A stretch of DNA of 64,000 bases from Campylobacteraceae bacterium (GTDB lineage: Bacteria; Campylobacterota; Campylobacteria; Campylobacterales; Arcobacteraceae), in the NCBI GenBank assembly GCA_013373175.1, contig JABXII010000005.1:62001-126000 (forward strand). Direction: 5' to 3'. Position 1 is the first letter of the stretch. Every line of letters begins with the position of its first letter. The notes beneath the pieces are model-generated. The model searched no databases. It was not told where the DNA came from and saw only the letters and a program-made list of their open reading frames with translations. The position numbers and the translations under genes were made by a program. This document shows, one piece after another, positions 1 through 64,000 of this stretch.

Positions 1-169
1 TGCATCTAATGTAAATAATTTAGTTGGTTCATCTGTAGAACTTAGTAATACAGACTTAGGAGATGGTTTAGTTGATTTAATGGTATATCAAAGAGCATTT
101 GAGGCTAGTTCAAAATCAATTACAACATCCGATGAGTTTCTAAAAACAGCAATACAACTAAAGAAATAA
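1..169 (+). CDS. flgE: Flagellar hook protein FlgE, C-terminal end only
   Basis: Only the last 55 codons are in the window (reading frame from base 2, stop TAA at 167-169); the gene is cut by the window edge. The visible peptide contains the conserved C-terminal hook/rod signature, with the words LVDLMVYQRAFEAS and ITTSDEFL, which in flagellar axial proteins form the C-terminal helix of the D0 domain. It is very similar to the C-terminus of the next gene (LVNLMVFQRAFEAN, ITTSDQLL), so two hook-type paralogues lie in tandem. FlgE polymerises into the extracellular hook joining rod to filament. The family call is firm; which member (FlgE or another FlgE/F/G-like axial protein) is inferred from the neighbour. 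Confidence 0.75.
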   Translation, partial: ASNVNNLVGSSVELSNTDLGDGLVDLMVYQRAFEASSKSITTSDEFLKTAIQLKK

Positions 170-178
170 TTTCTTTAG
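158..178 (+). terminator. Palindrome over the flgE stop codon, possible weak terminator
   Basis: A perfect 10-base inverted repeat (CTAAAGAAAT / ATTTCTTTAG around a single A at 168) overlaps the flgE stop codon and is followed by a T-rich but mixed stretch. It could be a weak intrinsic terminator or only an mRNA end structure; the stem is AT-rich. Confidence 0.3.
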
Positions 179-187
179 TTTGTGTTT

Positions 188-220
188 AAATATCAGTGCT
201 TAATTTAAGCATTAATATTT
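188..220 (+). repeat. Imperfect inverted repeat between the two hook genes
   Basis: Arms 188-202 and 206-220 match at 13 of 15 positions around a 3-base loop, with the core TGCTTAATTTAAGCA. There is no T-tract after it. It lies 42 bases before the next start codon, so it could be an operator or an RNA hairpin in the leader of the second hook gene. Confidence 0.35.
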
Positions 221-261
221 GAACATGAGAGTGTTTAAAAATTTATCTAAAAGGATAAATC

Positions 262-3195
262 ATGATCGGAGCATTATGGACAGGAATTTCAGGACTTGCG
301 TCTCATCAAGCGGCGCTTGATAATGAATCACATAATATCGCGAATGTTAATACAATAGGTTATAAATCTTCAAGAATCTCTTTTGCAGATCAAATGTATC
401 AAGATAGAATTGGTAAAGGTTCTAAAATACTTGATGCTGAGAAACTTTATGTACAGGGTAACTTAAAACTTACTGGAGTTGATTATGATATGGCTCTTAG
501 TGGAGATGGTTTTTTTACTGTAAAAAATACTACTTCTAGTGGTAGTGGAGAAAACTATTATACTCGTGCTGGTAACTTCAGAATGGGTGATAATGGTACA
601 CTTCAAGATGCTGCAGGAAATGAAGTTCAAGGATGGGCTATGAGAGCCATTGATCCAAATAAAGATGTAGTATCAACAGATCCAAATAATAAAACTTTCA
701 CTAGTGATTATAATAAACTTTTAACATCAAAAGTAATTAAGTATTCAGATTATATTGAGACAGTTACTGCAAAAGCAACTGATTATAATCAAAGTGCAAA
801 AGCAGACTCATCTACTATTTATGAAGGAGCAGGTGGAAAAAGTAAAGCAGCAAAAATTTCTGATGTAGAAACTTTAGTTGCAAATTATGCTTCATGGCTT
901 CAAAAACTTGCAGATAATCCTGATGGAGGAAGTGCAAGTTCTATTGCACAGATTTCTCAAGTAAACTTTAAGTCAGGTTCTGATGGACTTATCTCAAAAG
1001 AAGGGGATCAAGTATATGTATATATAGATGGGAAGAAAAAATCTCAAAACTATATCTCAACTTCAGCATCTCAAGACTTTATAGATAGTTTAAAAACGGG
1101 GAAAGCTTCAGTTACAGGTAATAATACATCAACAGTAACTTATTCTGTAGATAGCCCAACTAATAATACAAGATATGAAATTGAAATAAATGGAACAACT
1201 GTATATTATGAGAGTGATAATGATGCAACTACAGATGAAATTAGAAATGGACTTAAACTTGCAATAGAAGGAGAAAGTACACTTACAGGTTATACTGTAA
1301 ATATGCCTGCTGCACCTGATAAAACAATTACTATCTCTCATGCCGATCCAATAGAAGTTTCTGAAAGAACTTTTGATAGCATTGTTCCTCTTGATTTAGA
1401 TGTAGCTGCAAGTAGAGTTGCAACATATAGAGCCTTAGCTGATCAAATTTCAGAAATTCAAGGTCTTAGAGCTACTATGGTTAGTGAAAGGAACTCAACT
1501 ACTGGAAATAATGATGTTTTAGAAGATAGTGATAATTTTAATTTATCAACATCTAATCTTGATATGATGAAAGGGATTATTCAAATTAAATCTCTAATTC
1601 CAGGGGTAGCATTTGATATTTCTGAAGTAGGAGAAGTATCTGGTTCAAATACTGTAGCAGGTGATTTCCAAACTACAACTATAGCTTCTGCTGGTGAAGG
1701 TGTTGGAGCACTTGAAAGTGCAAGAGATGCTCTAGCAAGAGCAATTACAGGAAATCAAAGGGATGTATATACTACAGCTGATTTAAAATTAGATGTACCT
1801 AATATTAAAAATGATTTTACTTATTCAATTTCAATTTTTGATAAAGAACTAGATAAAATTATTCCTGTACCAAATGATAATGGAACACCTCCCCAGGCTA
1901 CAAATATTAGTATTGCAGATGTTGATAGTGTTCAAGATTTTGTAGATAAATTTAATGCACAAGCAGCTATGTCAACGCCTATATTATCTGATTATGTACA
2001 AGCAGTTAATATTAATGGGAATGTAGTTATTCAAACATTAGATGATAATTATGATGTAGAGTTTAGTGGGAATTTAAAAGGTGCAGTGCCATTCTATTTA
2101 GATCAAACTTCAGGAATTAGTAACTCTCATACAGCTCCTGCCGCAGTAACTTCTACTATTGATACAGCAACATTAACTTTCCCAGGTACATTTACATATA
2201 ATTATAGTGGGTCAAGTGGTTCTAATACTATTACTCTAACAGGAGTAACAGATATCAATGATTTAGCTACAAAATTACAAGCAGATCCAAATATTGATAC
2301 TGTTACAACTTCGGGAACAGATATAGCAATTACTTTTGCAGATAAAACAATGGATATAACTGCTTCATCATTAGACGATTCGGATGGTGGTACTGGAACT
2401 GTAAATGATGCGGGACTTCCTCTAACTCACACAGGTGGAACAACGTCTTCTGATATAAATACAACTACCTTAACATTCCCTACAACAGAAAATTTTGTAT
2501 TCTATTATGAGCAAGCAGATGGTACAAAAAGTAGTATTGATATTCCAGCTGGAACAGCAGATGGAACAGCAATGGCTGCCTTAATTCAAGCAGATTCAAA
2601 TATTGCAACAGCTAACTTTGCAGCAGGAACAATAACAGTAACTCCTACAAATCAGGATTATGCCTTTACTTCTACAACATTAATCTCTGATGCTGCAACA
2701 TCAATGTTACCTCTTGATAAAAATAATGATTATAGTGGTAGACAAGGTGCAGGTGCAGAGTTTATTGAGTTAGTTAATACAATTGACCAAACAACAACTC
2801 AAAGTTCACTTCAGCTTAAACTTGATACTCTAGGTATCTCTGATTCAGCTTTTGGAGAATTTTCAGTAGATAGTACGGGACTTATTACAATGAAACAAGA
2901 TGGTGCAGAGTTTGCAATTGGTCAAGTTTCAATCGCACTGTTTAACAATACAAGAGGTTTAAATCCAAGTGGAGATAACCTTTTAGCTAAAACTAATGAG
3001 TCTGGTGAACCAATCTATAACTTAAATAATGATAAAACTGCTAAAATTGAAGGTAAAACTTTAGAGCTTTCAACAGCAGACTTATCTGAAAGTTTAGTTA
3101 ATCTAATGGTATTCCAAAGAGCATTCGAAGCAAATGCTAAATCGATTACTACATCAGATCAATTACTAAACACATTAATCAATCTAAAAAGATAA
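262..3195 (+). CDS. flgE: Large FlgE-like flagellar hook protein (second hook paralogue)
   Basis: This 977-residue axial protein of the flagellum is predicted to be exported by the flagellar type III system. The N-terminus (residues 1-35, with ALWTGISGLASHQAALDNES and then NIANVNTIGYK) is the rod/hook N-terminal signature. The FlaE-type region follows near residues 70-110 (MALSGDGFFTV, YTRAGNF). The last 45 residues are the hook C-terminal domain (LVNLMVFQRAFEAN). At 977 residues it is longer than most FlgE proteins; the extra length is a surface-exposed Thr/Ser/Asp-rich middle that contains two related segments, at about residues 630-705 and 729-807. There is a good AAAGGA ribosome site before the ATG. 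Family membership is clear; whether it or the upstream copy is the main hook subunit cannot be told from sequence. Confidence 0.88.
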   Translation: MIGALWTGISGLASHQAALDNESHNIANVNTIGYKSSRISFADQMYQDRIGKGSKILDAEKLYVQGNLKLTGVDYDMALSGDGFFTVKNTTSSGSGENYYTRAGNFRMGDNGTLQDAAGNEVQGWAMRAIDPNKDVVSTDPNNKTFTSDYNKLLTSKVIKYSDYIETVTAKATDYNQSAKADSSTIYEGAGGKSKAAKISDVETLVANYASWLQKLADNPDGGSASSIAQISQVNFKSGSDGLISKEGDQVYVYIDGKKKSQNYISTSASQDFIDSLKTGKASVTGNNTSTVTYSVDSPTNNTRYEIEINGTTVYYESDNDATTDEIRNGLKLAIEGESTLTGYTVNMPAAPDKTITISHADPIEVSERTFDSIVPLDLDVAASRVATYRALADQISEIQGLRATMVSERNSTTGNNDVLEDSDNFNLSTSNLDMMKGIIQIKSLIPGVAFDISEVGEVSGSNTVAGDFQTTTIASAGEGVGALESARDALARAITGNQRDVYTTADLKLDVPNIKNDFTYSISIFDKELDKIIPVPNDNGTPPQATNISIADVDSVQDFVDKFNAQAAMSTPILSDYVQAVNINGNVVIQTLDDNYDVEFSGNLKGAVPFYLDQTSGISNSHTAPAAVTSTIDTATLTFPGTFTYNYSGSSGSNTITLTGVTDINDLATKLQADPNIDTVTTSGTDIAITFADKTMDITASSLDDSDGGTGTVNDAGLPLTHTGGTTSSDINTTTLTFPTTENFVFYYEQADGTKSSIDIPAGTADGTAMAALIQADSNIATANFAAGTITVTPTNQDYAFTSTTLISDAATSMLPLDKNNDYSGRQGAGAEFIELVNTIDQTTTQSSLQLKLDTLGISDSAFGEFSVDSTGLITMKQDGAEFAIGQVSIALFNNTRGLNPSGDNLLAKTNESGEPIYNLNNDKTAKIEGKTLELSTADLSESLVNLMVFQRAFEANAKSITTSDQLLNTLINLKR

Positions 3196-3200
3196 TATTT

Positions 3201-3224
3201 TAAGAAGGCTTTTTAGCCTTCTTA
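3201..3224 (+). terminator. Strong hairpin after the large hook gene
   Basis: A perfect 10-bp stem (TAAGAAGGCT / AGCCTTCTTA) with a TTTT loop begins 5 bases after the hook gene stop. No U-tract follows, and the next gene starts 20 bases downstream. It may be a partial terminator or an mRNA-stabilising hairpin that lowers read-through from the abundant hook transcript. Confidence 0.5.
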
Positions 3225-3243
3225 ATAGACTAAAGAGGGGAAT

Positions 3244-3573
3244 TTGGATAATTTTTTATTAGTTACAATAATTGGGGTTTTACTTTTATACTTTTTTTCA
3301 AGTACAAATGTTCATAAGTCTTTATATAGAAAAGTAAATGAAGAAAAAAATATGGTAGAAGATGAAAATAAACGTCTACAAGAAATAATTGATAGATATG
3401 AAAAACAAGTGAAAGTAAGTTCAGGTACGCTAAAAAATTCTCAAGATTCTTTACAAGTTGCAAGGGATGATTTACAAAAACTAAGACTTGAAAATACTGA
3501 ATTAAAGCATCAAGTTGAAATCTTAGAAAAAAGAACAGAAGAACTTTATGCTCAAGTAAATACTATGGTTTAG
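3244..3573 (+). CDS. Small membrane-anchored coiled-coil protein, unknown function
   Basis: This 109-residue protein starts at TTG, chosen because AGAGG lies just upstream and the frame opens there. Residues 3-20 form one hydrophobic membrane segment (FLLVTIIGVLLLYFF). The remainder is charged and strongly helical, with Leu/Val heptads from about residue 30 to 105, a coiled coil probably in the cytoplasm. It lies between the large hook gene and the PflB-like TPR gene, whose start is 10 bases after its stop, so it is probably co-transcribed with flagellar genes. I do not recognise a named family. A role as a scaffold or motor-associated protein is only suggested by context. Confidence 0.6.
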   Translation: MDNFLLVTIIGVLLLYFFSSTNVHKSLYRKVNEEKNMVEDENKRLQEIIDRYEKQVKVSSGTLKNSQDSLQVARDDLQKLRLENTELKHQVEILEKRTEELYAQVNTMV

Positions 3574-3583
3574 GACAACTTTT

Positions 3584-5581
3584 TTGAAAAAGATATATAG
3601 TTTATTATTTATTATACTTATTTTGCCAGTTGTATCTTTTTCAAATGAGGGTAAGATTGACTCCCAACCAGAAATACTTTTTAAGTATGATAAATTAAAA
3701 GAAAATCAAGAAAAGTTTAGACTACAAGTAGAGTTTAATAAAGCTATTTTATTACTTGAAAAAGGTGAATATAAAAAAGCAATAGAAAGCTTTAAAGTCA
3801 CTTCTGAACTACTTAAGGTACCATCTTTTTTAAATATTGGAATAGCATATTATAAATTAGGGCAAACTGATAATGCTTTACTTTATTTAAATAATATTTA
3901 TGACTACACAGAAGCTATTTATTCAGATACATACTCATATATCTCAGCAAGTTATTATTTATATTTAATAAAAAAAGAAAGAAAATATCTAGAGACAATT
4001 GTTAATATTACAAAGAAATTTAAGAATTTAACAGAACATTCAAAACGATTAGTTGTAGATACTTTTGTTTTATTAAAAAATTATGAATTAGCTTTAAAAA
4101 TATTGGAAACTATGGAGTTTCCAATGAATATGAAAAAAGCCTTACTTCATCTAAAATTAAAAGATTATGATAAAGCTGAAAGATATCTACAAAGGGCAAA
4201 AGAAGAAACTTTTAATCAAGATAGAGTTAATTTAATTATTTGGTTAATGATTTATAGAGATTTAAAAGCAAATGATATTCAAAAATTATTAGATAGATTA
4301 AAAGATTTAGAAAAAGTAAAAGATAATTTTAAAGTAAATCAAGAATATCCATTAAAAATATTTTTCAATAAAGCAAAATATACGCCAAAAGAGTATTTAA
4401 AGTTTGTTACAAAATTTGATAAAGATAGAAAAATTGATTTTCTATTTTATTTTGCACCATTTGTCTTTTCTGACAAACAAGAGATTCTTTATGATATTTC
4501 AAAGGGATTTATTTTTAATAATGAACAAAATGTAGAAAGCTTGGAAGATATGGTCAAGTTTAATGCAAAGTTTATTGAAGTAATTAAAGAAGACCCAATT
4601 ATTAGAGTAAGTAAAATGCGATCATTTTTAAAAGAAGATTCTAATTCATATATTTATTATAATTTGGCTCTTTGTTATGCACAAATTAGTGACTTCCATA
4701 ATGCTTATAAGTATTTTTCAAAAGCTTATAAATTAAATCCTGGTAATAAGTTATATTCTGTAATGACTCTAATTAGTGCCGATAAAATAAATAAAGATAT
4801 TAAAGATAAAGAATACATTATTCAAAATATTAAATCAAAAAATGGTATGTACAAATATTTTGGGCAAACTATATATAAAGAGTATGTTGAATCAAAATTT
4901 AATGTTGTTTTTGATCCTTTAACATATAGCAAAACAATTTTTTATAAAGCTTTAGATTATTTAGATAAATTAGCTAATAATAAAGTTACTTTAGAGCATC
5001 CTTTATTTACTGAACATTACAAAGATCCATTAGTATATTTAATGAAATCAACAATTAGAAGAGAAGGGGAAAATGATTATAATTATTTTGCTAGACTTCA
5101 AGATAAAACCCCATTAAATATTAATAATAACTTCTTAGAAGGTCCTTTAGTTATTACTAAATATTATATAGATTTACTAAAAGCAATTGGACTTTTCCAA
5201 AAAGCTGACTTATCTTTAAGTGCTGATGAAACACCGTCATATTTAAGAACAAAAGCTTTAAGAGAGTTACATAATGGTAATCCTAAAAAGAGTTTAGAAA
5301 TTTTATTTAACCTTCAAAAAAAGTATAAATTAGAAGATAAATATACTATGTATTTAATAGTTGCTTCACAATTAGAAGATAAAAAATACAATGAAGCTTT
5401 ACTTCAAATATCTCTTATAAAAGCAATTTTAAAAGACCCTGGAGCAGACTTTTTAACAGGGGTACAACTTGTCCAAGATTTAAAGTTAAATAGTGCCTCT
5501 CAATATTTTGTACAACCCTATAAAGACTCTTTTATTGACTTTAAACTTCTTAACTTTGACTCTCTTTTAGAGACAATGTAA
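3584..5581 (+). CDS. Secreted TPR protein, PflB-like motor protein candidate
   Basis: This 665-residue protein starts at TTG (AGGA eight bases upstream). An N-terminal hydrophobic segment of about 20 residues looks like a signal peptide or membrane anchor. The rest is helical with tetratricopeptide-type repeats: NKAILLLEKGEYKKAIESFK near 50, a SFLNIGIAYYKLGQTDNALLY-like unit near 83, and a clear unit near residue 365 (YYNLALCYAQISDFHNAYKY) followed by KLNPGNKLY. In Campylobacter and Helicobacter the TPR proteins PflA and PflB form the medial periplasmic disk that holds the stators at wide radius. The position in the flagellar cluster just ahead of fliY-motA-motB, the length and the fold fit a PflB role, but this is inference; the TPR fold itself is well supported. 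Confidence 0.6.
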   Translation: MKKIYSLLFIILILPVVSFSNEGKIDSQPEILFKYDKLKENQEKFRLQVEFNKAILLLEKGEYKKAIESFKVTSELLKVPSFLNIGIAYYKLGQTDNALLYLNNIYDYTEAIYSDTYSYISASYYLYLIKKERKYLETIVNITKKFKNLTEHSKRLVVDTFVLLKNYELALKILETMEFPMNMKKALLHLKLKDYDKAERYLQRAKEETFNQDRVNLIIWLMIYRDLKANDIQKLLDRLKDLEKVKDNFKVNQEYPLKIFFNKAKYTPKEYLKFVTKFDKDRKIDFLFYFAPFVFSDKQEILYDISKGFIFNNEQNVESLEDMVKFNAKFIEVIKEDPIIRVSKMRSFLKEDSNSYIYYNLALCYAQISDFHNAYKYFSKAYKLNPGNKLYSVMTLISADKINKDIKDKEYIIQNIKSKNGMYKYFGQTIYKEYVESKFNVVFDPLTYSKTIFYKALDYLDKLANNKVTLEHPLFTEHYKDPLVYLMKSTIRREGENDYNYFARLQDKTPLNINNNFLEGPLVITKYYIDLLKAIGLFQKADLSLSADETPSYLRTKALRELHNGNPKKSLEILFNLQKKYKLEDKYTMYLIVASQLEDKKYNEALLQISLIKAILKDPGADFLTGVQLVQDLKLNSASQYFVQPYKDSFIDFKLLNFDSLLETM

Positions 5582-5616
5582 AAATAATATAATTCCCCAC
5601 GTTTTTCCAGTATTAT

Positions 5617-5675
5617 TCATCAAATTTAATATTTTTTTGATATAATAAATATAATTCTGTACTTTTCAAGGAGGT
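5617..5675 (+). promoter_or_regulatory. Probable promoter and strong ribosome site for the FlaG-like/fliY/mot genes
   Basis: The gap between the TPR gene and the FlaG-like gene is very AT-rich. An ATCAAA...TTTTTTTGAT inverted repeat at 5619-5641 could terminate upstream transcription. It is followed by TATAAT-type -10 candidates at 5641-5646 and 5649-5654, and then by an AAGGAGG ribosome site at 5669-5675. The layout fits a sigma-70 promoter starting a new transcript that runs into fliY, motA and motB. Confidence 0.4.
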
Positions 5676-5679
5676 TCTT

Positions 5680-5988
5680 ATGGAACTAGGAAGAATTGCT
5701 GAAATTGATAATGCACAAGTTAACCATACAGAAAAGCTTAAATCTGTACAAGAAGTTGATGAGAAGCACAAGTCTATTCAGGATGACCAGTACAAAAAAG
5801 TACAAGGTTCATTACATGAAACAGAAAAAAATGAAGTTATACTAGATAATATAAAATTTGGTTATAACAAACAGTCTCAGGACTTTTTTGTAAAGGTTAC
5901 AAGGGGTGATGCTGAGTATAAATATCCTACTGAGGATATGATGAGAATAAAGGCTCATATGCTTGAGTTTTTAAATGAAGAAAAATAA
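5680..5988 (+). CDS. FlaG-like small flagellar protein
   Basis: This 102-residue protein has a charged, probably disordered first half (residues 1-55). The conserved-looking second half has the order of the FlaG domain: a phi-x-F-x-x-x-x-x-Q-x-FFVKV strand pair (residues 65-76) followed by a YKYPTEDMMRIKAHMLEFL helix. Typical FlaG proteins read FxVKVxDxxTGEVIRQIPPEEML at this place, so the match is by pattern and not by strict identity. FlaG proteins influence filament length. A strong AAGGAGG ribosome site precedes the ATG, and fliY begins 22 bases after the stop. It could instead be an unrelated small helical protein. Confidence 0.5.
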   Translation: MELGRIAEIDNAQVNHTEKLKSVQEVDEKHKSIQDDQYKKVQGSLHETEKNEVILDNIKFGYNKQSQDFFVKVTRGDAEYKYPTEDMMRIKAHMLEFLNEEK

Positions 5989-6010
5989 TATATAATCAAA
6001 GGGTTTATTT

Positions 6011-6922
6011 TTGGCATCTGATTTATCAAGTTTTTTAAAAGATGAACTAGCTAATACTTTAGAACAATTATTATCTAAAAGTACTACTGTTGATTCAGTA
6101 TCAGCATTAGACGTTAACAGTTTAGATGATTCTCAATGTATTGAGGTATCGGTTAAGTTTGAGTTTTCAACAATTAGTTCAACTTGGAAATTCTACATAC
6201 CTTCTTTAACTGCAACTAAATTTGAGTACTTTATGCTTGGTGGTATGGGTGACTTAAAAGAGCATATTGATGATGAAATTGCAGATGCAGTAAATGAAAT
6301 TATTTCAAATGTATGTGGTAGTTTATGTACATCTGTAAATGCACAAGGGTTCCCTGATGTAAGTTCAATTAAATCTGAGGTTCTAGATTTTTCAATAAAA
6401 TCATGTTCAGATATTGAGGATAATGATAGAACATATACTTTAGACTTAGCATTAGATGGTGAGAAGTTACCAATTTATTTATCATTAGATGAAATAATTT
6501 TGCCTTACTTATCATCTATAACAGGATATAATGACTCTGCAAATCATGAAGTCGTATCAAGTCCACAAAATACAGTTAGCAGTCCTTCTGTAACTGCTCC
6601 TCAACCTGCTATGAGTCCAAGTGTAAGTGCAATTAGCTCTTTATTATCAGAAGATTCAGCAGAAAATTTACAGCTTTTATTTAATATCAAACTAAAACTA
6701 AGTGTAAGACTTGGGACTAAAAATTTCTTATTAAAAGATATCTTAAGATGGGATATTGGTGAAATTATTGAGTTAGAACAAATGGTAAATGAGCCTTTAG
6801 ATATTTTAGTAAATGGTGTTAAAATTGGTGAAGGTGAAGCTGTTATTGTTGAAGGTAAATTTGGTCTAAAAATAAAAAATATCGGCGATGGTTCAACAAA
6901 ACTAAGTCAAATAGGAATATAG
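6011..6922 (+). CDS. fliY: Flagellar motor switch protein FliY/FliN
   Basis: This 303-residue protein has a two-part build. Residues about 60-160 resemble the CheC/FliY region: the acidic helix around GDLKEHIDDEIADAVNEII is followed by SNVCGSLCTSVNAQG. A Pro/Ser-rich linker spans about 175-210. The C-terminal 80 residues are a SpoA/FliN domain (LLFNIKLKLSVRLGTK, DILRWDIGEIIEL, PLDILVNGVKIGEGEAV, KFGLKIKNIG). FliY/FliN makes the distal C-ring that binds export components and supports switching. The start is TTG after AAAGGG. motA follows after three bases. The SpoA domain is clear; CheC-type phosphatase activity is not supported by motifs I can see. Confidence 0.85.
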   Translation: MASDLSSFLKDELANTLEQLLSKSTTVDSVSALDVNSLDDSQCIEVSVKFEFSTISSTWKFYIPSLTATKFEYFMLGGMGDLKEHIDDEIADAVNEIISNVCGSLCTSVNAQGFPDVSSIKSEVLDFSIKSCSDIEDNDRTYTLDLALDGEKLPIYLSLDEIILPYLSSITGYNDSANHEVVSSPQNTVSSPSVTAPQPAMSPSVSAISSLLSEDSAENLQLLFNIKLKLSVRLGTKNFLLKDILRWDIGEIIELEQMVNEPLDILVNGVKIGEGEAVIVEGKFGLKIKNIGDGSTKLSQIGI

Positions 6923-6925
6923 CAT

Positions 6926-7684
6926 ATGGATAAGAGTACTGCAGGTGGATTGGCTGGTGGTTGGGCCTTAGTTTCCCTGGCCATTATATTAGGTGGAGTT
7001 GGTTTTGGACCTTATATTGATGTACCTTCTGTAATTATTGTTATTGGGGGAACTTTAGCAGTAACTGCAGGACAGTTTGAAGCTGCAGATTTAAAAAGAA
7101 TTGTTCCTTCTATGAAAGTAGCATTTAATGAAGTAAAAGTTGAATCTTTACCTGAGTTAATTGAAAAGATTACATTTTATGCTACAGAAATTAAAAAGCA
7201 TGGTGTTATGCATATTGAGCAAAAAGTTTTAGAAGAAGATAATCCTTTTTTCAAAGAAGCTTTCCAATTATTAGTTGATGGTACAAAAGCAGAAACTTTA
7301 ACTCCTTTGTTAGAAACAAAATTAGAGTATATGGAAAAAAGACATACTACAATGCATAAATTATTTGCAAATGTAGGTGGAACAGCTGGTTCAATGGGGA
7401 TGATTGGTACTTTAGTAGGTCTTGTTGCAATGCTTGCCAACTTATCTGACCCTGCATCTGTTGGTCCTGCAATGGCAGTTGCCTTACTTACTACTATGTA
7501 TGGTGCCTTAATTGGTACTCTTTTTGCAGGGATAATGGAAAGTAAATTATCTCAAAAACATACAAAAGAAGTTGAATCTTGTGAAGTAATTATCTTAGGT
7601 GCAAGTATGATTGCAGCAGAAGAATCAATAGGTAATATTAAAATGCAACTAAATGCTATTTTAGTTGATGATGGGGAAGAATAA
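6926..7684 (+). CDS. motA: Flagellar motor stator protein MotA
   Basis: MotA is the proton- or sodium-channel stator subunit that pairs with MotB in the inner membrane. The 252-residue length is typical. Two membrane segments lie at about 10-50 (WALVSLAIILGGVGFGPYID, then VIIVIGGTLAVTAG). A cytoplasmic loop with charged helices spans about 60-145, and two further membrane segments at about 150-205 include GTAGSMGMIGTLVGLVAML and the conserved Pro-containing SDPASVGPAMAVALLTTMYG. motB begins five bases after the stop, the standard stator pair arrangement. Ion specificity cannot be read reliably from the sequence. Confidence 0.95.
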   Translation: MDKSTAGGLAGGWALVSLAIILGGVGFGPYIDVPSVIIVIGGTLAVTAGQFEAADLKRIVPSMKVAFNEVKVESLPELIEKITFYATEIKKHGVMHIEQKVLEEDNPFFKEAFQLLVDGTKAETLTPLLETKLEYMEKRHTTMHKLFANVGGTAGSMGMIGTLVGLVAMLANLSDPASVGPAMAVALLTTMYGALIGTLFAGIMESKLSQKHTKEVESCEVIILGASMIAAEESIGNIKMQLNAILVDDGEE

Positions 7685-7689
7685 AACTA

Positions 7690-8463
7690 ATGGCTGATAA
7701 AAAGTGTCCAGAATGTCCTAAATGCTTACCAGGTTGGCTTGTTCAATTTGGTGATTTAATGTCATTACTTTTAACTTTTTTTATTTTACTTTTATCTATG
7801 GCAGTAATGGATAAGAAAAAAGTAGAAGAGTATTTTGATATTATGAAAAAAGCGATGGGATTTATTGATGCTTCAACTGATGTTCAAACCCAATCAGATA
7901 AATACTCAACTGAAAGTAGTAACTCTTCAGATGATGATACAGATTCAAATGATGAATCTATGGAAGAAAGTATGCAAGAAGTTACAGAACTAGTAAATCA
8001 AATGAATGATATTAGTACTGTAGAAACAGAGCAGATTCAACTTGAAAAAGGACAAAATGAGTTTACTTTAGATATTCCTTCTACTATTATGTTTGAAGAA
8101 GGTCAGTATAATATTACAAATCCTAATTCAAAAAGATTTATAGCTAAAGTAGCAAGAGTTATTAGAACAATGCCACAAGCATTTAATATTGAGATTATAG
8201 GACATACAGCAACAAATGGTTTTCAAGATGAAAAAATTCCAAGAGACAATTGGGATTTATCAGCTTTAAGATCAATTTCAGTTGTTAAAGAGCTTATAAA
8301 AAATAGAATAGACCCAAGTTCATTAAAGGTATCGGCATACTCATCTTATCATCCTAAGAGTGAATTAGCCTCAGATAATAGAAGAGTTGAAATGAAATTT
8401 TTTGCAGACAATACAAATGACGATATATTGTCTGAAGAGAGTTTCTTTGATAGATTGGAGTAA
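7690..8463 (+). CDS. motB: Flagellar motor stator protein MotB
   Basis: This 257-residue stator subunit anchors MotA to peptidoglycan. A short Cys/Pro-rich N-terminus (KKCPECPKCLPGW) is followed by the single membrane helix around residues 15-37, VQFGDLMSLLLTFFILLLSM, which holds the ion-binding aspartate. A Ser/Asp-rich linker spans about 75-100. The C-terminal OmpA-like peptidoglycan-binding domain is at about 120-245 (FEEGQYNITN, FNIEIIGHTATNG, LSALRSISVVKELI, DNRRVEMKF). The four cysteines just before the helix are not typical of MotB and might bind metal. It ends two bases before flgJ. Confidence 0.93.
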   Translation: MADKKCPECPKCLPGWLVQFGDLMSLLLTFFILLLSMAVMDKKKVEEYFDIMKKAMGFIDASTDVQTQSDKYSTESSNSSDDDTDSNDESMEESMQEVTELVNQMNDISTVETEQIQLEKGQNEFTLDIPSTIMFEEGQYNITNPNSKRFIAKVARVIRTMPQAFNIEIIGHTATNGFQDEKIPRDNWDLSALRSISVVKELIKNRIDPSSLKVSAYSSYHPKSELASDNRRVEMKFFADNTNDDILSEESFFDRLE

Positions 8464-8465
8464 AA

Positions 8466-8768
8466 ATGGATATAAATACTAATTATGTAGATATTAATAC
8501 AATAAAAAAGAGTCCATCAGACAATTATAAAAATCTTGACTCATCAAAATTAGAAGATGAAAGCTTAAGAAAAGTAAGTAATGATTTTGAAGCTTTTTTT
8601 ATGAAGCAATTATTGGATGTCTCTTTAAAAGATAGTACTTTTGCTGGAGAAGGTAGTGGCTCAGATATTATTAAAGGCATGTATACAGATACTATTTCAA
8701 GACAGTCAGCAGGTACATTAGGAATAAGTGATATGTTATATAATTTTTTAAGTGAAAGAAAAAAATAA
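8466..8768 (+). CDS. flgJ: Flagellar rod-assembly protein FlgJ, rod-binding domain only
   Basis: This 100-residue protein covers only the FlgJ N-terminal rod-binding domain. Its signature NDFEAFFMKQLLDVSLKDS is at about residues 39-57, and GSDIIKGMYTDTISRQSA follows at 72-89. The peptidoglycan-hydrolase domain fused to FlgJ in gammaproteobacteria is absent, as in Campylobacter-type bacteria, where the hydrolase is a separate protein. It acts as a scaffold or cap during rod growth in the periplasm. It lies between motB and the FlgN-like gene with gaps of only a few bases. Confidence 0.85.
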   Translation: MDINTNYVDINTIKKSPSDNYKNLDSSKLEDESLRKVSNDFEAFFMKQLLDVSLKDSTFAGEGSGSDIIKGMYTDTISRQSAGTLGISDMLYNFLSERKK

Positions 8769-8777
8769 AGGCTTAAT

Positions 8778-9155
8778 ATGGTTAACTCAATTATAGATAA
8801 AATGTTACTTTTAATAAGAAAAATGGAAGACTATATTGCACAAGATATTGAAGATATAAAAAAAGCAAAACATGAAGAACTTCTTACAAGAAATAGTGAA
8901 AAAGAAGAAATGATTGAGAAGATAACATCATACAAGCAAGACTTAAATAATGCCCTAGTTCAAGAGATGGAAAATGGTGTTGATGTTAATATATATAGAG
9001 ACAAAGTAGATAGTCTAGAAGAAGAACTTAAAAGACTTTATGAAGCAAATAGAAAGTTAGCTTTAATAGTGAAACCTATTCAGCAAATGTATAAAGAAAT
9101 TGTTGATGAGATAACTGAATTAAACGGAGGACAAATGTTTGATGTTAAGGCTTAG
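8778..9155 (+). CDS. FlgN-like flagellar export chaperone
   Basis: This 125-residue, all-helical, strongly charged protein has two long coiled-coil stretches (about 1-55 and 65-115). It starts with IIDKMLLLIRKMEDYIAQDIEDIKK, the kind of N-terminus found in FlgN chaperones. FlgN binds the hook-filament junction proteins FlgK and FlgL in the cytoplasm before export. Its place after flgJ and before the FlgA-like gene fits, and flgL is in the same cluster. FlgN proteins diverge strongly in sequence, so the call rests on length, helical pattern and context. The last 17 bases overlap the next gene. Confidence 0.5.
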   Translation: MVNSIIDKMLLLIRKMEDYIAQDIEDIKKAKHEELLTRNSEKEEMIEKITSYKQDLNNALVQEMENGVDVNIYRDKVDSLEEELKRLYEANRKLALIVKPIQQMYKEIVDEITELNGGQMFDVKA

Positions 9156-9543
9156 TGGTCTTTTTATTTTACTAGCAATTCTTAGTTCTAAATTATTTGC
9201 AATAAATGTAATCATAGCAAAAGAGGATATCCATTTTAATAATTTTATTACTTTAGAAATGATTACAATGGGTAATGTTCAAAGTGTAAAAAGAAACTGT
9301 ATCCCTGCAACTATAGATGATTTTAAAGCAAAAAAAGTACAAGCAACTCATTATATGAAAAGAGGATATGTGCTTTGCAAAGATGATATTAAAGAGTTTA
9401 ATCAAAAGTCTGTTTTATTTGACTTTGGTGCAATAGAAATAGAAAAGAATGGCAGAATAATATTTGAAAATGATGATTATATAAGAATAAAAAAGAGTAA
9501 TGGTGATATTGAAAAAATTTATAAAGATGGAAGAATAAAATGA
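9139..9543 (+). CDS. Small SAF-domain, FlgA-like secreted protein
   Basis: This 134-residue protein has a signal peptide in residues 1-21 (LSGLFILLAILSSKLFA). The following part looks like an SAF domain as in FlgA, the periplasmic chaperone for P-ring assembly: VIIAKEDIHFNNFITLEMI, then MKRGYVLCKDDIKEF near residue 75. FlgA proteins are normally above 200 residues, so this is a reduced form with a short basic C-terminal extension. The start is TTG at 9139 or ATG at 9142; both follow GGAGG inside the end of the upstream gene. The stop TGA overlaps the flhF ATG. A function in ring assembly is likely but not proven. Confidence 0.5.
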   Translation: MMLRLSGLFILLAILSSKLFAINVIIAKEDIHFNNFITLEMITMGNVQSVKRNCIPATIDDFKAKKVQATHYMKRGYVLCKDDIKEFNQKSVLFDFGAIEIEKNGRIIFENDDYIRIKKSNGDIEKIYKDGRIK

Positions 9544-10694
9544 ATATGCTTTCGTTTTTAGGCGAAACTCCTACTGTAGCACTTAAAAATGCCCAAGCTG
9601 AATGTGGCGAAGAGGCTATTGTAATCTCTACTAAAAAAATATCTAGTGCAAAAGATGGCAATAAAGATATGTATGAAGTTATCGTTGCTTTAGAAGATGA
9701 TGATAAAGAGATAAAACATGCAAAAAAGATTTCAACATCTGCAAGTGAAAGTGACAAAAAAGATAAAAGATTTGAAGCTAAAGTTTATGATTTTAAAGAA
9801 GAAATTCTTAAAATGCAAGATGCAATTATGCAAGTACAAAAATCTCTTTGGAATCCAAAAAGTCAGTTGTATGATTTAACTATACCCTTAGAGTTTGTAG
9901 ATATGTATAATCTTTTTGAACAAAATGAATTTGATCAAGAAATGACGTATACAATTATGAAAAAAACTATTAAGCAATTGCCTGTTGCATTGAAAAATAA
10001 TCCAAAAAAAATCAATGATTTTTTCAAATTAGTACTTAGACGAATTATTCCAATAAAGCAAGAAATACCTTTAAGAAAACATCAAAGAAAAATAGTAATG
10101 ATGGTTGGTCCAACAGGTGTTGGAAAAACAACAACAATTGCAAAATTAGCAGCAAGGTATGCTTATAAATTAGGACAAAATTATAAAGTTGGAATAGTTA
10201 CTTTAGACTCATTTAGAGTAGGTGCAATAGAACAACTTCAAGCATATACAAATATTATGAGACTTCCTTTAGAAGTAGTTAAAAAACCTGAAGATTTAGT
10301 TGAAGCATTACTTAGATTAAAGGATTGTAACTATATTTTTATTGATACAGCAGGCTCTAGTCAATATGATGTTGATAAAATTGAAATGATAAATGAATAC
10401 CAAGAAAAAGTTCACGAATTACCTATAGAGAAAGTATTAGTACTTCCTGCAAATGTAAAACATAGTGATTTAGTTGATATTTATACAAATTACTCAAGAC
10501 TAAATATTGATTATTTAACTTTTACAAAGTTAGATGAAACAAGAAGTTTTGGTAATCTTATCTCTTTTTCTCATAAAACAAAAAAATCTATTACTTATTT
10601 TTCAATAGGACAAAATGTTCCCGATGATTTAATTGTTTCTGATTCATCTTATTTGATTGATTGTTTTATGAATAACGCTTGTACAAGGAGGTAG
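9540..10694 (+). CDS. flhF: Flagellar biosynthesis GTPase FlhF
   Basis: FlhF is an SRP-type GTPase that places the flagellum at the cell pole and promotes early motor assembly. The 384-residue protein has an N-terminal basic/B region (residues 1-100, starting MNMLSFLGETPTVALKNAQ) and a helical N domain. The G domain starts near 185 with P-loop GPTGVGKTTTIAKLA (190-204). It continues with LDSFRVGAIEQLQAY, DTAGSSQYD and FTKLDETRSFG, which are SRP-GTPase motifs. The start ATG overlaps the upstream stop (ATGA), and flhG follows after one base, the usual flhF-flhG pairing. Confidence 0.95.
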   Translation: MNMLSFLGETPTVALKNAQAECGEEAIVISTKKISSAKDGNKDMYEVIVALEDDDKEIKHAKKISTSASESDKKDKRFEAKVYDFKEEILKMQDAIMQVQKSLWNPKSQLYDLTIPLEFVDMYNLFEQNEFDQEMTYTIMKKTIKQLPVALKNNPKKINDFFKLVLRRIIPIKQEIPLRKHQRKIVMMVGPTGVGKTTTIAKLAARYAYKLGQNYKVGIVTLDSFRVGAIEQLQAYTNIMRLPLEVVKKPEDLVEALLRLKDCNYIFIDTAGSSQYDVDKIEMINEYQEKVHELPIEKVLVLPANVKHSDLVDIYTNYSRLNIDYLTFTKLDETRSFGNLISFSHKTKKSITYFSIGQNVPDDLIVSDSSYLIDCFMNNACTRR

Positions 10695-10695
10695 T

Positions 10696-11511
10696 TTGTT
10701 TAATTCTATCTCAGCACAAGCAAGCAAGCTTGTTAATTTAACAAAGAGTACCTCTGTTGTATCAAAAACAAAGCTCCTTACTATTACATCAGGAAAAGGT
10801 GGTGTTGGAAAATCTACGCTAACCGCAAATATGGCATATTTATTAGCAAGAAGAGGTTTTAAAGTTGCTGTAATTGATGCAGATATTGGCTTAGCAAATA
10901 TGCAAGTTTTATTTGATGTAAAACCACGATATTCTCTATTTGATTATATTGAAGGTAGAAATACTATTGAAGAAGTAATATCTCCTACTTCATATGAAAA
11001 CATTTCTTTGATTGCAGGGAAAAGTGGATATCAGTATTCAAGCTTAAAAGCTTCATTTATCTTAACAAGAATAGTAACTGATGTTAAATCTTTAAATAGT
11101 TTTGACTATATAATCATAGATACAGGCGCTGGATTAAATGAATATGTACAAGAGTTTTTATCTATTTCAGATAATATTTTAGCTTTAACAACTACTGATC
11201 CTTCAGCTTTGACTGATGTTTATGCACTAATAAAAATGTTAGCAAAAGATAAAGAAAAACTGTTGATTTGTTTTAATCATACAAAAAATTATAATATTGG
11301 CGAGACAATTTCCAAATCTTTAGTAAATTTAGCTAAAAAAAATAGGTTAAATTCAAATTTTATGGTAAAATATATAGGTAATGTGTCGACATCTACAAAT
11401 ATTTCAACAACATCAAGACTAAGAAAGTTATTCGTTCAAGAGTTCACAAATGATGAAATAACTTTACAATTACAAAAAATAATCGACATTTTACTAAAAG
11501 AGATTAAGTAA
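10696..11511 (+). CDS. flhG: Flagellar number regulator FlhG (MinD-like ATPase)
   Basis: This 271-residue ParA/MinD-family ATPase limits the number of polar flagella and works with FlhF. The deviant Walker A motif SGKGGVGKST is at residues 32-41, preceded by LLTIT. IDADIGLANMQVLFD follows at about 60-74, and DYIIIDTGAGL near 137-147 is Walker B. The C-terminus (LRKLFVQEFTNDEITLQLQKIIDILLKE) may serve as the membrane-targeting helix. The start is TTG, well supported by AAGGAGG four bases upstream, with no ATG nearby. In Campylobacter-type genomes flhG is often followed by the sigma-28 gene fliA; here it is followed by a small membrane protein. Confidence 0.93.
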   Translation: MFNSISAQASKLVNLTKSTSVVSKTKLLTITSGKGGVGKSTLTANMAYLLARRGFKVAVIDADIGLANMQVLFDVKPRYSLFDYIEGRNTIEEVISPTSYENISLIAGKSGYQYSSLKASFILTRIVTDVKSLNSFDYIIIDTGAGLNEYVQEFLSISDNILALTTTDPSALTDVYALIKMLAKDKEKLLICFNHTKNYNIGETISKSLVNLAKKNRLNSNFMVKYIGNVSTSTNISTTSRLRKLFVQEFTNDEITLQLQKIIDILLKEIK

Positions 11512-11570
11512 ATAGGGTAGTTTGTGCTAATAAGTAAGCATTTGGTATTTTTTATATTAGTAGGAAAAAT

Positions 11571-11900
11571 ATGGTTGTAGAAAGATTTTCTCAAAATCTT
11601 ATAAATAGTGGAATATTTAGACTGTACATAGCTACAGGATTTTTTGCAACACTAATTTTCTTCGTAATAAATGCTGATTTATTTACACCAATGGAAATGA
11701 TATTTGGAATAATGGGTGTAACTATTGTTTTAAAAGGTGTCACTAACATGATGCTATCATTAATTATTTTACTTTTTAATTTAGATAACAAAAGAGAAGA
11801 ATTAAAACATAAGTACAATGAAGATAAAATTGATGCTATGTTAGCTGAGCTAAGTGTTCAAGATGCACAAGAAAAAGTAGATAAAGCAACTTCAAAATAA
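11571..11900 (+). CDS. Small two-helix membrane protein, unknown function
   Basis: This 109-residue protein has two membrane segments, about 17-36 (LYIATGFFATLIFFVINADL) and 43-68 (IFGIMGVTIVLKGVTNMMLSLIILLF), followed by a charged cytoplasmic-type tail (75-109) rich in Lys, Glu and Asp. An AGGA ribosome site precedes the ATG. It follows flhG after a 59-base gap that includes a TATATT-type element, and precedes fliE by 14 bases. I do not recognise the family. It lies in a flagellar operon and could be an accessory membrane protein of the export apparatus or motor, which is inference from place only. Confidence 0.6.
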   Translation: MVVERFSQNLINSGIFRLYIATGFFATLIFFVINADLFTPMEMIFGIMGVTIVLKGVTNMMLSLIILLFNLDNKREELKHKYNEDKIDAMLAELSVQDAQEKVDKATSK

Positions 11901-11914
11901 ATAAGGAGAAGTAG

Positions 11915-12217
11915 ATGAATATTAATTCTATTACTGATTCAATTGGGTCAATTACTTCAAAACAAAATAATCAAGTAAATCAAAGTCAACAATCAGATTT
12001 AAGTTTTAAAGATATGCTTAAAGATGCTGTGAATGATGTAAATGATACACAAGTACAAGGGTATAATGCGATGGAAGGTATAGCAACTGGCAAAGTTAAG
12101 AACCTTCAAGAAGCAGTACAAAAAATTGAAGAAGCTGAGCTTTCTTTAAAACTTGGGCTTGAAGTTAAGAATAAAGCAATTAATGCTTATAGAGAAATTA
12201 TGAAGATGCCAGTTTAA
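11915..12217 (+). CDS. fliE: Flagellar basal-body protein FliE
   Basis: This 100-residue protein links the MS-ring/export gate to the rod. After a Gln/Asn-rich N-terminus the FliE signature covers residues 29-100: FKDMLKDAVNDVNDTQVQGYNAMEGIATGK, then LQEAVQKIEEAELSLKLGLEVKNKAINAYREIMKMPV. AAGGAG lies upstream of the ATG. flgC follows after 12 bases. The common order flgB-flgC-fliE is not kept, and flgB is not in the window. Confidence 0.92.
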   Translation: MNINSITDSIGSITSKQNNQVNQSQQSDLSFKDMLKDAVNDVNDTQVQGYNAMEGIATGKVKNLQEAVQKIEEAELSLKLGLEVKNKAINAYREIMKMPV

Positions 12218-12229
12218 TAGGGAGTAGTT

Positions 12230-12700
12230 ATGGGTTTTTTTGATGGATATGATATTGCTGTTTCTGGTATGAGTGCACAAAGAACAAGAGTTAATGTTAC
12301 AAGTGCAAATATTGCAAATGCAAAAACTACACATACAGAAGATGGTGGACCTTACAAAAGACAAAGTGTTGCCTTTCATGAAGTATTATTAAAGCAAAAT
12401 GAAAAAGCAACTAATGATATTAATGCGGACTTTAATAAAAAAGATAGTGATGAAAATCAATTATCTTTAAGAGGAGTAGGAGTAAAATCAATTGTAGAAG
12501 ATGATTCTGATCCTGTGATGAGATACGAACCATCGCATCCAGATGCAAATGATGAGGGTTATGTTGCTTATCCAAATATTAATCCTGTTATTGAAATGAT
12601 TAACTTATTGGAAGCTAGACGTTCTTATGAAGCAAATGTTACTGCATTTACTACACATAAGAATATTGATGTGAGAACATTAGATATCTTAAAAGCATAA
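12230..12700 (+). CDS. flgC: Flagellar basal-body rod protein FlgC
   Basis: This 156-residue proximal rod protein has an N-terminal rod motif GFFDGYDIAVSGMSAQRTRV followed by SANIANAKTT (about 25-34). The mid-part GGPYKRQSVAFHEVL and the C-terminal YEPSHPDANDEGYVAYPNIN, MINLLEARRSYEANVTAF and TLDILKA are highly characteristic of FlgC. FlgC is a substrate of the flagellar type III exporter. GGAG lies upstream of the start. fliK follows after three bases. Confidence 0.95.
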   Translation: MGFFDGYDIAVSGMSAQRTRVNVTSANIANAKTTHTEDGGPYKRQSVAFHEVLLKQNEKATNDINADFNKKDSDENQLSLRGVGVKSIVEDDSDPVMRYEPSHPDANDEGYVAYPNINPVIEMINLLEARRSYEANVTAFTTHKNIDVRTLDILKA

Positions 12701-12703
12701 TAA

Positions 12704-15079
12704 ATGAGTGAAGAAGTAAAATTTTTAAATCTTAGTAAAACTACTCAAGATACAAAAACTACTAGTACTAAAGCTATTACTGAGTCAAAGAAAGAAGGTA
12801 AATCTTTATTTGATACAATGGTAGATAGTTCAGCTAAGAAAATTAAAACTTCTTCAGAAGAAAAAACTATAGAATCAAAAAATACTGAGACTTTAAAAGA
12901 AGAACCAAAAGAAAAAACTTCAAAAGATATTGACACTAATAATTTAAAAAAAGAATCTTCAAGTACTAAAACAGAAGATAATACTGAACAAAATAGCGAA
13001 AATAAAAAAAATCAAAAACAAAATACTACTGAAAATAATACCGAAAATAAAAAAGAAACAAATAGTTCATCAACTTCTAAAAGTAGTGGCTCTTTGCTAG
13101 ATAGACTAGTTTTAGAAGCAAATAAAAAAATAAAAAAGAATAATTTAGAAAAAACTGATACTAAAGCTGAAACAAAAACTGATACTAAAACTGACAATGA
13201 AACAGATAAAAGAACTTTAAAAAATCAAGAGTCAAAAGAAGTAACACAAAAACAAAATTCATTGTTTGATGAAGTTTCTAAAGAAGAGAAAAAGACAGAT
13301 AAAAAAACTCAATCAGCAGATGGAAAAGATAGTAAAGAATCTTTAGAAACAAAAGAGGAAGTAAATAAAGATTCAAAATCAGCTAATGTAGATGAAAGTG
13401 ACAGTAAAGATAAAAAAGTAAATAATAGTGATGAAAAAGTAAAACAAACTCAACCTTCACTGATGGATGAGTTAATTAATAAAGCAAAAAAAGAGATAGA
13501 TGGTAAAGAAAAGCCTTCTAAGAAAGAAGATAAAAAAGAGTCTAAAGATAGTTTAGAAAAAGTAACAAAAAATAGTAAAAGTGAAGCTTCTTCAAGTGTA
13601 GAAAATAAAATTGAATTAAAAGAAAATGATAAAACTGAAGAAAGTAATATAAAAGATAAATCTAAAGCAGAAAAGAGCAGTGATTCAAAGGATATTACAA
13701 AAGAAGTTAATAAAGTAAAAAATACAGATGAAACTTCTGATGAATCAAAAATAGAACCTAAAAATATAAGTGATAATACCAAAAAGGTTGAAAATAAAGT
13801 TTCTGAAGTAAAAGAAGAAAAAGCAAACAAACCTTCTGTAGAAACAAAAGAAAATAAGAAAGAAGAAGTAGAAAAAATAGTTAATACTGATACTTCAAAA
13901 AAAGAAACTAGTGAGATAAAAGAAGAATCAAAAACTAAAATAAATGAGATAAAAGAAAGTATACCAAAAGAAGAGAAAACTTCTAGTTCTGAAAATATTA
14001 ATAAAAAAACTGAAACAAATAGTTCTACCTCTGAAGTTAAAAAAGAAGCAGGTAATTTATCAAAACTTGATAAAGAAGCTATTGTAAAAGATGAACAGAA
14101 AATTGAAGTAAAAAAAGATTCTTTAAAAGAGTCAACCCAAGATAATTCAAAAGAGACAAAACCTAAGTCTTTGATGGATGAACTTCTAAAAACAAATCAA
14201 CCCAAAACTATTTCAGTTGATGCTATGGAGACTGCAAACTCTAAAGCTAATAAAAATAATGATTTAGTAACAAACATTTATTTAGGTTCTCAAAAAAACT
14301 CAATTTACAATCAAATGTTATCAACAAAAAGTGAAGCAGTTAAAATTGTAAAAGAAGGGAAAAATGCAGAGGATATAAAAAAAGGTGCAGATAAGTTAGA
14401 GTTAAATCCTAAAGACTTAAGTGTTTCAAAAGAAGATGCAAAAATAGTAGAAACAAAACATGAATTCAATAAGCATATAGAACAAAAAGTTCAAAGAGAA
14501 AATATTGATAGAGTATTATTGGACCAAAACAGCAAAAAAAGTTCAGCTCAAAGTGAAGCAGTTTCTAAATCAAACTCTTCTTCTAATCAAGAAACAACTG
14601 TTAACTTAACAGTATCACCAAATACAGCTTTAACAATACAAAATAGAATTATTGGTGCACATCAACAAATGTCATCAATGATGTCAGATATAGCAAGAAA
14701 TATGTATGAAAACTATAAGCCACCTGTTACTGCATTTAGAATTAATCTATTCCCCGCTCAGTTAGGTCAAATTGCAATTTTAATGAAAAGTGATAGAGAT
14801 AGTGGAATTAGTATTTCAATGAATATGTCAAACTCTTCAACACTAGATGCTATTGTAGAAAACCAAGGTTCATTAAGAGAAGCTATTAATAGAAACTTTA
14901 ATAATCAAACAGATGTAAATTTTGAGTTTGGTATGCAAGGTGAAGGTCAAGATAATGCTTCATCTGGAAATAATAGTGAAGGTCAACATCAAGAAGCAGA
15001 GCAACATCACTCTTCATCAGATATTTTAGAAGCAGTTAATGATAATAAAAATGTTGCAGACGATTTAAATTATATGTAA
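12704..15079 (+). CDS. fliK: FliK-like hook-length control protein with a very long disordered region
   Basis: In this 791-residue protein, residues 1 to about 600 are almost entirely Lys, Glu, Ser, Thr, Asn and Asp, clearly disordered. The C-terminal globular part at about 670-750 fits the FliK C-terminal domain: FRINLFPAQLGQIAILMKSD, ISISMNMSNSSTLDAIVENQ, LREAINRNF. FliK is secreted and measures hook length, then switches exporter specificity through FlhB. The long linker would suit a ruler for an unusually large hook. Five copies of a short motif SL(F/L/M)D occur within the linker, at residues 34, 130, 186, 252 and 488. The stop codon is adjacent to the fliR start. Confidence 0.75.
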   Translation: MSEEVKFLNLSKTTQDTKTTSTKAITESKKEGKSLFDTMVDSSAKKIKTSSEEKTIESKNTETLKEEPKEKTSKDIDTNNLKKESSSTKTEDNTEQNSENKKNQKQNTTENNTENKKETNSSSTSKSSGSLLDRLVLEANKKIKKNNLEKTDTKAETKTDTKTDNETDKRTLKNQESKEVTQKQNSLFDEVSKEEKKTDKKTQSADGKDSKESLETKEEVNKDSKSANVDESDSKDKKVNNSDEKVKQTQPSLMDELINKAKKEIDGKEKPSKKEDKKESKDSLEKVTKNSKSEASSSVENKIELKENDKTEESNIKDKSKAEKSSDSKDITKEVNKVKNTDETSDESKIEPKNISDNTKKVENKVSEVKEEKANKPSVETKENKKEEVEKIVNTDTSKKETSEIKEESKTKINEIKESIPKEEKTSSSENINKKTETNSSTSEVKKEAGNLSKLDKEAIVKDEQKIEVKKDSLKESTQDNSKETKPKSLMDELLKTNQPKTISVDAMETANSKANKNNDLVTNIYLGSQKNSIYNQMLSTKSEAVKIVKEGKNAEDIKKGADKLELNPKDLSVSKEDAKIVETKHEFNKHIEQKVQRENIDRVLLDQNSKKSSAQSEAVSKSNSSSNQETTVNLTVSPNTALTIQNRIIGAHQQMSSMMSDIARNMYENYKPPVTAFRINLFPAQLGQIAILMKSDRDSGISISMNMSNSSTLDAIVENQGSLREAINRNFNNQTDVNFEFGMQGEGQDNASSGNNSEGQHQEAEQHHSSSDILEAVNDNKNVADDLNYM

Positions 15080-15832
15080 ATGGAACAACTTTTATCCTTT
15101 TTAAATGAAGAGTTACTTTTTAGCTCTTTACTACTTTTTGCAAGAATTTTAGCCTTCGTAGCTTTTATGCCTCCTGTTTTTGACCATAATTCAGTAAATC
15201 CTACAGTAAGAGTTTCAGTAGCTTTTTACTTAACAATCTTTCTATATCCACTTATAGAAGTAAAAGGTAACTTTACTCAAGATGCTTTTATCTTATCTTT
15301 AATATCAGAAATAACATTAGGTCTTGTAGCTTCTTTCTTTTTACATGTTATTTTTGCAGCAGTAAGAATTATTGGAGAGTTTGTTGAGTACGCAACAGCC
15401 TTATCTATGGCAAGTATGTTTGATGCTTCAAGTGGTACAAATACAGGTTTAGTAAATAGACTTTTATATTTAGTTGCATTAATGGTCTTTTTTCAAACAG
15501 GAATGTATGAGATAACTATTATAATGCTTGTAAAGAGTTTTTCTATGGTTCATTTAGGAATGTTTAATATTTTCTCATATGATGGAATACAAATTGCAAT
15601 AGATGAAGTACAAAGAATGTTCGCTTTTGCCTTTTCTTTTGCCTTACCTCTATTTTTTATTGGGTTTATTTTAGATATCTATTATGGATACGGAACAAAA
15701 TCTATGCCAGCTTTTTCTCCTTTTGTAATTACATTCCAGTTAAAATTTGCATTGATATTTATATTCTTAATTTTAGGTATGGAAGTCTTTACAGAGAATT
15801 TAACAGATTATATGATAAATAAGTTTGAGTAG
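15080..15832 (+). CDS. fliR: Flagellar export gate protein FliR
   Basis: This 250-residue integral membrane protein has about six hydrophobic segments and the FliR order: LLFARILAFVAFMPPVFDH near 20-38, LTIFLYPLIEVKG, the AAVRIIGEFVEYATALSMASMFD stretch near 95-115, and C-terminal SMPAFSPFVITFQLKFALIF. FliR with FliP and FliQ forms the export gate in the MS ring. There is no separate ribosome site; the ATG directly follows the fliK stop, which points to translational coupling. flhB follows after five bases. Confidence 0.93.
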   Translation: MEQLLSFLNEELLFSSLLLFARILAFVAFMPPVFDHNSVNPTVRVSVAFYLTIFLYPLIEVKGNFTQDAFILSLISEITLGLVASFFLHVIFAAVRIIGEFVEYATALSMASMFDASSGTNTGLVNRLLYLVALMVFFQTGMYEITIIMLVKSFSMVHLGMFNIFSYDGIQIAIDEVQRMFAFAFSFALPLFFIGFILDIYYGYGTKSMPAFSPFVITFQLKFALIFIFLILGMEVFTENLTDYMINKFE

Positions 15833-15837
15833 TTAAT

Positions 15838-16890
15838 ATGGCTGACGAAGAAGAAAAAACCGAAGAACCCACCCAGAAAAAAATAGACGATGCCAAAGAA
15901 AAGGGTAATGTCCCTAAATCAATGGAAGTAACAGGGGCTGCAGTATTACTTTTTGGGTCAATTTATTTATTATTCTTTTCTGGTTTTACTTTTGAATCAA
16001 TAAAAAAACTAATGATGTTTTCTTATAACTTTATTGGTGTAGAAATGAATTCAACAGTATTTTATTCTATTGTATATACCTTTGTGATGACGGCTGTAAA
16101 GGCACTTTTACCTATCTTTACAATAGTTGTTTTAGTAGCATTAGTCTCAAACTGGAGTCAATTTGGTTTTATAATAACTCCTTTAAAAATTGATTTACAG
16201 AAGTTAGATCCAATTAAAGGGATTAAGAATGTATTTGCATTAAAAAAAGCTTTAGAATCACTAAAATTAGCACTTAAATTATTCATAATTATTGTTGTGA
16301 TGTTTATAGTTTTAGCTTTAACTCACAAAGCATTTTTAGCAATGATGGATAAAGAGTTTTATGCAACATTTCATACTATAGTAAATTTGATTATTTATTT
16401 TTTAGCAGCAATTCTTCTAATTATAATAATTTTTGCTATAATAGACTTCTTTTTTACTAGACATTATTTTTTTAAATCTTTAAAAATGAGTAAACAAGAA
16501 ATTAAAGATGAGTTTAAAAATATGGAGGGGGATCCTCAAGTAAAAGGACGAATTCGTAAGATACAAATGCAAATGCATCAAAAAAGAATGATGAATGATG
16601 TTCCTGATGCAGATGTTGTAATTACAAATCCAACACATTATGCAGTAGCATTGAGATATGATAATACAAGAGATAATGCACCTAAAGTAGTAGCAAAAGG
16701 TATTGATTTTATTGCTTTAAAAATTAAAGATGTTGCAAGGGAAAATGATGTTCCTATTATAGAAAATCCTGCTCTTGCTAGGTCATTGTATTCTCAAATT
16801 GAAGTTGACCAAGAGATACCAGCAGAGTTTTATAAGGCTTTAGCTGAAATATTCTCATATGTATTTGAATTGAAAAAAAAGAAAAGGTAG
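15838..16890 (+). CDS. flhB: Flagellar export switch protein FlhB
   Basis: This 350-residue export protein has a charged N-terminus (EEEKTEEPTQKKIDDAKEKG), the FlhB/YscU signature. Four membrane segments lie between about 30 and 215. The cytoplasmic domain carries the autocleavage site NPTH at residues 264-267 (VVITNPTHYAVALRYD). Cleavage there lets FlhB change from hook to filament substrates in response to FliK, which is encoded two genes upstream. The downstream sequence AKGIDFIALKIKDVA and NPALARSLY is also family-typical. It is followed after three bases by the PflA-like gene. Confidence 0.95.
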   Translation: MADEEEKTEEPTQKKIDDAKEKGNVPKSMEVTGAAVLLFGSIYLLFFSGFTFESIKKLMMFSYNFIGVEMNSTVFYSIVYTFVMTAVKALLPIFTIVVLVALVSNWSQFGFIITPLKIDLQKLDPIKGIKNVFALKKALESLKLALKLFIIIVVMFIVLALTHKAFLAMMDKEFYATFHTIVNLIIYFLAAILLIIIIFAIIDFFFTRHYFFKSLKMSKQEIKDEFKNMEGDPQVKGRIRKIQMQMHQKRMMNDVPDADVVITNPTHYAVALRYDNTRDNAPKVVAKGIDFIALKIKDVARENDVPIIENPALARSLYSQIEVDQEIPAEFYKALAEIFSYVFELKKKKR

Positions 16891-16893
16891 TTT

Positions 16894-18888
16894 TTGAAGT
16901 TTTTTATATTTTTTATATTGATATTTACTTTTTCATTTGCAAAAAAAGATTTCTACTATGGATTTATTGACTCTTCTGGTGAGCAAATATCTCAAAAAAG
17001 AATCCAAGAAATAGATGATGGATTTTCTACAATTAAAAATGCAAGGCAACTTTCAAAAGAGGGAAGAGTTGATGAAGCCTATTCTCAGGTAAATGCATTA
17101 AAAGAACAAAATAAAGTTGAGATTTTATATTCAGATATTATTATTTTATATTCAGAACTTGCTATTAAAAAAAAGTCAAAAAGAATTATAATTGATGCAG
17201 CAGCAGAACTTGAAAAAGCTATAAATGATTCAAAAATTCATGAAAATGATTTAGCTAGGGCTTATATGGTTTTAGTTGATTTAAAACTAAATCTTAATAA
17301 ATCTGAAGAGGCTAAATATTTTGCAAATATTATTATAAACAATTTCGATAATGAAGTTATAAATGCTTATGGAAAAATATTTCTTGCAAAAGTTTATAGA
17401 CACCAACGTAATTATGACATGGCTATTAAAATATTATATGAAGTTTTAACAAAAACCACAGACCTTTTAGTAGCTACTTTAGTTGCCGATGAACTTTTTG
17501 ATGTATATGTTTTAAATGACCAGAAAAAAGAGGCATATGAACTTATTTCTAAAGTATTAGAAAAAAATATGGACTATTATGCTAAAGACTCTTTTTTAGC
17601 CTTAGAGAAAGTGAATAGATTACTAAAAGCTGATATGCCAGAGTTTGCAGTTAGAATTTTAGAAGAGTTGTTAAAAAGAACTAATAAGCCAGCATCTATA
17701 GAAGATTTTAAATTTAAATTAGCAGAAATATACATGAAAATGTATGATGGAACAGAAAAATATTTGATAAAAGCAAGAGAATTATATAAAGATATTTTAA
17801 ATGATTTCCCTGGTGGAATCTATGCAGAGAAATCAAAAATGTATATAGATGAAATTCTTATGAGACAAGGAATTTTAGAACCTGCAGCAGTTGCTGCTAA
17901 ATATCCAGAATCAGAAGCTATGCAACAAAAAGTATTAGTTCAAGAGTTATTAAATCATAAGAGACAAGGTAAATATGATTTAATATTAAAATCAAAAAGA
18001 ATTTATAAAAAGATTTCAAATACTATTGCAAAAAGATTTGGATATGATTCAGTTGAGAAGATTTTTGATGAAGTAACTATTGACATGATTAAAAAATATT
18101 TAGCAACAGGAAAATGTTTTTTATTAAATGAGACTTTAAATGGTGCAAGAACAGAAACCTTTCAAACACTTATTGAAGATGAGACAACAAAAGATAAGTT
18201 CTTTGAATGTTTAGTTGAAGTTCCTTCTGAAAAAGCCTACAATTTACTTAAAGACACTTTCAGTACTAGTAGAGATGCAACGCTTTATTTATACTTAGAG
18301 AGAATGGCACTTTCTTTACAAAAATTTACTGATGCAAAAAGTTTTTCTGCAAAAATTGATATGGTTGATGATAAAAAGATTTTAGAAAAAGAGTTTTTAT
18401 ATAGATTTCTTATAAAGAATACTGTTGGTGATTCTATTTCGATGGATAAATTCTTTAATTATGCCCATAGAAATCAACAATTTATAAAAGCAAATGCTAG
18501 TAATCCTATGATTATTGACTTTTATTACTATTACTATCTTTATTTAATGAAAAGAGAGTTAAAAGATGAGGCAAAAGATATTTTAAATAAATTATATAAA
18601 AAGCAAAAAGAGAACAATGCTCATGTTTATTCTCCTTTTGTAGAATTAGAACTAGCAAAAATAGCTCAAACAAATAATAAGAATGATGAAGCTTTAAAGT
18701 TACTTTTAGATGCTCTTGATTATTCAAGAAAAATAAGTCCAAATGACTTAGCACAAGTGTACTATGAGATAATAATACTTTACGAAGAGTTTAATAACAA
18801 TATCAAAAAAGATGAGTTTATTAATAAGTGTAAATCAATCGAAGGAACAACAGATAGTTTATACAAAAAAATGTGTGATGAGATGTAA
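16894..18888 (+). CDS. Secreted TPR protein, PflA-like motor protein candidate
   Basis: This 664-residue protein starts at TTG (AAGG five bases upstream). A signal peptide in residues 1-17 (FFIFFILIFTFSFA) is followed by DFYYGFIDSSGEQIS. The remainder is helical with TPR-like units, for example AKVYRHQRNYDMAIKILYEV near 168-187 and ARELYKDILNDFPGGIYAEKS near 295. PflA of Campylobacter/Helicobacter is a periplasmic TPR protein required for motor rotation and stator placement. Size, signal peptide, fold and location between flhB and fliI fit, but I cannot confirm orthology without a profile search. No catalytic motifs are seen. Confidence 0.6.
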   Translation: MKFFIFFILIFTFSFAKKDFYYGFIDSSGEQISQKRIQEIDDGFSTIKNARQLSKEGRVDEAYSQVNALKEQNKVEILYSDIIILYSELAIKKKSKRIIIDAAAELEKAINDSKIHENDLARAYMVLVDLKLNLNKSEEAKYFANIIINNFDNEVINAYGKIFLAKVYRHQRNYDMAIKILYEVLTKTTDLLVATLVADELFDVYVLNDQKKEAYELISKVLEKNMDYYAKDSFLALEKVNRLLKADMPEFAVRILEELLKRTNKPASIEDFKFKLAEIYMKMYDGTEKYLIKARELYKDILNDFPGGIYAEKSKMYIDEILMRQGILEPAAVAAKYPESEAMQQKVLVQELLNHKRQGKYDLILKSKRIYKKISNTIAKRFGYDSVEKIFDEVTIDMIKKYLATGKCFLLNETLNGARTETFQTLIEDETTKDKFFECLVEVPSEKAYNLLKDTFSTSRDATLYLYLERMALSLQKFTDAKSFSAKIDMVDDKKILEKEFLYRFLIKNTVGDSISMDKFFNYAHRNQQFIKANASNPMIIDFYYYYYLYLMKRELKDEAKDILNKLYKKQKENNAHVYSPFVELELAKIAQTNNKNDEALKLLLDALDYSRKISPNDLAQVYYEIIILYEEFNNNIKKDEFINKCKSIEGTTDSLYKKMCDEM

Positions 18889-18890
18889 AT

Positions 18891-20195
18891 ATGGATATTG
18901 ATTCACTATTAAATAGCATTGATTCAACTGAACTTTCTATTCCTTTTGGAAGAATTAAGCATATCTCTTCAACAACAATAAAAGCTTCTGGAATTGAGGT
19001 TGCAGTAGGAGATATTGTAAGGATTGAATCTCAACAACATATATACACTGTTTTAGGGATGGTTGCATCAATCGAATCAAATGTTTTTACGATTGTACCT
19101 TTTTCTTTTATTGATGGATTTAGAATACATGATAAAGTGTTCCTACAAAAAGATGGATTATCTGTTGAAACAGGATATGGTCTTTTAGGAAGAGTGGTAA
19201 ACGCTTTAGGTGAGCCTATTGATGAAAAAGGAAAAATTAAAGACTTATCCGAAAGTTCTGCAATTAATAAAGTCTCTATGTCTCCATTAGAAAGAGGTGT
19301 TATTGATGAAAGGTTTTCAACTGGTGTAAAAGCAATAGATTCAATGCTAACTTCTGGGAAGGGACAAAAAGTAGGTATTTTTGCAGGTTCAGGGGTTGGT
19401 AAATCAACTTTAATGGGAATGATTGTAAAAGGTTGTGAAGCACAGATAAAAGTAGTTGCACTAATTGGGGAAAGGGGTCGTGAGATTCCTGAGTTTATTC
19501 ATTATAATCTAAACAATAATTTAGAGAATACAATTATTGTTGCTGCAACTTCTGATGAATCTGCTTTAATGCGTAAATATGGTGCTTTTACAGCAATGGC
19601 AATTGCAGAGTTTTTTAGGGATAAAGGGCATGATGTTCTTTTAATGATGGACTCAGTTACTAGATTTGCAATGGCCCAAAGAGAGATTGGTCTTAGTACT
19701 GGAGAACCACCTGTAAGTAGGGGATATCCACCTTCTGTATTTGCTCTTTTACCACAATTAATGGAACGAGCTGGTAATAATGCAAAAGGTTCTATTACTG
19801 CATTTTTTACAGTTTTAGTTGATGGTGATGATATGAATGACCCAATTGCTGACCAAAGTAGGTCAATTCTAGACGGACACATTGTTTTAACTAGGGAATT
19901 AACAGAACAAGGGTTTTATCCTCCAATAAATCTTCTAAAATCGGCATCTAGGGTAATGGATAAAGTTGTAAATGATGAACACTATAATTATTTTTTAAAG
20001 CTAAAAAGGGTATTATCACTAATAAAAGAGAATGAAGTTTTAGTTCGTGTTGGTGCATATAAACCTGGAATGGACAAAGAACTAGATGATGCCTTAGCTA
20101 GAAAAGAGAAAATTAGAACTTTCTTGACACAAGGTATGAAAGAACAGTATAATTTTAATGAGATAGTAGCGAAGTTCAAGGAGGTATTCCAATGA
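18891..20195 (+). CDS. fliI: Flagellum-specific ATPase FliI
   Basis: This 434-residue ATPase energises the flagellar type III exporter and is related to the F1 beta subunit. Walker A GSGVGKST is at residues 166-173. The RGREIPEF stretch, DSVTRFAMAQREIGLSTGEPP and PSVFALLPQLMERAG are FliI hallmarks, and the C-terminus carries AYKPGMDKELDDALARKEKI. It starts two bases after the previous stop. Its own stop overlaps the flgL start (ATGA), with AAGGAGG for flgL inside the fliI end. Confidence 0.97.
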   Translation: MDIDSLLNSIDSTELSIPFGRIKHISSTTIKASGIEVAVGDIVRIESQQHIYTVLGMVASIESNVFTIVPFSFIDGFRIHDKVFLQKDGLSVETGYGLLGRVVNALGEPIDEKGKIKDLSESSAINKVSMSPLERGVIDERFSTGVKAIDSMLTSGKGQKVGIFAGSGVGKSTLMGMIVKGCEAQIKVVALIGERGREIPEFIHYNLNNNLENTIIVAATSDESALMRKYGAFTAMAIAEFFRDKGHDVLLMMDSVTRFAMAQREIGLSTGEPPVSRGYPPSVFALLPQLMERAGNNAKGSITAFFTVLVDGDDMNDPIADQSRSILDGHIVLTRELTEQGFYPPINLLKSASRVMDKVVNDEHYNYFLKLKRVLSLIKENEVLVRVGAYKPGMDKELDDALARKEKIRTFLTQGMKEQYNFNEIVAKFKEVFQ

Positions 20196-21556
20196 TTAGA
20201 TCAACTTCAGAAATATTATTTAGATTACAGAATCTAAATAATGAACAACAAAGAATTTCTTATCAAACAAGTTCCAAGGAAATATTAAGATATGGTAGTG
20301 ATGATGCAACTTTATTTTCTAGAGATGTCTATTTAGATGACAAGCTTAGAGTTTATGATGGAATTAAGAAACAAATAGAAAAAACAACTGCTCAAAATAA
20401 TGTATCTGATTCTACTTTGGGTGAAATAAAAAAGCTTTTGACATATGTAAAACAAGAAGTAATAAAAGCAAATAATGGGACAGTAGATGATGAAGCAAGA
20501 GAAGCTATTGCAGTTAACTTAAGGGGTGTAAAAGAGAACCTTTATATGCTTGGAAATGAGCAAGTAGAAGGTGAGTATCTTTACGCTGGTTCAAATTCAA
20601 TGATTAAGCCTTTTTCTAAAGATGCAGAAGGGAAAGTTGCATATAATGGAGATGGTTTCTTAAGAAAAGTTGCAGTTGAAGATGGTTCATATAGAGAAAA
20701 AGGAATTACAGGCTTTGAGTCTTTTATGTACAATACTGATGTTGGACTAAAAGGAGATACTTTAAGCTTTGACTCAAATGAAAGAGTTATTGATGAAGGA
20801 AGATATGAATGGAAACTTAGTGGAACAGAAGAACCTATATCTGCATCTTCTTCACCAAGTACAGTAGTGTCTTTTCAGTCTAAAACACCTTTAATAGATG
20901 AAACAGGGAAAGTATGGAAGTTAAATGATACTGGAACTGCTTTAGAAGACGATAAAGGGACTTCTTTATCAGTAGTTGAAACAGGACCTAATTCATATGA
21001 ACTTGATATGTCTACTTTTACAATTACTCCTTCTGATTCAGTTCCTCCAATGGCTATGAGTGCTGCACAACTTACAAAATATGATGAGGAAGGAAATCCA
21101 ACTAAAGAATTTTTACCTATAAGGTTGGGTGAAGATAAAGACTATGAGGTTGACTTACCTGATGTTGATGGAACTAGATTTGAGGCAAAAGGTAATACTT
21201 TTGATATCTTGGACAAGATTATTAATGCTTTAGAGCTTAAAGATTCAGATAGAAATACAATTTCAAAGGATGAAGCAGACCAAGAATTATTAGATGCTGT
21301 TGAACTTATTTCAGAAGCATACGAAGCAGCGAATACTGGTCATGCAAAACTTGGTGGAAGAAATAAGGTATTTGAAATTTCTTTAGAAAGAGTAGATTCT
21401 AAAATCAATCAATTTTCAATTATGTCTCATGAAGCAACTGCTTCAGATTTAACAAAACTTGCAGTAGAAGCAAAGGCATTAGAAGTAACATTTACTGCAT
21501 TATATTCAACGATAAGTAAAATGAACGAATTAACATTAGTTAATTTTGTTAGATAA
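20192..21556 (+). CDS. flgL: Flagellar hook-filament junction protein FlgL
   Basis: This 454-residue protein is the second hook-associated protein, placed between hook and filament. The N-terminal flagellin-like helix (STSEILFRLQNLNNEQQRIS, then RYGSDDATLFSRDVYLDDKL) and the NLYMLGNEQVEGEYLYAGSN motif near 118-133 are characteristic. The C-terminal helix (ALEVTFTALYSTISKMNELTLVNFVR) closes the D0/D1 core. It is larger than many FlgL proteins (about 300 residues) because of a central exposed insertion at about 170-370. The ribosome site AAGGAGG lies within fliI. Confidence 0.88.
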   Translation: MIRSTSEILFRLQNLNNEQQRISYQTSSKEILRYGSDDATLFSRDVYLDDKLRVYDGIKKQIEKTTAQNNVSDSTLGEIKKLLTYVKQEVIKANNGTVDDEAREAIAVNLRGVKENLYMLGNEQVEGEYLYAGSNSMIKPFSKDAEGKVAYNGDGFLRKVAVEDGSYREKGITGFESFMYNTDVGLKGDTLSFDSNERVIDEGRYEWKLSGTEEPISASSSPSTVVSFQSKTPLIDETGKVWKLNDTGTALEDDKGTSLSVVETGPNSYELDMSTFTITPSDSVPPMAMSAAQLTKYDEEGNPTKEFLPIRLGEDKDYEVDLPDVDGTRFEAKGNTFDILDKIINALELKDSDRNTISKDEADQELLDAVELISEAYEAANTGHAKLGGRNKVFEISLERVDSKINQFSIMSHEATASDLTKLAVEAKALEVTFTALYSTISKMNELTLVNFVR

Positions 21557-21581
21557 TTTAAGTATTAAGTTAAAGACCTAG

Positions 21582-23696
21582 ATGAATATAAGACGTTTCT
21601 TTTCTAAAGATTTATTGGTTGTTGCACTTTTTGTTGCAATTTTAATGATTATTATAGTACCTCTACCAAAAGGGGTACTAGACTTTTTTTTAATATTATC
21701 TTTATCTTTTTCTCTTTTAATATTATTAATTTCTTTATATATACAAAAACCAGCTGACCTTACAACTTTCCCAACATTAATATTAATTTTAGCTCTTTTT
21801 AGACTATCTTTAAATATAGCCACAACAAGGTCTATTCTAAGTGAGGGACATAATGGTCCTGATTCTGTAAGTTCTATTATTTCTGCCTTTGGGGAGTTTG
21901 TTGTTGGTGGAAATATGGTTATTGGTGTTATTGTATTTATTATATTAGTATTAATTAACTTTATGGTTGTAACTAAAGGTGCAACAAGGGTTGCTGAGGT
22001 TACTGCAAGATTTACATTAGATTCTATGCCTGGTAAACAAATGGCAATTGATGCTGATTTAAACGCAGGTTTTATTGATGATAAAGAAGCACAGATAAGA
22101 AGAAAAGAACTTATTTCAGAAGCAAGTTTTTACGGTGCAATGGATGGTTCGTCTAAGTTTGTAAAAGGTGATGCCGTTGCTGGTATTATTATTACAATAG
22201 TAAACTTGGTTGGGGGATTATTAATTGGTCTTTTCCAACATGATATGACAGTTGCTCAAAGTGGTGAAATATATACAATCTTAACTATTGGTGATGGACT
22301 TGTAGCTCAACTTCCTGCATTAATTTTATCAACGGCAACTGCTGTAATTATTACTCGTTCAAATATGGATGAAGACAAGTTTGCAAACCAATCTGTTTCT
22401 CAATTAGTTAAAGAATCTAAATCTTTAGTTTTAGTTGGGATAGGTCTTGTTTTCTTTGGTTTTGTACCAGGATTCCCAACAGGAATTTTAGTTGTTATGG
22501 GTCTTATTTTAGCAAGTATTGGATACACAATCTCTATGATAGAAGATGGTAAAGATAATGCTCTTACAAGATTATTTACTCCTGCAACTCAAAAAGCTAA
22601 GCCTATGGAAGATAAAGGTGATATTCAATCATTAAAAGAGAAAAAACAAGAAGCTGCACCAGATGAAAACCAAGTTATGGAGAATATCATGAAAATGGAT
22701 GTTCTTGAACTTAAACTTGGAATTAGACTTCTACAATTAGTTCAAGGAAACTCAGAACTTCTTGATAAGATTAAAGCAATTAGAAAAACTATCGCATCTG
22801 ATTTAGGATTTGTTATTCCTCAAATTAGAATTTCAGATGATGCAAATTTACCATCAAATGAGTATGAGTTATATCTAAAAAGAATACCTTTAACAAGAGG
22901 AAGAGTAGAAGTTGAAAAACTTCTTGCTATGGGTGGGATTCCTGGTAAATTAAAAGGAATTAAAGTAAAAGAACCTGTATTTAATCTTGATGCTGTTTGG
23001 ATTGAAGAATCTCAAAAAGATGACGCATTAATGAATGGATTTACAGTTGTAGATGCTCCAACAATTATCTCGACACATATTTCAGAGTTAATTAAAAAGC
23101 ATGCTGAAGATATTATTACTAGACAAGATATAGTGGATATTGTTGAAAGACTTAAAAAAGACTTCCCAATTGTTATTGAAGAAGCTATGAAAGTTACTTC
23201 GTATGGTTCATTATTAAAAGTATGTAAAGATTTACTTCATGAAAAGATACCAATTGTTGATATGTTAACAATTATTGAAGCAGTTGCAGATATTGCAGAG
23301 TTTACAAAAGCTCCTGATGTACTTTTAGAACATGTAAGAAGTAAATTATATAGACTTATTACAAATAGATTTAAAGATGTAGATGATACACTACACATTA
23401 TTACAATTAAACCAGAAATTGAACAACAATTTATTGGAAAACTGCAAGAACAACATGGAGTATCACAACTTATGCTTTCAATTGCAGAAATCAATAACTT
23501 AGTAACAAAAACTAAAGAGTTATTAGAAGAAATAGAAACAAAAGGTTTTGGAAAAGTTGCCATGGTAGTTGATCCAATGTTAAGAAAAAGAATTTCTGAG
23601 ATATATGAGAAGTTTGGACTTCAAGTTGCTGTATTATCACATGCAGAACTTGACTCTAGAGCTAACTTTGCAATAGAAGGAACATTAGACTTTTAA
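21582..23696 (+). CDS. flhA: Flagellar export gate protein FlhA
   Basis: This 704-residue protein has seven to eight membrane segments in residues 15-320 and the FHIPEP-family signature: LSLNIATTRSIL near 70, FVVTKGATRVAEVTARFTLD near 125-145, GKQMAIDADLNAGFID and ASFYGAMDGSSKFVKGDAVAG. The C-terminal cytoplasmic part (about 350-704) docks chaperone-substrate complexes. It is the largest membrane component of the export gate. The stop TAA overlaps the start of the BatD-like gene by one base (TAATG), so the flagellar operon continues by coupling into non-flagellar genes. Confidence 0.96.
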   Translation: MNIRRFFSKDLLVVALFVAILMIIIVPLPKGVLDFFLILSLSFSLLILLISLYIQKPADLTTFPTLILILALFRLSLNIATTRSILSEGHNGPDSVSSIISAFGEFVVGGNMVIGVIVFIILVLINFMVVTKGATRVAEVTARFTLDSMPGKQMAIDADLNAGFIDDKEAQIRRKELISEASFYGAMDGSSKFVKGDAVAGIIITIVNLVGGLLIGLFQHDMTVAQSGEIYTILTIGDGLVAQLPALILSTATAVIITRSNMDEDKFANQSVSQLVKESKSLVLVGIGLVFFGFVPGFPTGILVVMGLILASIGYTISMIEDGKDNALTRLFTPATQKAKPMEDKGDIQSLKEKKQEAAPDENQVMENIMKMDVLELKLGIRLLQLVQGNSELLDKIKAIRKTIASDLGFVIPQIRISDDANLPSNEYELYLKRIPLTRGRVEVEKLLAMGGIPGKLKGIKVKEPVFNLDAVWIEESQKDDALMNGFTVVDAPTIISTHISELIKKHAEDIITRQDIVDIVERLKKDFPIVIEEAMKVTSYGSLLKVCKDLLHEKIPIVDMLTIIEAVADIAEFTKAPDVLLEHVRSKLYRLITNRFKDVDDTLHIITIKPEIEQQFIGKLQEQHGVSQLMLSIAEINNLVTKTKELLEEIETKGFGKVAMVVDPMLRKRISEIYEKFGLQVAVLSHAELDSRANFAIEGTLDF

Positions 23697-25165
23697 TGAA
23701 AACAGTAGTTAAATCTTTAATTATTATTTTTATATTAGCCTTGGATTTATTTTCAAGCGTAAAACTAAACTCTTCAAATACATTTGTAAAGGGTGAACCT
23801 TTTATTTTTGAGTTTGAAATAGCGGGTAGTTCAATAAAGTTTCCTAAAATAGAGAAAATAGACTCTTATGTTGTACAAAGTTTAGGAACTTCAAGGTCTT
23901 TACAAATAATAAATGGCAACTATAGTGAAAAGATAAGTCAAAAGTTTCAAATCTTACCTCAAGAAGATTTTACTATTCCTTCTTTTACTTTTGAAATAAA
24001 TGGAACAAAGGTTCAATCTCCTTCTAGAAAAATAACACAAAGAAAAGTTAATAAAACTGTATCAAATAACTTCGATTTAGAGTTAAAAGCTTCAAAGCAA
24101 AAAGCATATGTAGGTGAAGATATATTATTAAAATTAGCATTTAAATATAAAAAGAGCCTTCAGATTACAAATCTAGGTTTTGAGCCTCCTCATTTTGAAA
24201 ACTTTTGGTATAAAAAAATTGAAAATAAAAATAGAAGATATGAAGATAATGGTTCTATTGTACAAGAATTAGAATACTTACTTTTCCCACAAAAAGAAGG
24301 AAAATTAAAAATTAATCCTGTATCTATAATCGTTCAACTAGTAAACCAAAACTCAAACTATGGAAACTTTTCTTTTTTAAGTGTTCCTTCTGAAAAAAGA
24401 GTTTACTCTAACTCTTTAGATTTTGATATTAAACCTCTACCTAAAAATACAAATTTAATAGGTGACTTTGATATAAATGCAAGTATTGATAAAGATGAAA
24501 TAAAAGAAGGTGAATCAGTATCTTTAAAGTTAAATATAAAAGGAACTGGGAATTTTGATGATTTAGAGGATTATAAACTTAATATTCAAAATGCAACTAT
24601 TTATGATAATAAACCACAAATAAAAACAAGCTATTCTAAAAATGGGTATGAAGGAAGTTATGAAAAAACTTTTTCTATTGTGCCTTCAAGTTCAATAACA
24701 ATCCCAAGTTTTAAACTGAAATATTTTGACAAAAAACAAAACAAAATTATAGAAAAAACAACAAAAGAATTCAAATTAAAAGTAAACTCTTTAAAAAAAG
24801 ATAAAGTTACTCCAAAATTAGAAAAAGCTATTCAATCAAAAGAGACTACTAAAGTTATAGAAAAAAGTACAACAATAAAAGAAAAGCTTCTATATTTTTC
24901 ATTAGGAAGTTTGTTTACAATATTAATATTTGGTTTATATAATTATGTTAAGATTTATAAACAAAAGACTAAAGAAGATAAACCCTTAATAAAAAGAATA
25001 AAGTCAGCTAAAACAAAAGAAGAGATATTAAAACTACTACTTCCTTATTTAAAATATGATTCAAAATTAGATGAATTAATATTTAAATGTGAAAAAACTG
25101 AGGATTTTAAAGAAACAAAAAAAGATATTATTTCTTTAGTTAAACAATTAGATATCAAAGGTTAA
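23696..25165 (+). CDS. BatD-like membrane protein
   Basis: This 489-residue protein has an N-terminal signal peptide (residues 1-20). Two beta-rich segments start at about residues 25 and 125; the words VKGEPFIFEFEI, FQILPQEDFTIPSFTFEING, VGEDILLKLAFKYKK and YLLFPQKEGKLKINPV fit the BatD/oxygen-tolerance family. A single membrane segment lies near residues 395-415 (LYFSLGSLFTILIFGLYNYV), followed by a cytoplasmic tail. BatD normally works with BatA/BatB (VWA proteins), which are not adjacent here. Its coupling to flhA is unusual, and its role in this organism is unknown. Confidence 0.7.
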   Translation: MKTVVKSLIIIFILALDLFSSVKLNSSNTFVKGEPFIFEFEIAGSSIKFPKIEKIDSYVVQSLGTSRSLQIINGNYSEKISQKFQILPQEDFTIPSFTFEINGTKVQSPSRKITQRKVNKTVSNNFDLELKASKQKAYVGEDILLKLAFKYKKSLQITNLGFEPPHFENFWYKKIENKNRRYEDNGSIVQELEYLLFPQKEGKLKINPVSIIVQLVNQNSNYGNFSFLSVPSEKRVYSNSLDFDIKPLPKNTNLIGDFDINASIDKDEIKEGESVSLKLNIKGTGNFDDLEDYKLNIQNATIYDNKPQIKTSYSKNGYEGSYEKTFSIVPSSSITIPSFKLKYFDKKQNKIIEKTTKEFKLKVNSLKKDKVTPKLEKAIQSKETTKVIEKSTTIKEKLLYFSLGSLFTILIFGLYNYVKIYKQKTKEDKPLIKRIKSAKTKEEILKLLLPYLKYDSKLDELIFKCEKTEDFKETKKDIISLVKQLDIKG

Positions 25166-25167
25166 AG

Positions 25168-25875
25168 ATGAAATATATTTTTGCACTATTTCTTTTAGTT
25201 AACTCTTTATTTGCATATGAATTTTATGCAAAATTAGAACCTGTAAACTCTTATGAAATGAAAGCAGCAGTAAGTGGCAAAGTAATATATGTTAATGATG
25301 AAATTGAAGGTAAAAAAGCTAACAACTCTAAAATCGTAGAGATTGATTCTTATGTTGACAGAATAGATTTAAAACAATCAAAAATAAAACTAAAAGCTAT
25401 TTCACAAATGCTTAAAATTGAAGAGAAAAACTATAACAGAATGCTTCAAGTATCATCTAAATCTGGTTTTGAAAAAGATTCTCAAAAGTTAAAAGCAATA
25501 AACTATCAAACAACAAAAGCAGACATTGAAGTTAAAATCGCAAATTTAAAAGATAGTATTAAAAATAAGTTATTAAAAGAGAAAAATAGATATATCTATA
25601 ATATTGCAGTTGAAGAAGGTGATTATGTTAATCCTGGAACTTTACTTTATGAAGCTAAAGATTTATCAAAAGGAAAACTAGAAATATTTGTTCCTATAGA
25701 TGATATAGAAGATTTAAAAAGTAAAACAATCTACTTAGATGGCAAAAAAAGTGATATAAAGTTAAACAAAGTTTATAAAGTTGCTGATTCTAAACATATC
25801 TCTTCATATAAAGTAGAAATAATAATACCCCAACCAAAAGTATTCTCTAGGCTTGTAAAAATTGAATTCAAATAA
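25168..25875 (+). CDS. HlyD-like periplasmic adaptor-type protein
   Basis: This 235-residue protein has a signal peptide (residues 1-17, ending in LFA). The next stretch, EPVNSYEMKAAVSGKVIYVNDEIEGK, is the first half of a biotinyl-lipoyl-like domain as in membrane-fusion proteins. A coiled-coil region spans about 65-135, and the second lipoyl half is EEGDYVNPGTLLYEA near 155. Such proteins bridge inner-membrane transporters and outer-membrane channels, but no transporter of that sort is adjacent and there is no membrane anchor. It starts two bases after the BatD-like stop. Fold well supported; role unknown. Confidence 0.65.
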   Translation: MKYIFALFLLVNSLFAYEFYAKLEPVNSYEMKAAVSGKVIYVNDEIEGKKANNSKIVEIDSYVDRIDLKQSKIKLKAISQMLKIEEKNYNRMLQVSSKSGFEKDSQKLKAINYQTTKADIEVKIANLKDSIKNKLLKEKNRYIYNIAVEEGDYVNPGTLLYEAKDLSKGKLEIFVPIDDIEDLKSKTIYLDGKKSDIKLNKVYKVADSKHISSYKVEIIIPQPKVFSRLVKIEFK

Positions 25876-27571
25876 TCTAGTAGCTTGCCCTTTAGATTGC
25901 TATGATACTTGTCAAGGGTGTGTAGATGAAAAAGGTAATATCAAAGGTAGCAGTGAACATTTAGTTACAAATAAAAAATTATGTGTAAATTTTGCAAATC
26001 TATTAAAAGAGGATTTTCTAAAAAAAGCTTTTTATAAAGATGAAGAAGTAAATTTAGAAAAAGCCTTAGATATTTTAGTTGAAAAACTAAAAAATACAAA
26101 TAGTGATAAAAGCCTTTTTTATAAAGGTGCTGGAAATTTAGGAGTTATGCAAAACAGTGTTAAAACTTTTTTTGCAAAATATGGTTCTACTCTTACAAAA
26201 GGAAGTCTTTGCGATGCAATTGGTTCTTTAGGTATTGAGCAAGGAAGAGAGGGAATTAATGTAAACCCTCCAATAGAAAAACTTATAAATAGTGATATAG
26301 TAATTGTTTGGGGAAGAAACTTAACTGTTACATCAGCACATATTTATAATCTTGTAAAAGATAAGACTTTTATCACTATTGACCCACTTAAAACAAAAAT
26401 TGCAAAAAAATCTGAACTTCATTTACAGATAAATCCAAAAACAGATCATGACTTAGCACTTTTATTAACAAGATTTGCTCATATGTCAAATCAAGAAGAT
26501 GAAGAGTTTATTTCTTCTCATGAAGGTGCAGATTGGTTTTTTGATTTAGCAAAATCTAAACCAGTAGTTTCATATGAGCAAACTACAGGAGTTAATTTAT
26601 CACAAATAACTAAATTCTTTGAACTTATAGAAGGAAAGTCAGTCTCTATTTTATTAGGATTAGGACCTCAAAAATATTATGAGGGGGCTCAAATATTTAG
26701 AACTATTGATTCTTTTGCAGCTTATATTGGAGTACATAATAAAGAAAAAGGTGGTCTTTGGTATTTAGATGATTCATCATATGGATATGATAAACAGCTA
26801 GTTTCAAAAGCAAAGAAAAAAATACCTCTTCCTACAGTTGATTTCTCAAAATTTGACTTAGTTTTTATTCAAGGTACTGACCCCGTTGTAACAGCTCCAA
26901 ATACAAAAAAGGTGATTGAAGGACTAAAAAATAGTTTTGTAGTATTTTTTGGGACAGTATTAAATGAAACTAGTAAATATGCTGATTTAATAATTCCTTC
27001 ATCTTCATTTTTAACTAAAAAAGACGTGAGACTTTCATATGGACATGAGTTAAAAGCTATTTCTAACTATACAGAATTAAAAGATGAAAATACGATAAGT
27101 GAATATGAGTTAGCTAACTTTTTAAATGAAAATTTTGGCTTTGAAAAGCTTGAAGATGAAGAAAAAATTTTAGATTATTATATAAATACCAAGGTAAAAG
27201 ATAATTCTTATATAGAAAAATTTGAGTTTATAGAAGAGCTTGAAATAAATGAATTATATGAAAATAAAAAAGATAAGCAATACTACTTTTTGACTGCAAA
27301 AAGAAAAGAGTCTTTAAACTCTCAATTTAAAGTAGATAATCACTTATATGTAAACCCATGTTTAGGTTTTCAAGATGGAGATGAAGTTTTATTAAAATCA
27401 GAATATGGTGAAACAAAAATAAAAATAAAAAATAGTGAAGATATAAAAGAGAACTGTGTTTTAGCATACTCTGGAAACAAATATGCAAATTACGTAACAC
27501 CTTTTTTAACTGACCAAGAAGCAGATTCTGCTATATTCCAAGAGGTCTTAGTAGAAATTGAATTATCGTGA
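25862..27571 (+). CDS. Cytoplasmic molybdopterin oxidoreductase, substrate unknown
   Basis: This 569-residue protein starts at TTG within the last codons of the previous gene. An N-terminal 4Fe-4S cluster motif (CPLDCYDTC at residues 9-17, with a further Cys near 42) is followed by the Mo-bisMGD fold: KGAGNLGVMQNS, KGSLCDAIGSLGIEQGREG, IVIVWGRNLTVTSAHIYNL, ITIDPLKTKIAKKSELHLQI and FIQGTDPVVTAPNTKKV. The C-terminal molybdopterin-binding domain (NPCLGFQDGDEVLLKSEYGE) is present. There is no Tat signal, so the enzyme is probably cytoplasmic. It is shorter than most family members, and no electron-transfer subunit lies beside it. The next gene overlaps it by 14 bases. Confidence 0.82.
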   Translation: MNSNNLVACPLDCYDTCQGCVDEKGNIKGSSEHLVTNKKLCVNFANLLKEDFLKKAFYKDEEVNLEKALDILVEKLKNTNSDKSLFYKGAGNLGVMQNSVKTFFAKYGSTLTKGSLCDAIGSLGIEQGREGINVNPPIEKLINSDIVIVWGRNLTVTSAHIYNLVKDKTFITIDPLKTKIAKKSELHLQINPKTDHDLALLLTRFAHMSNQEDEEFISSHEGADWFFDLAKSKPVVSYEQTTGVNLSQITKFFELIEGKSVSILLGLGPQKYYEGAQIFRTIDSFAAYIGVHNKEKGGLWYLDDSSYGYDKQLVSKAKKKIPLPTVDFSKFDLVFIQGTDPVVTAPNTKKVIEGLKNSFVVFFGTVLNETSKYADLIIPSSSFLTKKDVRLSYGHELKAISNYTELKDENTISEYELANFLNENFGFEKLEDEEKILDYYINTKVKDNSYIEKFEFIEELEINELYENKKDKQYYFLTAKRKESLNSQFKVDNHLYVNPCLGFQDGDEVLLKSEYGETKIKIKNSEDIKENCVLAYSGNKYANYVTPFLTDQEADSAIFQEVLVEIELS

Positions 27572-28739
27572 ATTATTAACAAACTATGCTGTAGTTAGAC
27601 AACTGTCTGCATTACAGCTAGTGGCATACTTTGCTGCTTGGTTCTCTAATGTAGCTATTTATACTATGCTTGTGCAGTTTAACTCTTCAGCCTTTGCAAT
27701 CTCAGTAGTTACAGCAATGCATTTCTTACCAGCAATTATAATAGCTCCTCTTTCAGGTGCAATAATAGATAGATTTAAAATCAAACCTTTGATGTTAACT
27801 CTTTTATCTATTGAACTTCTTATGACTTTACTTTTTTTAACCATTGATAGTAAAGAAGAAGTTTGGTTTTTAATGATTTTTATATTTATTAGAATGGCCT
27901 GTGCTTCAATGTTTTTTTCAACAGAAATGTCTTTACTTCCTAAACTAGTTTCAGGTGTAGCATTACAAAAAGCAAATGAAATACACTCTATAATTTGGTC
28001 TTTTACTTTTGCTGCGGGTATGGCTTTAAGTGGAGTAGTTGTTAATTTAGTTGGTGTAAAGTGGGCTATTATTATAGATTCTTTTATTATTCTTTCTGCA
28101 ATAATATTACTTATAAATATAAACTTTAAAGTTGAGATAATACATACACAAGAGAAAATTTTATCATTAATAAAAGATGGTTTTTATTATTTAAAAAAGA
28201 ACAAACTAGTTGTTCATTTAATTATTCTTCACTCTTCAGTAGGACTTACAATCTTTGATACAATAGTAACTTTACTTGCAAAAAATGAGTATAAATATGT
28301 AATTTCAGTTCCCCTTGCTATTGGATTAACAAATGCTTTTAGAGCAACAGCTCTTATGATAGGTCCTTTTATAATTTCAAACTGGGTAAATAAAGATAGA
28401 CTTCTTTATATATTTATTTTTCAAGGGACTGCAATAATCTTTTGGGCAGTAGTACAAAGTAATTTTTATATCTCATTACTTGCAATATTTTTTGTTGGAT
28501 TTACAACAACAACTATTTGGTCTTTTACTTATGCCTTGTTACAAGAGAAAACAGATAATAAATATTTAGGAAGAGTAATCTCTTATAATGATATGATATT
28601 TATGTTAACTACAGTTTTAACCACAATTTTTATTGGAGTAATGGCTGAACTAGTATCTCTAAAACTTATTACTTTCTTTTTAGGTATAGCATTTTTCCTT
28701 GTAGCTATATATTATAAATGGCTAAAACCAAGAATTTAA
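27558..28739 (+). CDS. MFS transporter
   Basis: This 393-residue protein has about 12 hydrophobic helices. It opens with RQLSALQLVAYFAAWFSNVA, and the first cytoplasmic loop has the MFS pattern LSGAIIDRFKIKPLML (about 65-80). A longer basic loop after helix six (about 200-215, KDGFYYLKKNK) divides the halves. The layout fits the subfamily of MFS exporters with the TMS/enterobactin-exporter-like domain. The start is TTG, inside the end of the molybdenum enzyme gene, suggesting co-translation. Substrate not predictable. A 270-base gap follows. Confidence 0.85.
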   Translation: MNYRELLTNYAVVRQLSALQLVAYFAAWFSNVAIYTMLVQFNSSAFAISVVTAMHFLPAIIIAPLSGAIIDRFKIKPLMLTLLSIELLMTLLFLTIDSKEEVWFLMIFIFIRMACASMFFSTEMSLLPKLVSGVALQKANEIHSIIWSFTFAAGMALSGVVVNLVGVKWAIIIDSFIILSAIILLININFKVEIIHTQEKILSLIKDGFYYLKKNKLVVHLIILHSSVGLTIFDTIVTLLAKNEYKYVISVPLAIGLTNAFRATALMIGPFIISNWVNKDRLLYIFIFQGTAIIFWAVVQSNFYISLLAIFFVGFTTTTIWSFTYALLQEKTDNKYLGRVISYNDMIFMLTTVLTTIFIGVMAELVSLKLITFFLGIAFFLVAIYYKWLKPRI

Positions 28740-28812
28740 GCTTAATTTCTAAAAGTTACAAAAAAATTACATAAAAAAGCCACTAAAATTTAATATCTTT
28801 TATAATATAAGC

Positions 28813-28892
28813 TTGACTTATATTAAACTTCTAAAAGTACCTATAGAAGGCACTTTACAATACTTTTAATACTTAAAATAAAATAATGTCAA
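28813..28892 (+). promoter_or_regulatory. AT-rich upstream part of the nrf regulatory region with degenerate half-sites
   Basis: The 270-base gap from 28740 to 29010 holds no gene. Its upstream part has TTGAC-TTAT-ATTAA at 28813-28826, which is half of an FNR-type palindrome, and an imperfect inverted repeat at 28834-28856 (AAAGTACCT / AGGCACTTT). A lone GTCAA half-site is at 28888-28892. These may be secondary regulator sites; the support is weak. Confidence 0.3.
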
Positions 28893-28944
28893 CACAAAAA
28901 GATATTAATAAAACTTAATAATATATGAATACTCATTCAATTTC

Positions 28945-28986
28945 TTGACTAATGTCAATTTTAACATAAAAAACTAATTGTATAAT
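28945..28986 (+). promoter_or_regulatory. FNR/CRP-type operator and -10 box of the nrfHA promoter
   Basis: TTGACTAATGTCAA at 28945-28958 is a perfect TTGAC-N4-GTCAA palindrome, the form bound by FNR/CRP-family regulators (FNR consensus TTGAT-N4-ATCAA). A perfect TATAAT is at 28981-28986, preceded by TTG. If transcription starts at about 28993, the palindrome centre is at -41.5, exactly the position for class II activation. This predicts anaerobic or nitrite/NO-responsive control of nrfHA. Confidence 0.7.
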
Positions 28987-29010
28987 TTTAAAGTAAATAA
29001 AGGATAGGTG

Positions 29011-29550
29011 ATGGAGAAGAATAAGAAAATTGTAGTTTATGGGTCAATTTTAAGTTTTCTAATTGCTTCAGCTCTTTTTGTTTACACAGTTTATGCGTCA
29101 AATATGTTGTCATATTTGTCAAGTGATCCAAAAGCCTGTATTAATTGTCATACAATGAATTCTGCGTATGCAACATGGGAAAAAAGTTCACATAAGAATG
29201 TAGCAGGATGTGTTGACTGCCATTTACCTGTAGGAGATTTTGTTGCAAAATACAAGTCTAAAGCTATAGATGGATGGAATCACTCTGTTGCATTCACTCT
29301 TAACACTTATGAGAATAATATTCACATAAGTGATGATGGGGCAAGCCGTGTGCAAGCAAACTGTATTAGATGTCATGCAAGTGAAAGTGCAACACTTAAA
29401 ATGAACGCTGACAAATATCACAGTGAAGAGGTTGGAAGTCTTGAAAATGGTCGTAAATGTTGGGAGTGTCACAAATATGTGCCACATGGGAAAGTTAGAA
29501 GTTTAACATCAACTCCATATAATCTTGGTGTTAAAGTAAAAGAAAAGTAG
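29011..29550 (+). CDS. nrfH: Cytochrome c nitrite reductase small subunit NrfH
   Basis: This 179-residue tetrahaem quinol dehydrogenase of the NapC/NirT family passes electrons from menaquinol to NrfA. One N-terminal membrane helix (about 10-30) is followed by four CX2CH motifs: CINCH (43-47, followed by TM), CVDCH, CIRCH and CWECH. I choose the ATG at 29011 rather than the GTG at 29008, because AGGA at 29001-29004 is then six bases away. nrfA follows after a short gap. The upstream FNR-type promoter fits respiratory regulation. Confidence 0.95.
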   Translation: MEKNKKIVVYGSILSFLIASALFVYTVYASNMLSYLSSDPKACINCHTMNSAYATWEKSSHKNVAGCVDCHLPVGDFVAKYKSKAIDGWNHSVAFTLNTYENNIHISDDGASRVQANCIRCHASESATLKMNADKYHSEEVGSLENGRKCWECHKYVPHGKVRSLTSTPYNLGVKVKEK

Positions 29551-29562
29551 AGGTTGGTTGTT

Positions 29563-31053
29563 ATGAAAAAATACAAAATATTGATGGCAGTAAGTGTAGT
29601 TGCAATTTGTCTAATGACTGCTCTTGTAGCTTCTATTAATGAGAAAAAAGAAGAACAAGTTAAACTAAATGAGGTTCCTAAAGTAGATAGATGGGAAACA
29701 AAAAACGAAGAGTTTAGAAAACATTATCCAAGACAGTTTGATTCTTGGAAACAAACTAAAAACTCTGATGAAATTCATGATATGTTAAAAGATTATCCTG
29801 AGTTAGTTGTATTATGGGCTGGTTATGGTTTTGCAAAAGATTATAATGCACCAAGAGGACACTTCTATGCAATAGAAGATAATAGAAATACATTAAGAAC
29901 TGGTGCTCCAGTTGATGAGAAAACAGGTCCTATGCCAACTGCATGTTGGACATGTAAATCTCCTGATGTTCCTAGAATTATGAATAAAGATGGCGATATG
30001 GAGTACTTTACTGGTAAATGGGCTAAATATGGTTCAGATATCATTAATCCAATTGGTTGTGTAGATTGCCATAATCCAGAAACTATGGAACTTCAAGTAA
30101 ATAGAAAATATTTAGATGAGGGGTTAAAAGCAGCAGGTGAAAAATCACTAGCCGAAGCAACTCAACAAGATATGAGATCTATGGTTTGTGCCCAATGTCA
30201 CGTAGAATATTACTTTGCTAAAACACCATTAGATAATGGTAAAAAAGCAGCAGTTGTAACTTTACCATGGGGTGAGGGTACACTTGTAGAAGAGATGGAA
30301 AAATATTATGACAATATGGAATTTAAAGACTGGACACATAAAATTTCTAAAACACCTATGTTAAAAGCACAACACCCAGGTTGGGAAATGTGGAAAACAG
30401 GTGCACATGGAAGAAACAATGTATCTTGTGCAGATTGTCATATGCCATATGTTCAAGAAGGTGGTATTAAATATACAAGTCATAATATTGGAAATCCATT
30501 AGAAAATATGGATAAATCTTGTATGAATTGTCACAGAGTAAGTGAGAAATCATTACTTGCTAATATCAATGCAAAAAGAGAAAGAAAAAATGAGCTTCAT
30601 AAAAAAGCTATGAAAGCTATTGCAGCAGCTCATTTAGAAGCAGGAAAAGCTTGGGAATTAGGTGCTACTAAAGAAGAAATGGCTCCTATCTTAAAAGATA
30701 TTAGACATGCTCAATGGAGATGGGACTATGCAGTTGCTTCTCACCCAGCATTCTTCCATGCACCAGAAGAGACTCTAAGAGTTCTTGGTACTGCATTAGG
30801 AAAAGCAGGTGATGCAAGAATTAAATTAGCTAAAGTATTAGCTAAATATGGTGCAGCTGATTATAAAGCTCCTGAGATTAAAGACAAAAAACAAGCTCAA
30901 GAGATTATTGGATTACCTTTTGAAAAATTAATTGATGAAAAAATAAAATTTAGAAATGGGTTAATGCAAGAATGGAAAAAAGAAGCTGAGAAAAAGGGTA
31001 TTTATAATCCTGAATCAACTAAAGGTATAGAAGATAAAACTTCTTATAATTAA
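29563..31053 (+). CDS. nrfA: Ammonia-forming cytochrome c nitrite reductase NrfA
   Basis: NrfA is the periplasmic pentahaem enzyme reducing nitrite to ammonium. With the ATG at 29563 (AGAGG nine bases upstream) it has 496 residues. A signal sequence or membrane anchor lies in residues 1-25. The active-site haem motif is CWTCK (residues 128-132), with lysine as haem ligand, followed by four CX2CH sites: CVDCH, CAQCH, CADCH and CMNCH. Family residues near the active site and calcium site are visible in KAQHPGWEMW. A distal histidine lies in VASHPAFFHAPEE. The CX2CK motif normally needs a dedicated haem ligase, and a candidate lies downstream. Confidence 0.97.
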   Translation: MKKYKILMAVSVVAICLMTALVASINEKKEEQVKLNEVPKVDRWETKNEEFRKHYPRQFDSWKQTKNSDEIHDMLKDYPELVVLWAGYGFAKDYNAPRGHFYAIEDNRNTLRTGAPVDEKTGPMPTACWTCKSPDVPRIMNKDGDMEYFTGKWAKYGSDIINPIGCVDCHNPETMELQVNRKYLDEGLKAAGEKSLAEATQQDMRSMVCAQCHVEYYFAKTPLDNGKKAAVVTLPWGEGTLVEEMEKYYDNMEFKDWTHKISKTPMLKAQHPGWEMWKTGAHGRNNVSCADCHMPYVQEGGIKYTSHNIGNPLENMDKSCMNCHRVSEKSLLANINAKRERKNELHKKAMKAIAAAHLEAGKAWELGATKEEMAPILKDIRHAQWRWDYAVASHPAFFHAPEETLRVLGTALGKAGDARIKLAKVLAKYGAADYKAPEIKDKKQAQEIIGLPFEKLIDEKIKFRNGLMQEWKKEAEKKGIYNPESTKGIEDKTSYN

Positions 31054-31059
31054 AACATA

Positions 31060-31089
31060 AAATAAAGAGAACTTTTGTTCTCTTTATTT
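31060..31089 (+). terminator. Bidirectional terminator after nrfA
   Basis: A perfect 13-bp stem (AAATAAAGAGAAC / GTTCTCTTTATTT) with a TTTT loop begins six bases after the nrfA stop. The T-rich right arm serves the + strand, and the A-rich left flank gives U-rich RNA on the - strand. It separates nrfHA from the downstream haem-ligase gene. Confidence 0.75.
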
Positions 31090-31125
31090 CTATTGGTACA
31101 TGTAAGTAACATCAATGGCTTTCAT
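31090..31125 (-). other. Possible 11-codon ORF with a strong ribosome site on the minus strand
   Basis: On the minus strand AAGGAG (31140-31135) lies nine bases before ATG at 31125, opening an 11-residue frame (MKAIDVTYMYQ, stop TAG). The frame stops against the nrfA terminator, which would also end a minus-strand transcript. The coding bases form one arm of the large inverted repeat here. It may be a leader or regulatory peptide, or chance. Confidence 0.2.
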
Positions 31126-31177
31126 TGCAACAATCTCCTTTCTTAATAAATCTTGATGTTACTTACATGTGCTAATA
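31091..31177 (+). repeat. 25-bp near-perfect inverted repeat in the leader of ccsBA
   Basis: Arms 31091-31115 and 31153-31177 match at 23 of 25 positions, with an 18-bp perfect inner part (ACATGTAAGTAACATCAA and its complement). The loop is 37 bases. Both mismatches are G-U pairs if the + strand is transcribed, so the + strand RNA can form a complete 25-bp helix. The loop carries CTCCTTTCT, which resembles the anti-Shine-Dalgarno end of 16S rRNA. It lies 23 bases ahead of the ccsBA start. Confidence 0.7.
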
Positions 31178-31199
31178 CAAAAAAACAAGGCAAATAATC

Positions 31200-34100
31200 A
31201 TGTTAAAAAAACTTAAAACTATATTCTCTATGCCAATTGTTATTGTTCTGTTGTTATTTTTTGCTTTTGTCTGTGCAATTGCTACATTTATTGAAAATGA
31301 TTTTGGTCCACAAGGAGCTAAATCTTTTATATATGGACAGACTTGGTTTGAACTTTTAATGCTTTTACTTACAGTTGCTGTAATAGTAAATATTTTTGTT
31401 TTTAAAATGTATAAAAAAGATAAATTCTTTTTATTTATGATTCATATTTCTTTAGTATTTATTTTTATAGGTTCTGCAATGACAAGATATATGGGTTATG
31501 AAGCAAATATAACTATATACGAAGGAAGAATGGAAAATAAAATGTACTCTAGTGATGAGTATATAAAAGTATATAAAGATGATGAATTAATATATGATAA
31601 AAAAGTTTTAATGACAAAATTATCACAAGATAGTTTTTCATATGATACAAATATAAAAGACAAAAATATAGAAATAAAGTTTAATAGATTTTTAGATAAT
31701 GCTGTTGAAACAATTGTTCCAAGCAAAAATGGAAAGCCAATAATTAATCTTATTGTAAAAGGTTTTAATGGTTCCAAAAGTATTGATTTAAGTGATAAAC
31801 AGACTAAATCAACTAAGTTTTTAGACTTCTCTTTAAATAGTGATAAAAAAACTAATAAAGCTTATGTTGATTTTGAAACAAATGAGAACAAGATTTTTTA
31901 TAGTTCAAACTTGGAAACAACTCTTTTTACAAAAGATTTTAAATCAACAAAAACAATAAAAGCAAATCAAAAAGAACAGTTACATTTAGATGTTATTTAT
32001 AAAGTAGGGCAAACACAGTTTATAATAAATGAGGCCTCATTAAAAGGTAAAGTAAAAACTGTACATGGAAGTAAAGAGATTCCAAAAAATAAAAGATTAT
32101 CTGCAGTTGTTTTAGACTTGTTAATTGATGGTAAAAAACAAGAGGTTTCACTATTTGGAAAAGCTGGATTCACGGGCTTTAAAAGAAGTATTAATATTGA
32201 AGGGCAAAAGCTAACTTTACAATGGGGAACAAAAGAGTTACAACTTCCTTTTTCTATTTTATTAAATGATTTTAGACTTCATAGATACCCAGGTTCTAAT
32301 GCTCCGTCTGCTTATGAAAGTGATATTAAAATCTATGACACAAAAAATAAAAATACATTAGAGTACACAATTTATATGAATAATACTTTAGATTACAATG
32401 GATATAGACTATTTCAATCTTCATACACAGAAAATGAAGATGGAACAATACTTTTAGTAAATAAAGACCCGGGGAAAGTTCCTACTTATATAGGCTACTT
32501 TTTACTTTTTACAGGACTTATATTAAGCCTTTTTGTAAAAAAAGGAAGACTTAAAAAACTAAGTTCAAAAAAATATGATGTGGAAAGTATAAAGAAAATA
32601 TATTATGCAAAAAAAGCAGTTATAAGCTTCCTTATTATTACATTTAGTATGTTCTTTATGCAAACAAATAGTTTTGCTAATCCTATTTTAGAAAAAAATC
32701 CTGAAGTTTTAAATATAAATAAAGCACATGCTTCAAAGTTTGCACAGCTTTTAGTTCAAGATTATCAAGGAAGAATAAAACCAATAAACTCTTTAGCAAT
32801 TGAGATTATAAATAAAACCACAAGAAAAAGTAGTGTTTACGGTTTAGATTCAAATCAGTTTTTCCTAAGTATGATGTTATATCCTAAAATTTGGCAAGAA
32901 GTAGATTTTATAAAAGTTAAAAGTGATAGATTAAAAAATATTGTTGGTGTTAAAAAAAGTGCAAAGACAATCTCTTTTAATGACATATATACAAAAGAGG
33001 GTTTTTATAAACTACAAGGTTATTTAGAAATAGCAAATAAGAAAAAAAGCTCTTTAAGAGATGAGTTTGATAAAGATTTAATAAAAGTAGATGAAAGACT
33101 AAATATTGCTTATACTGTTTTTACAGGTGACTTTTTAAGAGTATTTCCTAAAAAGGGTGATAAAAACAATAAATGGTTAAATACAAATGAAGCAGTAAAC
33201 TTGCTTATTTCAAAAGATTTTGAAAAAATAAAAGAGTTGATGCAAGAGTATTATCTAAAACTTGATTTAGCAACTAAAAATAAACTTTCTTGGGACAAAG
33301 TAGACTCTTCTTTACAAAATATAATAGATTATCAAAAAGAAAATGCCAATAAAAATGTTATTCCAAATGATTTAAAAATCAAAGCAGAACTACTTTTTAA
33401 TCAATACAATATCTTTGAAAACTTAACTCCTATATATTTACTTTTAGGTTTCTTTTTATTAGTTTTAATTTTTGTAAATATATTTAAAAGTGAAGTAAAG
33501 CTAGAAAGAAGTTCTAAAGTAGTTTTATCATTACTTGTGATAGCTTTTATTTTTCATACTCTTGCCATTGGCTTAAGATGGTATGTTGCAGGGCATGCTC
33601 CTTGGTCTAATGGTTATGAGTCAATGATTTATATTTCATGGGCAATAGTTTTAGCGGGTATTATCTTCTCAAAACAATCAGTGCTTGCTTTATCTACAAC
33701 AACAATTTTAAGTGGAATTACTCTTTTTGTAGCTCACCTTTCTTGGATGGAGCCACAAATTACAACTTTAGTTCCAGTACTTAAATCATACTGGCTAACT
33801 ATTCATGTAAGTGTTATTACTGCTAGTTACGGTTTCTTAGGACTTTCTTGTTTACTTGGGTTTTTATGTTTAATTCTTTTTGCCCTTGCAAATTCTAAAA
33901 AAGAGGATGATAAGTTTTTTAATATCTTAGTTAGTATTAAAGAGTCAAATAGAATAAATGAAATGTCTATTTTAATAGGTCTTGTACTTCTTGTTATTGG
34001 AAACTTCCTTGGTGGAATTTGGGCAAATGAATCTTGGGGAAGATATTGGGGATGGGATCCAAAAGAGACTTGGACTTTAGTATCTATTGTTATTTATGCA

Positions 34101-34337
34101 ATTATCATTCACTTAAAATATATAAAAGATGTTTTATCAGATTTTGTATTTGCAGTACTTACCACAATCTCTTATGCTTCAATTATTATGACATATTTTG
34201 GAGTAAACTACTATCTTTCAGGAAAACACTCTTATGCAGCAGGTGACCCTGTTCCTATTCCTACTTTTGTACCAGTTACTTTAGTAGTGATTATTATCTT
34301 AGTATTATTAGCATATAGAAATAGAAAAATTATCTAA
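31200..34337 (+). CDS. nrfI: Cytochrome c haem ligase CcsBA, probable NrfI
   Basis: This 1045-residue fusion combines ResB/CcsB (about 1-470) and CcsA/CcsC (about 480-1045), the single-protein System II cytochrome c synthetase of Campylobacterota. The N-terminal membrane helices are followed by a large periplasmic domain with beta-rich segments. The haem-handling WWD motif WGRYWGWDPKETW is at about 942-954, with flanking histidines in GHAPWSNGYESMI and LTIHVSVITASYGF and a histidine after the WWD motif in GKHSYAAGDP. In Wolinella the nrfHAIJ operon encodes NrfI, a CcsBA homologue needed for the CX2CK haem of NrfA. The position after nrfA suggests the same role, though a terminator intervenes. 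Confidence 0.85.
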   Translation: MLKKLKTIFSMPIVIVLLLFFAFVCAIATFIENDFGPQGAKSFIYGQTWFELLMLLLTVAVIVNIFVFKMYKKDKFFLFMIHISLVFIFIGSAMTRYMGYEANITIYEGRMENKMYSSDEYIKVYKDDELIYDKKVLMTKLSQDSFSYDTNIKDKNIEIKFNRFLDNAVETIVPSKNGKPIINLIVKGFNGSKSIDLSDKQTKSTKFLDFSLNSDKKTNKAYVDFETNENKIFYSSNLETTLFTKDFKSTKTIKANQKEQLHLDVIYKVGQTQFIINEASLKGKVKTVHGSKEIPKNKRLSAVVLDLLIDGKKQEVSLFGKAGFTGFKRSINIEGQKLTLQWGTKELQLPFSILLNDFRLHRYPGSNAPSAYESDIKIYDTKNKNTLEYTIYMNNTLDYNGYRLFQSSYTENEDGTILLVNKDPGKVPTYIGYFLLFTGLILSLFVKKGRLKKLSSKKYDVESIKKIYYAKKAVISFLIITFSMFFMQTNSFANPILEKNPEVLNINKAHASKFAQLLVQDYQGRIKPINSLAIEIINKTTRKSSVYGLDSNQFFLSMMLYPKIWQEVDFIKVKSDRLKNIVGVKKSAKTISFNDIYTKEGFYKLQGYLEIANKKKSSLRDEFDKDLIKVDERLNIAYTVFTGDFLRVFPKKGDKNNKWLNTNEAVNLLISKDFEKIKELMQEYYLKLDLATKNKLSWDKVDSSLQNIIDYQKENANKNVIPNDLKIKAELLFNQYNIFENLTPIYLLLGFFLLVLIFVNIFKSEVKLERSSKVVLSLLVIAFIFHTLAIGLRWYVAGHAPWSNGYESMIYISWAIVLAGIIFSKQSVLALSTTTILSGITLFVAHLSWMEPQITTLVPVLKSYWLTIHVSVITASYGFLGLSCLLGFLCLILFALANSKKEDDKFFNILVSIKESNRINEMSILIGLVLLVIGNFLGGIWANESWGRYWGWDPKETWTLVSIVIYAIIIHLKYIKDVLSDFVFAVLTTISYASIIMTYFGVNYYLSGKHSYAAGDPVPIPTFVPVTLVVIIILVLLAYRNRKII

Positions 34338-34347
34338 TTTCTATATG
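34312..34347 (+). terminator. Hairpin between convergent ccsBA and bioD
   Basis: Arms CATATAGAAAT (34312-34322) and ATTTCTATATG (34337-34347) form a perfect 11-bp stem around a 14-base AT-rich loop that contains the ccsBA stop region. It lies exactly between two convergent genes and could end both transcripts. The lack of GC in the stem makes it weak. Confidence 0.45.
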
Positions 34348-34949
34348 TCATGTAGATATTTTATTTCTTCAAAATACTCTTTATAAAAAGGTAGAGTCAC
34401 TTTATCAAACTCATCTTTATCTAAAAATAGATTTATGTACCAGTCAAACTCTATGTCTTTTGATTTTAAGGCATTTATTGAAAGTAGGGTATCATTTATA
34501 CAGCCAAGTTTTGATGGTGTTATTAATTTAGCCTTACACTCAAGGTGTTTAATTAAATCTATTATAAAAAAATCTTTTTCAATAGGAACCATAAGTCCCC
34601 CAGCACCTTCGATTATCAAAATATCACATTTTTCTTCTAATTCTTTCTTTTTTTTAGTTAAAAATTCTAGGTCTATTTTTGTATCATTTTTAGCCACATA
34701 TGGAGCAGCTGGTAGTTCAAATTGATAGGGAACTACATCTTTCATATCAAAATCAAAAGATGGGTTTAACTCTTTTACTAAATTTAACATTTTTGAACCA
34801 TCTAAAGGAGATGAAATAACTCCTGTTTCTATAGGTTTAAAATAGCCTACTTTAAAACCTTTTTTAGTATAACTTCTAATAAATTTTTCACAAGCATAGG
34901 TTTTACCAACATCAGTATTTGTAGCAGTAATAAAAATAGTTTCTTTCAT
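34341..34949 (-). CDS. bioD: Dethiobiotin synthetase BioD
   Basis: This 202-residue ATP-dependent enzyme closes the ureido ring of biotin from diaminopelargonate. Motifs: P-loop ATNTDVGKT near residues 8-16, GYFKPIETGV near 34-43, and EGAGGLMVPI near 114-123. It starts at ATG and stands alone, convergent with the ccsBA gene. Other biotin genes are not in the window. The upstream region shared with the divergent GGDEF-EAL gene contains a 20-bp palindrome. Confidence 0.92.
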   Translation of the reverse strand: MKETIFITATNTDVGKTYACEKFIRSYTKKGFKVGYFKPIETGVISSPLDGSKMLNLVKELNPSFDFDMKDVVPYQFELPAAPYVAKNDTKIDLEFLTKKKKELEEKCDILIIEGAGGLMVPIEKDFFIIDLIKHLECKAKLITPSKLGCINDTLLSINALKSKDIEFDWYINLFLDKDEFDKVTLPFYKEYFEEIKYLHDI

Positions 34950-34974
34950 AATTGTACTTTTTGTTTTTGATTGG

Positions 34975-34994
34975 AATTTTACCTAAGTAAAATT
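34975..34994. promoter_or_regulatory. 20-bp palindrome in the bioD / GGDEF-EAL divergent region
   Basis: AATTTTAC-CTAA-GTAAAATT is a perfect 8-base inverted repeat 26 bases upstream of the bioD start and 71 bases upstream of the GGDEF-EAL gene. It has operator-like symmetry. It does not resemble the usual BirA site. The regulator is unknown. Confidence 0.4.
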
Positions 34995-35064
34995 AAAAAC
35001 TATATATTGTATATTTTTTATTACATTACACATATTTATTAACAAATTATTTTATAGGAATTTT

Positions 35065-37296
35065 ATGTCAAAGCTCAAAGAAGTTAACTTTTGGCTTGTT
35101 TATGCAGTTGTTAGTGTATTGATTCTATCAGCTGCAATTTTTATTTTTTATTATGAATGGATTATAAATAAAAACAAGTATGCTCAAAACCTAACAAATT
35201 TTAATAAGATTAGCGTACAAAGCACAATCTCTTCTTTTAGAAGTAAAGAATCTACTTTAAAAATATTAGGAGAAAATCTCCTTGAATTGGATACTTTAAA
35301 TAATCCAGAAAATGGAAGAAAACTAATAAATGACATGAAAAGAGTAAATAAAGGCATAGTTGCCTTTGGTTTAGCAAAATATGATGGTCAACTAATTCTT
35401 ATCTCTACAATTGATAACTTAACTAACTTACCTAATTTAATGGACAATACACTAACAAGTAAAAGTTTTGCAATAGCTAGGGATAGTGAGCAAATGAATT
35501 TAGGAAGAACTTATTATGTGGAAAAGCTTGGTAAGTGGGTTATTCCAATTAGAATGGGAATTCAAGATGATAAAGGAAAAACTCCTTTAGTTATGACTGC
35601 TGGTATTGAGGTGGATGGAAATAATAGTGTTCTAAGTATAAAAGAATTACCTAGTGATTTAACAATTCAACTTATCAGAAATGATGGTTTTATTCAATTT
35701 CAAATGCCAATAAAAACTACATTGGAAGAGACGTACTCAAAAGAGTATGATTTTAATAAATTTAAGCAAATAGATGCAATAAGAGAGTTTTCTCCTAAGG
35801 TTATAACTGTTAACTCAAATGGTAAAAAGTGTATGTTGTCTGTTATTTACATTGATGAATATGAGTTATACTCATTAGTATCGATTCCTTATTCTGTAAT
35901 TACAAAAGATTTCAATAAAAAACTTGTCATTGCCTTGGTATTAATATTTATTCTTCTTGGAATTTTATATTTTTTATTTAGTTATAGTATTAAAATACAA
36001 AACCGTACTAGAAATGAACTAAAATATATTGCTAATCATGATACTTTAACGGGAGTTTATAATAGATATTCTTTAAATCAAGAGATTTCAAAAAGAATGG
36101 AAGAAGGAAAAAACTTCTATGTATTCTTTTTAGACCTAGACAACTTCAAATATATAAATGATACTTATGGACACTTAGTTGGAGATAAACTTTTAAAAGA
36201 AGTGGCAAAGAGGTTAAAGACAAGATTGTTTAAAAGAGATTTTATTTCTAGAAATGCAGGTGATGAATTTATTGTTTTAATTGATGAAAGAAGTGAGGAA
36301 ACTGTAAGAACAATTGCAAAGAAAATCTTAGATATTTTTACAAATAATTTTAAAATTGGAGATATTGAATTATTTACAGGGGTTAGTATTGGTATTTCTA
36401 GATATAACAAAAGTAAAACAACTACATCAGAACTTTTAAATCAAGCCGATATGGCATTATATAAAGCAAAAGAGAATAAGAACTCTTATGTGATTTTTTC
36501 AAAAGCAATTTATGGAAATACAAAAGAGATTGTACAAATAGAAACACAACTTAGACAAGCAATAAAAAATGATGAGTTCTCTTTAGTTTATCAACCTAAA
36601 ATTAATTCAAAAACCCATGAAATAATTGGAGTAGAAGCTCTACTTAGATGGAATAACAAAAAACTAGGTTTTGTATCCCCTGAAAAATTTATCAAAGTAG
36701 CAGAGAAAAGTGGAATAATAAATGAAATAGGAGAGTTTGTAATAAGAAAAGCCCAAGATGATATCTTTGATGTATGGGAAAAAACTTCAAAAGAGTTTAC
36801 TCTTTCAGTAAATGTTTCCCCTAGACAATTAGTATCAATAAAAGAGATGAATAGATTTAAAAAAGTGATTTTAAATAGCGATTTTCCAAATGATAAATTT
36901 ATGATTGAAATAACTGAAAATATCTTTGTGGGAGATGTAAAAAGAATTATTCTATTCTTAAATACAATAAAATCATATAATGTAAGTATCTCTTTGGATG
37001 ATTTTGGTACAGGCTATTCTTCTTTAAGTATCTTAAGTAAACTTCCTATTTCAGAACTTAAAATTGATAAGTCTTTTATTCATAATATGTTCTTAAATGA
37101 TGAAAATATGAAGCTTGTAAAATCTATAGTAAATATTGGGAAAGATATAAATTTAAAAGTTGTAGCAGAAGGTGTTGAAGAACAAAAAGAGTTAGAACTT
37201 TTAGAGAGTTTTGGATGTGATATTTATCAAGGTTATTATTTTAGTAAACCACTTTCAAAAGAAGAACTAATTAACTTTGTAAAGCGTAAAATATAA
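35065..37296 (+). CDS. Membrane sensor with GGDEF and EAL domains
   Basis: This 743-residue c-di-GMP enzyme has a membrane helix at 11-31 and a periplasmic sensor part (about 35-290) that looks like a Cache-type domain (FGLAKYDGQLILIST, GRTYYVEKLGKWVIPIRMGI). A second membrane helix lies at about 292-312. The GGDEF domain (about 320-480) has NAGDEF as the active motif and lacks the RxxD inhibitory site. The EAL domain (about 490-743) has EALLRW, SVNVSPRQL, ITENIF, DDFGTGYSS, LKIDKSFI and VVAEGVEE, so phosphodiesterase residues are intact. It may act mainly as a phosphodiesterase. It is divergent from bioD. Confidence 0.9.
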   Translation: MSKLKEVNFWLVYAVVSVLILSAAIFIFYYEWIINKNKYAQNLTNFNKISVQSTISSFRSKESTLKILGENLLELDTLNNPENGRKLINDMKRVNKGIVAFGLAKYDGQLILISTIDNLTNLPNLMDNTLTSKSFAIARDSEQMNLGRTYYVEKLGKWVIPIRMGIQDDKGKTPLVMTAGIEVDGNNSVLSIKELPSDLTIQLIRNDGFIQFQMPIKTTLEETYSKEYDFNKFKQIDAIREFSPKVITVNSNGKKCMLSVIYIDEYELYSLVSIPYSVITKDFNKKLVIALVLIFILLGILYFLFSYSIKIQNRTRNELKYIANHDTLTGVYNRYSLNQEISKRMEEGKNFYVFFLDLDNFKYINDTYGHLVGDKLLKEVAKRLKTRLFKRDFISRNAGDEFIVLIDERSEETVRTIAKKILDIFTNNFKIGDIELFTGVSIGISRYNKSKTTTSELLNQADMALYKAKENKNSYVIFSKAIYGNTKEIVQIETQLRQAIKNDEFSLVYQPKINSKTHEIIGVEALLRWNNKKLGFVSPEKFIKVAEKSGIINEIGEFVIRKAQDDIFDVWEKTSKEFTLSVNVSPRQLVSIKEMNRFKKVILNSDFPNDKFMIEITENIFVGDVKRIILFLNTIKSYNVSISLDDFGTGYSSLSILSKLPISELKIDKSFIHNMFLNDENMKLVKSIVNIGKDINLKVVAEGVEEQKELELLESFGCDIYQGYYFSKPLSKEELINFVKRKI

Positions 37297-37389
37297 ATAT
37301 AGCTTAAAATATTTATTTGACTATTTGTTTTACTAAGCTAATCAGTTTTTTAGTTATAATATTAATAGATTAATAAAAAGGTGACCTAG

Positions 37390-37689
37390 GTGGCAAATGA
37401 ATTAGAAATAGAATTGGACAGTAATTTAGAGGTTTCTGAACCAAAAAAGTACAAAGTGATTTTATTAAATGATGATTATTCAACTATGGATTTTGTTATT
37501 GATGTATTAACAAATATATTTAGAAAAAGTGTTGATGAAGCAACTCAAATTATGTTAAATATACATAATAATGGAAGAGAAGTTTGTGGAATTTATAGCC
37601 ATGAAATTGCTTCTACAAAAGTTGCCCAAGTAAAAACACATGCAAGAGAGAAGGGTTTCCCTCTAAAAGCTATAATGGAAGAAGAATAG
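37390..37689 (+). CDS. clpS: ClpA adaptor protein ClpS
   Basis: This 99-residue adaptor delivers N-degron substrates (proteins with N-terminal Leu, Phe, Trp or Tyr) to ClpAP. A flexible N-terminus (about 1-20) is followed by the folded core: YKVILLNDDYSTMDFVIDVL, in which the Asn-Asp-Asp stretch helps bind the substrate N-terminus, and EVCGIYSHEIASTKVAQV. The start is GTG. clpA begins four bases after the stop. The leucyltransferase Bpt that makes such substrates is encoded at 47718 in this window. Confidence 0.95.
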   Translation: MANELEIELDSNLEVSEPKKYKVILLNDDYSTMDFVIDVLTNIFRKSVDEATQIMLNIHNNGREVCGIYSHEIASTKVAQVKTHAREKGFPLKAIMEEE

Positions 37690-37693
37690 AAAA

Positions 37694-39937
37694 ATGATAA
37701 GTAAAGAATTAAGAAATATATTTGGTCAAGCTGTAAGTTATGCTAAAAAAAGTAGGCATGAATATTTAACAGTAGAACATATCTTTCTTATGCTTCTGCA
37801 TGATGAGGTAATAGAAAATCTATTTGTAGATTTAGGACTTGATCAAGAAAAAATATTTAATGAAATAAAAAAGTATATTGAAGAAAATACTCCTGTTTTC
37901 CCTGAAAATATCGAAGATGAACCAGTTGAAACTCTAACATTAACTTCTACAATTGAGAATATGGTAGCCCATACTCAAACAAGTGGAAGAGGAAATGCTA
38001 GTGTTGAAGATATGTTTGTTGCAATTTTAAAAAATGATAAATCATATTCAACATATATTTTAAAATCTGCTGGTGTAGAAAGAATTGATATTTTAGAAGA
38101 AATTTCACATAGAGAAAATGAAAATGGACCTGAAGACTTAGAATTAAAAGAAGAAAAAGATGATAACAAGGTCTTAGATAAAAATTCAGTTGAACTTGTA
38201 AATTTAGCAAAAAAAGGTGAGATTGACCCAGTTATTGGAAGAAGTCTAGAAATAAATAGAGTTATTCAAATACTAGGAAGAAGAAAGAAAAACAATCCTA
38301 TCTTAGTAGGTGAGCCTGGTGTTGGTAAAACAGCAATTGCAGAGGGTTTAGCTTTAGAAATTGCAAATAAAAGAGTACCTGAGTTTTTAGAAGATGCTAA
38401 AGTATACTCTTTAGATATGGGTTCAATGGTTGCTGGAACTAAATATAGAGGTGATTTTGAGAAAAAACTAAAATCACTTTTAAAAGAGATTTCAAAAATT
38501 CCTAATGCAATATTATTTATTGATGAAATTCATACAATAGTTGGAGCAGGAAGCGTTGGTGGAAGTGCAATGGATGCTTCAAATATTTTAAAACCAATGC
38601 TTGCAAATGGTAAACTAAAATGTATAGGTGCAACTACTTTCTCTGAGTTTAGAAATGATTTTTCTAAAGATAAAGCTTTAAGTAGAAGATTTGCTAAGGT
38701 TGATATTGAAGAACCTAGTATTGAAGATGCAATAACTATTTTAGAAGGTTTAAAACCAAAGTATGAAGAGTTTCACAGTGTTAGTTATAATCCTTCTGCT
38801 ATTGAATCAGCGGTTGAATTAAGTAAGAAGTATATCTCTGATAGATTTTTACCTGATAGTGCAATTGATGTTATTGATGAAGCAGGTGCAAGCAAAAAGA
38901 TTGAGTATGCAAATGTAAATAAAAAGAGTGTAAAAGTTTTACAAAAAGATATAGAAGATACAGTTGCAAGAATGGCACATGTACCTTCAAAATCAACTAC
39001 AAGGTCTGATGTATCTTTACTTAAAAACCTTGAATCAAGAATGCAAAAAAGAGTATTTGGTCAAGACACAGCTATTTCTACAATTGTTCAATCAATTAAA
39101 AGAAATAAAGCAGGACTTGGACTTGATAAAAAACCAATTGGAAGCTTCCTGTTTACAGGACCTACAGGAGTTGGTAAGACTGAAGTTGCTAAAGAGTTAT
39201 CAAATCAATTAGGAATTCATTTTGAAAGATTTGATATGAGTGAGTATATGGAAGCTCATACTGTTTCAAGACTTATTGGAGCACCTGCTGGATATGTTGG
39301 CTTTGAAAACGGTGGGTTGCTAACTGAAGCTATTAGAAAACATCCTCACTGTGTGTTATTACTTGATGAAATAGAAAAAGCACATCCAGATTTAATGTCT
39401 ATCTTACTTCAAGTTATGGATAATGCAGAACTTACAGATAATAGTGGAAACAAAGCAGATTTTCAAAATGTTGTTTTAATTATGACTTCTAATTTAGGAG
39501 CTAGTGAAGCTAATGTTATGGGATTTGCTAAAAATAATTCATTAAATGAAGACAAAGCAGTTAATAAATTCTTTGCACCAGAGTTTAGAAATAGACTTGA
39601 TGCAACAGTTCCTTTTGCTCCTTTAGAACAAAGTATTGTTGCAAAAGTAGCTGGTAAATTTGTTGAAGATTTAGAAAAACAGCTTGAAAATAAAAAGATT
39701 GAAATCTCTATTACTACAAAAGCTAAAAATGAGTTAGCAAGACTTGGTTATGATAAAGCAATGGGAGCTAGACCTCTTAATAGAGTTATTTCAGATAAAA
39801 TCAAAAATGTACTTACAGATGAAATTTTATTTGGAAAACTTAAAAAAGGTGGTCAAGTTAAAATTGATTTTGTAAAAAATGAGTTTAAATTTACATATAA
39901 AGCTTTAGAGTTAAAAAACGCAAAAAGTACACAATAA
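37694..39937 (+). CDS. clpA: ATP-dependent Clp protease ATPase subunit ClpA
   Basis: This 747-residue AAA+ unfoldase partners with the ClpP peptidase. The N domain (1-145) binds ClpS. The first ATPase module has GEPGVGKTA near 205 with IDEIHTIVGAG, and the second has GPTGVGKTEVAKELS near 488 with LDEIEKAHPDL. The C-terminal domain includes GYDKAMGARPLNRVI. There is no ClpB-type middle coiled coil, so ClpA rather than ClpB. It is translationally close to clpS. ClpP is not in the window. Confidence 0.95.
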   Translation: MISKELRNIFGQAVSYAKKSRHEYLTVEHIFLMLLHDEVIENLFVDLGLDQEKIFNEIKKYIEENTPVFPENIEDEPVETLTLTSTIENMVAHTQTSGRGNASVEDMFVAILKNDKSYSTYILKSAGVERIDILEEISHRENENGPEDLELKEEKDDNKVLDKNSVELVNLAKKGEIDPVIGRSLEINRVIQILGRRKKNNPILVGEPGVGKTAIAEGLALEIANKRVPEFLEDAKVYSLDMGSMVAGTKYRGDFEKKLKSLLKEISKIPNAILFIDEIHTIVGAGSVGGSAMDASNILKPMLANGKLKCIGATTFSEFRNDFSKDKALSRRFAKVDIEEPSIEDAITILEGLKPKYEEFHSVSYNPSAIESAVELSKKYISDRFLPDSAIDVIDEAGASKKIEYANVNKKSVKVLQKDIEDTVARMAHVPSKSTTRSDVSLLKNLESRMQKRVFGQDTAISTIVQSIKRNKAGLGLDKKPIGSFLFTGPTGVGKTEVAKELSNQLGIHFERFDMSEYMEAHTVSRLIGAPAGYVGFENGGLLTEAIRKHPHCVLLLDEIEKAHPDLMSILLQVMDNAELTDNSGNKADFQNVVLIMTSNLGASEANVMGFAKNNSLNEDKAVNKFFAPEFRNRLDATVPFAPLEQSIVAKVAGKFVEDLEKQLENKKIEISITTKAKNELARLGYDKAMGARPLNRVISDKIKNVLTDEILFGKLKKGGQVKIDFVKNEFKFTYKALELKNAKSTQ

Positions 39938-39970
39938 AAAATTAAAATATAACAAAAACAAGGATTGATA

Positions 39971-40603
39971 ATGAAGAAAATTTTACTAAGTTCTTTTATA
40001 GCAGTAGCTATTTTAACAGGCTGTTCTGATTCAACAGAAACAAAAACTGAAAAAGCAGAAGCAAAAGTTGAAAAGGAAGCAAGTGCAGAGTCAAAACTTG
40101 TGGATCAAGTTAAAGAATCAACTTCTAAAATCACTAAAACTGTAAAAGATGCAAGTTCTGAAGTAGCTACAAGAGTAGTTGAAGAATCAAAACAAGTTGT
40201 AGAAAAAGGTAGTGAAGCTGCAAAGAGTATTAGCTCAAAAGCTGAAGTTGTAGCAAAAGAGTTAACTGATGAAATAGTTAACAAAACTAAAGCTGCAAAA
40301 ACTAGTATTGAATCAAGTATTGATAATATTGTAGAAACAAAAAAAGATACAAATGTTGCTTCAAAGGGTAAATCTTTATATTTAAAATGTGCAGGCTGTC
40401 ATGGACAAAATGGAGAGATGAAAGCCTTAGGAAAATCTCAAATTATTAAAGGTTGGGATAAACAAAAAATATTAGATGCTTTAATTGGATATAAAGAAGG
40501 AACATATGGTTCAGCAATGAAAGGTGTAATGATTGCTCAAGTTAGTTCTTTATCTAATGAAGACTTAGAAATTTTAGCAGAATATATAGCTTCTTTTAAA
40601 TAG
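39971..40603 (+). CDS. Lipoprotein c-type cytochrome with long helical linker
   Basis: From the ATG at 39971 (AAGGA six bases upstream) this is 210 residues. The lipobox ILTGC ends at Cys18, so the protein is predicted to be a membrane-anchored lipoprotein. Residues about 25-125 are Lys/Glu/Ala/Ser-rich and strongly amphipathic, like apolipoprotein or LEA 11-residue repeats (VKESTSKITKTVKDASSEV and similar). The C-terminal 80 residues are a class I cytochrome c553-like domain with CAGCH at 140-144 and a methionine-containing loop (GSAMKGVM). It probably shuttles electrons in the periplasm, for example to an oxidase or peroxidase. The partner is unknown. Confidence 0.8.
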   Translation: MKKILLSSFIAVAILTGCSDSTETKTEKAEAKVEKEASAESKLVDQVKESTSKITKTVKDASSEVATRVVEESKQVVEKGSEAAKSISSKAEVVAKELTDEIVNKTKAAKTSIESSIDNIVETKKDTNVASKGKSLYLKCAGCHGQNGEMKALGKSQIIKGWDKQKILDALIGYKEGTYGSAMKGVMIAQVSSLSNEDLEILAEYIASFK

Positions 40604-40605
40604 TT

Positions 40606-40635
40606 TATAAACAATCACTTTTGTGATTGTTTATA
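40606..40635. terminator. Bidirectional terminator between the cytochrome and HD-GYP genes
   Basis: A perfect 13-bp stem (TATAAACAATCAC / GTGATTGTTTATA) with a TTTT loop lies between convergent genes and overlaps the stop of the minus-strand gene. It is A/T-rich on both outer flanks, so it can work in both directions. Confidence 0.75.
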
Positions 40636-43006
40636 GGTATTTTGAAATATCTACTTCGTCTATTTGTTCTTCTTTTAAGTACTCTTTTGCATAATTCATA
40701 TAAACACCACTTGTCAAAAATAGTTTAAAAATATCTTCATCTATATGTTTGTCTTTTACCATAAAGTTAAGAATTTTAAGTGTCTCTGAAAGTTTTTTTG
40801 CTTCTTTATATGGTCTATCAGCAGCAGTTAGTGCTTCAAAAATATCAGCTATTGCCATGATTCTTGCAGGAATTGACATATCTTCTTTTTTGAGTTTTCT
40901 AGGATAACCTGTGCCAATAAGGGTTTCATGGTGAGCACCTGCATACTCGGGAACTCTTTTTAGATTATTAGGGAAAGGCAACTGTTCTAACATTTTTATT
41001 GTCATAATCATGTGTTCATTGATTTTGAACCTTTCTTCTTCTGTTAGGGTTCCTTTTCTAACAGCCAAGTTATAAACCTCTCCTAAATTATATAGATGTT
41101 TTGGGACTTCCATCTTAAAATTATATTTATCAAACTCTTCTTGTGAAAAGTATTTTCTCTCTATTATATGCTCATCTTTATCACATAGTAAGTTTTCTTC
41201 TTTGGGAAAGCTTCTATTAGTATCTTTTATTCTTGATTTTTCATCATGGGATAAGCCTAGAGTATCATCAAAATATTTTGTCCATTTTCTTTGTGCAATT
41301 TCATTTATCTTTTTAATATCTTCATCATGCATAAACTCTCCACCAATATTAGCATTTGCAACAGCTTCAAACTCTTGAATTAACTTCTTATGTTCTTCTT
41401 GAAGTTTTTGCTCTTCTTGCTCTTTATTTGCTCCTGCTAGTATATTTTCATACATTTTTATACTTAGGTCTCTATGGATAACTTCAAATCGAGTTCTTAT
41501 TTCATGAATTCTATTATATATTGTTTCAAGTTTTGTTGCTTTATCTACAACATATTCAGGTGTAGTTACTTTACCACAATCGTGTAGCCAAGCTGCAACA
41601 CTAAGTTCTCTTTTCTTATCCTTAGTAGATAGATTGAACTCTTTGAAAATTCCTTCATTACAATCAGCAGCAGCATTTGCTAAAGCTATAGTTAAAATTG
41701 GTACTCTTTCACAGTGTCCACCTGTATATTTAGATTTAGTATCAATAGCACTTGCTATTAGTTGAATAAAAGAGTCCATTAGTTCTTCTTGCTTTTCTTC
41801 AAACTCTTTTATTGACACAGACATTTTATATAAGGACTTAGATAACTCATGATACTCTTTAATTTTTGTATTGATTATCTGAACCTTTTCATAATCTCTA
41901 TGCATAATTTTCTTATTTTCAATTTCTAATCTTGCTATTGGATCAACAAGGGTTTTTGTCGAGTACCATATCAAAGGAATTGTAAGAGTTAAAATTAATA
42001 AAGTAATTATAAATGAGTTGTATATCTTATTTGTGTAAGGTTTCATAATTGTGTCAATTGGAATCATAAAAGCAAGGTGGCTTTTATTTTTAAAATCACT
42101 TTTAAGTAAAGAGTAATAAATATACTTATTATTAAGTGTGAAGTGCATATTAGTAATATTTTTATCTTTTGCAAACTTTATTAAATCATCATATGGAACA
42201 TTTGTATGTTTCTTATCAAAGTTAGTTGATGCAATAATTTTACCCGTATCTTGAAATAGTAAAATTTGATTATTTTTAGTAAGTGCTTGTTCTTCTAAAA
42301 ACTTTGAAAGACTATTTAATGATATATCTAATCCTAAAACAATATCACTATCTGGTATTTTTTCTGCAAAAGTAATTCCAAGTTCATCTATATTTACATA
42401 TTTGTATGGTTTTGTTTTTATTGTACTATTCTTATGTAAATGTGCTTCTTTAAACCAAGGTCTATTACTAGGATTATATTTAGCAAGTATTTTTTTAGTA
42501 GAGATTATTTTAAGCTCAGGAGTTAAAATTTGTTCATATCTATACCTAATATTATCTTCTTTATATATTTTAACAATTAACCATCTTGCTTCTTTTTTGG
42601 TGCTATATTTCTCTCTTAATTTTTCACTAATGTTCAGATTAATCACTTCATAAAAATCACCATTTTTATTTCCAGTATATAGTGCATATATATGCTTATT
42701 ATTTTCTAGTATTACAGTTAGTTGTTTTAGTTTTTTATGAACTTCATCTACTAAAGGAAATTCTTTAATGCTTTCTGCGTACACAAGAGATTTAAGAATA
42801 TTTGTATTTGTTCTATCAAAGGAAACTATCTTTTGTTCTATCTTTTCAGCAGTTAATCTAAAGCTTGTTTCAGTAGCCTCATAAGCTAAGTCTTTAGAAA
42901 AGTAATAGTTTAAAGACAAGGTTACTAATATTACCGAAGAAATTAAAAAAATTAAGATCATAGAAATCGTAGGTTTTATTTTGAGATATATTTTCTTCTT
43001 TTTCAT
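40631..43006 (-). CDS. Membrane Cache sensor with HD-GYP-type phosphohydrolase
   Basis: This 791-residue protein has a membrane helix near 15-35 and a large periplasmic Cache-like sensor (about 40-330; NLNISEKLREKYSTKKEARW, NPSNRPWFKEAH, YKYVNIDELGITFAEKIPDSDIVLGLDISL). A second membrane helix lies near 335-355 with a HAMP-like stretch after it. The HD-GYP-type domain has HDCGK near residue 466, INEHMIM, HHETLIGTGYP and IADIFEALTAADRPY. About 217 residues separate HDCGK and HHE, far more than in simple HD-GYP proteins, owing to a charged helical insertion. The usual Asp before GxGYP is Ile here. Likely cleaves c-di-GMP; not proven. Confidence 0.85.
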   Translation of the reverse strand: MKKKKIYLKIKPTISMILIFLISSVILVTLSLNYYFSKDLAYEATETSFRLTAEKIEQKIVSFDRTNTNILKSLVYAESIKEFPLVDEVHKKLKQLTVILENNKHIYALYTGNKNGDFYEVINLNISEKLREKYSTKKEARWLIVKIYKEDNIRYRYEQILTPELKIISTKKILAKYNPSNRPWFKEAHLHKNSTIKTKPYKYVNIDELGITFAEKIPDSDIVLGLDISLNSLSKFLEEQALTKNNQILLFQDTGKIIASTNFDKKHTNVPYDDLIKFAKDKNITNMHFTLNNKYIYYSLLKSDFKNKSHLAFMIPIDTIMKPYTNKIYNSFIITLLILTLTIPLIWYSTKTLVDPIARLEIENKKIMHRDYEKVQIINTKIKEYHELSKSLYKMSVSIKEFEEKQEELMDSFIQLIASAIDTKSKYTGGHCERVPILTIALANAAADCNEGIFKEFNLSTKDKKRELSVAAWLHDCGKVTTPEYVVDKATKLETIYNRIHEIRTRFEVIHRDLSIKMYENILAGANKEQEEQKLQEEHKKLIQEFEAVANANIGGEFMHDEDIKKINEIAQRKWTKYFDDTLGLSHDEKSRIKDTNRSFPKEENLLCDKDEHIIERKYFSQEEFDKYNFKMEVPKHLYNLGEVYNLAVRKGTLTEEERFKINEHMIMTIKMLEQLPFPNNLKRVPEYAGAHHETLIGTGYPRKLKKEDMSIPARIMAIADIFEALTAADRPYKEAKKLSETLKILNFMVKDKHIDEDIFKLFLTSGVYMNYAKEYLKEEQIDEVDISKYL

Positions 43007-43136
43007 TTTATCTACTCATGTTAAATTTTGTTATTTATTATTATAGTAAAAACTTTTTTAACTTTTCTAATTTTTTTGTTTAATTTATATATAGAGATGA
43101 TTATGTTATTTTTTCACTTTTAAATTAGGAAGTATA

Positions 43137-43874
43137 ATGATTAAAAAAATTGATATTCAAAGTGAAGAGTTTCAAACACAGTTAGAACTTACAAAACAGT
43201 TTACTGATAAAGTGTGTGAAGAACATGGTTTTTTCTATAATCCAGAAGAAGATGTAAACGAATCTATCCAACTTGGACTTACTAGAAATAAAATGATTTA
43301 TGGACAAAGATTTTGTCCCTGTTTTATGGTAGTTGGTGAAACACCATCTCAAAGAGAAAAAGAGGATAATAGACTATGTCCATGTACTCCTGCTTTGACT
43401 AAAGAAATCCCCCAAAAAGGTCACTGCCATTGTGGGATATTCTGTACAAAAGAGCATGTTGATTCATTAATTCAAAAAGATGAAGTAGAAGAAGTTGAAC
43501 ATTCTCAAGGTTTTTCAAAAGAAGATTGTGAAGAGTTATTAAAAAAACAACAACTTTCATCATCAGAAGTTGAAGCTTTATTAGAAGCTAGAGAATTAAA
43601 TTTAGTAAACTTTTTATTAGTTGATACAAGAGAGTGGATGGAATGGGTTGGAGCAAGAATAAAAGGAACAGATTTTTTAGTTCCTACAACTTCTTTTTAT
43701 CAAGCTTTAGAACAAATTGAAGATAAAAAAGATACTCCTATTGTAGTTTATTGTCATAGTGGAAGCAGAAGTGCTTATTGTCAAAAAATTATGCTTGACA
43801 TGGGTTTTAAATCAGTTGCAAATTTAGATTATGGAATAGTTACTTTTAGAGGTGAACTTTTATCGGGTGAATAG
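43137..43874 (+). CDS. Ferredoxin-thioredoxin reductase catalytic-like domain fused to rhodanese
   Basis: In this 245-residue protein, residues 15-115 carry the cysteine pattern of the catalytic beta subunit of ferredoxin:thioredoxin reductase: CPC (60-62), CPC (about 81-83) and CHC (about 97-99), with a further Cys after GIF. Spacing between motifs is 18 and 13 residues, longer than in the plant/cyanobacterial enzyme (16 and 8). Residues 140-245 are a rhodanese domain with active loop CHSGSRS (about 206-212) and an ending typical of the fold. It may reduce disulfides or handle sulfane sulfur in the cytoplasm. The combination is seen directly; function inferred. It has its own upstream region and a terminator. 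Confidence 0.82.
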   Translation: MIKKIDIQSEEFQTQLELTKQFTDKVCEEHGFFYNPEEDVNESIQLGLTRNKMIYGQRFCPCFMVVGETPSQREKEDNRLCPCTPALTKEIPQKGHCHCGIFCTKEHVDSLIQKDEVEEVEHSQGFSKEDCEELLKKQQLSSSEVEALLEARELNLVNFLLVDTREWMEWVGARIKGTDFLVPTTSFYQALEQIEDKKDTPIVVYCHSGSRSAYCQKIMLDMGFKSVANLDYGIVTFRGELLSGE

Positions 43875-43885
43875 AAAAGTAGAGA

Positions 43886-43916
43886 TATAAAGAACAATTA
43901 TTCATTGTTCTTTATA
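43886..43916. terminator. Bidirectional terminator after the FTR-rhodanese gene
   Basis: A perfect 13-bp stem (TATAAAGAACAAT / ATTGTTCTTTATA) around a 5-base loop lies 11 bases after the stop and overlaps the end of the convergent AI-2E-family gene. It is followed by CTCTTTTTT on the + strand. Confidence 0.75.
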
Positions 43917-44962
43917 CTCTTTTTTATGCTGTAGTAGTCATCACTAAACTTATTTAAAAGTTGGATTAGTGAGATGAAAAATGTAACCATAGCTGGACCT
44001 ATAATCATTCCCCAAAATCCAAAGGTAGAAAGTCCTGCTACTATTGCAAAGAAAATAAGTAGTTCATTTACTTCACTTGGAGTTTTTACTACTTTTTGAT
44101 TTATATATTTAATAATTACTGGTTTAATAAAAGTATCTGCAATAATTGAAATAACAATAATTGAATAACCAGCTATTGCAAGGGCATTAGTTGTACTTCC
44201 TGCAAAGATTTCATAAATTACTACTGGAAGCCACATAATAACTCCTCCAACAACAGGAACTAAAGAGGCGAAGCCATAAAGAACTCCTAATAAAATTCCA
44301 TCATAACCAAAGAAAGAAACAAAAATACCAAATAAGAAACCTTCAAATACAGCAGTTGCTAAAATAGAGTATAAAACTACACTCATAACATTTGATGATT
44401 CATAAAATAGGGCATTTGAATCCTCTTTTTTAAGTGGTAGTGCTTCTTTAAAATAGTGAGAAAGACTTGTACTATAAAAAATAAAGAAAAAATAAAATAT
44501 TAATATCATTACCATATCAATAATAAACTTAGCAGAGTTTTTACCTAAGAATGCCCCAATTGAAAGAAGCCTTTGGATAAACTGTGGAATATCTATTTTG
44601 TCAAGAATCTTATTTAGTTGCTCTTTTATAAATAAGAATTCATTAGGCATATTTTTAACCCAATGCTCCATTGCATCATACATCTCAATTAAAGCTTTTT
44701 GGTCTATTTTATTTATCATTGTTGCAAATGAAAAAATACAGTATAAAACTGGAACAAAGAAAATAAAAGTTAAAAATACTGTCATTAACATAGAAGATAT
44801 AAGTTGATTAGGAATATGCCTTTTAAAATATATATTTAAAGAGTTTGTTGCAACAGCTAAAAGAAGTGCAACAATCATAGGCTTTAAAAAAGGAGAAAAT
44901 AGCTCAAACATAAAAAATAGAGTTACTATAGTAAGAGCTATTAAGAAATACTGTGGCTTCAA
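43898..44962 (-). CDS. AI-2E/PerM family membrane transporter
   Basis: This 354-residue protein has seven to eight hydrophobic segments. Helix pairs occur at the N-terminus ([39 protein letters not shown]). An amphipathic middle (about 90-150) is followed by the conserved half with [22 protein letters not shown] near 230-250 and [16 protein letters not shown] near 320. This is the AI-2E-transporter family (PF01594), whose members move diverse substrates, including autoinducer-2 or ions. It overlaps the ruvB stop by four bases, so it is co-transcribed with ruvB. Substrate unknown. Confidence 0.87.
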
Positions 44963-45987
44963 AAAAGTGTTCCTTCATCATTTAGTTTTTGTGCATCTGG
45001 ATGAGTTAACCTAAATAGTTCATAAGTTTTTACACTTGCAACTCTTCCCCTTGCTGTTCTTTCTATATAACCATTTGCTAGTAAGTATGGCTCAATGGCA
45101 TCTTCAATTGTTCCTTCATCCTCACTAAGGGCTGCTGCCATAGTAGAAAGTCCCATTGGTTTTCCTTTGTTTGAAACAAGAAGCTCAAGAAGGTTTATAT
45201 CCATTTCGTCAAAACCAGAATCATTTACTCCTAGTTCATCTAAAGCATATTTACATCTTTCGATTTTAATAGTATCTTCATTTTCTACTTCAGCAAAGTC
45301 TCTAACACGTCTTAGAAGTCTAAGTGCAACCCTTGGAGTACCTCTACTTCTTTTTGAAACTTCTAAGGCTGCATCATCATCACATGCTTTCTCAAGTTTA
45401 AATGCTGCTTTTTGAATGATTTTTGCTAATTCCTCAAAATTATAAAATTGCATTCTAAAGTGCATTCCAAATCTCTCACGTAAAGGGTTTGAAAGCATAC
45501 CAGCTCTTGTTGTTGCTCCAATTAGAGTAAATCTTGGAAGGTCAATTTTCACAGTTTGAGCTGCTGGACCAGAACCTATAATAATATCAAGTCTATAATC
45601 TTCCATTGCAGGATATAAAATCTCTTCAACAGCAGGGCTTAATCTATGAATCTCATCAATAAAAAGAATATCACCTTCTTCAAGGTTTGTTAAAATAGCA
45701 GCTAAATCACCACTTTTTTCAATCATTGGTCCAGCAGTTACTTTAATATTTGTATTCATTTCATTTGAAATAAGATATGAAATTGTAGTTTTACCAAGTC
45801 CTGGAGGTCCATAAAAAAGAATATGGTCTAAGGCTTCATTTCTTTTTTTACTAGCTTCAATAAAAACCTTTAAATTCTTTTTTATTTTTTCTTGACCTAT
45901 ATAATCATCCCATGATGAAGGTCTTAGATTTACTTCTGTAGTTTCATCTTCAAAGGATACTTGTTCTACTTCTACAACTCTTTCCAC
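44959..45987 (-). CDS. ruvB: Holliday junction branch-migration ATPase RuvB
   Basis: This 342-residue AAA+ motor drives RuvAB branch migration in recombinational repair. Motifs: [19 protein letters not shown] (about 21-39), Walker [10 protein letters not shown] near 60-68, Walker B FIDEIHRL, sensor [10 protein letters not shown], and C-terminal winged-helix [15 protein letters not shown]. The start is GTG at 45987, with AAGGAG about ten bases upstream. ruvA and ruvC are not in the window. It lies between panB upstream and the AI-2E-family gene downstream, both on the same strand. Confidence 0.97.
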
Positions 45988-46017
45988 TTTTAAAGGTCTC
46001 CTTTAAAATTATTCATG

Positions 46018-46827
46018 TTAGTACTCTTCCTCTTCTGATGGGAATGCTTTTGTTTGAACATCGTCTCTATATTTATTAACAGCTTCTTTTACTAAAGAGG
46101 CTCCATCTAAATAATGTCTTACAAACTTAGGTTTAAACTCTTCAAAGAAACCTAACATATCTGACCACACAAGAACTTGCCCATCAGTTACATTTCCAGC
46201 TCCAATACCAATAATTGGGATATTAACAGCTTCAGTAATTTTTTGTGCAGCACTTGAAAGAACGCCTTCAACTACAATACAAAAAGCTCCTGCTTCTTCA
46301 ATAGCTTTTGCATCACGAATAAGTTGTTTTGTATCTTCTTCACTCTTACCTCTTACTTTATAACCACCTTCACTTCTTACATACTGAGGCATTAGCCCAA
46401 TATGTCCCATTACAGCTATTGAATTTGAAGTAAGATGTTTTACAATATGGGCTTTATCTTCTCCACCTTCAATTTTTATAGCTGCTGCATTTGTTTGTTG
46501 ATACACTTTTACAGCATTTGTTAAAGCTTCATCTTTATTGATATATGTTCCAAAAGGCATATCTAAAACTACAAAAGCTTTAGGTGCCCCAGTACAAACA
46601 GCAGTAGTATGATAAATCATTTGATCTAAGGTTGCAGAAAGAGTATCAGGTTTCCCTGCAAAACTCATATTAAGACTATCTCCTACTAAAATGATGTCAG
46701 CAATCTCTTCAAAAAGCTTTGCAAAAAGTGCATCATATGCAGTAATCATTGTTAAGTTTTTATTATTTTTAGCTTTTTTAATTTTAGTTATATTCATTCT
46801 TTCAAAATCGTTTTTAATTATACTCAT
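46018..46827 (-). CDS. panB: 3-methyl-2-oxobutanoate hydroxymethyltransferase PanB
   Basis: PanB catalyses the first committed step of pantothenate (CoA) synthesis: hydroxymethyl transfer from 5,10-methylenetetrahydrofolate to ketoisovalerate. I place the start at the ATG at 46827, giving 269 residues, because AGGG lies just upstream; an ATG six codons earlier is less likely. Signatures: MITAYDALFAKLFEEI, ILVGDSLNM, AIKIEGGE, VMGHIGLMPQ, IGIGAGNVTDGQVLVWSDML. It is first of a same-strand group panB-ruvB-transporter and divergent from trpA. Confidence 0.95.
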   Translation of the reverse strand: MSIIKNDFERMNITKIKKAKNNKNLTMITAYDALFAKLFEEIADIILVGDSLNMSFAGKPDTLSATLDQMIYHTTAVCTGAPKAFVVLDMPFGTYINKDEALTNAVKVYQQTNAAAIKIEGGEDKAHIVKHLTSNSIAVMGHIGLMPQYVRSEGGYKVRGKSEEDTKQLIRDAKAIEEAGAFCIVVEGVLSSAAQKITEAVNIPIIGIGAGNVTDGQVLVWSDMLGFFEEFKPKFVRHYLDGASLVKEAVNKYRDDVQTKAFPSEEEEY

Positions 46828-46969
46828 AAAATTCCCTAATAACATGTGATATTTAAAGAATATTGTATCAAAAATATCCTTTTTATTTTTGTTTATTATT
46901 TACTCATACCCTTACAAGATAAATTTTGATAAAATAAATTTTAATGAATTAATATTTTAGGATTTTATT

Positions 46970-47710
46970 TTGAAAAAATTAGTAGGTTATATTACATCTT
47001 CAGTTCCTGATAATAACTTCTCTGTAGATTTAGCGTTAAGCATGAAAGAAGCAGGTGTTGATACTTTAGAATTAGGTATTCCTTTTTCTGACCCTGTAGC
47101 AGATGGTCCAGTTATTGAAAAAGCAAATCAAATTGCATTAGCAAATAATTTTAGTTTAAATGATTTATTTGAAGTTTCTTCTAAAATAGCACCAAATATG
47201 GATATGTTATGGATGGGATATATGAATCCTTTTTATAATTATGGTTTAGAAAACTTTTTAAAAAAAGCAGATGAATTTGGTGTAAATGGAATGATTGTTC
47301 CAGATTTACCTTTTGAGGAAGCTCAATTAGTTAAACCATTATTTGATAAATATGAAAAAGCAAATATTGCATTTGTAGCTCCTACTCACCATGAAAATAG
47401 AATCAAGCAAGTAGTGCAAAATGCACAAAAGTTTATTTATATGGTTGCTTATGCTGGGATTACTGGAAGTGGGCAAAGTGAAGATTTAACATATATCATC
47501 GAAACTGTTAAAAAGTATTCAAATACTCCTTTATATATAGGATTTGGAGTTGATGAAAAAACTTGTAAAGAGAAGTCTAAAGGTGTTGATGGAGTTATAG
47601 TAGGAAGTGCTTTTGTAAAACACTTAATTGATACTTCATTGTCAAATAGTGAAAAAGTTGATAGAATAACAAAAATCGCAAAAGAAATAAAAGAGAAGAT
47701 AAACGAATAG
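46970..47710 (+). CDS. trpA: Tryptophan synthase alpha subunit TrpA
   Basis: This 246-residue TIM barrel cleaves indole-3-glycerol phosphate to indole, which is passed to TrpB. Catalytic region: LELGIPFSDPVADGPVIEKA near residues 35-54, with the Glu and Asp of the active site. The phosphate loop shows VAYAGITGSG and IGFGVDEK. The start is TTG (there is no upstream ATG in frame). trpB is not adjacent, unlike the usual trpBA pair. The following gene bpt begins seven bases after the stop. Confidence 0.93.
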   Translation: MKKLVGYITSSVPDNNFSVDLALSMKEAGVDTLELGIPFSDPVADGPVIEKANQIALANNFSLNDLFEVSSKIAPNMDMLWMGYMNPFYNYGLENFLKKADEFGVNGMIVPDLPFEEAQLVKPLFDKYEKANIAFVAPTHHENRIKQVVQNAQKFIYMVAYAGITGSGQSEDLTYIIETVKKYSNTPLYIGFGVDEKTCKEKSKGVDGVIVGSAFVKHLIDTSLSNSEKVDRITKIAKEIKEKINE

Positions 47711-47717
47711 ATAGATT

Positions 47718-48455
47718 ATGCATATTTTAGAACGGGACGTAGAGTTTGTAGAAGAGCAAAGAGAGTGCTCATATTTTGATAATGAGATATCTGATATAAG
47801 ATACAGGTACATAAGTAACTGTAAAAAAGAAGACTATCAGAATATGTTAGAGCATGGATGGCGTAGATTTGGTAAAATGCATTTTGTACCAGAGTGTAAA
47901 GCCTGTACAAAGTGTATTTCTATGCGGATCGATGTAAAAAACTATAAATTTTCTCGTTCTGAAAAAAGAGTGTTTAAAAAGAATCTAGATACAAAAGTTT
48001 ATATTCAACCACCGTCTTTAACTTTAGACCATTTAAAGCTTTATGATAAATATCATCACCATATGAATAAAAAGAAAAACTGGAATTATTCTCCAATAGA
48101 ACCAGCAGAATATGACAGGTCTTATGTACAAGGTAAAGATGATTTTACAAAAGAGTTTTTATATGTAAGAGATGACAAATTAATTGGAGTTGCTTTAGTT
48201 GATATTTTACCAAAGGCTATTTCTTCAATTTATTGTTTTTATGACCATGATTACCAAGATTTATCAATAGGTAAATTTTCTATCTTAGCTCAGATTAAAA
48301 TTGCAAAAGAGTTAAATATTCCATATATATATTTAGGCTATTGGATTAAAGACCATTTTTCAATGGGATATAAAGATGCATATAAACCTTTTGAAATTTT
48401 AACTAATAGAGCATCCCTTGAAGAAGAGGTTATTTGGGAAGAGTATAAATCGTAA
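47718..48455 (+). CDS. bpt: Aspartate/glutamate leucyltransferase Bpt
   Basis: This 245-residue aminoacyl-tRNA-protein transferase adds leucine to proteins that have N-terminal Asp or Glu, marking them for ClpS-ClpAP. The N-terminal part has the cysteine-containing ATE motif (CSYFDNEISDIRYRY, HGWRRFGKMHFVPECKACTKC near 45-68). The C-terminal GNAT-like part includes SIYCFYDHDYQDLSIGKFS and IPYIYLGYWIKDHFSMGYK. The bacterial form (Bpt) is suggested by length and motifs. It probably shares a transcript with trpA. Confidence 0.92.
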   Translation: MHILERDVEFVEEQRECSYFDNEISDIRYRYISNCKKEDYQNMLEHGWRRFGKMHFVPECKACTKCISMRIDVKNYKFSRSEKRVFKKNLDTKVYIQPPSLTLDHLKLYDKYHHHMNKKKNWNYSPIEPAEYDRSYVQGKDDFTKEFLYVRDDKLIGVALVDILPKAISSIYCFYDHDYQDLSIGKFSILAQIKIAKELNIPYIYLGYWIKDHFSMGYKDAYKPFEILTNRASLEEEVIWEEYKS

Positions 48456-48500
48456 CCAAAATATGATATAATTCCTGCAATATAAATAAAGTGAGAAAAT

Positions 48501-48839
48501 ATGAAAAAGATTATATTAATATCTCTTTTTTTACTTTCAACAATTTTTGCAGAAACAATTGATGAAGATACAAAATATAGTGCAGATTGTTTGATTTTAG
48601 AAGATGAAAACTCTATAGTTTGTAAATACATTCATGAACGTTCAGACGAAGATAAAGAGATTCAAGTTCAATGGATTGACCCAACAGGTGAAATTTCAAG
48701 GGATAGGATGTTACTTATTCCAGCGGGACATGGATCAATTTATGATTTTAGATATATTGCAGGAAGACTTCCTGGAATATGGCAATTTAAAGTTATAGAT
48801 AATAAAAGAGAAACAGTAACTACTTTTCAAATCAAGTAA
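48501..48839 (+). CDS. Small secreted protein, unknown function
   Basis: This 112-residue protein has a clear signal peptide (KKIILISLFLLSTIFA, residues 1-17) and no membrane segment afterwards, so it is periplasmic or secreted. Two cysteines near residues 30 and 41 could form a disulfide. The rest is beta-rich, ending with RYIAGRLPGIWQFKVIDNKR, the sort of strand pattern seen in Ig-like folds. A TATAAT-type element lies in the short gap upstream and a terminator overlaps its end, so it may be a single-gene unit. I do not recognise the family. Confidence 0.65.
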   Translation: MKKIILISLFLLSTIFAETIDEDTKYSADCLILEDENSIVCKYIHERSDEDKEIQVQWIDPTGEISRDRMLLIPAGHGSIYDFRYIAGRLPGIWQFKVIDNKRETVTTFQIK

Positions 48840-48864
48840 TAGTTAGCTTAACTAACTATTACTT
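48834..48864. terminator. Bidirectional terminator between the secreted protein gene and feoB
   Basis: A perfect 13-bp stem (AAGTAATAGTTAG / CTAACTATTACTT) with a 5-base loop, followed by TTTGC. It overlaps the 3' ends of both convergent genes. Confidence 0.75.
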
Positions 48865-50956
48865 TTGCTATATTATAAGCTACAAATGACAGTATCCACG
48901 CTGTAACTGTTGTAAAAACAAATAGATAAACAAGATATTTCATACCTCCAGCTTCTTTAGCAAATACCATAGATGCCGCTAAACAAGGTAAATAAATCAT
49001 TACAAATACAATAAATGATATAGCAGAAATAAAAGGGATATTTGTTTTAACTTTGTTTATAAGAGTATCACTTTCTTCTGTATTTTCTTCCCCTAAGCCA
49101 TATAAAATACCTAAAGTAGAAACAACAATCTCTTTTGCAGCAAGTCCAGTTTCAAGAGCAACTGTCATTCTCCAATCAAAACCAAGGGGCTCAAATAAAG
49201 GTTGAGAGAACTTACCAATTTTTCCTAGGTAAGAGTTTTCAAGGTTATATAAAGCCAGTTCATTTTCAAGTGCTTCAACTTCTTTTATATTAGAAGCTTG
49301 TTCTATTTTTGTGTTAATTACCTTTTCATACTCTAATTGTTTTGGATAATTAGAAGCAAACCAAATTAAAATAGAGGCTGCTAGAATAAAAGTACCTGCT
49401 TTTTTTAAATACATTAAAGCTTGATTTGAAACTGTGTGCCAAATAAGTTTAAATGATGGCATTCTGTATTTTGGCATTTCCATAACAAAAGGTTCATCTT
49501 CATTTTTAAAAGCAGTTATTGTTAAAACTTTTGCAGCAAGTAAACCTAAAATTGCTCCACTAATATAGATTAAAAATAGAATATTTCCAGCATTTTCTTT
49601 AGAAAAAAATGCTCCTGTAAATAGTACATAAATAGGAAGTCTAGCTCCACAAGACATAAATCCAATAATAAAAAGAGTTAGTAATCTATCTTTTTCATTT
49701 TTTAAAGTTCTTGCTGCCATATAAGCTGGCACTGAACATCCAAAACCTGTTACAAGAGGAATGAATGATTTACCATGTAATCCAAACTTATGAAAAAAAC
49801 CATCAAGTAAAAAAGCAACTCTACTCATATATCCAGTTGTTTCTAAAAGGGCAATTCCAAAGAATAAAATCACAATATTAGGTAAAAATAGAACAACTGA
49901 ACCAACACCAGCAATTGCTCCATCAGCAATTATTGATGAAATTTGATTATCACCTAAGGCATTTTTTGTACTGTCTATTAAATTTGCAAAAAATGAATCG
50001 ATTATATCCATAGGAATATTTCCAACTTCAAATGTTAATTGAAATAGCATCCACATTAAAAATAAGAAAATAGGAAGTCCTACAAACTTATTAATCAAAA
50101 TATTGTCTATCTTATCACTTAATGATTTATCTTCTATTTTCTCATTTAATGTAACCGTCTCTTTTACTGCACCCTTTGCAAAAGCAAACTTTTCATCATC
50201 AAAAATATCTTTTATATTTTTTGTGTGAAAGTGAATGTATAGATGTTCAAAAGAGTTGTTAACTAAAGGTTGTAGTTCTATCCAAATAGGGTCATTATGA
50301 AATTTTATAAATGTTTTTTTATCTTCTTTTAAAAGCTTTATAGCAAGTTCTCTATAAGGAAGTTTTGAAATATAATTTTTTTCTTCTAAAAGAGTACATA
50401 TATTTGAAATCTCTTCTTCTACAACATCTGAAAAAATAAGTTTTGAATCAAGTTTTTGCGTTTCATATTTATTTATAAGAGTTTTTATAAGTTCACCAAC
50501 ACCTTGCTTATTTTTAGCAGAAGTTTTAACACAAGGTTTTCCTAGTATTTTACTTAATTGTTTTTCATCAATAAAGATATTCTCTTTTTTTGCTTCATCA
50601 CTCATATTTAAAGCAATAACCATTTTTTTGTCAAGCTCTAGTAATTCTGTTGTTAAATACAGGTTTCTTTCTAGGTTAGTAGAATCTATAACATTTAAAA
50701 TAATATCATAGTCACTATCTTGCAAATAGTTTTTAGTTACTTTTTCTTCTAAGGTATAGTCACTTAAAGAGTAAGAGCCTGGTAAATCAGTAATTTGTAA
50801 TAAGTAGTTTTTATACTCAAATTCAACTACAGTCTTTTCTACAGTAACCCCTGAAAAATTTCCTACTTTTAATTTTGAGTTTGAAATTGAGTTAATAAGC
50901 ATAGACTTACCAACATTTGGCTGTCCTACAAGGGCAATTTTTATTAGTTCTTGCAT
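48848..50956 (-). CDS. feoB: Ferrous iron transporter FeoB
   Basis: This 702-residue protein has an N-terminal G domain (1-165): GQPNVGKSMLIN (G1), VGNFSGVTVEK (G2), DLPGSYSL (G3) and NMSDEAKK (G4). A helical GDI-like domain follows to about 270. The membrane domain starts near 285 and includes GVGSVVLFLPNIVILFFGIALLETTGYMSR and LVTGFGCSVPAYMAARTL, which are FeoB gate motifs. It imports Fe(II) across the inner membrane. It overlaps feoA by 13 bases; feoAB would be Fur-controlled through the box upstream. There is no feoC. Confidence 0.96.
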   Translation of the reverse strand: MQELIKIALVGQPNVGKSMLINSISNSKLKVGNFSGVTVEKTVVEFEYKNYLLQITDLPGSYSLSDYTLEEKVTKNYLQDSDYDIILNVIDSTNLERNLYLTTELLELDKKMVIALNMSDEAKKENIFIDEKQLSKILGKPCVKTSAKNKQGVGELIKTLINKYETQKLDSKLIFSDVVEEEISNICTLLEEKNYISKLPYRELAIKLLKEDKKTFIKFHNDPIWIELQPLVNNSFEHLYIHFHTKNIKDIFDDEKFAFAKGAVKETVTLNEKIEDKSLSDKIDNILINKFVGLPIFLFLMWMLFQLTFEVGNIPMDIIDSFFANLIDSTKNALGDNQISSIIADGAIAGVGSVVLFLPNIVILFFGIALLETTGYMSRVAFLLDGFFHKFGLHGKSFIPLVTGFGCSVPAYMAARTLKNEKDRLLTLFIIGFMSCGARLPIYVLFTGAFFSKENAGNILFLIYISGAILGLLAAKVLTITAFKNEDEPFVMEMPKYRMPSFKLIWHTVSNQALMYLKKAGTFILAASILIWFASNYPKQLEYEKVINTKIEQASNIKEVEALENELALYNLENSYLGKIGKFSQPLFEPLGFDWRMTVALETGLAAKEIVVSTLGILYGLGEENTEESDTLINKVKTNIPFISAISFIVFVMIYLPCLAASMVFAKEAGGMKYLVYLFVFTTVTAWILSFVAYNIAKVIVS

Positions 50957-51180
50957 GACAATTTCTCTACTTCTATAAATTTTGCTTCTGAGTTTCTTAG
51001 AGCTATTTTTGAATTATTTACTTTTATTTCAATAGTGTTTTTTGATAGAGTTTGTTCTACAACTAGTACTTCGGAGTTTTTTGTGATTCCAAAGGAATTA
51101 AGTCTCGCTTTTAATTTATCTGCACAAGAGATTGAGACAATTTTGCCACATTCGTTCTTAGATAGTTCATTTAAATACAA
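50944..51180 (-). CDS. feoA: Ferrous iron transport accessory protein FeoA
   Basis: This 78-residue SH3-like cytoplasmic protein works with FeoB. Pattern: LNELSKNECGKIVSIS, then LKARLNSFGITKNSEVLVVE and IEIKVNNSKIALRNSEAKFI, all typical of FeoA. The start is TTG, with GAAGGA upstream. It is the first gene of feoAB, transcribed leftwards from the Fur-box region. Confidence 0.92.
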   Translation of the reverse strand: MYLNELSKNECGKIVSISCADKLKARLNSFGITKNSEVLVVEQTLSKNTIEIKVNNSKIALRNSEAKFIEVEKLSCKN

Positions 51181-51195
51181 TTAAGGTCCTTCATC

Positions 51196-51214
51196 AATAA
51201 TGATTATCATTAGT
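51196..51214 (-). promoter_or_regulatory. Fur box upstream of feoA
   Basis: On the minus strand the core AATGATAATCATT (complement of 51199-51211) matches the central 13 bases of the Fur consensus, and about 16 of 19 positions match overall. It ends 16 bases before the feoA start. The next gene on the other strand is fur itself, so the site could also influence fur. Confidence 0.75.
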
Positions 51215-51347
51215 CAATAGTACTGAAAATATACTTAAAATATTTTATTAATTTATTTGATATGAATAAAATTTTGCTAATATAACTAAAATTAATGCTA
51301 TTTGTAAAAACTTTTAACTAAAATTGAACTGTTTTTTGCAATAATTA

Positions 51348-51353
51348 TATAAT
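51348..51353 (+). promoter_or_regulatory. -10 box of the fur promoter
   Basis: TATAAT preceded by a T-rich stretch (TTTTTTGCA) and followed by AAAACATTTAAGG before the fur ATG at 51375. This is the usual layout of sigma-70 promoters in Campylobacterota, with a strong -10 and no clear -35. Confidence 0.5.
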
Positions 51354-51374
51354 AAAACATTTAAGGGTAGATTC

Positions 51375-51821
51375 ATGGCAGATAGCAATGAAGTAATTGA
51401 TGAACTAAAAAAAATTGTTAAACAAAAAGGTTTAAAATATACAGAACAAAGAGAAATTGTTTTAAATGTTTTACTTCACGCTGATGAACACTTAACTGCT
51501 GAGGAAATTTATAATTTAATTAAAACAAATAATCCAGATTCTAATATAGGTATTGCAACTGTATATAGAGCATTAAGTTTCTTAGAAGAAGTTAATTTAA
51601 TTGCATCAATAAACTTTGGTGTAGACGGTAAGAAGTATGAGAGCAACAAAAAAGAACATCATGATCATCTAATTTGTACATCTTGTGGAAAGATTATTGA
51701 ATTTTTAGATGATGAGATTGAAAAAAGACAAGATAGAATTGCTAAGAAAAATAAATTTAAAATCACTAGCCATTCTATGCAACTATATGGTACTTGTCCA
51801 GATTGTCTAGAGTCAAAATAG
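51375..51821 (+). CDS. fur: Ferric uptake regulator Fur
   Basis: This 148-residue iron-responsive repressor has an N-terminal winged helix (KGLKYTEQREIVLNVLL, NSNIGIATVYRALSFLE). The metal-binding and dimer domain carries the HHDH cluster (KKEHHDHLICTSCGKIIEF) and two CX2C zinc motifs, CTSC and CPDC. All features favour Fur over PerR or Zur, though they cannot be fully separated by eye. It lies divergent from feoAB, with a Fur box in the shared gap. Confidence 0.92.
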   Translation: MADSNEVIDELKKIVKQKGLKYTEQREIVLNVLLHADEHLTAEEIYNLIKTNNPDSNIGIATVYRALSFLEEVNLIASINFGVDGKKYESNKKEHHDHLICTSCGKIIEFLDDEIEKRQDRIAKKNKFKITSHSMQLYGTCPDCLESK

Positions 51822-51838
51822 GAATATCTTTCCTATTT
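51816..51838. terminator. Bidirectional hairpin between fur and the flavodoxin gene
   Basis: A perfect 9-bp stem (AAATAGGAA / TTCCTATTT) with a 5-base loop, overlapping the stop codons of both convergent genes. Confidence 0.6.
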
Positions 51839-52330
51839 AAACTCACTTTTTATAATCTTCGTCCAATCTTCTATTTTTTCTAAATAGTTATCATCATTTT
51901 CTATATCAACAGCTAAACCTACAAAACAGTTTTCAATAACTGCTTCAGACTTTTCAAATTCATATCCTCTTGTAGGAGTAAAGCCTACAACTTGAGCATT
52001 TGCTTTTATAAGTTGTGAATAAATTTTACCCATTGCATCAAGAAAATTATTTTTATATTTTTTTTGATTTCCAAGTCCAAATATAGCAACTTTTTTACCT
52101 TTGAAATCTATATTAGAAAACTCTTTCCAGACTTTTTCCCAGTCCTCTTGCATCTTGCCTGCTTCCCAAGTAGATACACCAAGGATTATATTTTCATAGT
52201 CTTGCATATATTCGCAACCTGTGACTTTTAGATCATACTCTTTTAAGCCATCTAAACTTTTAGAGATTTGCTTTGCAATCTCTTTCGTATTACCCGTACT
52301 GCTAGCATAAAAAATTGCAATATTTCTCAT
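51833..52330 (-). CDS. fldA: Flavodoxin
   Basis: This 165-residue FMN electron carrier has the phosphate loop ASSTGNTKEIAKQI (residues 9-22). ILGVSTWEAGKMQEDW near 49-64 supplies the first FMN-contacting Trp region, and AIFGLGNQKKYKNNFLDAMG near 83-102 is the second loop region. Length and motifs are those of long-chain flavodoxins, as in other Campylobacterota where flavodoxin accepts electrons from pyruvate:acceptor oxidoreductase. It is monocistronic by layout. Confidence 0.93.
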   Translation of the reverse strand: MRNIAIFYASSTGNTKEIAKQISKSLDGLKEYDLKVTGCEYMQDYENIILGVSTWEAGKMQEDWEKVWKEFSNIDFKGKKVAIFGLGNQKKYKNNFLDAMGKIYSQLIKANAQVVGFTPTRGYEFEKSEAVIENCFVGLAVDIENDDNYLEKIEDWTKIIKSEFK

Positions 52331-52419
52331 AGATAATCCTTGTTGGTTTTTTATTATTATAACAAAATTTTGTTTTTTTTGGTTATAATTCGCAAACTAA
52401 TATAATATACAAGGTTTAC

Positions 52420-53328
52420 TTGCTTTTGAAAAAAATCTTAATTTTTAATCTCTTCACACTAATTCTTCTTGCTTCAAGTATCGAACCTATACCTATGAAT
52501 ATAGAATATGACTATAAAAAAGCACTCTTAGGGAAAAAACTATTTTTTGATAAAAAGCTTTCAAAAGATAATACTATTTCTTGTGCAAGCTGTCATGATT
52601 TAAATAATGGTGGAGATGATGGCTTAATATTTTCTGTTGGAATAAATGGAAAACTAGGGAATATTAATGCTCCAACCGTTTTAAACTCTATATTCAATTT
52701 TAGACAGTTTTGGGATGGAAGAGCTAAAGATTTAGCAGAACAAGCAAAAGGACCTATTGAAAATCCAATTGAAATGGGACATGATTTTGCAAGTTTAGTA
52801 AAAGTATTAAAGAGAAGTTCTTATAAAGAGAGTTTCAAAGCAGTATATAAAGATGGAATTACAGAACAAAATATTGTAAATGCACTTGCAGAGTTTGAGA
52901 AAACTCTAATAACTCCTAACTCTTCTTTTGATAAATATTTAAAAGGTGACGAAGCTGCAATCACAGCTTTTGAAAAAGAAGGTTTTGAACTATTTAAAAA
53001 CAAAGGTTGCATCTCTTGCCATAATGGTGTAAATATTGGGGGAAATCTATATAGTAAATTTGGAATGATTGTAGATATAGATAGTAAAAGTTTAGGTAAA
53101 TATAATGTTACTAAAAACGAACTAGATAAATATTATTTTAAAGTACCTACATTAAGAAATATAAGTTTAACTGCACCATACTTTCATGATGGTAGATACC
53201 AGGATTTAAAAGAAGTAGTGAAAACTATGGCGCTTGTTCAATTAGGTAGACCAATAACAAACTTAGAAATAGAAAAAATTGTAGCCTTTTTAAAAACACT
53301 AAATGGAAAGTTAGAAATAATAGAATAG
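52420..53328 (+). CDS. Di-haem cytochrome c peroxidase
   Basis: This 302-residue periplasmic peroxidase of the CcpA/MauG family reduces hydrogen peroxide using cytochrome c electrons. The start is TTG at 52420 or TTG at 52426 (MKKILIFNLF...); AAGG is five bases before the first. A signal peptide covers about 1-20. Haem 1 is CASCH at 55-59, following LSKDNTIS. Haem 2 is CISCH at 197-201. NAPTVLNSIFNFRQFWDGRA and APYFHDGRYQDLKEVV are family signatures. It is followed directly by a GGDEF-EAL gene with no gap. Confidence 0.92.
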   Translation: MLLKKILIFNLFTLILLASSIEPIPMNIEYDYKKALLGKKLFFDKKLSKDNTISCASCHDLNNGGDDGLIFSVGINGKLGNINAPTVLNSIFNFRQFWDGRAKDLAEQAKGPIENPIEMGHDFASLVKVLKRSSYKESFKAVYKDGITEQNIVNALAEFEKTLITPNSSFDKYLKGDEAAITAFEKEGFELFKNKGCISCHNGVNIGGNLYSKFGMIVDIDSKSLGKYNVTKNELDKYYFKVPTLRNISLTAPYFHDGRYQDLKEVVKTMALVQLGRPITNLEIEKIVAFLKTLNGKLEIIE

Positions 53329-56172
53329 ATGAAAAAACTTTTAAAAACTTTTGAGATGAAATTAGTATTATTTACTTTCTTTATTGCTTCACTTTTCATA
53401 TATTTATATCATATTGAAAATAGTATAAAAAATTATGGCTTTTATAAAAAAGGTATAAATGACTTAAAATTTATAAATCTTTATTTGGATAATTTTTTAG
53501 AAAAACAAGATAAATTTGTTAATTTTGATAAAATCGTAAAAAATACAAAAAAGTTTAATAAAATAATTGATGAGATTTTATCTAGTAAAATTAAGACTGA
53601 ATTTTCTCCTAATGTTTATATTGAGCTTGCACAAACACGGATAATTTTTGCTAGAAAATTAGAGTATATAGAAAGATATAAGTCTTTACAAGCTTCAAAT
53701 TTAAGCTCTATATATTTTATCTATGATTTAAATCAATATTTTAATAAAAGTAAAATTTCAAATGAAAATAAAGTTTTAATCAATCGAACTCTTTTTATAT
53801 TAATGCAGAGTTTTATAAATATTAATGACAATAAAGAGTTGTTATCTAAAAACTTAGAATCTATAAATAACTTAACAAATAAAAATAAAGATAAAAGATT
53901 AGAACTTTTATACATACATACAAAAAAAACTATAGAGAAAATAGAGAAAATAAATATTATCAAGAAAGAGGTAGCTCAATTAGAATTAGCTAAAAAACTT
54001 GATAAAGTAGATGTTCATTTAGTTGATAGTTATAATAAAAAGATGTTAATGCAATTGGTTATAGCATCTTTATTTTTCTTATTTTTAATCTTTATGATTA
54101 TTGTCATCTATTTTGAACATAGAAGAACTAGAAAAATCAAAAATGAACTTTTAGCTTTCAAATATGCAGTAGAAAATTCTGATAACTCGATAATTCTTAC
54201 AGATTCAGATCAAAATATTATATATGTAAATGAAAACTTTGAGCTTAACAGTGGATACGATAAAGAAGAAGTTTTAGGTCACAATCCAAGATTTTTAAAT
54301 TCAGGTTATACAGACCGTTCAGAATATAAAGAGTTAACTGAGAAATTAAAACAAGGTAAAAAATGGGAAGGGGAGTTTATCAATAAAAGAAAAAATGGTA
54401 CAGTTTTCTATGAAAAAGCTTCTATTGTTCCTATCTTTCTTGACAATAAGGTAGTTAATTATCTTGCTATTAAACTTGACATCACAAAATATGTAAAACA
54501 AAAAGAGAATTTAGAATTGTCTTCAATTGCCTTTGATAATGTTCAAGAAGGTATTCTTATTTGTGATGGAGATAAAAAGATTATCACTGTTAATAGTGCC
54601 TTTGAAGATATCACTGGATACCATAAATCTGAGTTAATAGGAATGACTCCAACTATTTTACAATCTGGTCATCATGATAAAGTATTCTACAGTAAAATGT
54701 GGAGTTCTATTATTGACAATGGCTATTGGAGAGGAAAAATCTACGATAGAAGAAGAGATGGAGAGATTATTCCTATTTGGTTAAATATCACAGCTATACG
54801 AGACAAAAATGGTAAATTTAGTAGATTTATTGCTGTTCATACAAATCTTAAAGAGATACTTGAAACTCAAGAAAAAGCAGACTTTTTAGCTTATCATGAC
54901 CCTTTAACTAACTTGCCAAATAGAGCAAAATTAGAAGAAGACTTAACCTACTCAATTTCTATAGCAAAAAGAAATAATTCAAGCTTATTTGTTTTATTTA
55001 TTGATTTAGATAGATTTAAAATAATTAATGACACTTTAGGACATCAAACAGGTGATGAATTATTAAAAGTATTAGCTAAAAGATTAAAAGCAATTTTAAG
55101 AGGTACAGATTCTGTATTTAGAATGGGTGGGGATGAGTTTATTGTAATCTTAGAATCAAGTCCTACTAAGAAAGCCGCAGGCTATGTATGTGGAAGAATT
55201 TTAGAAATTATAAAAGAACCTATTAAAGTAAAAGGTCATGTTTTAAATACAAGTGCAAGTATTGGTGTTTCTATGTATCCTTATGATGGAATTGATATCT
55301 CTACTTTAATTAAAAATGCAGACACAGCTATGTACCATGCAAAAGAAAAAGGGAAAAACAATTTCCAATATTATGATAAGCAATTATCTATAGATGTACA
55401 TGAGCAATTGAAAATAGAACAAGCACTAAAGGGAGTTCTTCAAAGAGAAGAACTTTATTTATGTTATCAACCTCAATATTTATTAGATACAAAAGAAATT
55501 ATCTCTTTTGAAGCTTTAGTTAGGTGGGAACATCCTGAATTAGGATTTATAAGACCTGATAAGTTTATACCTATTGCTGAAGATACAGGTATGATTGTTG
55601 ATATTGGAAAAAATATTTTTAAAACAGCCTGTAAGGATTTTGTAGAGTTTAAAAAGATTAATAAAAATCTTAGATATATTGCAATAAACATTTCTAGTGT
55701 TCAATTCAAAGATAAAAACTTTGTAAATGACATATTAGAGATTGTAAAAAAATATAACTTAGAACCCAAAGAAGTAGAATTAGAAGTAACAGAGAGATAT
55801 GTTATGGAATTTACTCAAACAAATATGGATACTATGAATAAATTAAGAGATTTAGGTTTTAGGTTCTCTATTGATGATTTTGGTACAGGATACTCTTCTA
55901 TGAGTTATCTTACTAAACTTCCTATTGATGTAATTAAAGTTGATAAAGCCTTTATTGATGATACTCCTGATGATAATGGAAATGTACAAATCTCATCGGC
56001 AATTGTGGCCTTATCTAAAAGTTTGGGATATAGCGTTATTGCTGAAGGTATTGAGTATAAAAAGCAAGAAAACTATTTACAAGGAATAGAGTGTAATATG
56101 GGGCAAGGATTCTTATTCTCTAAACCTTTAACTTTTAATCAAATAAAAACTCTTTTAGAAAAAAGTATTTAA
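53329..56172 (+). CDS. Membrane PAS-PAS-GGDEF-EAL protein
   Basis: In this 947-residue protein a first membrane helix (about 11-28) and a second (about 240-262) enclose a mostly helical periplasmic sensor. Two PAS domains follow: about 275-395 (VNENFELNSGYDKEEVLG) and 400-520 (VNSAFEDITGYHKSELIG, with HTNLKEI as its end). The GGDEF domain has GGDEF intact and an RxxD inhibitory site (RGTD) five residues before it. The EAL domain has EALVRWEHPELG, EVTERYVM, DDFGTGYSS and VIAEGIE intact. It could make and break c-di-GMP. The ATG follows the peroxidase stop directly, so they are probably co-transcribed. Confidence 0.93.
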   Translation: MKKLLKTFEMKLVLFTFFIASLFIYLYHIENSIKNYGFYKKGINDLKFINLYLDNFLEKQDKFVNFDKIVKNTKKFNKIIDEILSSKIKTEFSPNVYIELAQTRIIFARKLEYIERYKSLQASNLSSIYFIYDLNQYFNKSKISNENKVLINRTLFILMQSFININDNKELLSKNLESINNLTNKNKDKRLELLYIHTKKTIEKIEKINIIKKEVAQLELAKKLDKVDVHLVDSYNKKMLMQLVIASLFFLFLIFMIIVIYFEHRRTRKIKNELLAFKYAVENSDNSIILTDSDQNIIYVNENFELNSGYDKEEVLGHNPRFLNSGYTDRSEYKELTEKLKQGKKWEGEFINKRKNGTVFYEKASIVPIFLDNKVVNYLAIKLDITKYVKQKENLELSSIAFDNVQEGILICDGDKKIITVNSAFEDITGYHKSELIGMTPTILQSGHHDKVFYSKMWSSIIDNGYWRGKIYDRRRDGEIIPIWLNITAIRDKNGKFSRFIAVHTNLKEILETQEKADFLAYHDPLTNLPNRAKLEEDLTYSISIAKRNNSSLFVLFIDLDRFKIINDTLGHQTGDELLKVLAKRLKAILRGTDSVFRMGGDEFIVILESSPTKKAAGYVCGRILEIIKEPIKVKGHVLNTSASIGVSMYPYDGIDISTLIKNADTAMYHAKEKGKNNFQYYDKQLSIDVHEQLKIEQALKGVLQREELYLCYQPQYLLDTKEIISFEALVRWEHPELGFIRPDKFIPIAEDTGMIVDIGKNIFKTACKDFVEFKKINKNLRYIAINISSVQFKDKNFVNDILEIVKKYNLEPKEVELEVTERYVMEFTQTNMDTMNKLRDLGFRFSIDDFGTGYSSMSYLTKLPIDVIKVDKAFIDDTPDDNGNVQISSAIVALSKSLGYSVIAEGIEYKKQENYLQGIECNMGQGFLFSKPLTFNQIKTLLEKSI

Positions 56173-58277
56173 TTAAAAGTACACACCTTATCTCTTCCTG
56201 ACTCTTTTGCTTTGTATAGAGCTTTATCTGCATTTATATAAAACTCTTTACTTTGCATATTTTCTTCTAAAAATGCAATTCCACAAGAAACAGTAACTAC
56301 TTGTGAAACTTTACTTGTGCTATGTGCAATGTTTAATTTTTTAACTTTTTCTCTAAATTCATTAGCATAATTTAGAGCCTTTTCTTTAGTTTCAGGGAAG
56401 AGTAATACAGCAAACTCTTCTCCACCTAATCTAAAGTTATAATTATCTAATGAGTTGAAATAATCTGTTAAACTATTTGAAATCCTAAATAAAGCCTCAT
56501 CTCCTTGCTGATGTCCATAAGTATCATTATAGTTTTTGAAATAGTCGATATCTATCATGATTAAACAAAATAGTTTATCACTCTCTTTTGATATTTTTAT
56601 TCCATCTTCTATTTTTTTATTAAAATATCGTCTATTAAATAGTTTAGTTAACTCATCAGTTATTGATATCTCTTCAATTCTTTTTTTATCTGTTATGTCA
56701 TGTTTGATAGCCGTATATCCAATTTTTTTATCATCTTCATATATTGGTTGAATAATTATGTCTACCCAATAGCTTTGTCCATCTTTTTTTCTATTTTTTA
56801 TTTCACCTTTGAAGATATTATTTTTAGACAATTCTTGCCATATGCTTTTATAGAATGAATCTTCAATATCTGGATGTCTGATAATACTATGAGTTTTTCC
56901 TATTAACTCTTCTTTTTTATATCCAGAAATATCACAAAAGGCTTGAGATACATCAGTGATTATTCCTTCAAGGTTTGTAGTAGAACTAATTACATGTTCA
57001 TTAATAATATTGTTATATCTTTCTAGTTTTTCATAATCTTTGTTTCTTTGTTCCAAGATTTTATTTAAACTTGTGGCTAACATTTTAAACTCTTTGTATG
57101 TTAGATTATGAACATTTATCTTTTTTAAATCTTTTGTTGCAATATTAAATTCATTAATAAAATTCTCAATGTGATTATTTATTAAAGAAGATGTTTTTTG
57201 TGAAATAAGATAGATAACTAAAATTATAAATAGAATAAATAAAAAACCTAACTCTAATTGAAAGAAAACACTATTTTTCAAAAATAGTTTTTTTTGTTCT
57301 ATAATTTCATCAATTTCATCAATATAAGCCCCAGTTCCTATAATCCAACCCCATTTCTCAAATCTTTTTACAAAAGCAATTTTTTCATATTTTTGGTCTG
57401 AAGTAAGTTTTTTAAATTTGTAATTAATAAAACCACCTGTTTTCTTAGAAGAAGCATCAATTTGTTTTTTTAATAATTCATAATTTGGATACTCAATTGC
57501 AGGAGATTGCTTTTCTCCATTGAAAATCAATGCTTTTTTATTAATTGTATTAAGAAAAATATATCCATTTTCATCATATCTTATTGATGCAATATAATTT
57601 AATATTTCATCTTTTACTAACTCTTCTTCATCATCTAAATATTCACCTATTCCAATATGCCAATTAAAAGGTTCAAAGTTTTTGATATAAGATAGTTTTG
57701 GAAACTGTTTTGCATTTTTACCATCAGGTTTTACAAAATAGTTTTTTACAAAACCAGAACCTTGTTTTAATGCAATAATACTTTGTTTTCTAATTATATA
57801 TTCACCTGTTGAATCATGCATATTCCAAATGTTTTTATAAGTATCTAAATAAGATTTTTTATTAAATAAAATAGCTCTTCCTGTATTGCTATTTATATAG
57901 TAGTAATTTCTTTTATTTGGGAAAGAATAGTTTTTTAAAATATTTACAATAAGTTCTTTTATTTCATCATCATTTTTTTTATCTTTATACTGTTCATAGA
58001 TAATCATTGCAATGTTGTAAGCATTTTCAACTTTATGTTTTAGTTCAATTCTTAGTTTTTGATTTGTTTCTTTTTCTTTAAATTCTATGTAGTTATATAC
58101 TTTTTCAACTTCTTTTTCTAAATGTTGTTTTTTTTGTTTTATATAAGTCTTTTTTATTTCATTACTCTCTTTTAGAAAGTTGTTATATTGAAAGAAAATA
58201 GTTACTAATAGAACAAAGATAACAGAAATAATAGATACTAAAAATATTGACTTTGAAATAAAATTAGAAATTTTCAT
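56169..58277 (-). CDS. Membrane Cache-PAS-GGDEF diguanylate cyclase
   Basis: This 702-residue protein has membrane helices near 10-30 and 340-362. The periplasmic region contains two similar Cache segments with shared words: NRNYYYINSNTGRAILFN and NGYIFLNTINKKALIFNG, FNWHIGIGEYLDDEEELV and WGWIIGTGAYIDEIDEII. A PAS domain is at about 425-535 (FCDISGYKKEELIGKTHSII). The GGDEF domain is at about 540-702 with GGEEF intact; no RxxD is found five residues ahead, so product inhibition may be missing. It probably senses a small ligand and makes c-di-GMP. Convergent with the previous gene, overlapping by four bases. Confidence 0.92.
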   Translation of the reverse strand: MKISNFISKSIFLVSIISVIFVLLVTIFFQYNNFLKESNEIKKTYIKQKKQHLEKEVEKVYNYIEFKEKETNQKLRIELKHKVENAYNIAMIIYEQYKDKKNDDEIKELIVNILKNYSFPNKRNYYYINSNTGRAILFNKKSYLDTYKNIWNMHDSTGEYIIRKQSIIALKQGSGFVKNYFVKPDGKNAKQFPKLSYIKNFEPFNWHIGIGEYLDDEEELVKDEILNYIASIRYDENGYIFLNTINKKALIFNGEKQSPAIEYPNYELLKKQIDASSKKTGGFINYKFKKLTSDQKYEKIAFVKRFEKWGWIIGTGAYIDEIDEIIEQKKLFLKNSVFFQLELGFLFILFIILVIYLISQKTSSLINNHIENFINEFNIATKDLKKINVHNLTYKEFKMLATSLNKILEQRNKDYEKLERYNNIINEHVISSTTNLEGIITDVSQAFCDISGYKKEELIGKTHSIIRHPDIEDSFYKSIWQELSKNNIFKGEIKNRKKDGQSYWVDIIIQPIYEDDKKIGYTAIKHDITDKKRIEEISITDELTKLFNRRYFNKKIEDGIKISKESDKLFCLIMIDIDYFKNYNDTYGHQQGDEALFRISNSLTDYFNSLDNYNFRLGGEEFAVLLFPETKEKALNYANEFREKVKKLNIAHSTSKVSQVVTVSCGIAFLEENMQSKEFYINADKALYKAKESGRDKVCTFN

Positions 58278-58315
58278 AAGAAATTATATCTTACTTAAAT
58301 AATAAATGCAATGTT

Positions 58316-58354
58316 GTTAATACTAGGTTAATAATAAATTTAAAAGTGGTTAAA
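58316..58354 (+). promoter_or_regulatory. Phased GTTAAT repeats, probable response-regulator sites
   Basis: GTTAAT at 58316 and again at 58327 (11 bases apart), a degenerate ATTTAA at 58338, and GTTAAA at 58349 fall on one 11-base register. OmpR/PhoB-type regulators bind such direct repeats on one face of the helix. A -10-like CATAAT/TATAAA lies at 58365-58378. The operon that follows encodes such a regulator, suggesting autoregulation. Confidence 0.5.
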
Positions 58355-58393
58355 AAGGCAATGTCATAATTTTATAAATAAAAAGGAGTTATT

Positions 58394-58864
58394 ATGAAAA
58401 AAAGAGTACTTATTTCAATAGCATTAGCTGCTGTTTTAGCAACAGGAGTTTATGCAAAAGGCAATATGGATAAAAGTGGTTGTGATTATAAAAAATCACA
58501 TAAAATGATGAAAAAAGCTCATCGTGGTGGATTTATGTATTTTGTTTATAACTTAGATTTAAATGATAAACAAAAGAATGAAATCCAAGAAATAAAAAAA
58601 GAGATGATGGAAAAAAGATTTGCTAAAAAGCAAAGTGCTTTTACAGCTACAGATTTTGATAAAGAGAAATATATTCAGCTAATGAAACAAAAAAGAGAGA
58701 ATATGATAGAATCAAAAGCTCAAATGATTGACAAAGTTTATAAGGTTTTAAATAAAGACCAGAAAAAACAGTTAAAAGAGATGATGGATAAAAGAAAAGA
58801 AAGATTTTATTCAATGATGAAAAAAAGGGTGAACTTTGATAAAAATTGCAATGGTAGAGGATGA
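58394..58864 (+). CDS. CpxP/Spy-like periplasmic protein
   Basis: This 156-residue protein has a signal peptide (RVLISIALAAVLATGVYA, ending near 21). After it comes a helical, Met/Lys/His-rich protein with two LTxxQ-like boxes, LDLNDKQKNEIQEIKKEM (about 55-72) and LNKDQKKQLKEMM (about 118-130), as in Spy and CpxP. These bind unfolded proteins and, for CpxP, inhibit the sensor CpxA. The Met and His content could indicate metal binding. It overlaps the regulator gene by 29 bases. Placement ahead of a two-component pair fits a Cpx-like feedback module. Confidence 0.72.
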   Translation: MKKRVLISIALAAVLATGVYAKGNMDKSGCDYKKSHKMMKKAHRGGFMYFVYNLDLNDKQKNEIQEIKKEMMEKRFAKKQSAFTATDFDKEKYIQLMKQKRENMIESKAQMIDKVYKVLNKDQKKQLKEMMDKRKERFYSMMKKRVNFDKNCNGRG

Positions 58865-59519
58865 TTTAGAATTAGCAGATGTTCTAACTCAATATTTAAA
58901 GCAGTATCATATTGAAGTTACAAACTACGAAGAGCCTTTTTTGGCTCTAAGTAGTTTAAAAATGCAAAAATATGATTTATTAATTTTAGACTTAACTCTT
59001 CCAGGAATGGATGGTTTAGATGTCTGCAAAGAAGTCGTTAAAAACTTTGATATACCAATTATTATTTCAAGTGCAAGAAGTGATATCACTGATAAAGTTA
59101 CAGCTTTACAACTTGGAGCTGATGACTACCTTCCAAAACCATATGACCCAAGAGAATTAGAAGTTCGAATAAAAACTATCTTAAGAAGATTTAATCATAA
59201 AATAGCAGAAGATAAAAACGATATTAAAAGAGTTTTTGAGTTAAATTGTGATAAAAAAGAGATTACAAAAAATGGTAAGTTTGTTAAGCTAACAGCAGCT
59301 GAATATGAAGTTCTTTCTTTAATGATAAAAAGAGAAGGTTTTGTAATTAGTAGAGAAGATATTTTTGATAACTCAAATCTACTTAATTCAGATTATGAAA
59401 ATTCTGGTTCTTTAGCTGTTATAATAAATAGAATAAGACAAAAAATTGAAGATAATCCAAAAGAACCAAAATATCTTCATACAATAAGAGGAATGGGGTA
59501 TAAATTTACAAATGAATAG
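58836..59519 (+). CDS. OmpR/CpxR-type response regulator
   Basis: This 227-residue protein starts at TTG (AGGGTG five bases upstream) inside the end of the CpxP/Spy-like gene. The receiver domain has acidic pair ED (8-9), phosphorylated Asp52 (ILDLTLPGMDG) and Lys101 (LPKPYD). The C-terminal winged-helix DNA-binding domain is at about 130-227 (KLTAAEYEVLSLMI, NRIRQKIEDNPKEPKYLHTIRGMGYKF). It probably binds the phased repeats upstream of this operon. The kinase gene overlaps its end by eight bases. Confidence 0.92.
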   Translation: MIKIAMVEDDLELADVLTQYLKQYHIEVTNYEEPFLALSSLKMQKYDLLILDLTLPGMDGLDVCKEVVKNFDIPIIISSARSDITDKVTALQLGADDYLPKPYDPRELEVRIKTILRRFNHKIAEDKNDIKRVFELNCDKKEITKNGKFVKLTAAEYEVLSLMIKREGFVISREDIFDNSNLLNSDYENSGSLAVIINRIRQKIEDNPKEPKYLHTIRGMGYKFTNE

Positions 59520-60750
59520 ACAATCTTTATTTTTTACAGTTACCGTTACATTTATTATTTCACTTGTTTTAGTTATAGTTAGTTTTATAATTATAATGAT
59601 AGGAAATCAAAAAAGGTTAGAGCATCATCTTTTTGAAAGATATCAACCTTTGACAAAAATGATTTATAGACAGCACTACAAGTTTGGGAAAATCAATGAG
59701 GATTTTAAAAAGAGTTTAGAACCTTTTAATTATGAACTATTTTTAAAGAAAAGTAGAATTGATTCAATAACTTATAATATAAATACAAAGGTACTTGTAG
59801 AAAGAAAGTTTAGAGCTACAGTTATGAGAGTACTTCAATTAAATGATAGACAATTTTTATACTTAAAAAGAAAAGGGAAAACCTTTTTAGTAGAAGACAA
59901 AAATGAGTTTACTCAAAATAGTTCTATTTATATAATCTCAGTTTTTGCAATTATTTTAATTACTCTTATTCTTTCATTTTTAGTGACACTTAGAAAACTT
60001 ATGCCATTGAAAATATTAAAAGATAAAGTTAGTACCTTAGGGGATGAAAACTTTGATTTTGAGTGTTGTAATACTGATAGAAAAGATGAGGTTTCTTTAC
60101 TTGCTTTGGAGTTTAAAAAGAGTGCTAAAAAGTTAAAAGAATTAAAAGAAGCTAGAAATATATTTATTAGAAATATAATGCATGAATTAAAAACTCCTAT
60201 TACAAAAGGAAAGTTCTTAGCAGAGATTGAAAGAAATGAAGAAAATGATGAAAAACTAAAAGAAGTATTTAATAGACTTGAACTTTTAATTAATGAGTTT
60301 GCTTCTATTGAAGAGTTAATCTCTTCTAAAAATATAGATAAGAAAATATACTTTTTAAATGATGTTTTAGACAATGCAAAAGATATTTTAATGTTAGATG
60401 ATGAAGATATTGAAGAAAAACACAATAATCTAAAGCTAGAGATAAACTTTAAGTTATTTTCAATTGCATTAAAAAACCTTATTGATAATGCTATTAAATA
60501 CTCAAATGACAAAAAAGTATTAGTAAGAACAGAAGGTGAAGATATTATTTTTGAAAATAGTGGAAAACCTTTAGAGTTTGAATTAGAAAACTATTATGAA
60601 CCATTCTTTGCAAATGAAAAAAGTGCTAGCAATTCTTTTGGTTTAGGACTTTATATTGTTCATAATATTTTAAAAGCAAATGCTTATAGTTTAGAGTATA
60701 AATATGAAGATGAAAAGAATATTTTTATTTGTAAAAAGGAAGAGAAATAG
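59512..60750 (+). CDS. Sensor histidine kinase, partner of the upstream regulator
   Basis: This 412-residue protein has membrane helices at about 8-30 and 140-162 and a small periplasmic sensor between (about 35-135). A HAMP-like segment follows. The H box is MHELKTPI with His224. ATPase boxes: N box LIDNAIKYS, G boxes NSFGLGLYIVHNI. It resembles the ArsS-type family of Campylobacterota kinases. Its short periplasmic domain is a plausible docking site for the Spy-like protein. Its stop TAG overlaps the putative ATA start of the next gene. Confidence 0.9.
   Translation: MNRQSLFFTVTVTFIISLVLVIVSFIIIMIGNQKRLEHHLFERYQPLTKMIYRQHYKFGKINEDFKKSLEPFNYELFLKKSRIDSITYNINTKVLVERKFRATVMRVLQLNDRQFLYLKRKGKTFLVEDKNEFTQNSSIYIISVFAIILITLILSFLVTLRKLMPLKILKDKVSTLGDENFDFECCNTDRKDEVSLLALEFKKSAKKLKELKEARNIFIRNIMHELKTPITKGKFLAEIERNEENDEKLKEVFNRLELLINEFASIEELISSKNIDKKIYFLNDVLDNAKDILMLDDEDIEEKHNNLKLEINFKLFSIALKNLIDNAIKYSNDKKVLVRTEGEDIIFENSGKPLEFELENYYEPFFANEKSASNSFGLGLYIVHNILKANAYSLEYKYEDEKNIFICKKEEK
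60736..60749 (+). promoter_or_regulatory. Ribosome site and ATA start codon of the flavoprotein gene
   Basis: AAGGA at 60736-60740 lies six bases before ATA at 60747-60749. This frame opens only at 60735 (an in-frame TAA precedes), and no ATG, GTG or TTG occurs before TTG at 60789, which falls inside the FAD-binding motif. The ATA is at the position where homologues have ATG. Confidence 0.55.
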
Positions 60751-61883
60751 AATACGATATTGTAGTAATTGGAGCTGGTGCAAGTGGTTTGATGTTTGCA
60801 TCACAAGTTAAGAATAAAAAAATTGCAATTATAGAATCAAATGCTAAAATTGGACAAAAAATAAAAATAAGTGGTGGTGCAAAATGCAACATCACAAATG
60901 AAAATGTAAGTTTCAAAAACTATTTAGGAGATAAGGAGTTTGTCAAAAACAGTTTAGACTTTTTTTCAAATAAAGACTTATTGAGCTTCTTAAATAAAAA
61001 TGGTGTTTATCCTAAAGTAAACCCTAAAATAGTAAAAGGAACATACTTTTGTAACTCTTCACAAGATGTTATTGATATGTTTACAAAGTTAACTTCACAT
61101 ACAAAAAAGTTTTTAAATACAAAAGTTATAGATGTAAAGTATGATAAAGAGTTTTTAGTAAATACTTCTAAAGGTTTAATCAAAGCAAAGAACTTAATAG
61201 TAGCTAGTGGAGGCTTATCTTATGCTAGTGTTGGAGCTTCACCTATTGCTTATGATATTGCAAAAGAGTTTGGGCATGAAGTAAAACCAACTAAACCTGC
61301 ATTAGTAGGATTTACTGTTCAAAAAGAGCAGTTTTGGTTTAAAAAACTAAGTGGTATCTCTTGTGAAGTTGATATAAAAGTAGATGAGAAAAGTTTTAAT
61401 GGAAAACTACTTTTTGCTCATAAAGGATGCTCTGGACCTGCTGTTTTAAATGCTTCATTATATTGGCAAAAAGGTAAGGTTACTATTGATTTTATGCCAA
61501 AAAAGAAAATAGAACCTTTACTTAAAGGAAATAAAAATATTTCCACTGCTTTACCATTACCTAAAAGATTTATGCAAGAGTTTTTAGATTCAATTGAATT
61601 AAAAGACAAACCAGTTAGTAAACTCTCACCTTCTGAGAAAGATAAATTAAAAACTTTAAAGAACTATGAGTTTTCTCCTGCCGGAACTTTTGGATATACA
61701 AAAGCAGAAGTTACAAGTGGTGGAATAGATATTTCTTTTATTGATAAAGATAGCTTTGAGAGTAAACATCAAAAAAAGTTATATTTCTTAGGTGAATGCT
61801 TAGAACCTACTGGGGAATTAGGAGGATACAATTTTCAACTGTACTTTTCACAAGCATACCTTTGTGCAAGTAACTTCAAGTAA
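60747..61883 (+). CDS. HI0933/BaiN-family FAD-dependent oxidoreductase, ATA start
   Basis: From an ATA start at 60747 this is 378 residues, starting (M)EYDIVVIGAGASGLMFAS, the dinucleotide-binding GxGxxG fold expected at the very N-terminus. Then come KIGQKIKISGGAKCNITN, NLIVASGGLSYASVGASPIAYDIA and the C-terminal SGGIDISFID and FLGECLEPTGELGGYNFQ, all typical of the HI0933/BaiN family. The next normal start (TTG at 60789) would remove the FAD motif. The last base pair of the kinase stop overlaps the start. Substrate unknown. Either a true AUA start or a mutated ATG (see findings). Confidence 0.85.
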   Translation: MEYDIVVIGAGASGLMFASQVKNKKIAIIESNAKIGQKIKISGGAKCNITNENVSFKNYLGDKEFVKNSLDFFSNKDLLSFLNKNGVYPKVNPKIVKGTYFCNSSQDVIDMFTKLTSHTKKFLNTKVIDVKYDKEFLVNTSKGLIKAKNLIVASGGLSYASVGASPIAYDIAKEFGHEVKPTKPALVGFTVQKEQFWFKKLSGISCEVDIKVDEKSFNGKLLFAHKGCSGPAVLNASLYWQKGKVTIDFMPKKKIEPLLKGNKNISTALPLPKRFMQEFLDSIELKDKPVSKLSPSEKDKLKTLKNYEFSPAGTFGYTKAEVTSGGIDISFIDKDSFESKHQKKLYFLGECLEPTGELGGYNFQLYFSQAYLCASNFK

Positions 61884-61921
61884 CAATAAAAAATTTCTTT
61901 GATTATAAAGTGATAATGAGA

Positions 61922-61927
61922 TATAAT
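61922..61927 (+). promoter_or_regulatory. -10 box ahead of the chemoreceptor gene
   Basis: TATAAT at 61922-61927 sits in an AT-rich gap between the flavoprotein gene and the chemoreceptor, with the start ATG at 61966 and AAGGCA before it. It suggests a separate transcript for chemoreceptor, regulator and sensor. Confidence 0.4.
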
Positions 61928-61965
61928 ATTTACTTAATTTTAAAAAAGATTATTAAGGCATAAAA

Positions 61966-63369
61966 ATGTTTTTTTCTAACTCAAAGAAAAACAATGAAGA
62001 AGTAGAAAAGCTAAAAAAAGAGCTTGCTTTGTTAAAAGAAGAAGTATCCCTAAAAGATAAAAAAATTGATAATTTAGAGAATAAACTTCAGTTAAGCTCA
62101 GTTGATGAAAAAAAACTTACAAATCTTGAAAAAGAAAATGAGTTTTATAAAATACTTGCAGAAATTTCACAAGAAGAGGGCTTAGTTGCCTTCAATACTA
62201 ATGATGAAGTTTTATTTATAAATAAAAGAGCAAAATCTCACAATATTGATACTAAAACACTATTAAAAGCAATTAAAAATGGAAGTGATACTGTTGTTTT
62301 AAATGATTGTGAAGCTTCAATTTTATTAGAAAAGTATGATGATAAAATTATTGCTTCATTAAGACAAACTTCTGTTCATGATAATAAAGAAGGTGGTTTA
62401 TTAGAAAGACATAATAAAAATATGACTAACTCTTTAACTTCAACTCAAAATGCTTATTTAGAACTTTTAGATGAACTTCAAAGTATGATGAAAGAATCAA
62501 AAGAAACAGCAGAAGGTTCTACAAAAGGTTTAAATCTAACAAATAATATTGTAGGTGACACTGAAAATTTACATAAAGAAATAGAAATGGAACATGAAGT
62601 TGTAAACTCTTTAGTTTCAAAAAGTAAAGATATTGCAAATGTTATTACTATTATTCAAGAAATTGCCTTCCAAACAAATATTTTATCTCTTAATGCAGCA
62701 GTAGAAGCTGCAACAGCAGGAGAAGCAGGAAAAGGCTTTGCAGTAGTTGCTGGGGAAGTAAGAAATCTAGCAAATAGGTCGGCACAAGCAGCTTCTCAAA
62801 TCAAAAGTGTAGTTGATTCTATTCAAGAAGAAACACATAAAATAAAAAATAGTTCAGATGTTGTTTCTAAAGTTGTAGCAGAAACAAAAAGTAGAGTAGA
62901 GATTTTAAGTGAATTAATGAATGGTTTCCAAAGAAATTCAAGTAGATCTGTTTATGAAGTAGAGAGTGTTTCTAATAAAATCTTTATCAATCTTGCAAAG
63001 TTAGACCACGTAATTTACAAAAATAATCTATATCAACTAATCTTTGGAGCAGAGAATAACTTTACAGCAGTTGACCATCATAATTGTAGATTAGGCAAAT
63101 GGTATGATTCTGGATTAGGTAAAGAAGAGTTTAGTTTTGTGCCTTCATATAGACATTTAGAACATTGCCATTCAATTGTGCATAAAGAAGCAAATGAATT
63201 AGCCAAAGAGTGTTCAGGACATGAAATTTCTTGTTCTAAAGAACTAATCGAACAAAAAGTTGCACTAGTTGAAGATGCAAGTGAAGATGTATTTATTTAC
63301 TTAGATAAAATTTTAGAAGAAAAAAATACAGCTGTTATGAAAGATGCAGCAAGTAAACTATTTGGTTGA
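61966..63369 (+). CDS. Soluble chemoreceptor with CZB zinc-binding domain
   Basis: This 467-residue protein has no membrane segment. A coiled coil covers about 8-65, followed by a small PAS-like segment (about 65-140). The MCP signalling hairpin is at about 190-330, with the highly conserved tip [21 protein letters not shown] and [19 protein letters not shown]. The C-terminal CZB domain (about 345-440) has the pattern His...CRLGKWY...His-x3-His ([24 protein letters not shown]). CZB binds zinc and senses its level or hypochlorous acid. It probably signals through CheA/CheW in the cytoplasm. Followed by a response regulator after 12 bases. Confidence 0.92.
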
Positions 63370-63381
63370 TAGGAAAATATA

Positions 63382-63759
63382 ATGGAAGAAAAAATTTATG
63401 AGATTGCAGTAGTTGATGATGAAATAGAGATTTTACAAGTAATTGAAAAATATCTAAAAAGAAAAGATGAGTATAGAGTAACAACTTTTTCAAACCCTAC
63501 AATTGCCCTTGACTCTTGTATTAAAACTAAGTATGATTTAATATTATTAGATATTATGATGCCAGGAATGGATGGTATAGAATTTTTAGAAAAAATTAAA
63601 AAAGAAATACCAAAACAAAAAGTTTGTATGATGACAGCATATTCAACTTTAGATAAAGTTTTAAAGTCACATAAACAAGGGGCTCAAAACTATATAATGA
63701 AACCATTTCCTTCTTTAGAAACATTGAATGAAAAAATAAATACACTTTTAAAGAATTAA
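63382..63759 (+). CDS. Single-domain response regulator
   Basis: This 125-residue CheY-like receiver domain alone has the acidic pair Asp12-Asp13, phosphorylated Asp57 (LLDIMMPGMDG), Thr85 and Lys107 (YIMKPFP). There is no output domain, so it acts by protein contact or as part of a phosphorelay. Co-directional with the upstream chemoreceptor and the downstream sensor gene, which starts five bases after its stop, so it is probably the partner of one of them. Confidence 0.9.
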   Translation: MEEKIYEIAVVDDEIEILQVIEKYLKRKDEYRVTTFSNPTIALDSCIKTKYDLILLDIMMPGMDGIEFLEKIKKEIPKQKVCMMTAYSTLDKVLKSHKQGAQNYIMKPFPSLETLNEKINTLLKN

Positions 63760-63764
63760 TTTAT

Positions 63765-64000
63765 ATGAAGAGCAAGAATTTAGTACTTAGATATAGTTTT
63801 CTTTTTATTTTACTAGCAGTGACAATAAATTTTGTGCTTTTGTATAATAAAAATGAAGAAATAGAAGTTAAAAAAGAAGAAGTAAAACTAAAGAACAGTA
63901 AAGTTTTTTCTTTATATAAAAAAGAGACTTTAGAGATATCTGAACTTTTCTTTTTCAATTATGTACAAAACAACAAAAAACTATTATCTCTTTTGAGCAA
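63765..64000 (+). CDS. N-terminal part of a membrane sensor protein, cut by the window end
   Basis: ATG at 63765 opens a frame that runs beyond the window (78 codons visible). It begins with a basic stretch and one membrane helix (residues 8-26, YSFLFILLAVTINFVLLY), followed by a charged helical region likely in the periplasm. This N-terminus, directly after a response regulator, fits a sensor histidine kinase or similar transducer, but no diagnostic domain is visible. Confidence 0.55.
   Translation, partial: MKSKNLVLRYSFLFILLAVTINFVLLYNKNEEIEVKKEEVKLKNSKVFSLYKKETLEISELFFFNYVQNNKKLLSLLS

Follow-up and report, generated by a model that had tools for sequence, protein, structure and literature searches.

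A conserved long-stem RNA hairpin between nrfA and nrfI, a candidate processing site of the nrf operon

Introduction

Why should an inverted repeat with two fully pairing 25-base arms be kept between two genes of an operon for nitrate reduction to ammonium? The repeat lies near the middle of the window (the whole 64,000-nucleotide stretch of DNA analysed here, to which positions given without a genome label refer). The initial annotation, made from the letters of this region, offered three answers: a regulatory RNA, a leader hairpin of the downstream ccsBA-type gene, or a short minus-strand transcript encoding a peptide.

Results and Discussion

The hairpin and its genomic setting

The repeat occupies the gap between nrfA (29554-31053, + strand), encoding an ammonia-forming cytochrome c nitrite reductase (NCBIfam NF008339, 699 bits against a cut-off of 595), and a gene for a CcsBA-type haem lyase (31200-34337, + strand; TIGR03144, 179.7 bits, just under the cut-off of 187.6). 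Upstream of nrfA lies nrfH (29008-29550), named by NCBIfam. In gene order and fusion the downstream CcsB-like gene agrees with NrfI of the nrfHAIJ operon (PMC12285233), and it is here called nrfI as a predicted assignment. The excerpted text of that report gives the same nrfH-nrfA-nrfI genes, in the same order, for the Wolinella succinogenes nrfHAIJ operon, but mentions no hairpin for it.

The intergenic gap holds two hairpins. Directly 3' of nrfA is a terminator-like hairpin, hp1 (about 31060-31089, + strand), with a 13-bp stem and a purine-rich 5' arm, and it is followed by the hairpin under study, hp2. Defined on the + strand by pairing and covariation, the arms of hp2 are TATTGGTACATGTAAGTAACATCAA on the 5' side (31091-31115) and TTGATGTTACTTACATGTGCTAATA on the 3' side (31153-31177), and they enclose a 37-nt loop (31116-31152, + strand) with the pyrimidine stretch UCUCCUUUCU, which is anti-Shine-Dalgarno-like. 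Both the pairing over 25 bases in the + RNA, with two G-U pairs and zero mismatches, and the extent of the loop agree with the initial annotation. The region 31070-31200 folds with a minimum free energy of -35.8 kcal/mol, compared with -13.6 for shuffled sequences (z -7.9; 0 of 200 shuffles), and hp2 outscored every other long-stem hairpin (loop 8-45) across the 864 kb that were scanned, namely the window and 400 kb each from this genome and one relative. This genome holds one copy of the sequence, and the idea of a dispersed repeat fails on this count. The earlier statement that no known family explains the element stands as well, with 0 Rfam matches above the gathering score in the window and only chance-level matches in relatives.

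Conservation and covariation of the stem

Searching at the nucleotide level gave related copies in three genomes of the genus, and every one of them lies between nrfA and nrfI. Further junctions were gathered via a NrfA search, and nine further genomes carry long hairpins with different arms at this place, examples being ATAAGTAACACC, AATAAATAACACCTA, AAATGGCATCT and AAACAGCACC. A matching hairpin with altered arms is found at the same position in 12 further genomes of the family, judged from gene content to be the Arcobacteraceae (covariance-model E-values of ~5e-9 or better). Strong covariance-model matches lie at nrfA-nrfI in 13 genomes, this one included, and exclusively there in 12 of the 13; G066 is the sole genome with strong extra matches. 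Covarying arms in relatives, which had been proposed as a check, are plainly present: in an alignment of 14, both sides have changed at 14 of 20 stem pairs (55 cells), and 96% of stem cells are paired in the true register, compared with 35-46% in controls with slid partners. The observed covariation was reached by 0 of 500 shuffles.

The distribution has edges. In G064 and G060 the junction has a looser hairpin, which the covariance model does not report, and hp2 is missing from the nrfA-nrfI junctions of G036 and of six genus g2 genomes. Weak covariance-model matches elsewhere in four contexts (G068, G078, G005 and G010), inspected by eye, were set aside as chance, and two unrelated matches to a strict arm pattern among public genomes were treated likewise. 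At nrfA-nrfI junctions of other families in the order, a first hairpin with a long one after it is a common arrangement, with arms that are unrelated and loops that lack CUCC; at many of these junctions the second hairpin has the 5' arm TATGNTATACTAAA, an extended -10-like sequence that is partly U-G paired with GTGTGT of the 3' arm.

Long perfect palindromes can be corrected arm to arm, and four related copies exist in G066, as would suit either a repeat that is mobile or dispersed or a neutral palindrome whose perfection such correction maintains. Against this stand the single copy here, the confinement of strong matches to nrfA-nrfI in all but one of the 13 genomes, the occurrence of different arms at the same place in many species, and the presence of wobbles that have been retained rather than corrected; we regard this origin as highly improbable. 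A function at the DNA level, with the arms serving as paired transcription-factor sites or containing a nrfI promoter, also appears unlikely. The 5' arm in one family of the order, TATGNTATACT, is extended -10-like, and between genera the inner arm AAGTAACAC shows fair conservation. However, DNA sites require neither the changes on both sides of the stem pairs nor a bias towards G-U on one strand, the gap of this genome (G000) has no -10 candidate, and copies of the element after napB in G066 have other neighbours.

Strand and transcription

Scored with symmetric mismatches, the stems of the family representatives contain 15 G-U and 3 A-C wobbles on the + strand, and those of the other families of the order 22 and 4, giving 37 against 7 overall, although some are shared among related genomes and independent events are fewer; manual collapse of the shared wobbles within the family leaves about 12 G-U and 1 A-C. 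The + RNA also folds more stably than the minus RNA in 14 of 16 genomes. The preference for G-U over A-C on the + strand therefore argues for selection on an RNA in the nrf direction. The two G-U pairs had initially been taken as a hint of selection for RNA structure, and arm covariation and the + strand wobbles both back that view. Taken with the folding and the covariation, hp2 is very probably a real, conserved structured RNA element.

The opposite strand offers a different product, an RNA that would end at hp1 and present an AGGA/Shine-Dalgarno loop, either as a decoy (e.g., for CsrA) or as the message for a short peptide. The ribosome site and 11-codon frame described initially do exist (31090-31125, - strand, read from 31125 to 31090; AAAGGAG followed by MKAIDVTYMYQ*), and the frame ends, as had been noted, at a terminator, hp1 being terminator-like for the minus strand with a U tail on that strand in G056 only. 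The minus loop reads AAGGA or TAGGA in most genomes, often with ATG, GTG or TTG a few bases on (read by eye). The peptide, however, survives in the three closest genomes only (MKAIDVTYMYQ, MKVIDVTYMYQ and MKVIDVTYKYQ), decaying to MKEI* in G056 and to ATG-TGA in G067, and TATAGT, a minus-strand -10 candidate that lies within nrfI codons in G000, is missing from G056 (read by eye). With the lower stability of the minus RNA in most genomes and the G-U bias in favour of the + strand, the proposed peptide transcript did not hold up; the mini-ORF is judged from these comparisons to be a by-product of the stem, and a functional minus-strand RNA of either kind is improbable.

No TANNNT -10 candidate was seen by eye on the + strand between hp1 and hp2 in G000, nor was a + strand promoter-like match found in this interval. 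Because of this, and because the minus candidate is lost in G056, the RNA is most simply explained by read-through from nrfHA. Such read-through may be low, since hp1 resembles a terminator in several species.

Additional copies in G066

The extra matches in G066 indicate which neighbour the element follows. This genome has a second nrfA, with no nrfI after it, that carries hp2, and two tandem copies of hp2 lie 3' of napB, past its terminator-like hairpin (G066:C4, about 36860-37020; each with loop UUUCUCCUU); the name napB is based on the gene's place following napA and on a match that falls short of the curated cut-off. On account of these copies, hp2 appears to follow the 3' side of nitrate and nitrite reductase genes rather than nrfI. 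The initial suggestion of a ccsBA leader hairpin or regulatory RNA thus fares unevenly: hp2 does lie upstream of the ccsBA-type nrfI and may yet act as such, but the element is tied to the 3' ends of nrfA and napB.

A proposed processing and protection hairpin

We propose, with a probability of about 0.5, that hp2 is an operon-internal duplex hairpin, an RNase III-type site, that separates the nrfHA mRNA from nrfI and stabilises it. Transcription of nrfHA would read past hp1, and the read-through RNA would form the very stable hp2, of about 20-25 bp, ahead of nrfI. Cutting or blocking of an RNase III type at hp2 may then leave nrfHA on an mRNA whose 3' end is protected and nrfI on a separate message that is less stable or less translated, and the abundant reductase and the little-needed haem lyase could in this way be made in unequal amounts. 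The proposal builds on the observed structure, covariation-based conservation, strand and position after nrf and nap genes, and its RNase III component comes from analogy with long stems between operon genes and with processing in Escherichia coli. A duplex of ~20 bp or longer between same-strand genes, as looked for in RNase III sites, is present in the 25-bp hp2 between nrfA and nrfI.

In PMC5371410, the E. coli rplJL-rpoBC transcript (Barry et al. 1980, cited therein) and the secE-nusG transcript (references therein) are given as processed, and RNase III sites that set the stoichiometry of operon genes are discussed. Like these hairpins, hp2 is a long stem between genes that are presumably cotranscribed and whose products would be needed in unequal amounts. 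It differs in that cleavage at hp2 is a proposal, a terminator-like hairpin precedes it, and its pyrimidine loop is conserved in one family. Other top-scoring long hairpins of this genome lie at nusG-rplK and rplL-rpoB, again between genes of the same operon needed in different amounts. The former (G000:C32:835-893) has arms of about TTTAGGCATTAGGCAA/TTGCCTAATGCCTAAA and a loop with GCUUCYUU, was seen in 28 of the 29 family genomes examined, with no more than a chance-level Rfam match; the latter (27 bp, G000:C32:3327-3388) lies at a position that in E. coli is a known attenuation/processing region.

Several observations run against a processing site. The copies after the second nrfA and napB of G066 occur without nrfI, the six g2 genomes and G036 manage nrfA-nrfI without hp2, and the terminator-like hp1 may leave little read-through to process. 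A pure cutting site would, in addition, leave the conserved pyrimidine loop unexplained.

The pyrimidine loop and possible targets

The UCCU of the loop on the + RNA is, by its letters, an anti-Shine-Dalgarno sequence. It is found in the loops of 8 of 11 lineages, a count that 18 of 20,000 shuffles preserving composition reach, and the loops of the 11 collapsed lineages are only 3% G. The 9-mer CTCCTTTCT at 31135-31143 has one match in the window and is unremarkable on its own, as 0.84 matches are expected by chance, and a search of the assembly with the 16S-end pattern gave no match. The pyrimidine loop probably has a second, lineage-specific function in pairing with Shine-Dalgarno sequences.

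This loop is the centre of the main alternative, which we consider possible but the less probable explanation: a small RNA similar to RepG and CJnc190, made from the 3' region of nrfA or napB or from its own promoter, whose C/U-rich anti-Shine-Dalgarno loop on a long stem would block translation of targets during nitrate/nitrite respiration. The motif UCUCCUU/UCUUCCUU in the loops of 8 of 11 lineages and the scarcity of G are consistent with it, as are the G066 copies, tandem after napB and single after the second nrfA, which recall the arrangement of sibling small RNAs. RepG and CJnc190 use their C/U-rich loops to bind ribosome sites or G-repeats in leaders, and RNase III matures CJnc190 (PMC8687705); the sibling RNAs NmsR use UC-rich anti-Shine-Dalgarno regions (PMC5362039); and a search of this genome found no Hfq. 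Set against these points, neither a dedicated promoter nor a 3' terminator was recognised on the + strand, and the loops of other families are without the motif. A genome-wide search for complementary targets at up to 3 mismatches returned the locus itself only.

Among 53 start sites in the window of G000, that of nrfA ranked first for pairing with the loop (-19.4 kcal/mol). It was rejected as a specific target because the shuffle z was only -2.6, 45 of 6394 window stretches pair equally well, and cis pairing of the loop with the nrfH, nrfA and nrfI starts was no better in species-matched than in mismatched pairs; across species, changes in the loop are not matched by changes in the nrfA start region, which likewise speaks against the small RNA. 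The wider notion of an Hfq-independent family of small RNAs made beside nrfA and napB, whose C/U loop would block Shine-Dalgarno sequences and so couple nitrate/nitrite respiration to the translation of other genes, is more doubtful still.

Relation to known RNAs and significance

RepG of Helicobacter pylori and CJnc190 of Campylobacter jejuni (PMC8687705) share with hp2 a stable stem and a C/U-rich loop fit for ribosome sites, in bacteria that lack Hfq. In contrast to these RNAs, with their defined transcripts and targets, hp2 is a structure predicted from sequence, and it follows the terminators of nrfA and napB. NmsRA and NmsRB of Neisseria (PMC5362039) have a UC-rich anti-Shine-Dalgarno region, tandem copies like those after napB in G066, and a link to metabolism, but they consist of three stem-loops, have their own promoters and belong to a different phylum.

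The reading of hp2 as an RNA is strengthened by the comparisons made here. As a structured RNA that is well supported and matches nothing in Rfam, located in an operon for nitrate reduction to ammonium, it provides a concrete site for testing unequal production of NrfA and its dedicated haem lyase NrfI, and it bears on the possible use of anti-Shine-Dalgarno loops next to respiratory genes in bacteria that have no Hfq. Elsewhere in the window, at 179-229, a 24-bp near-palindrome with a 3-nt loop lies just upstream of an open reading frame at 262-3195.
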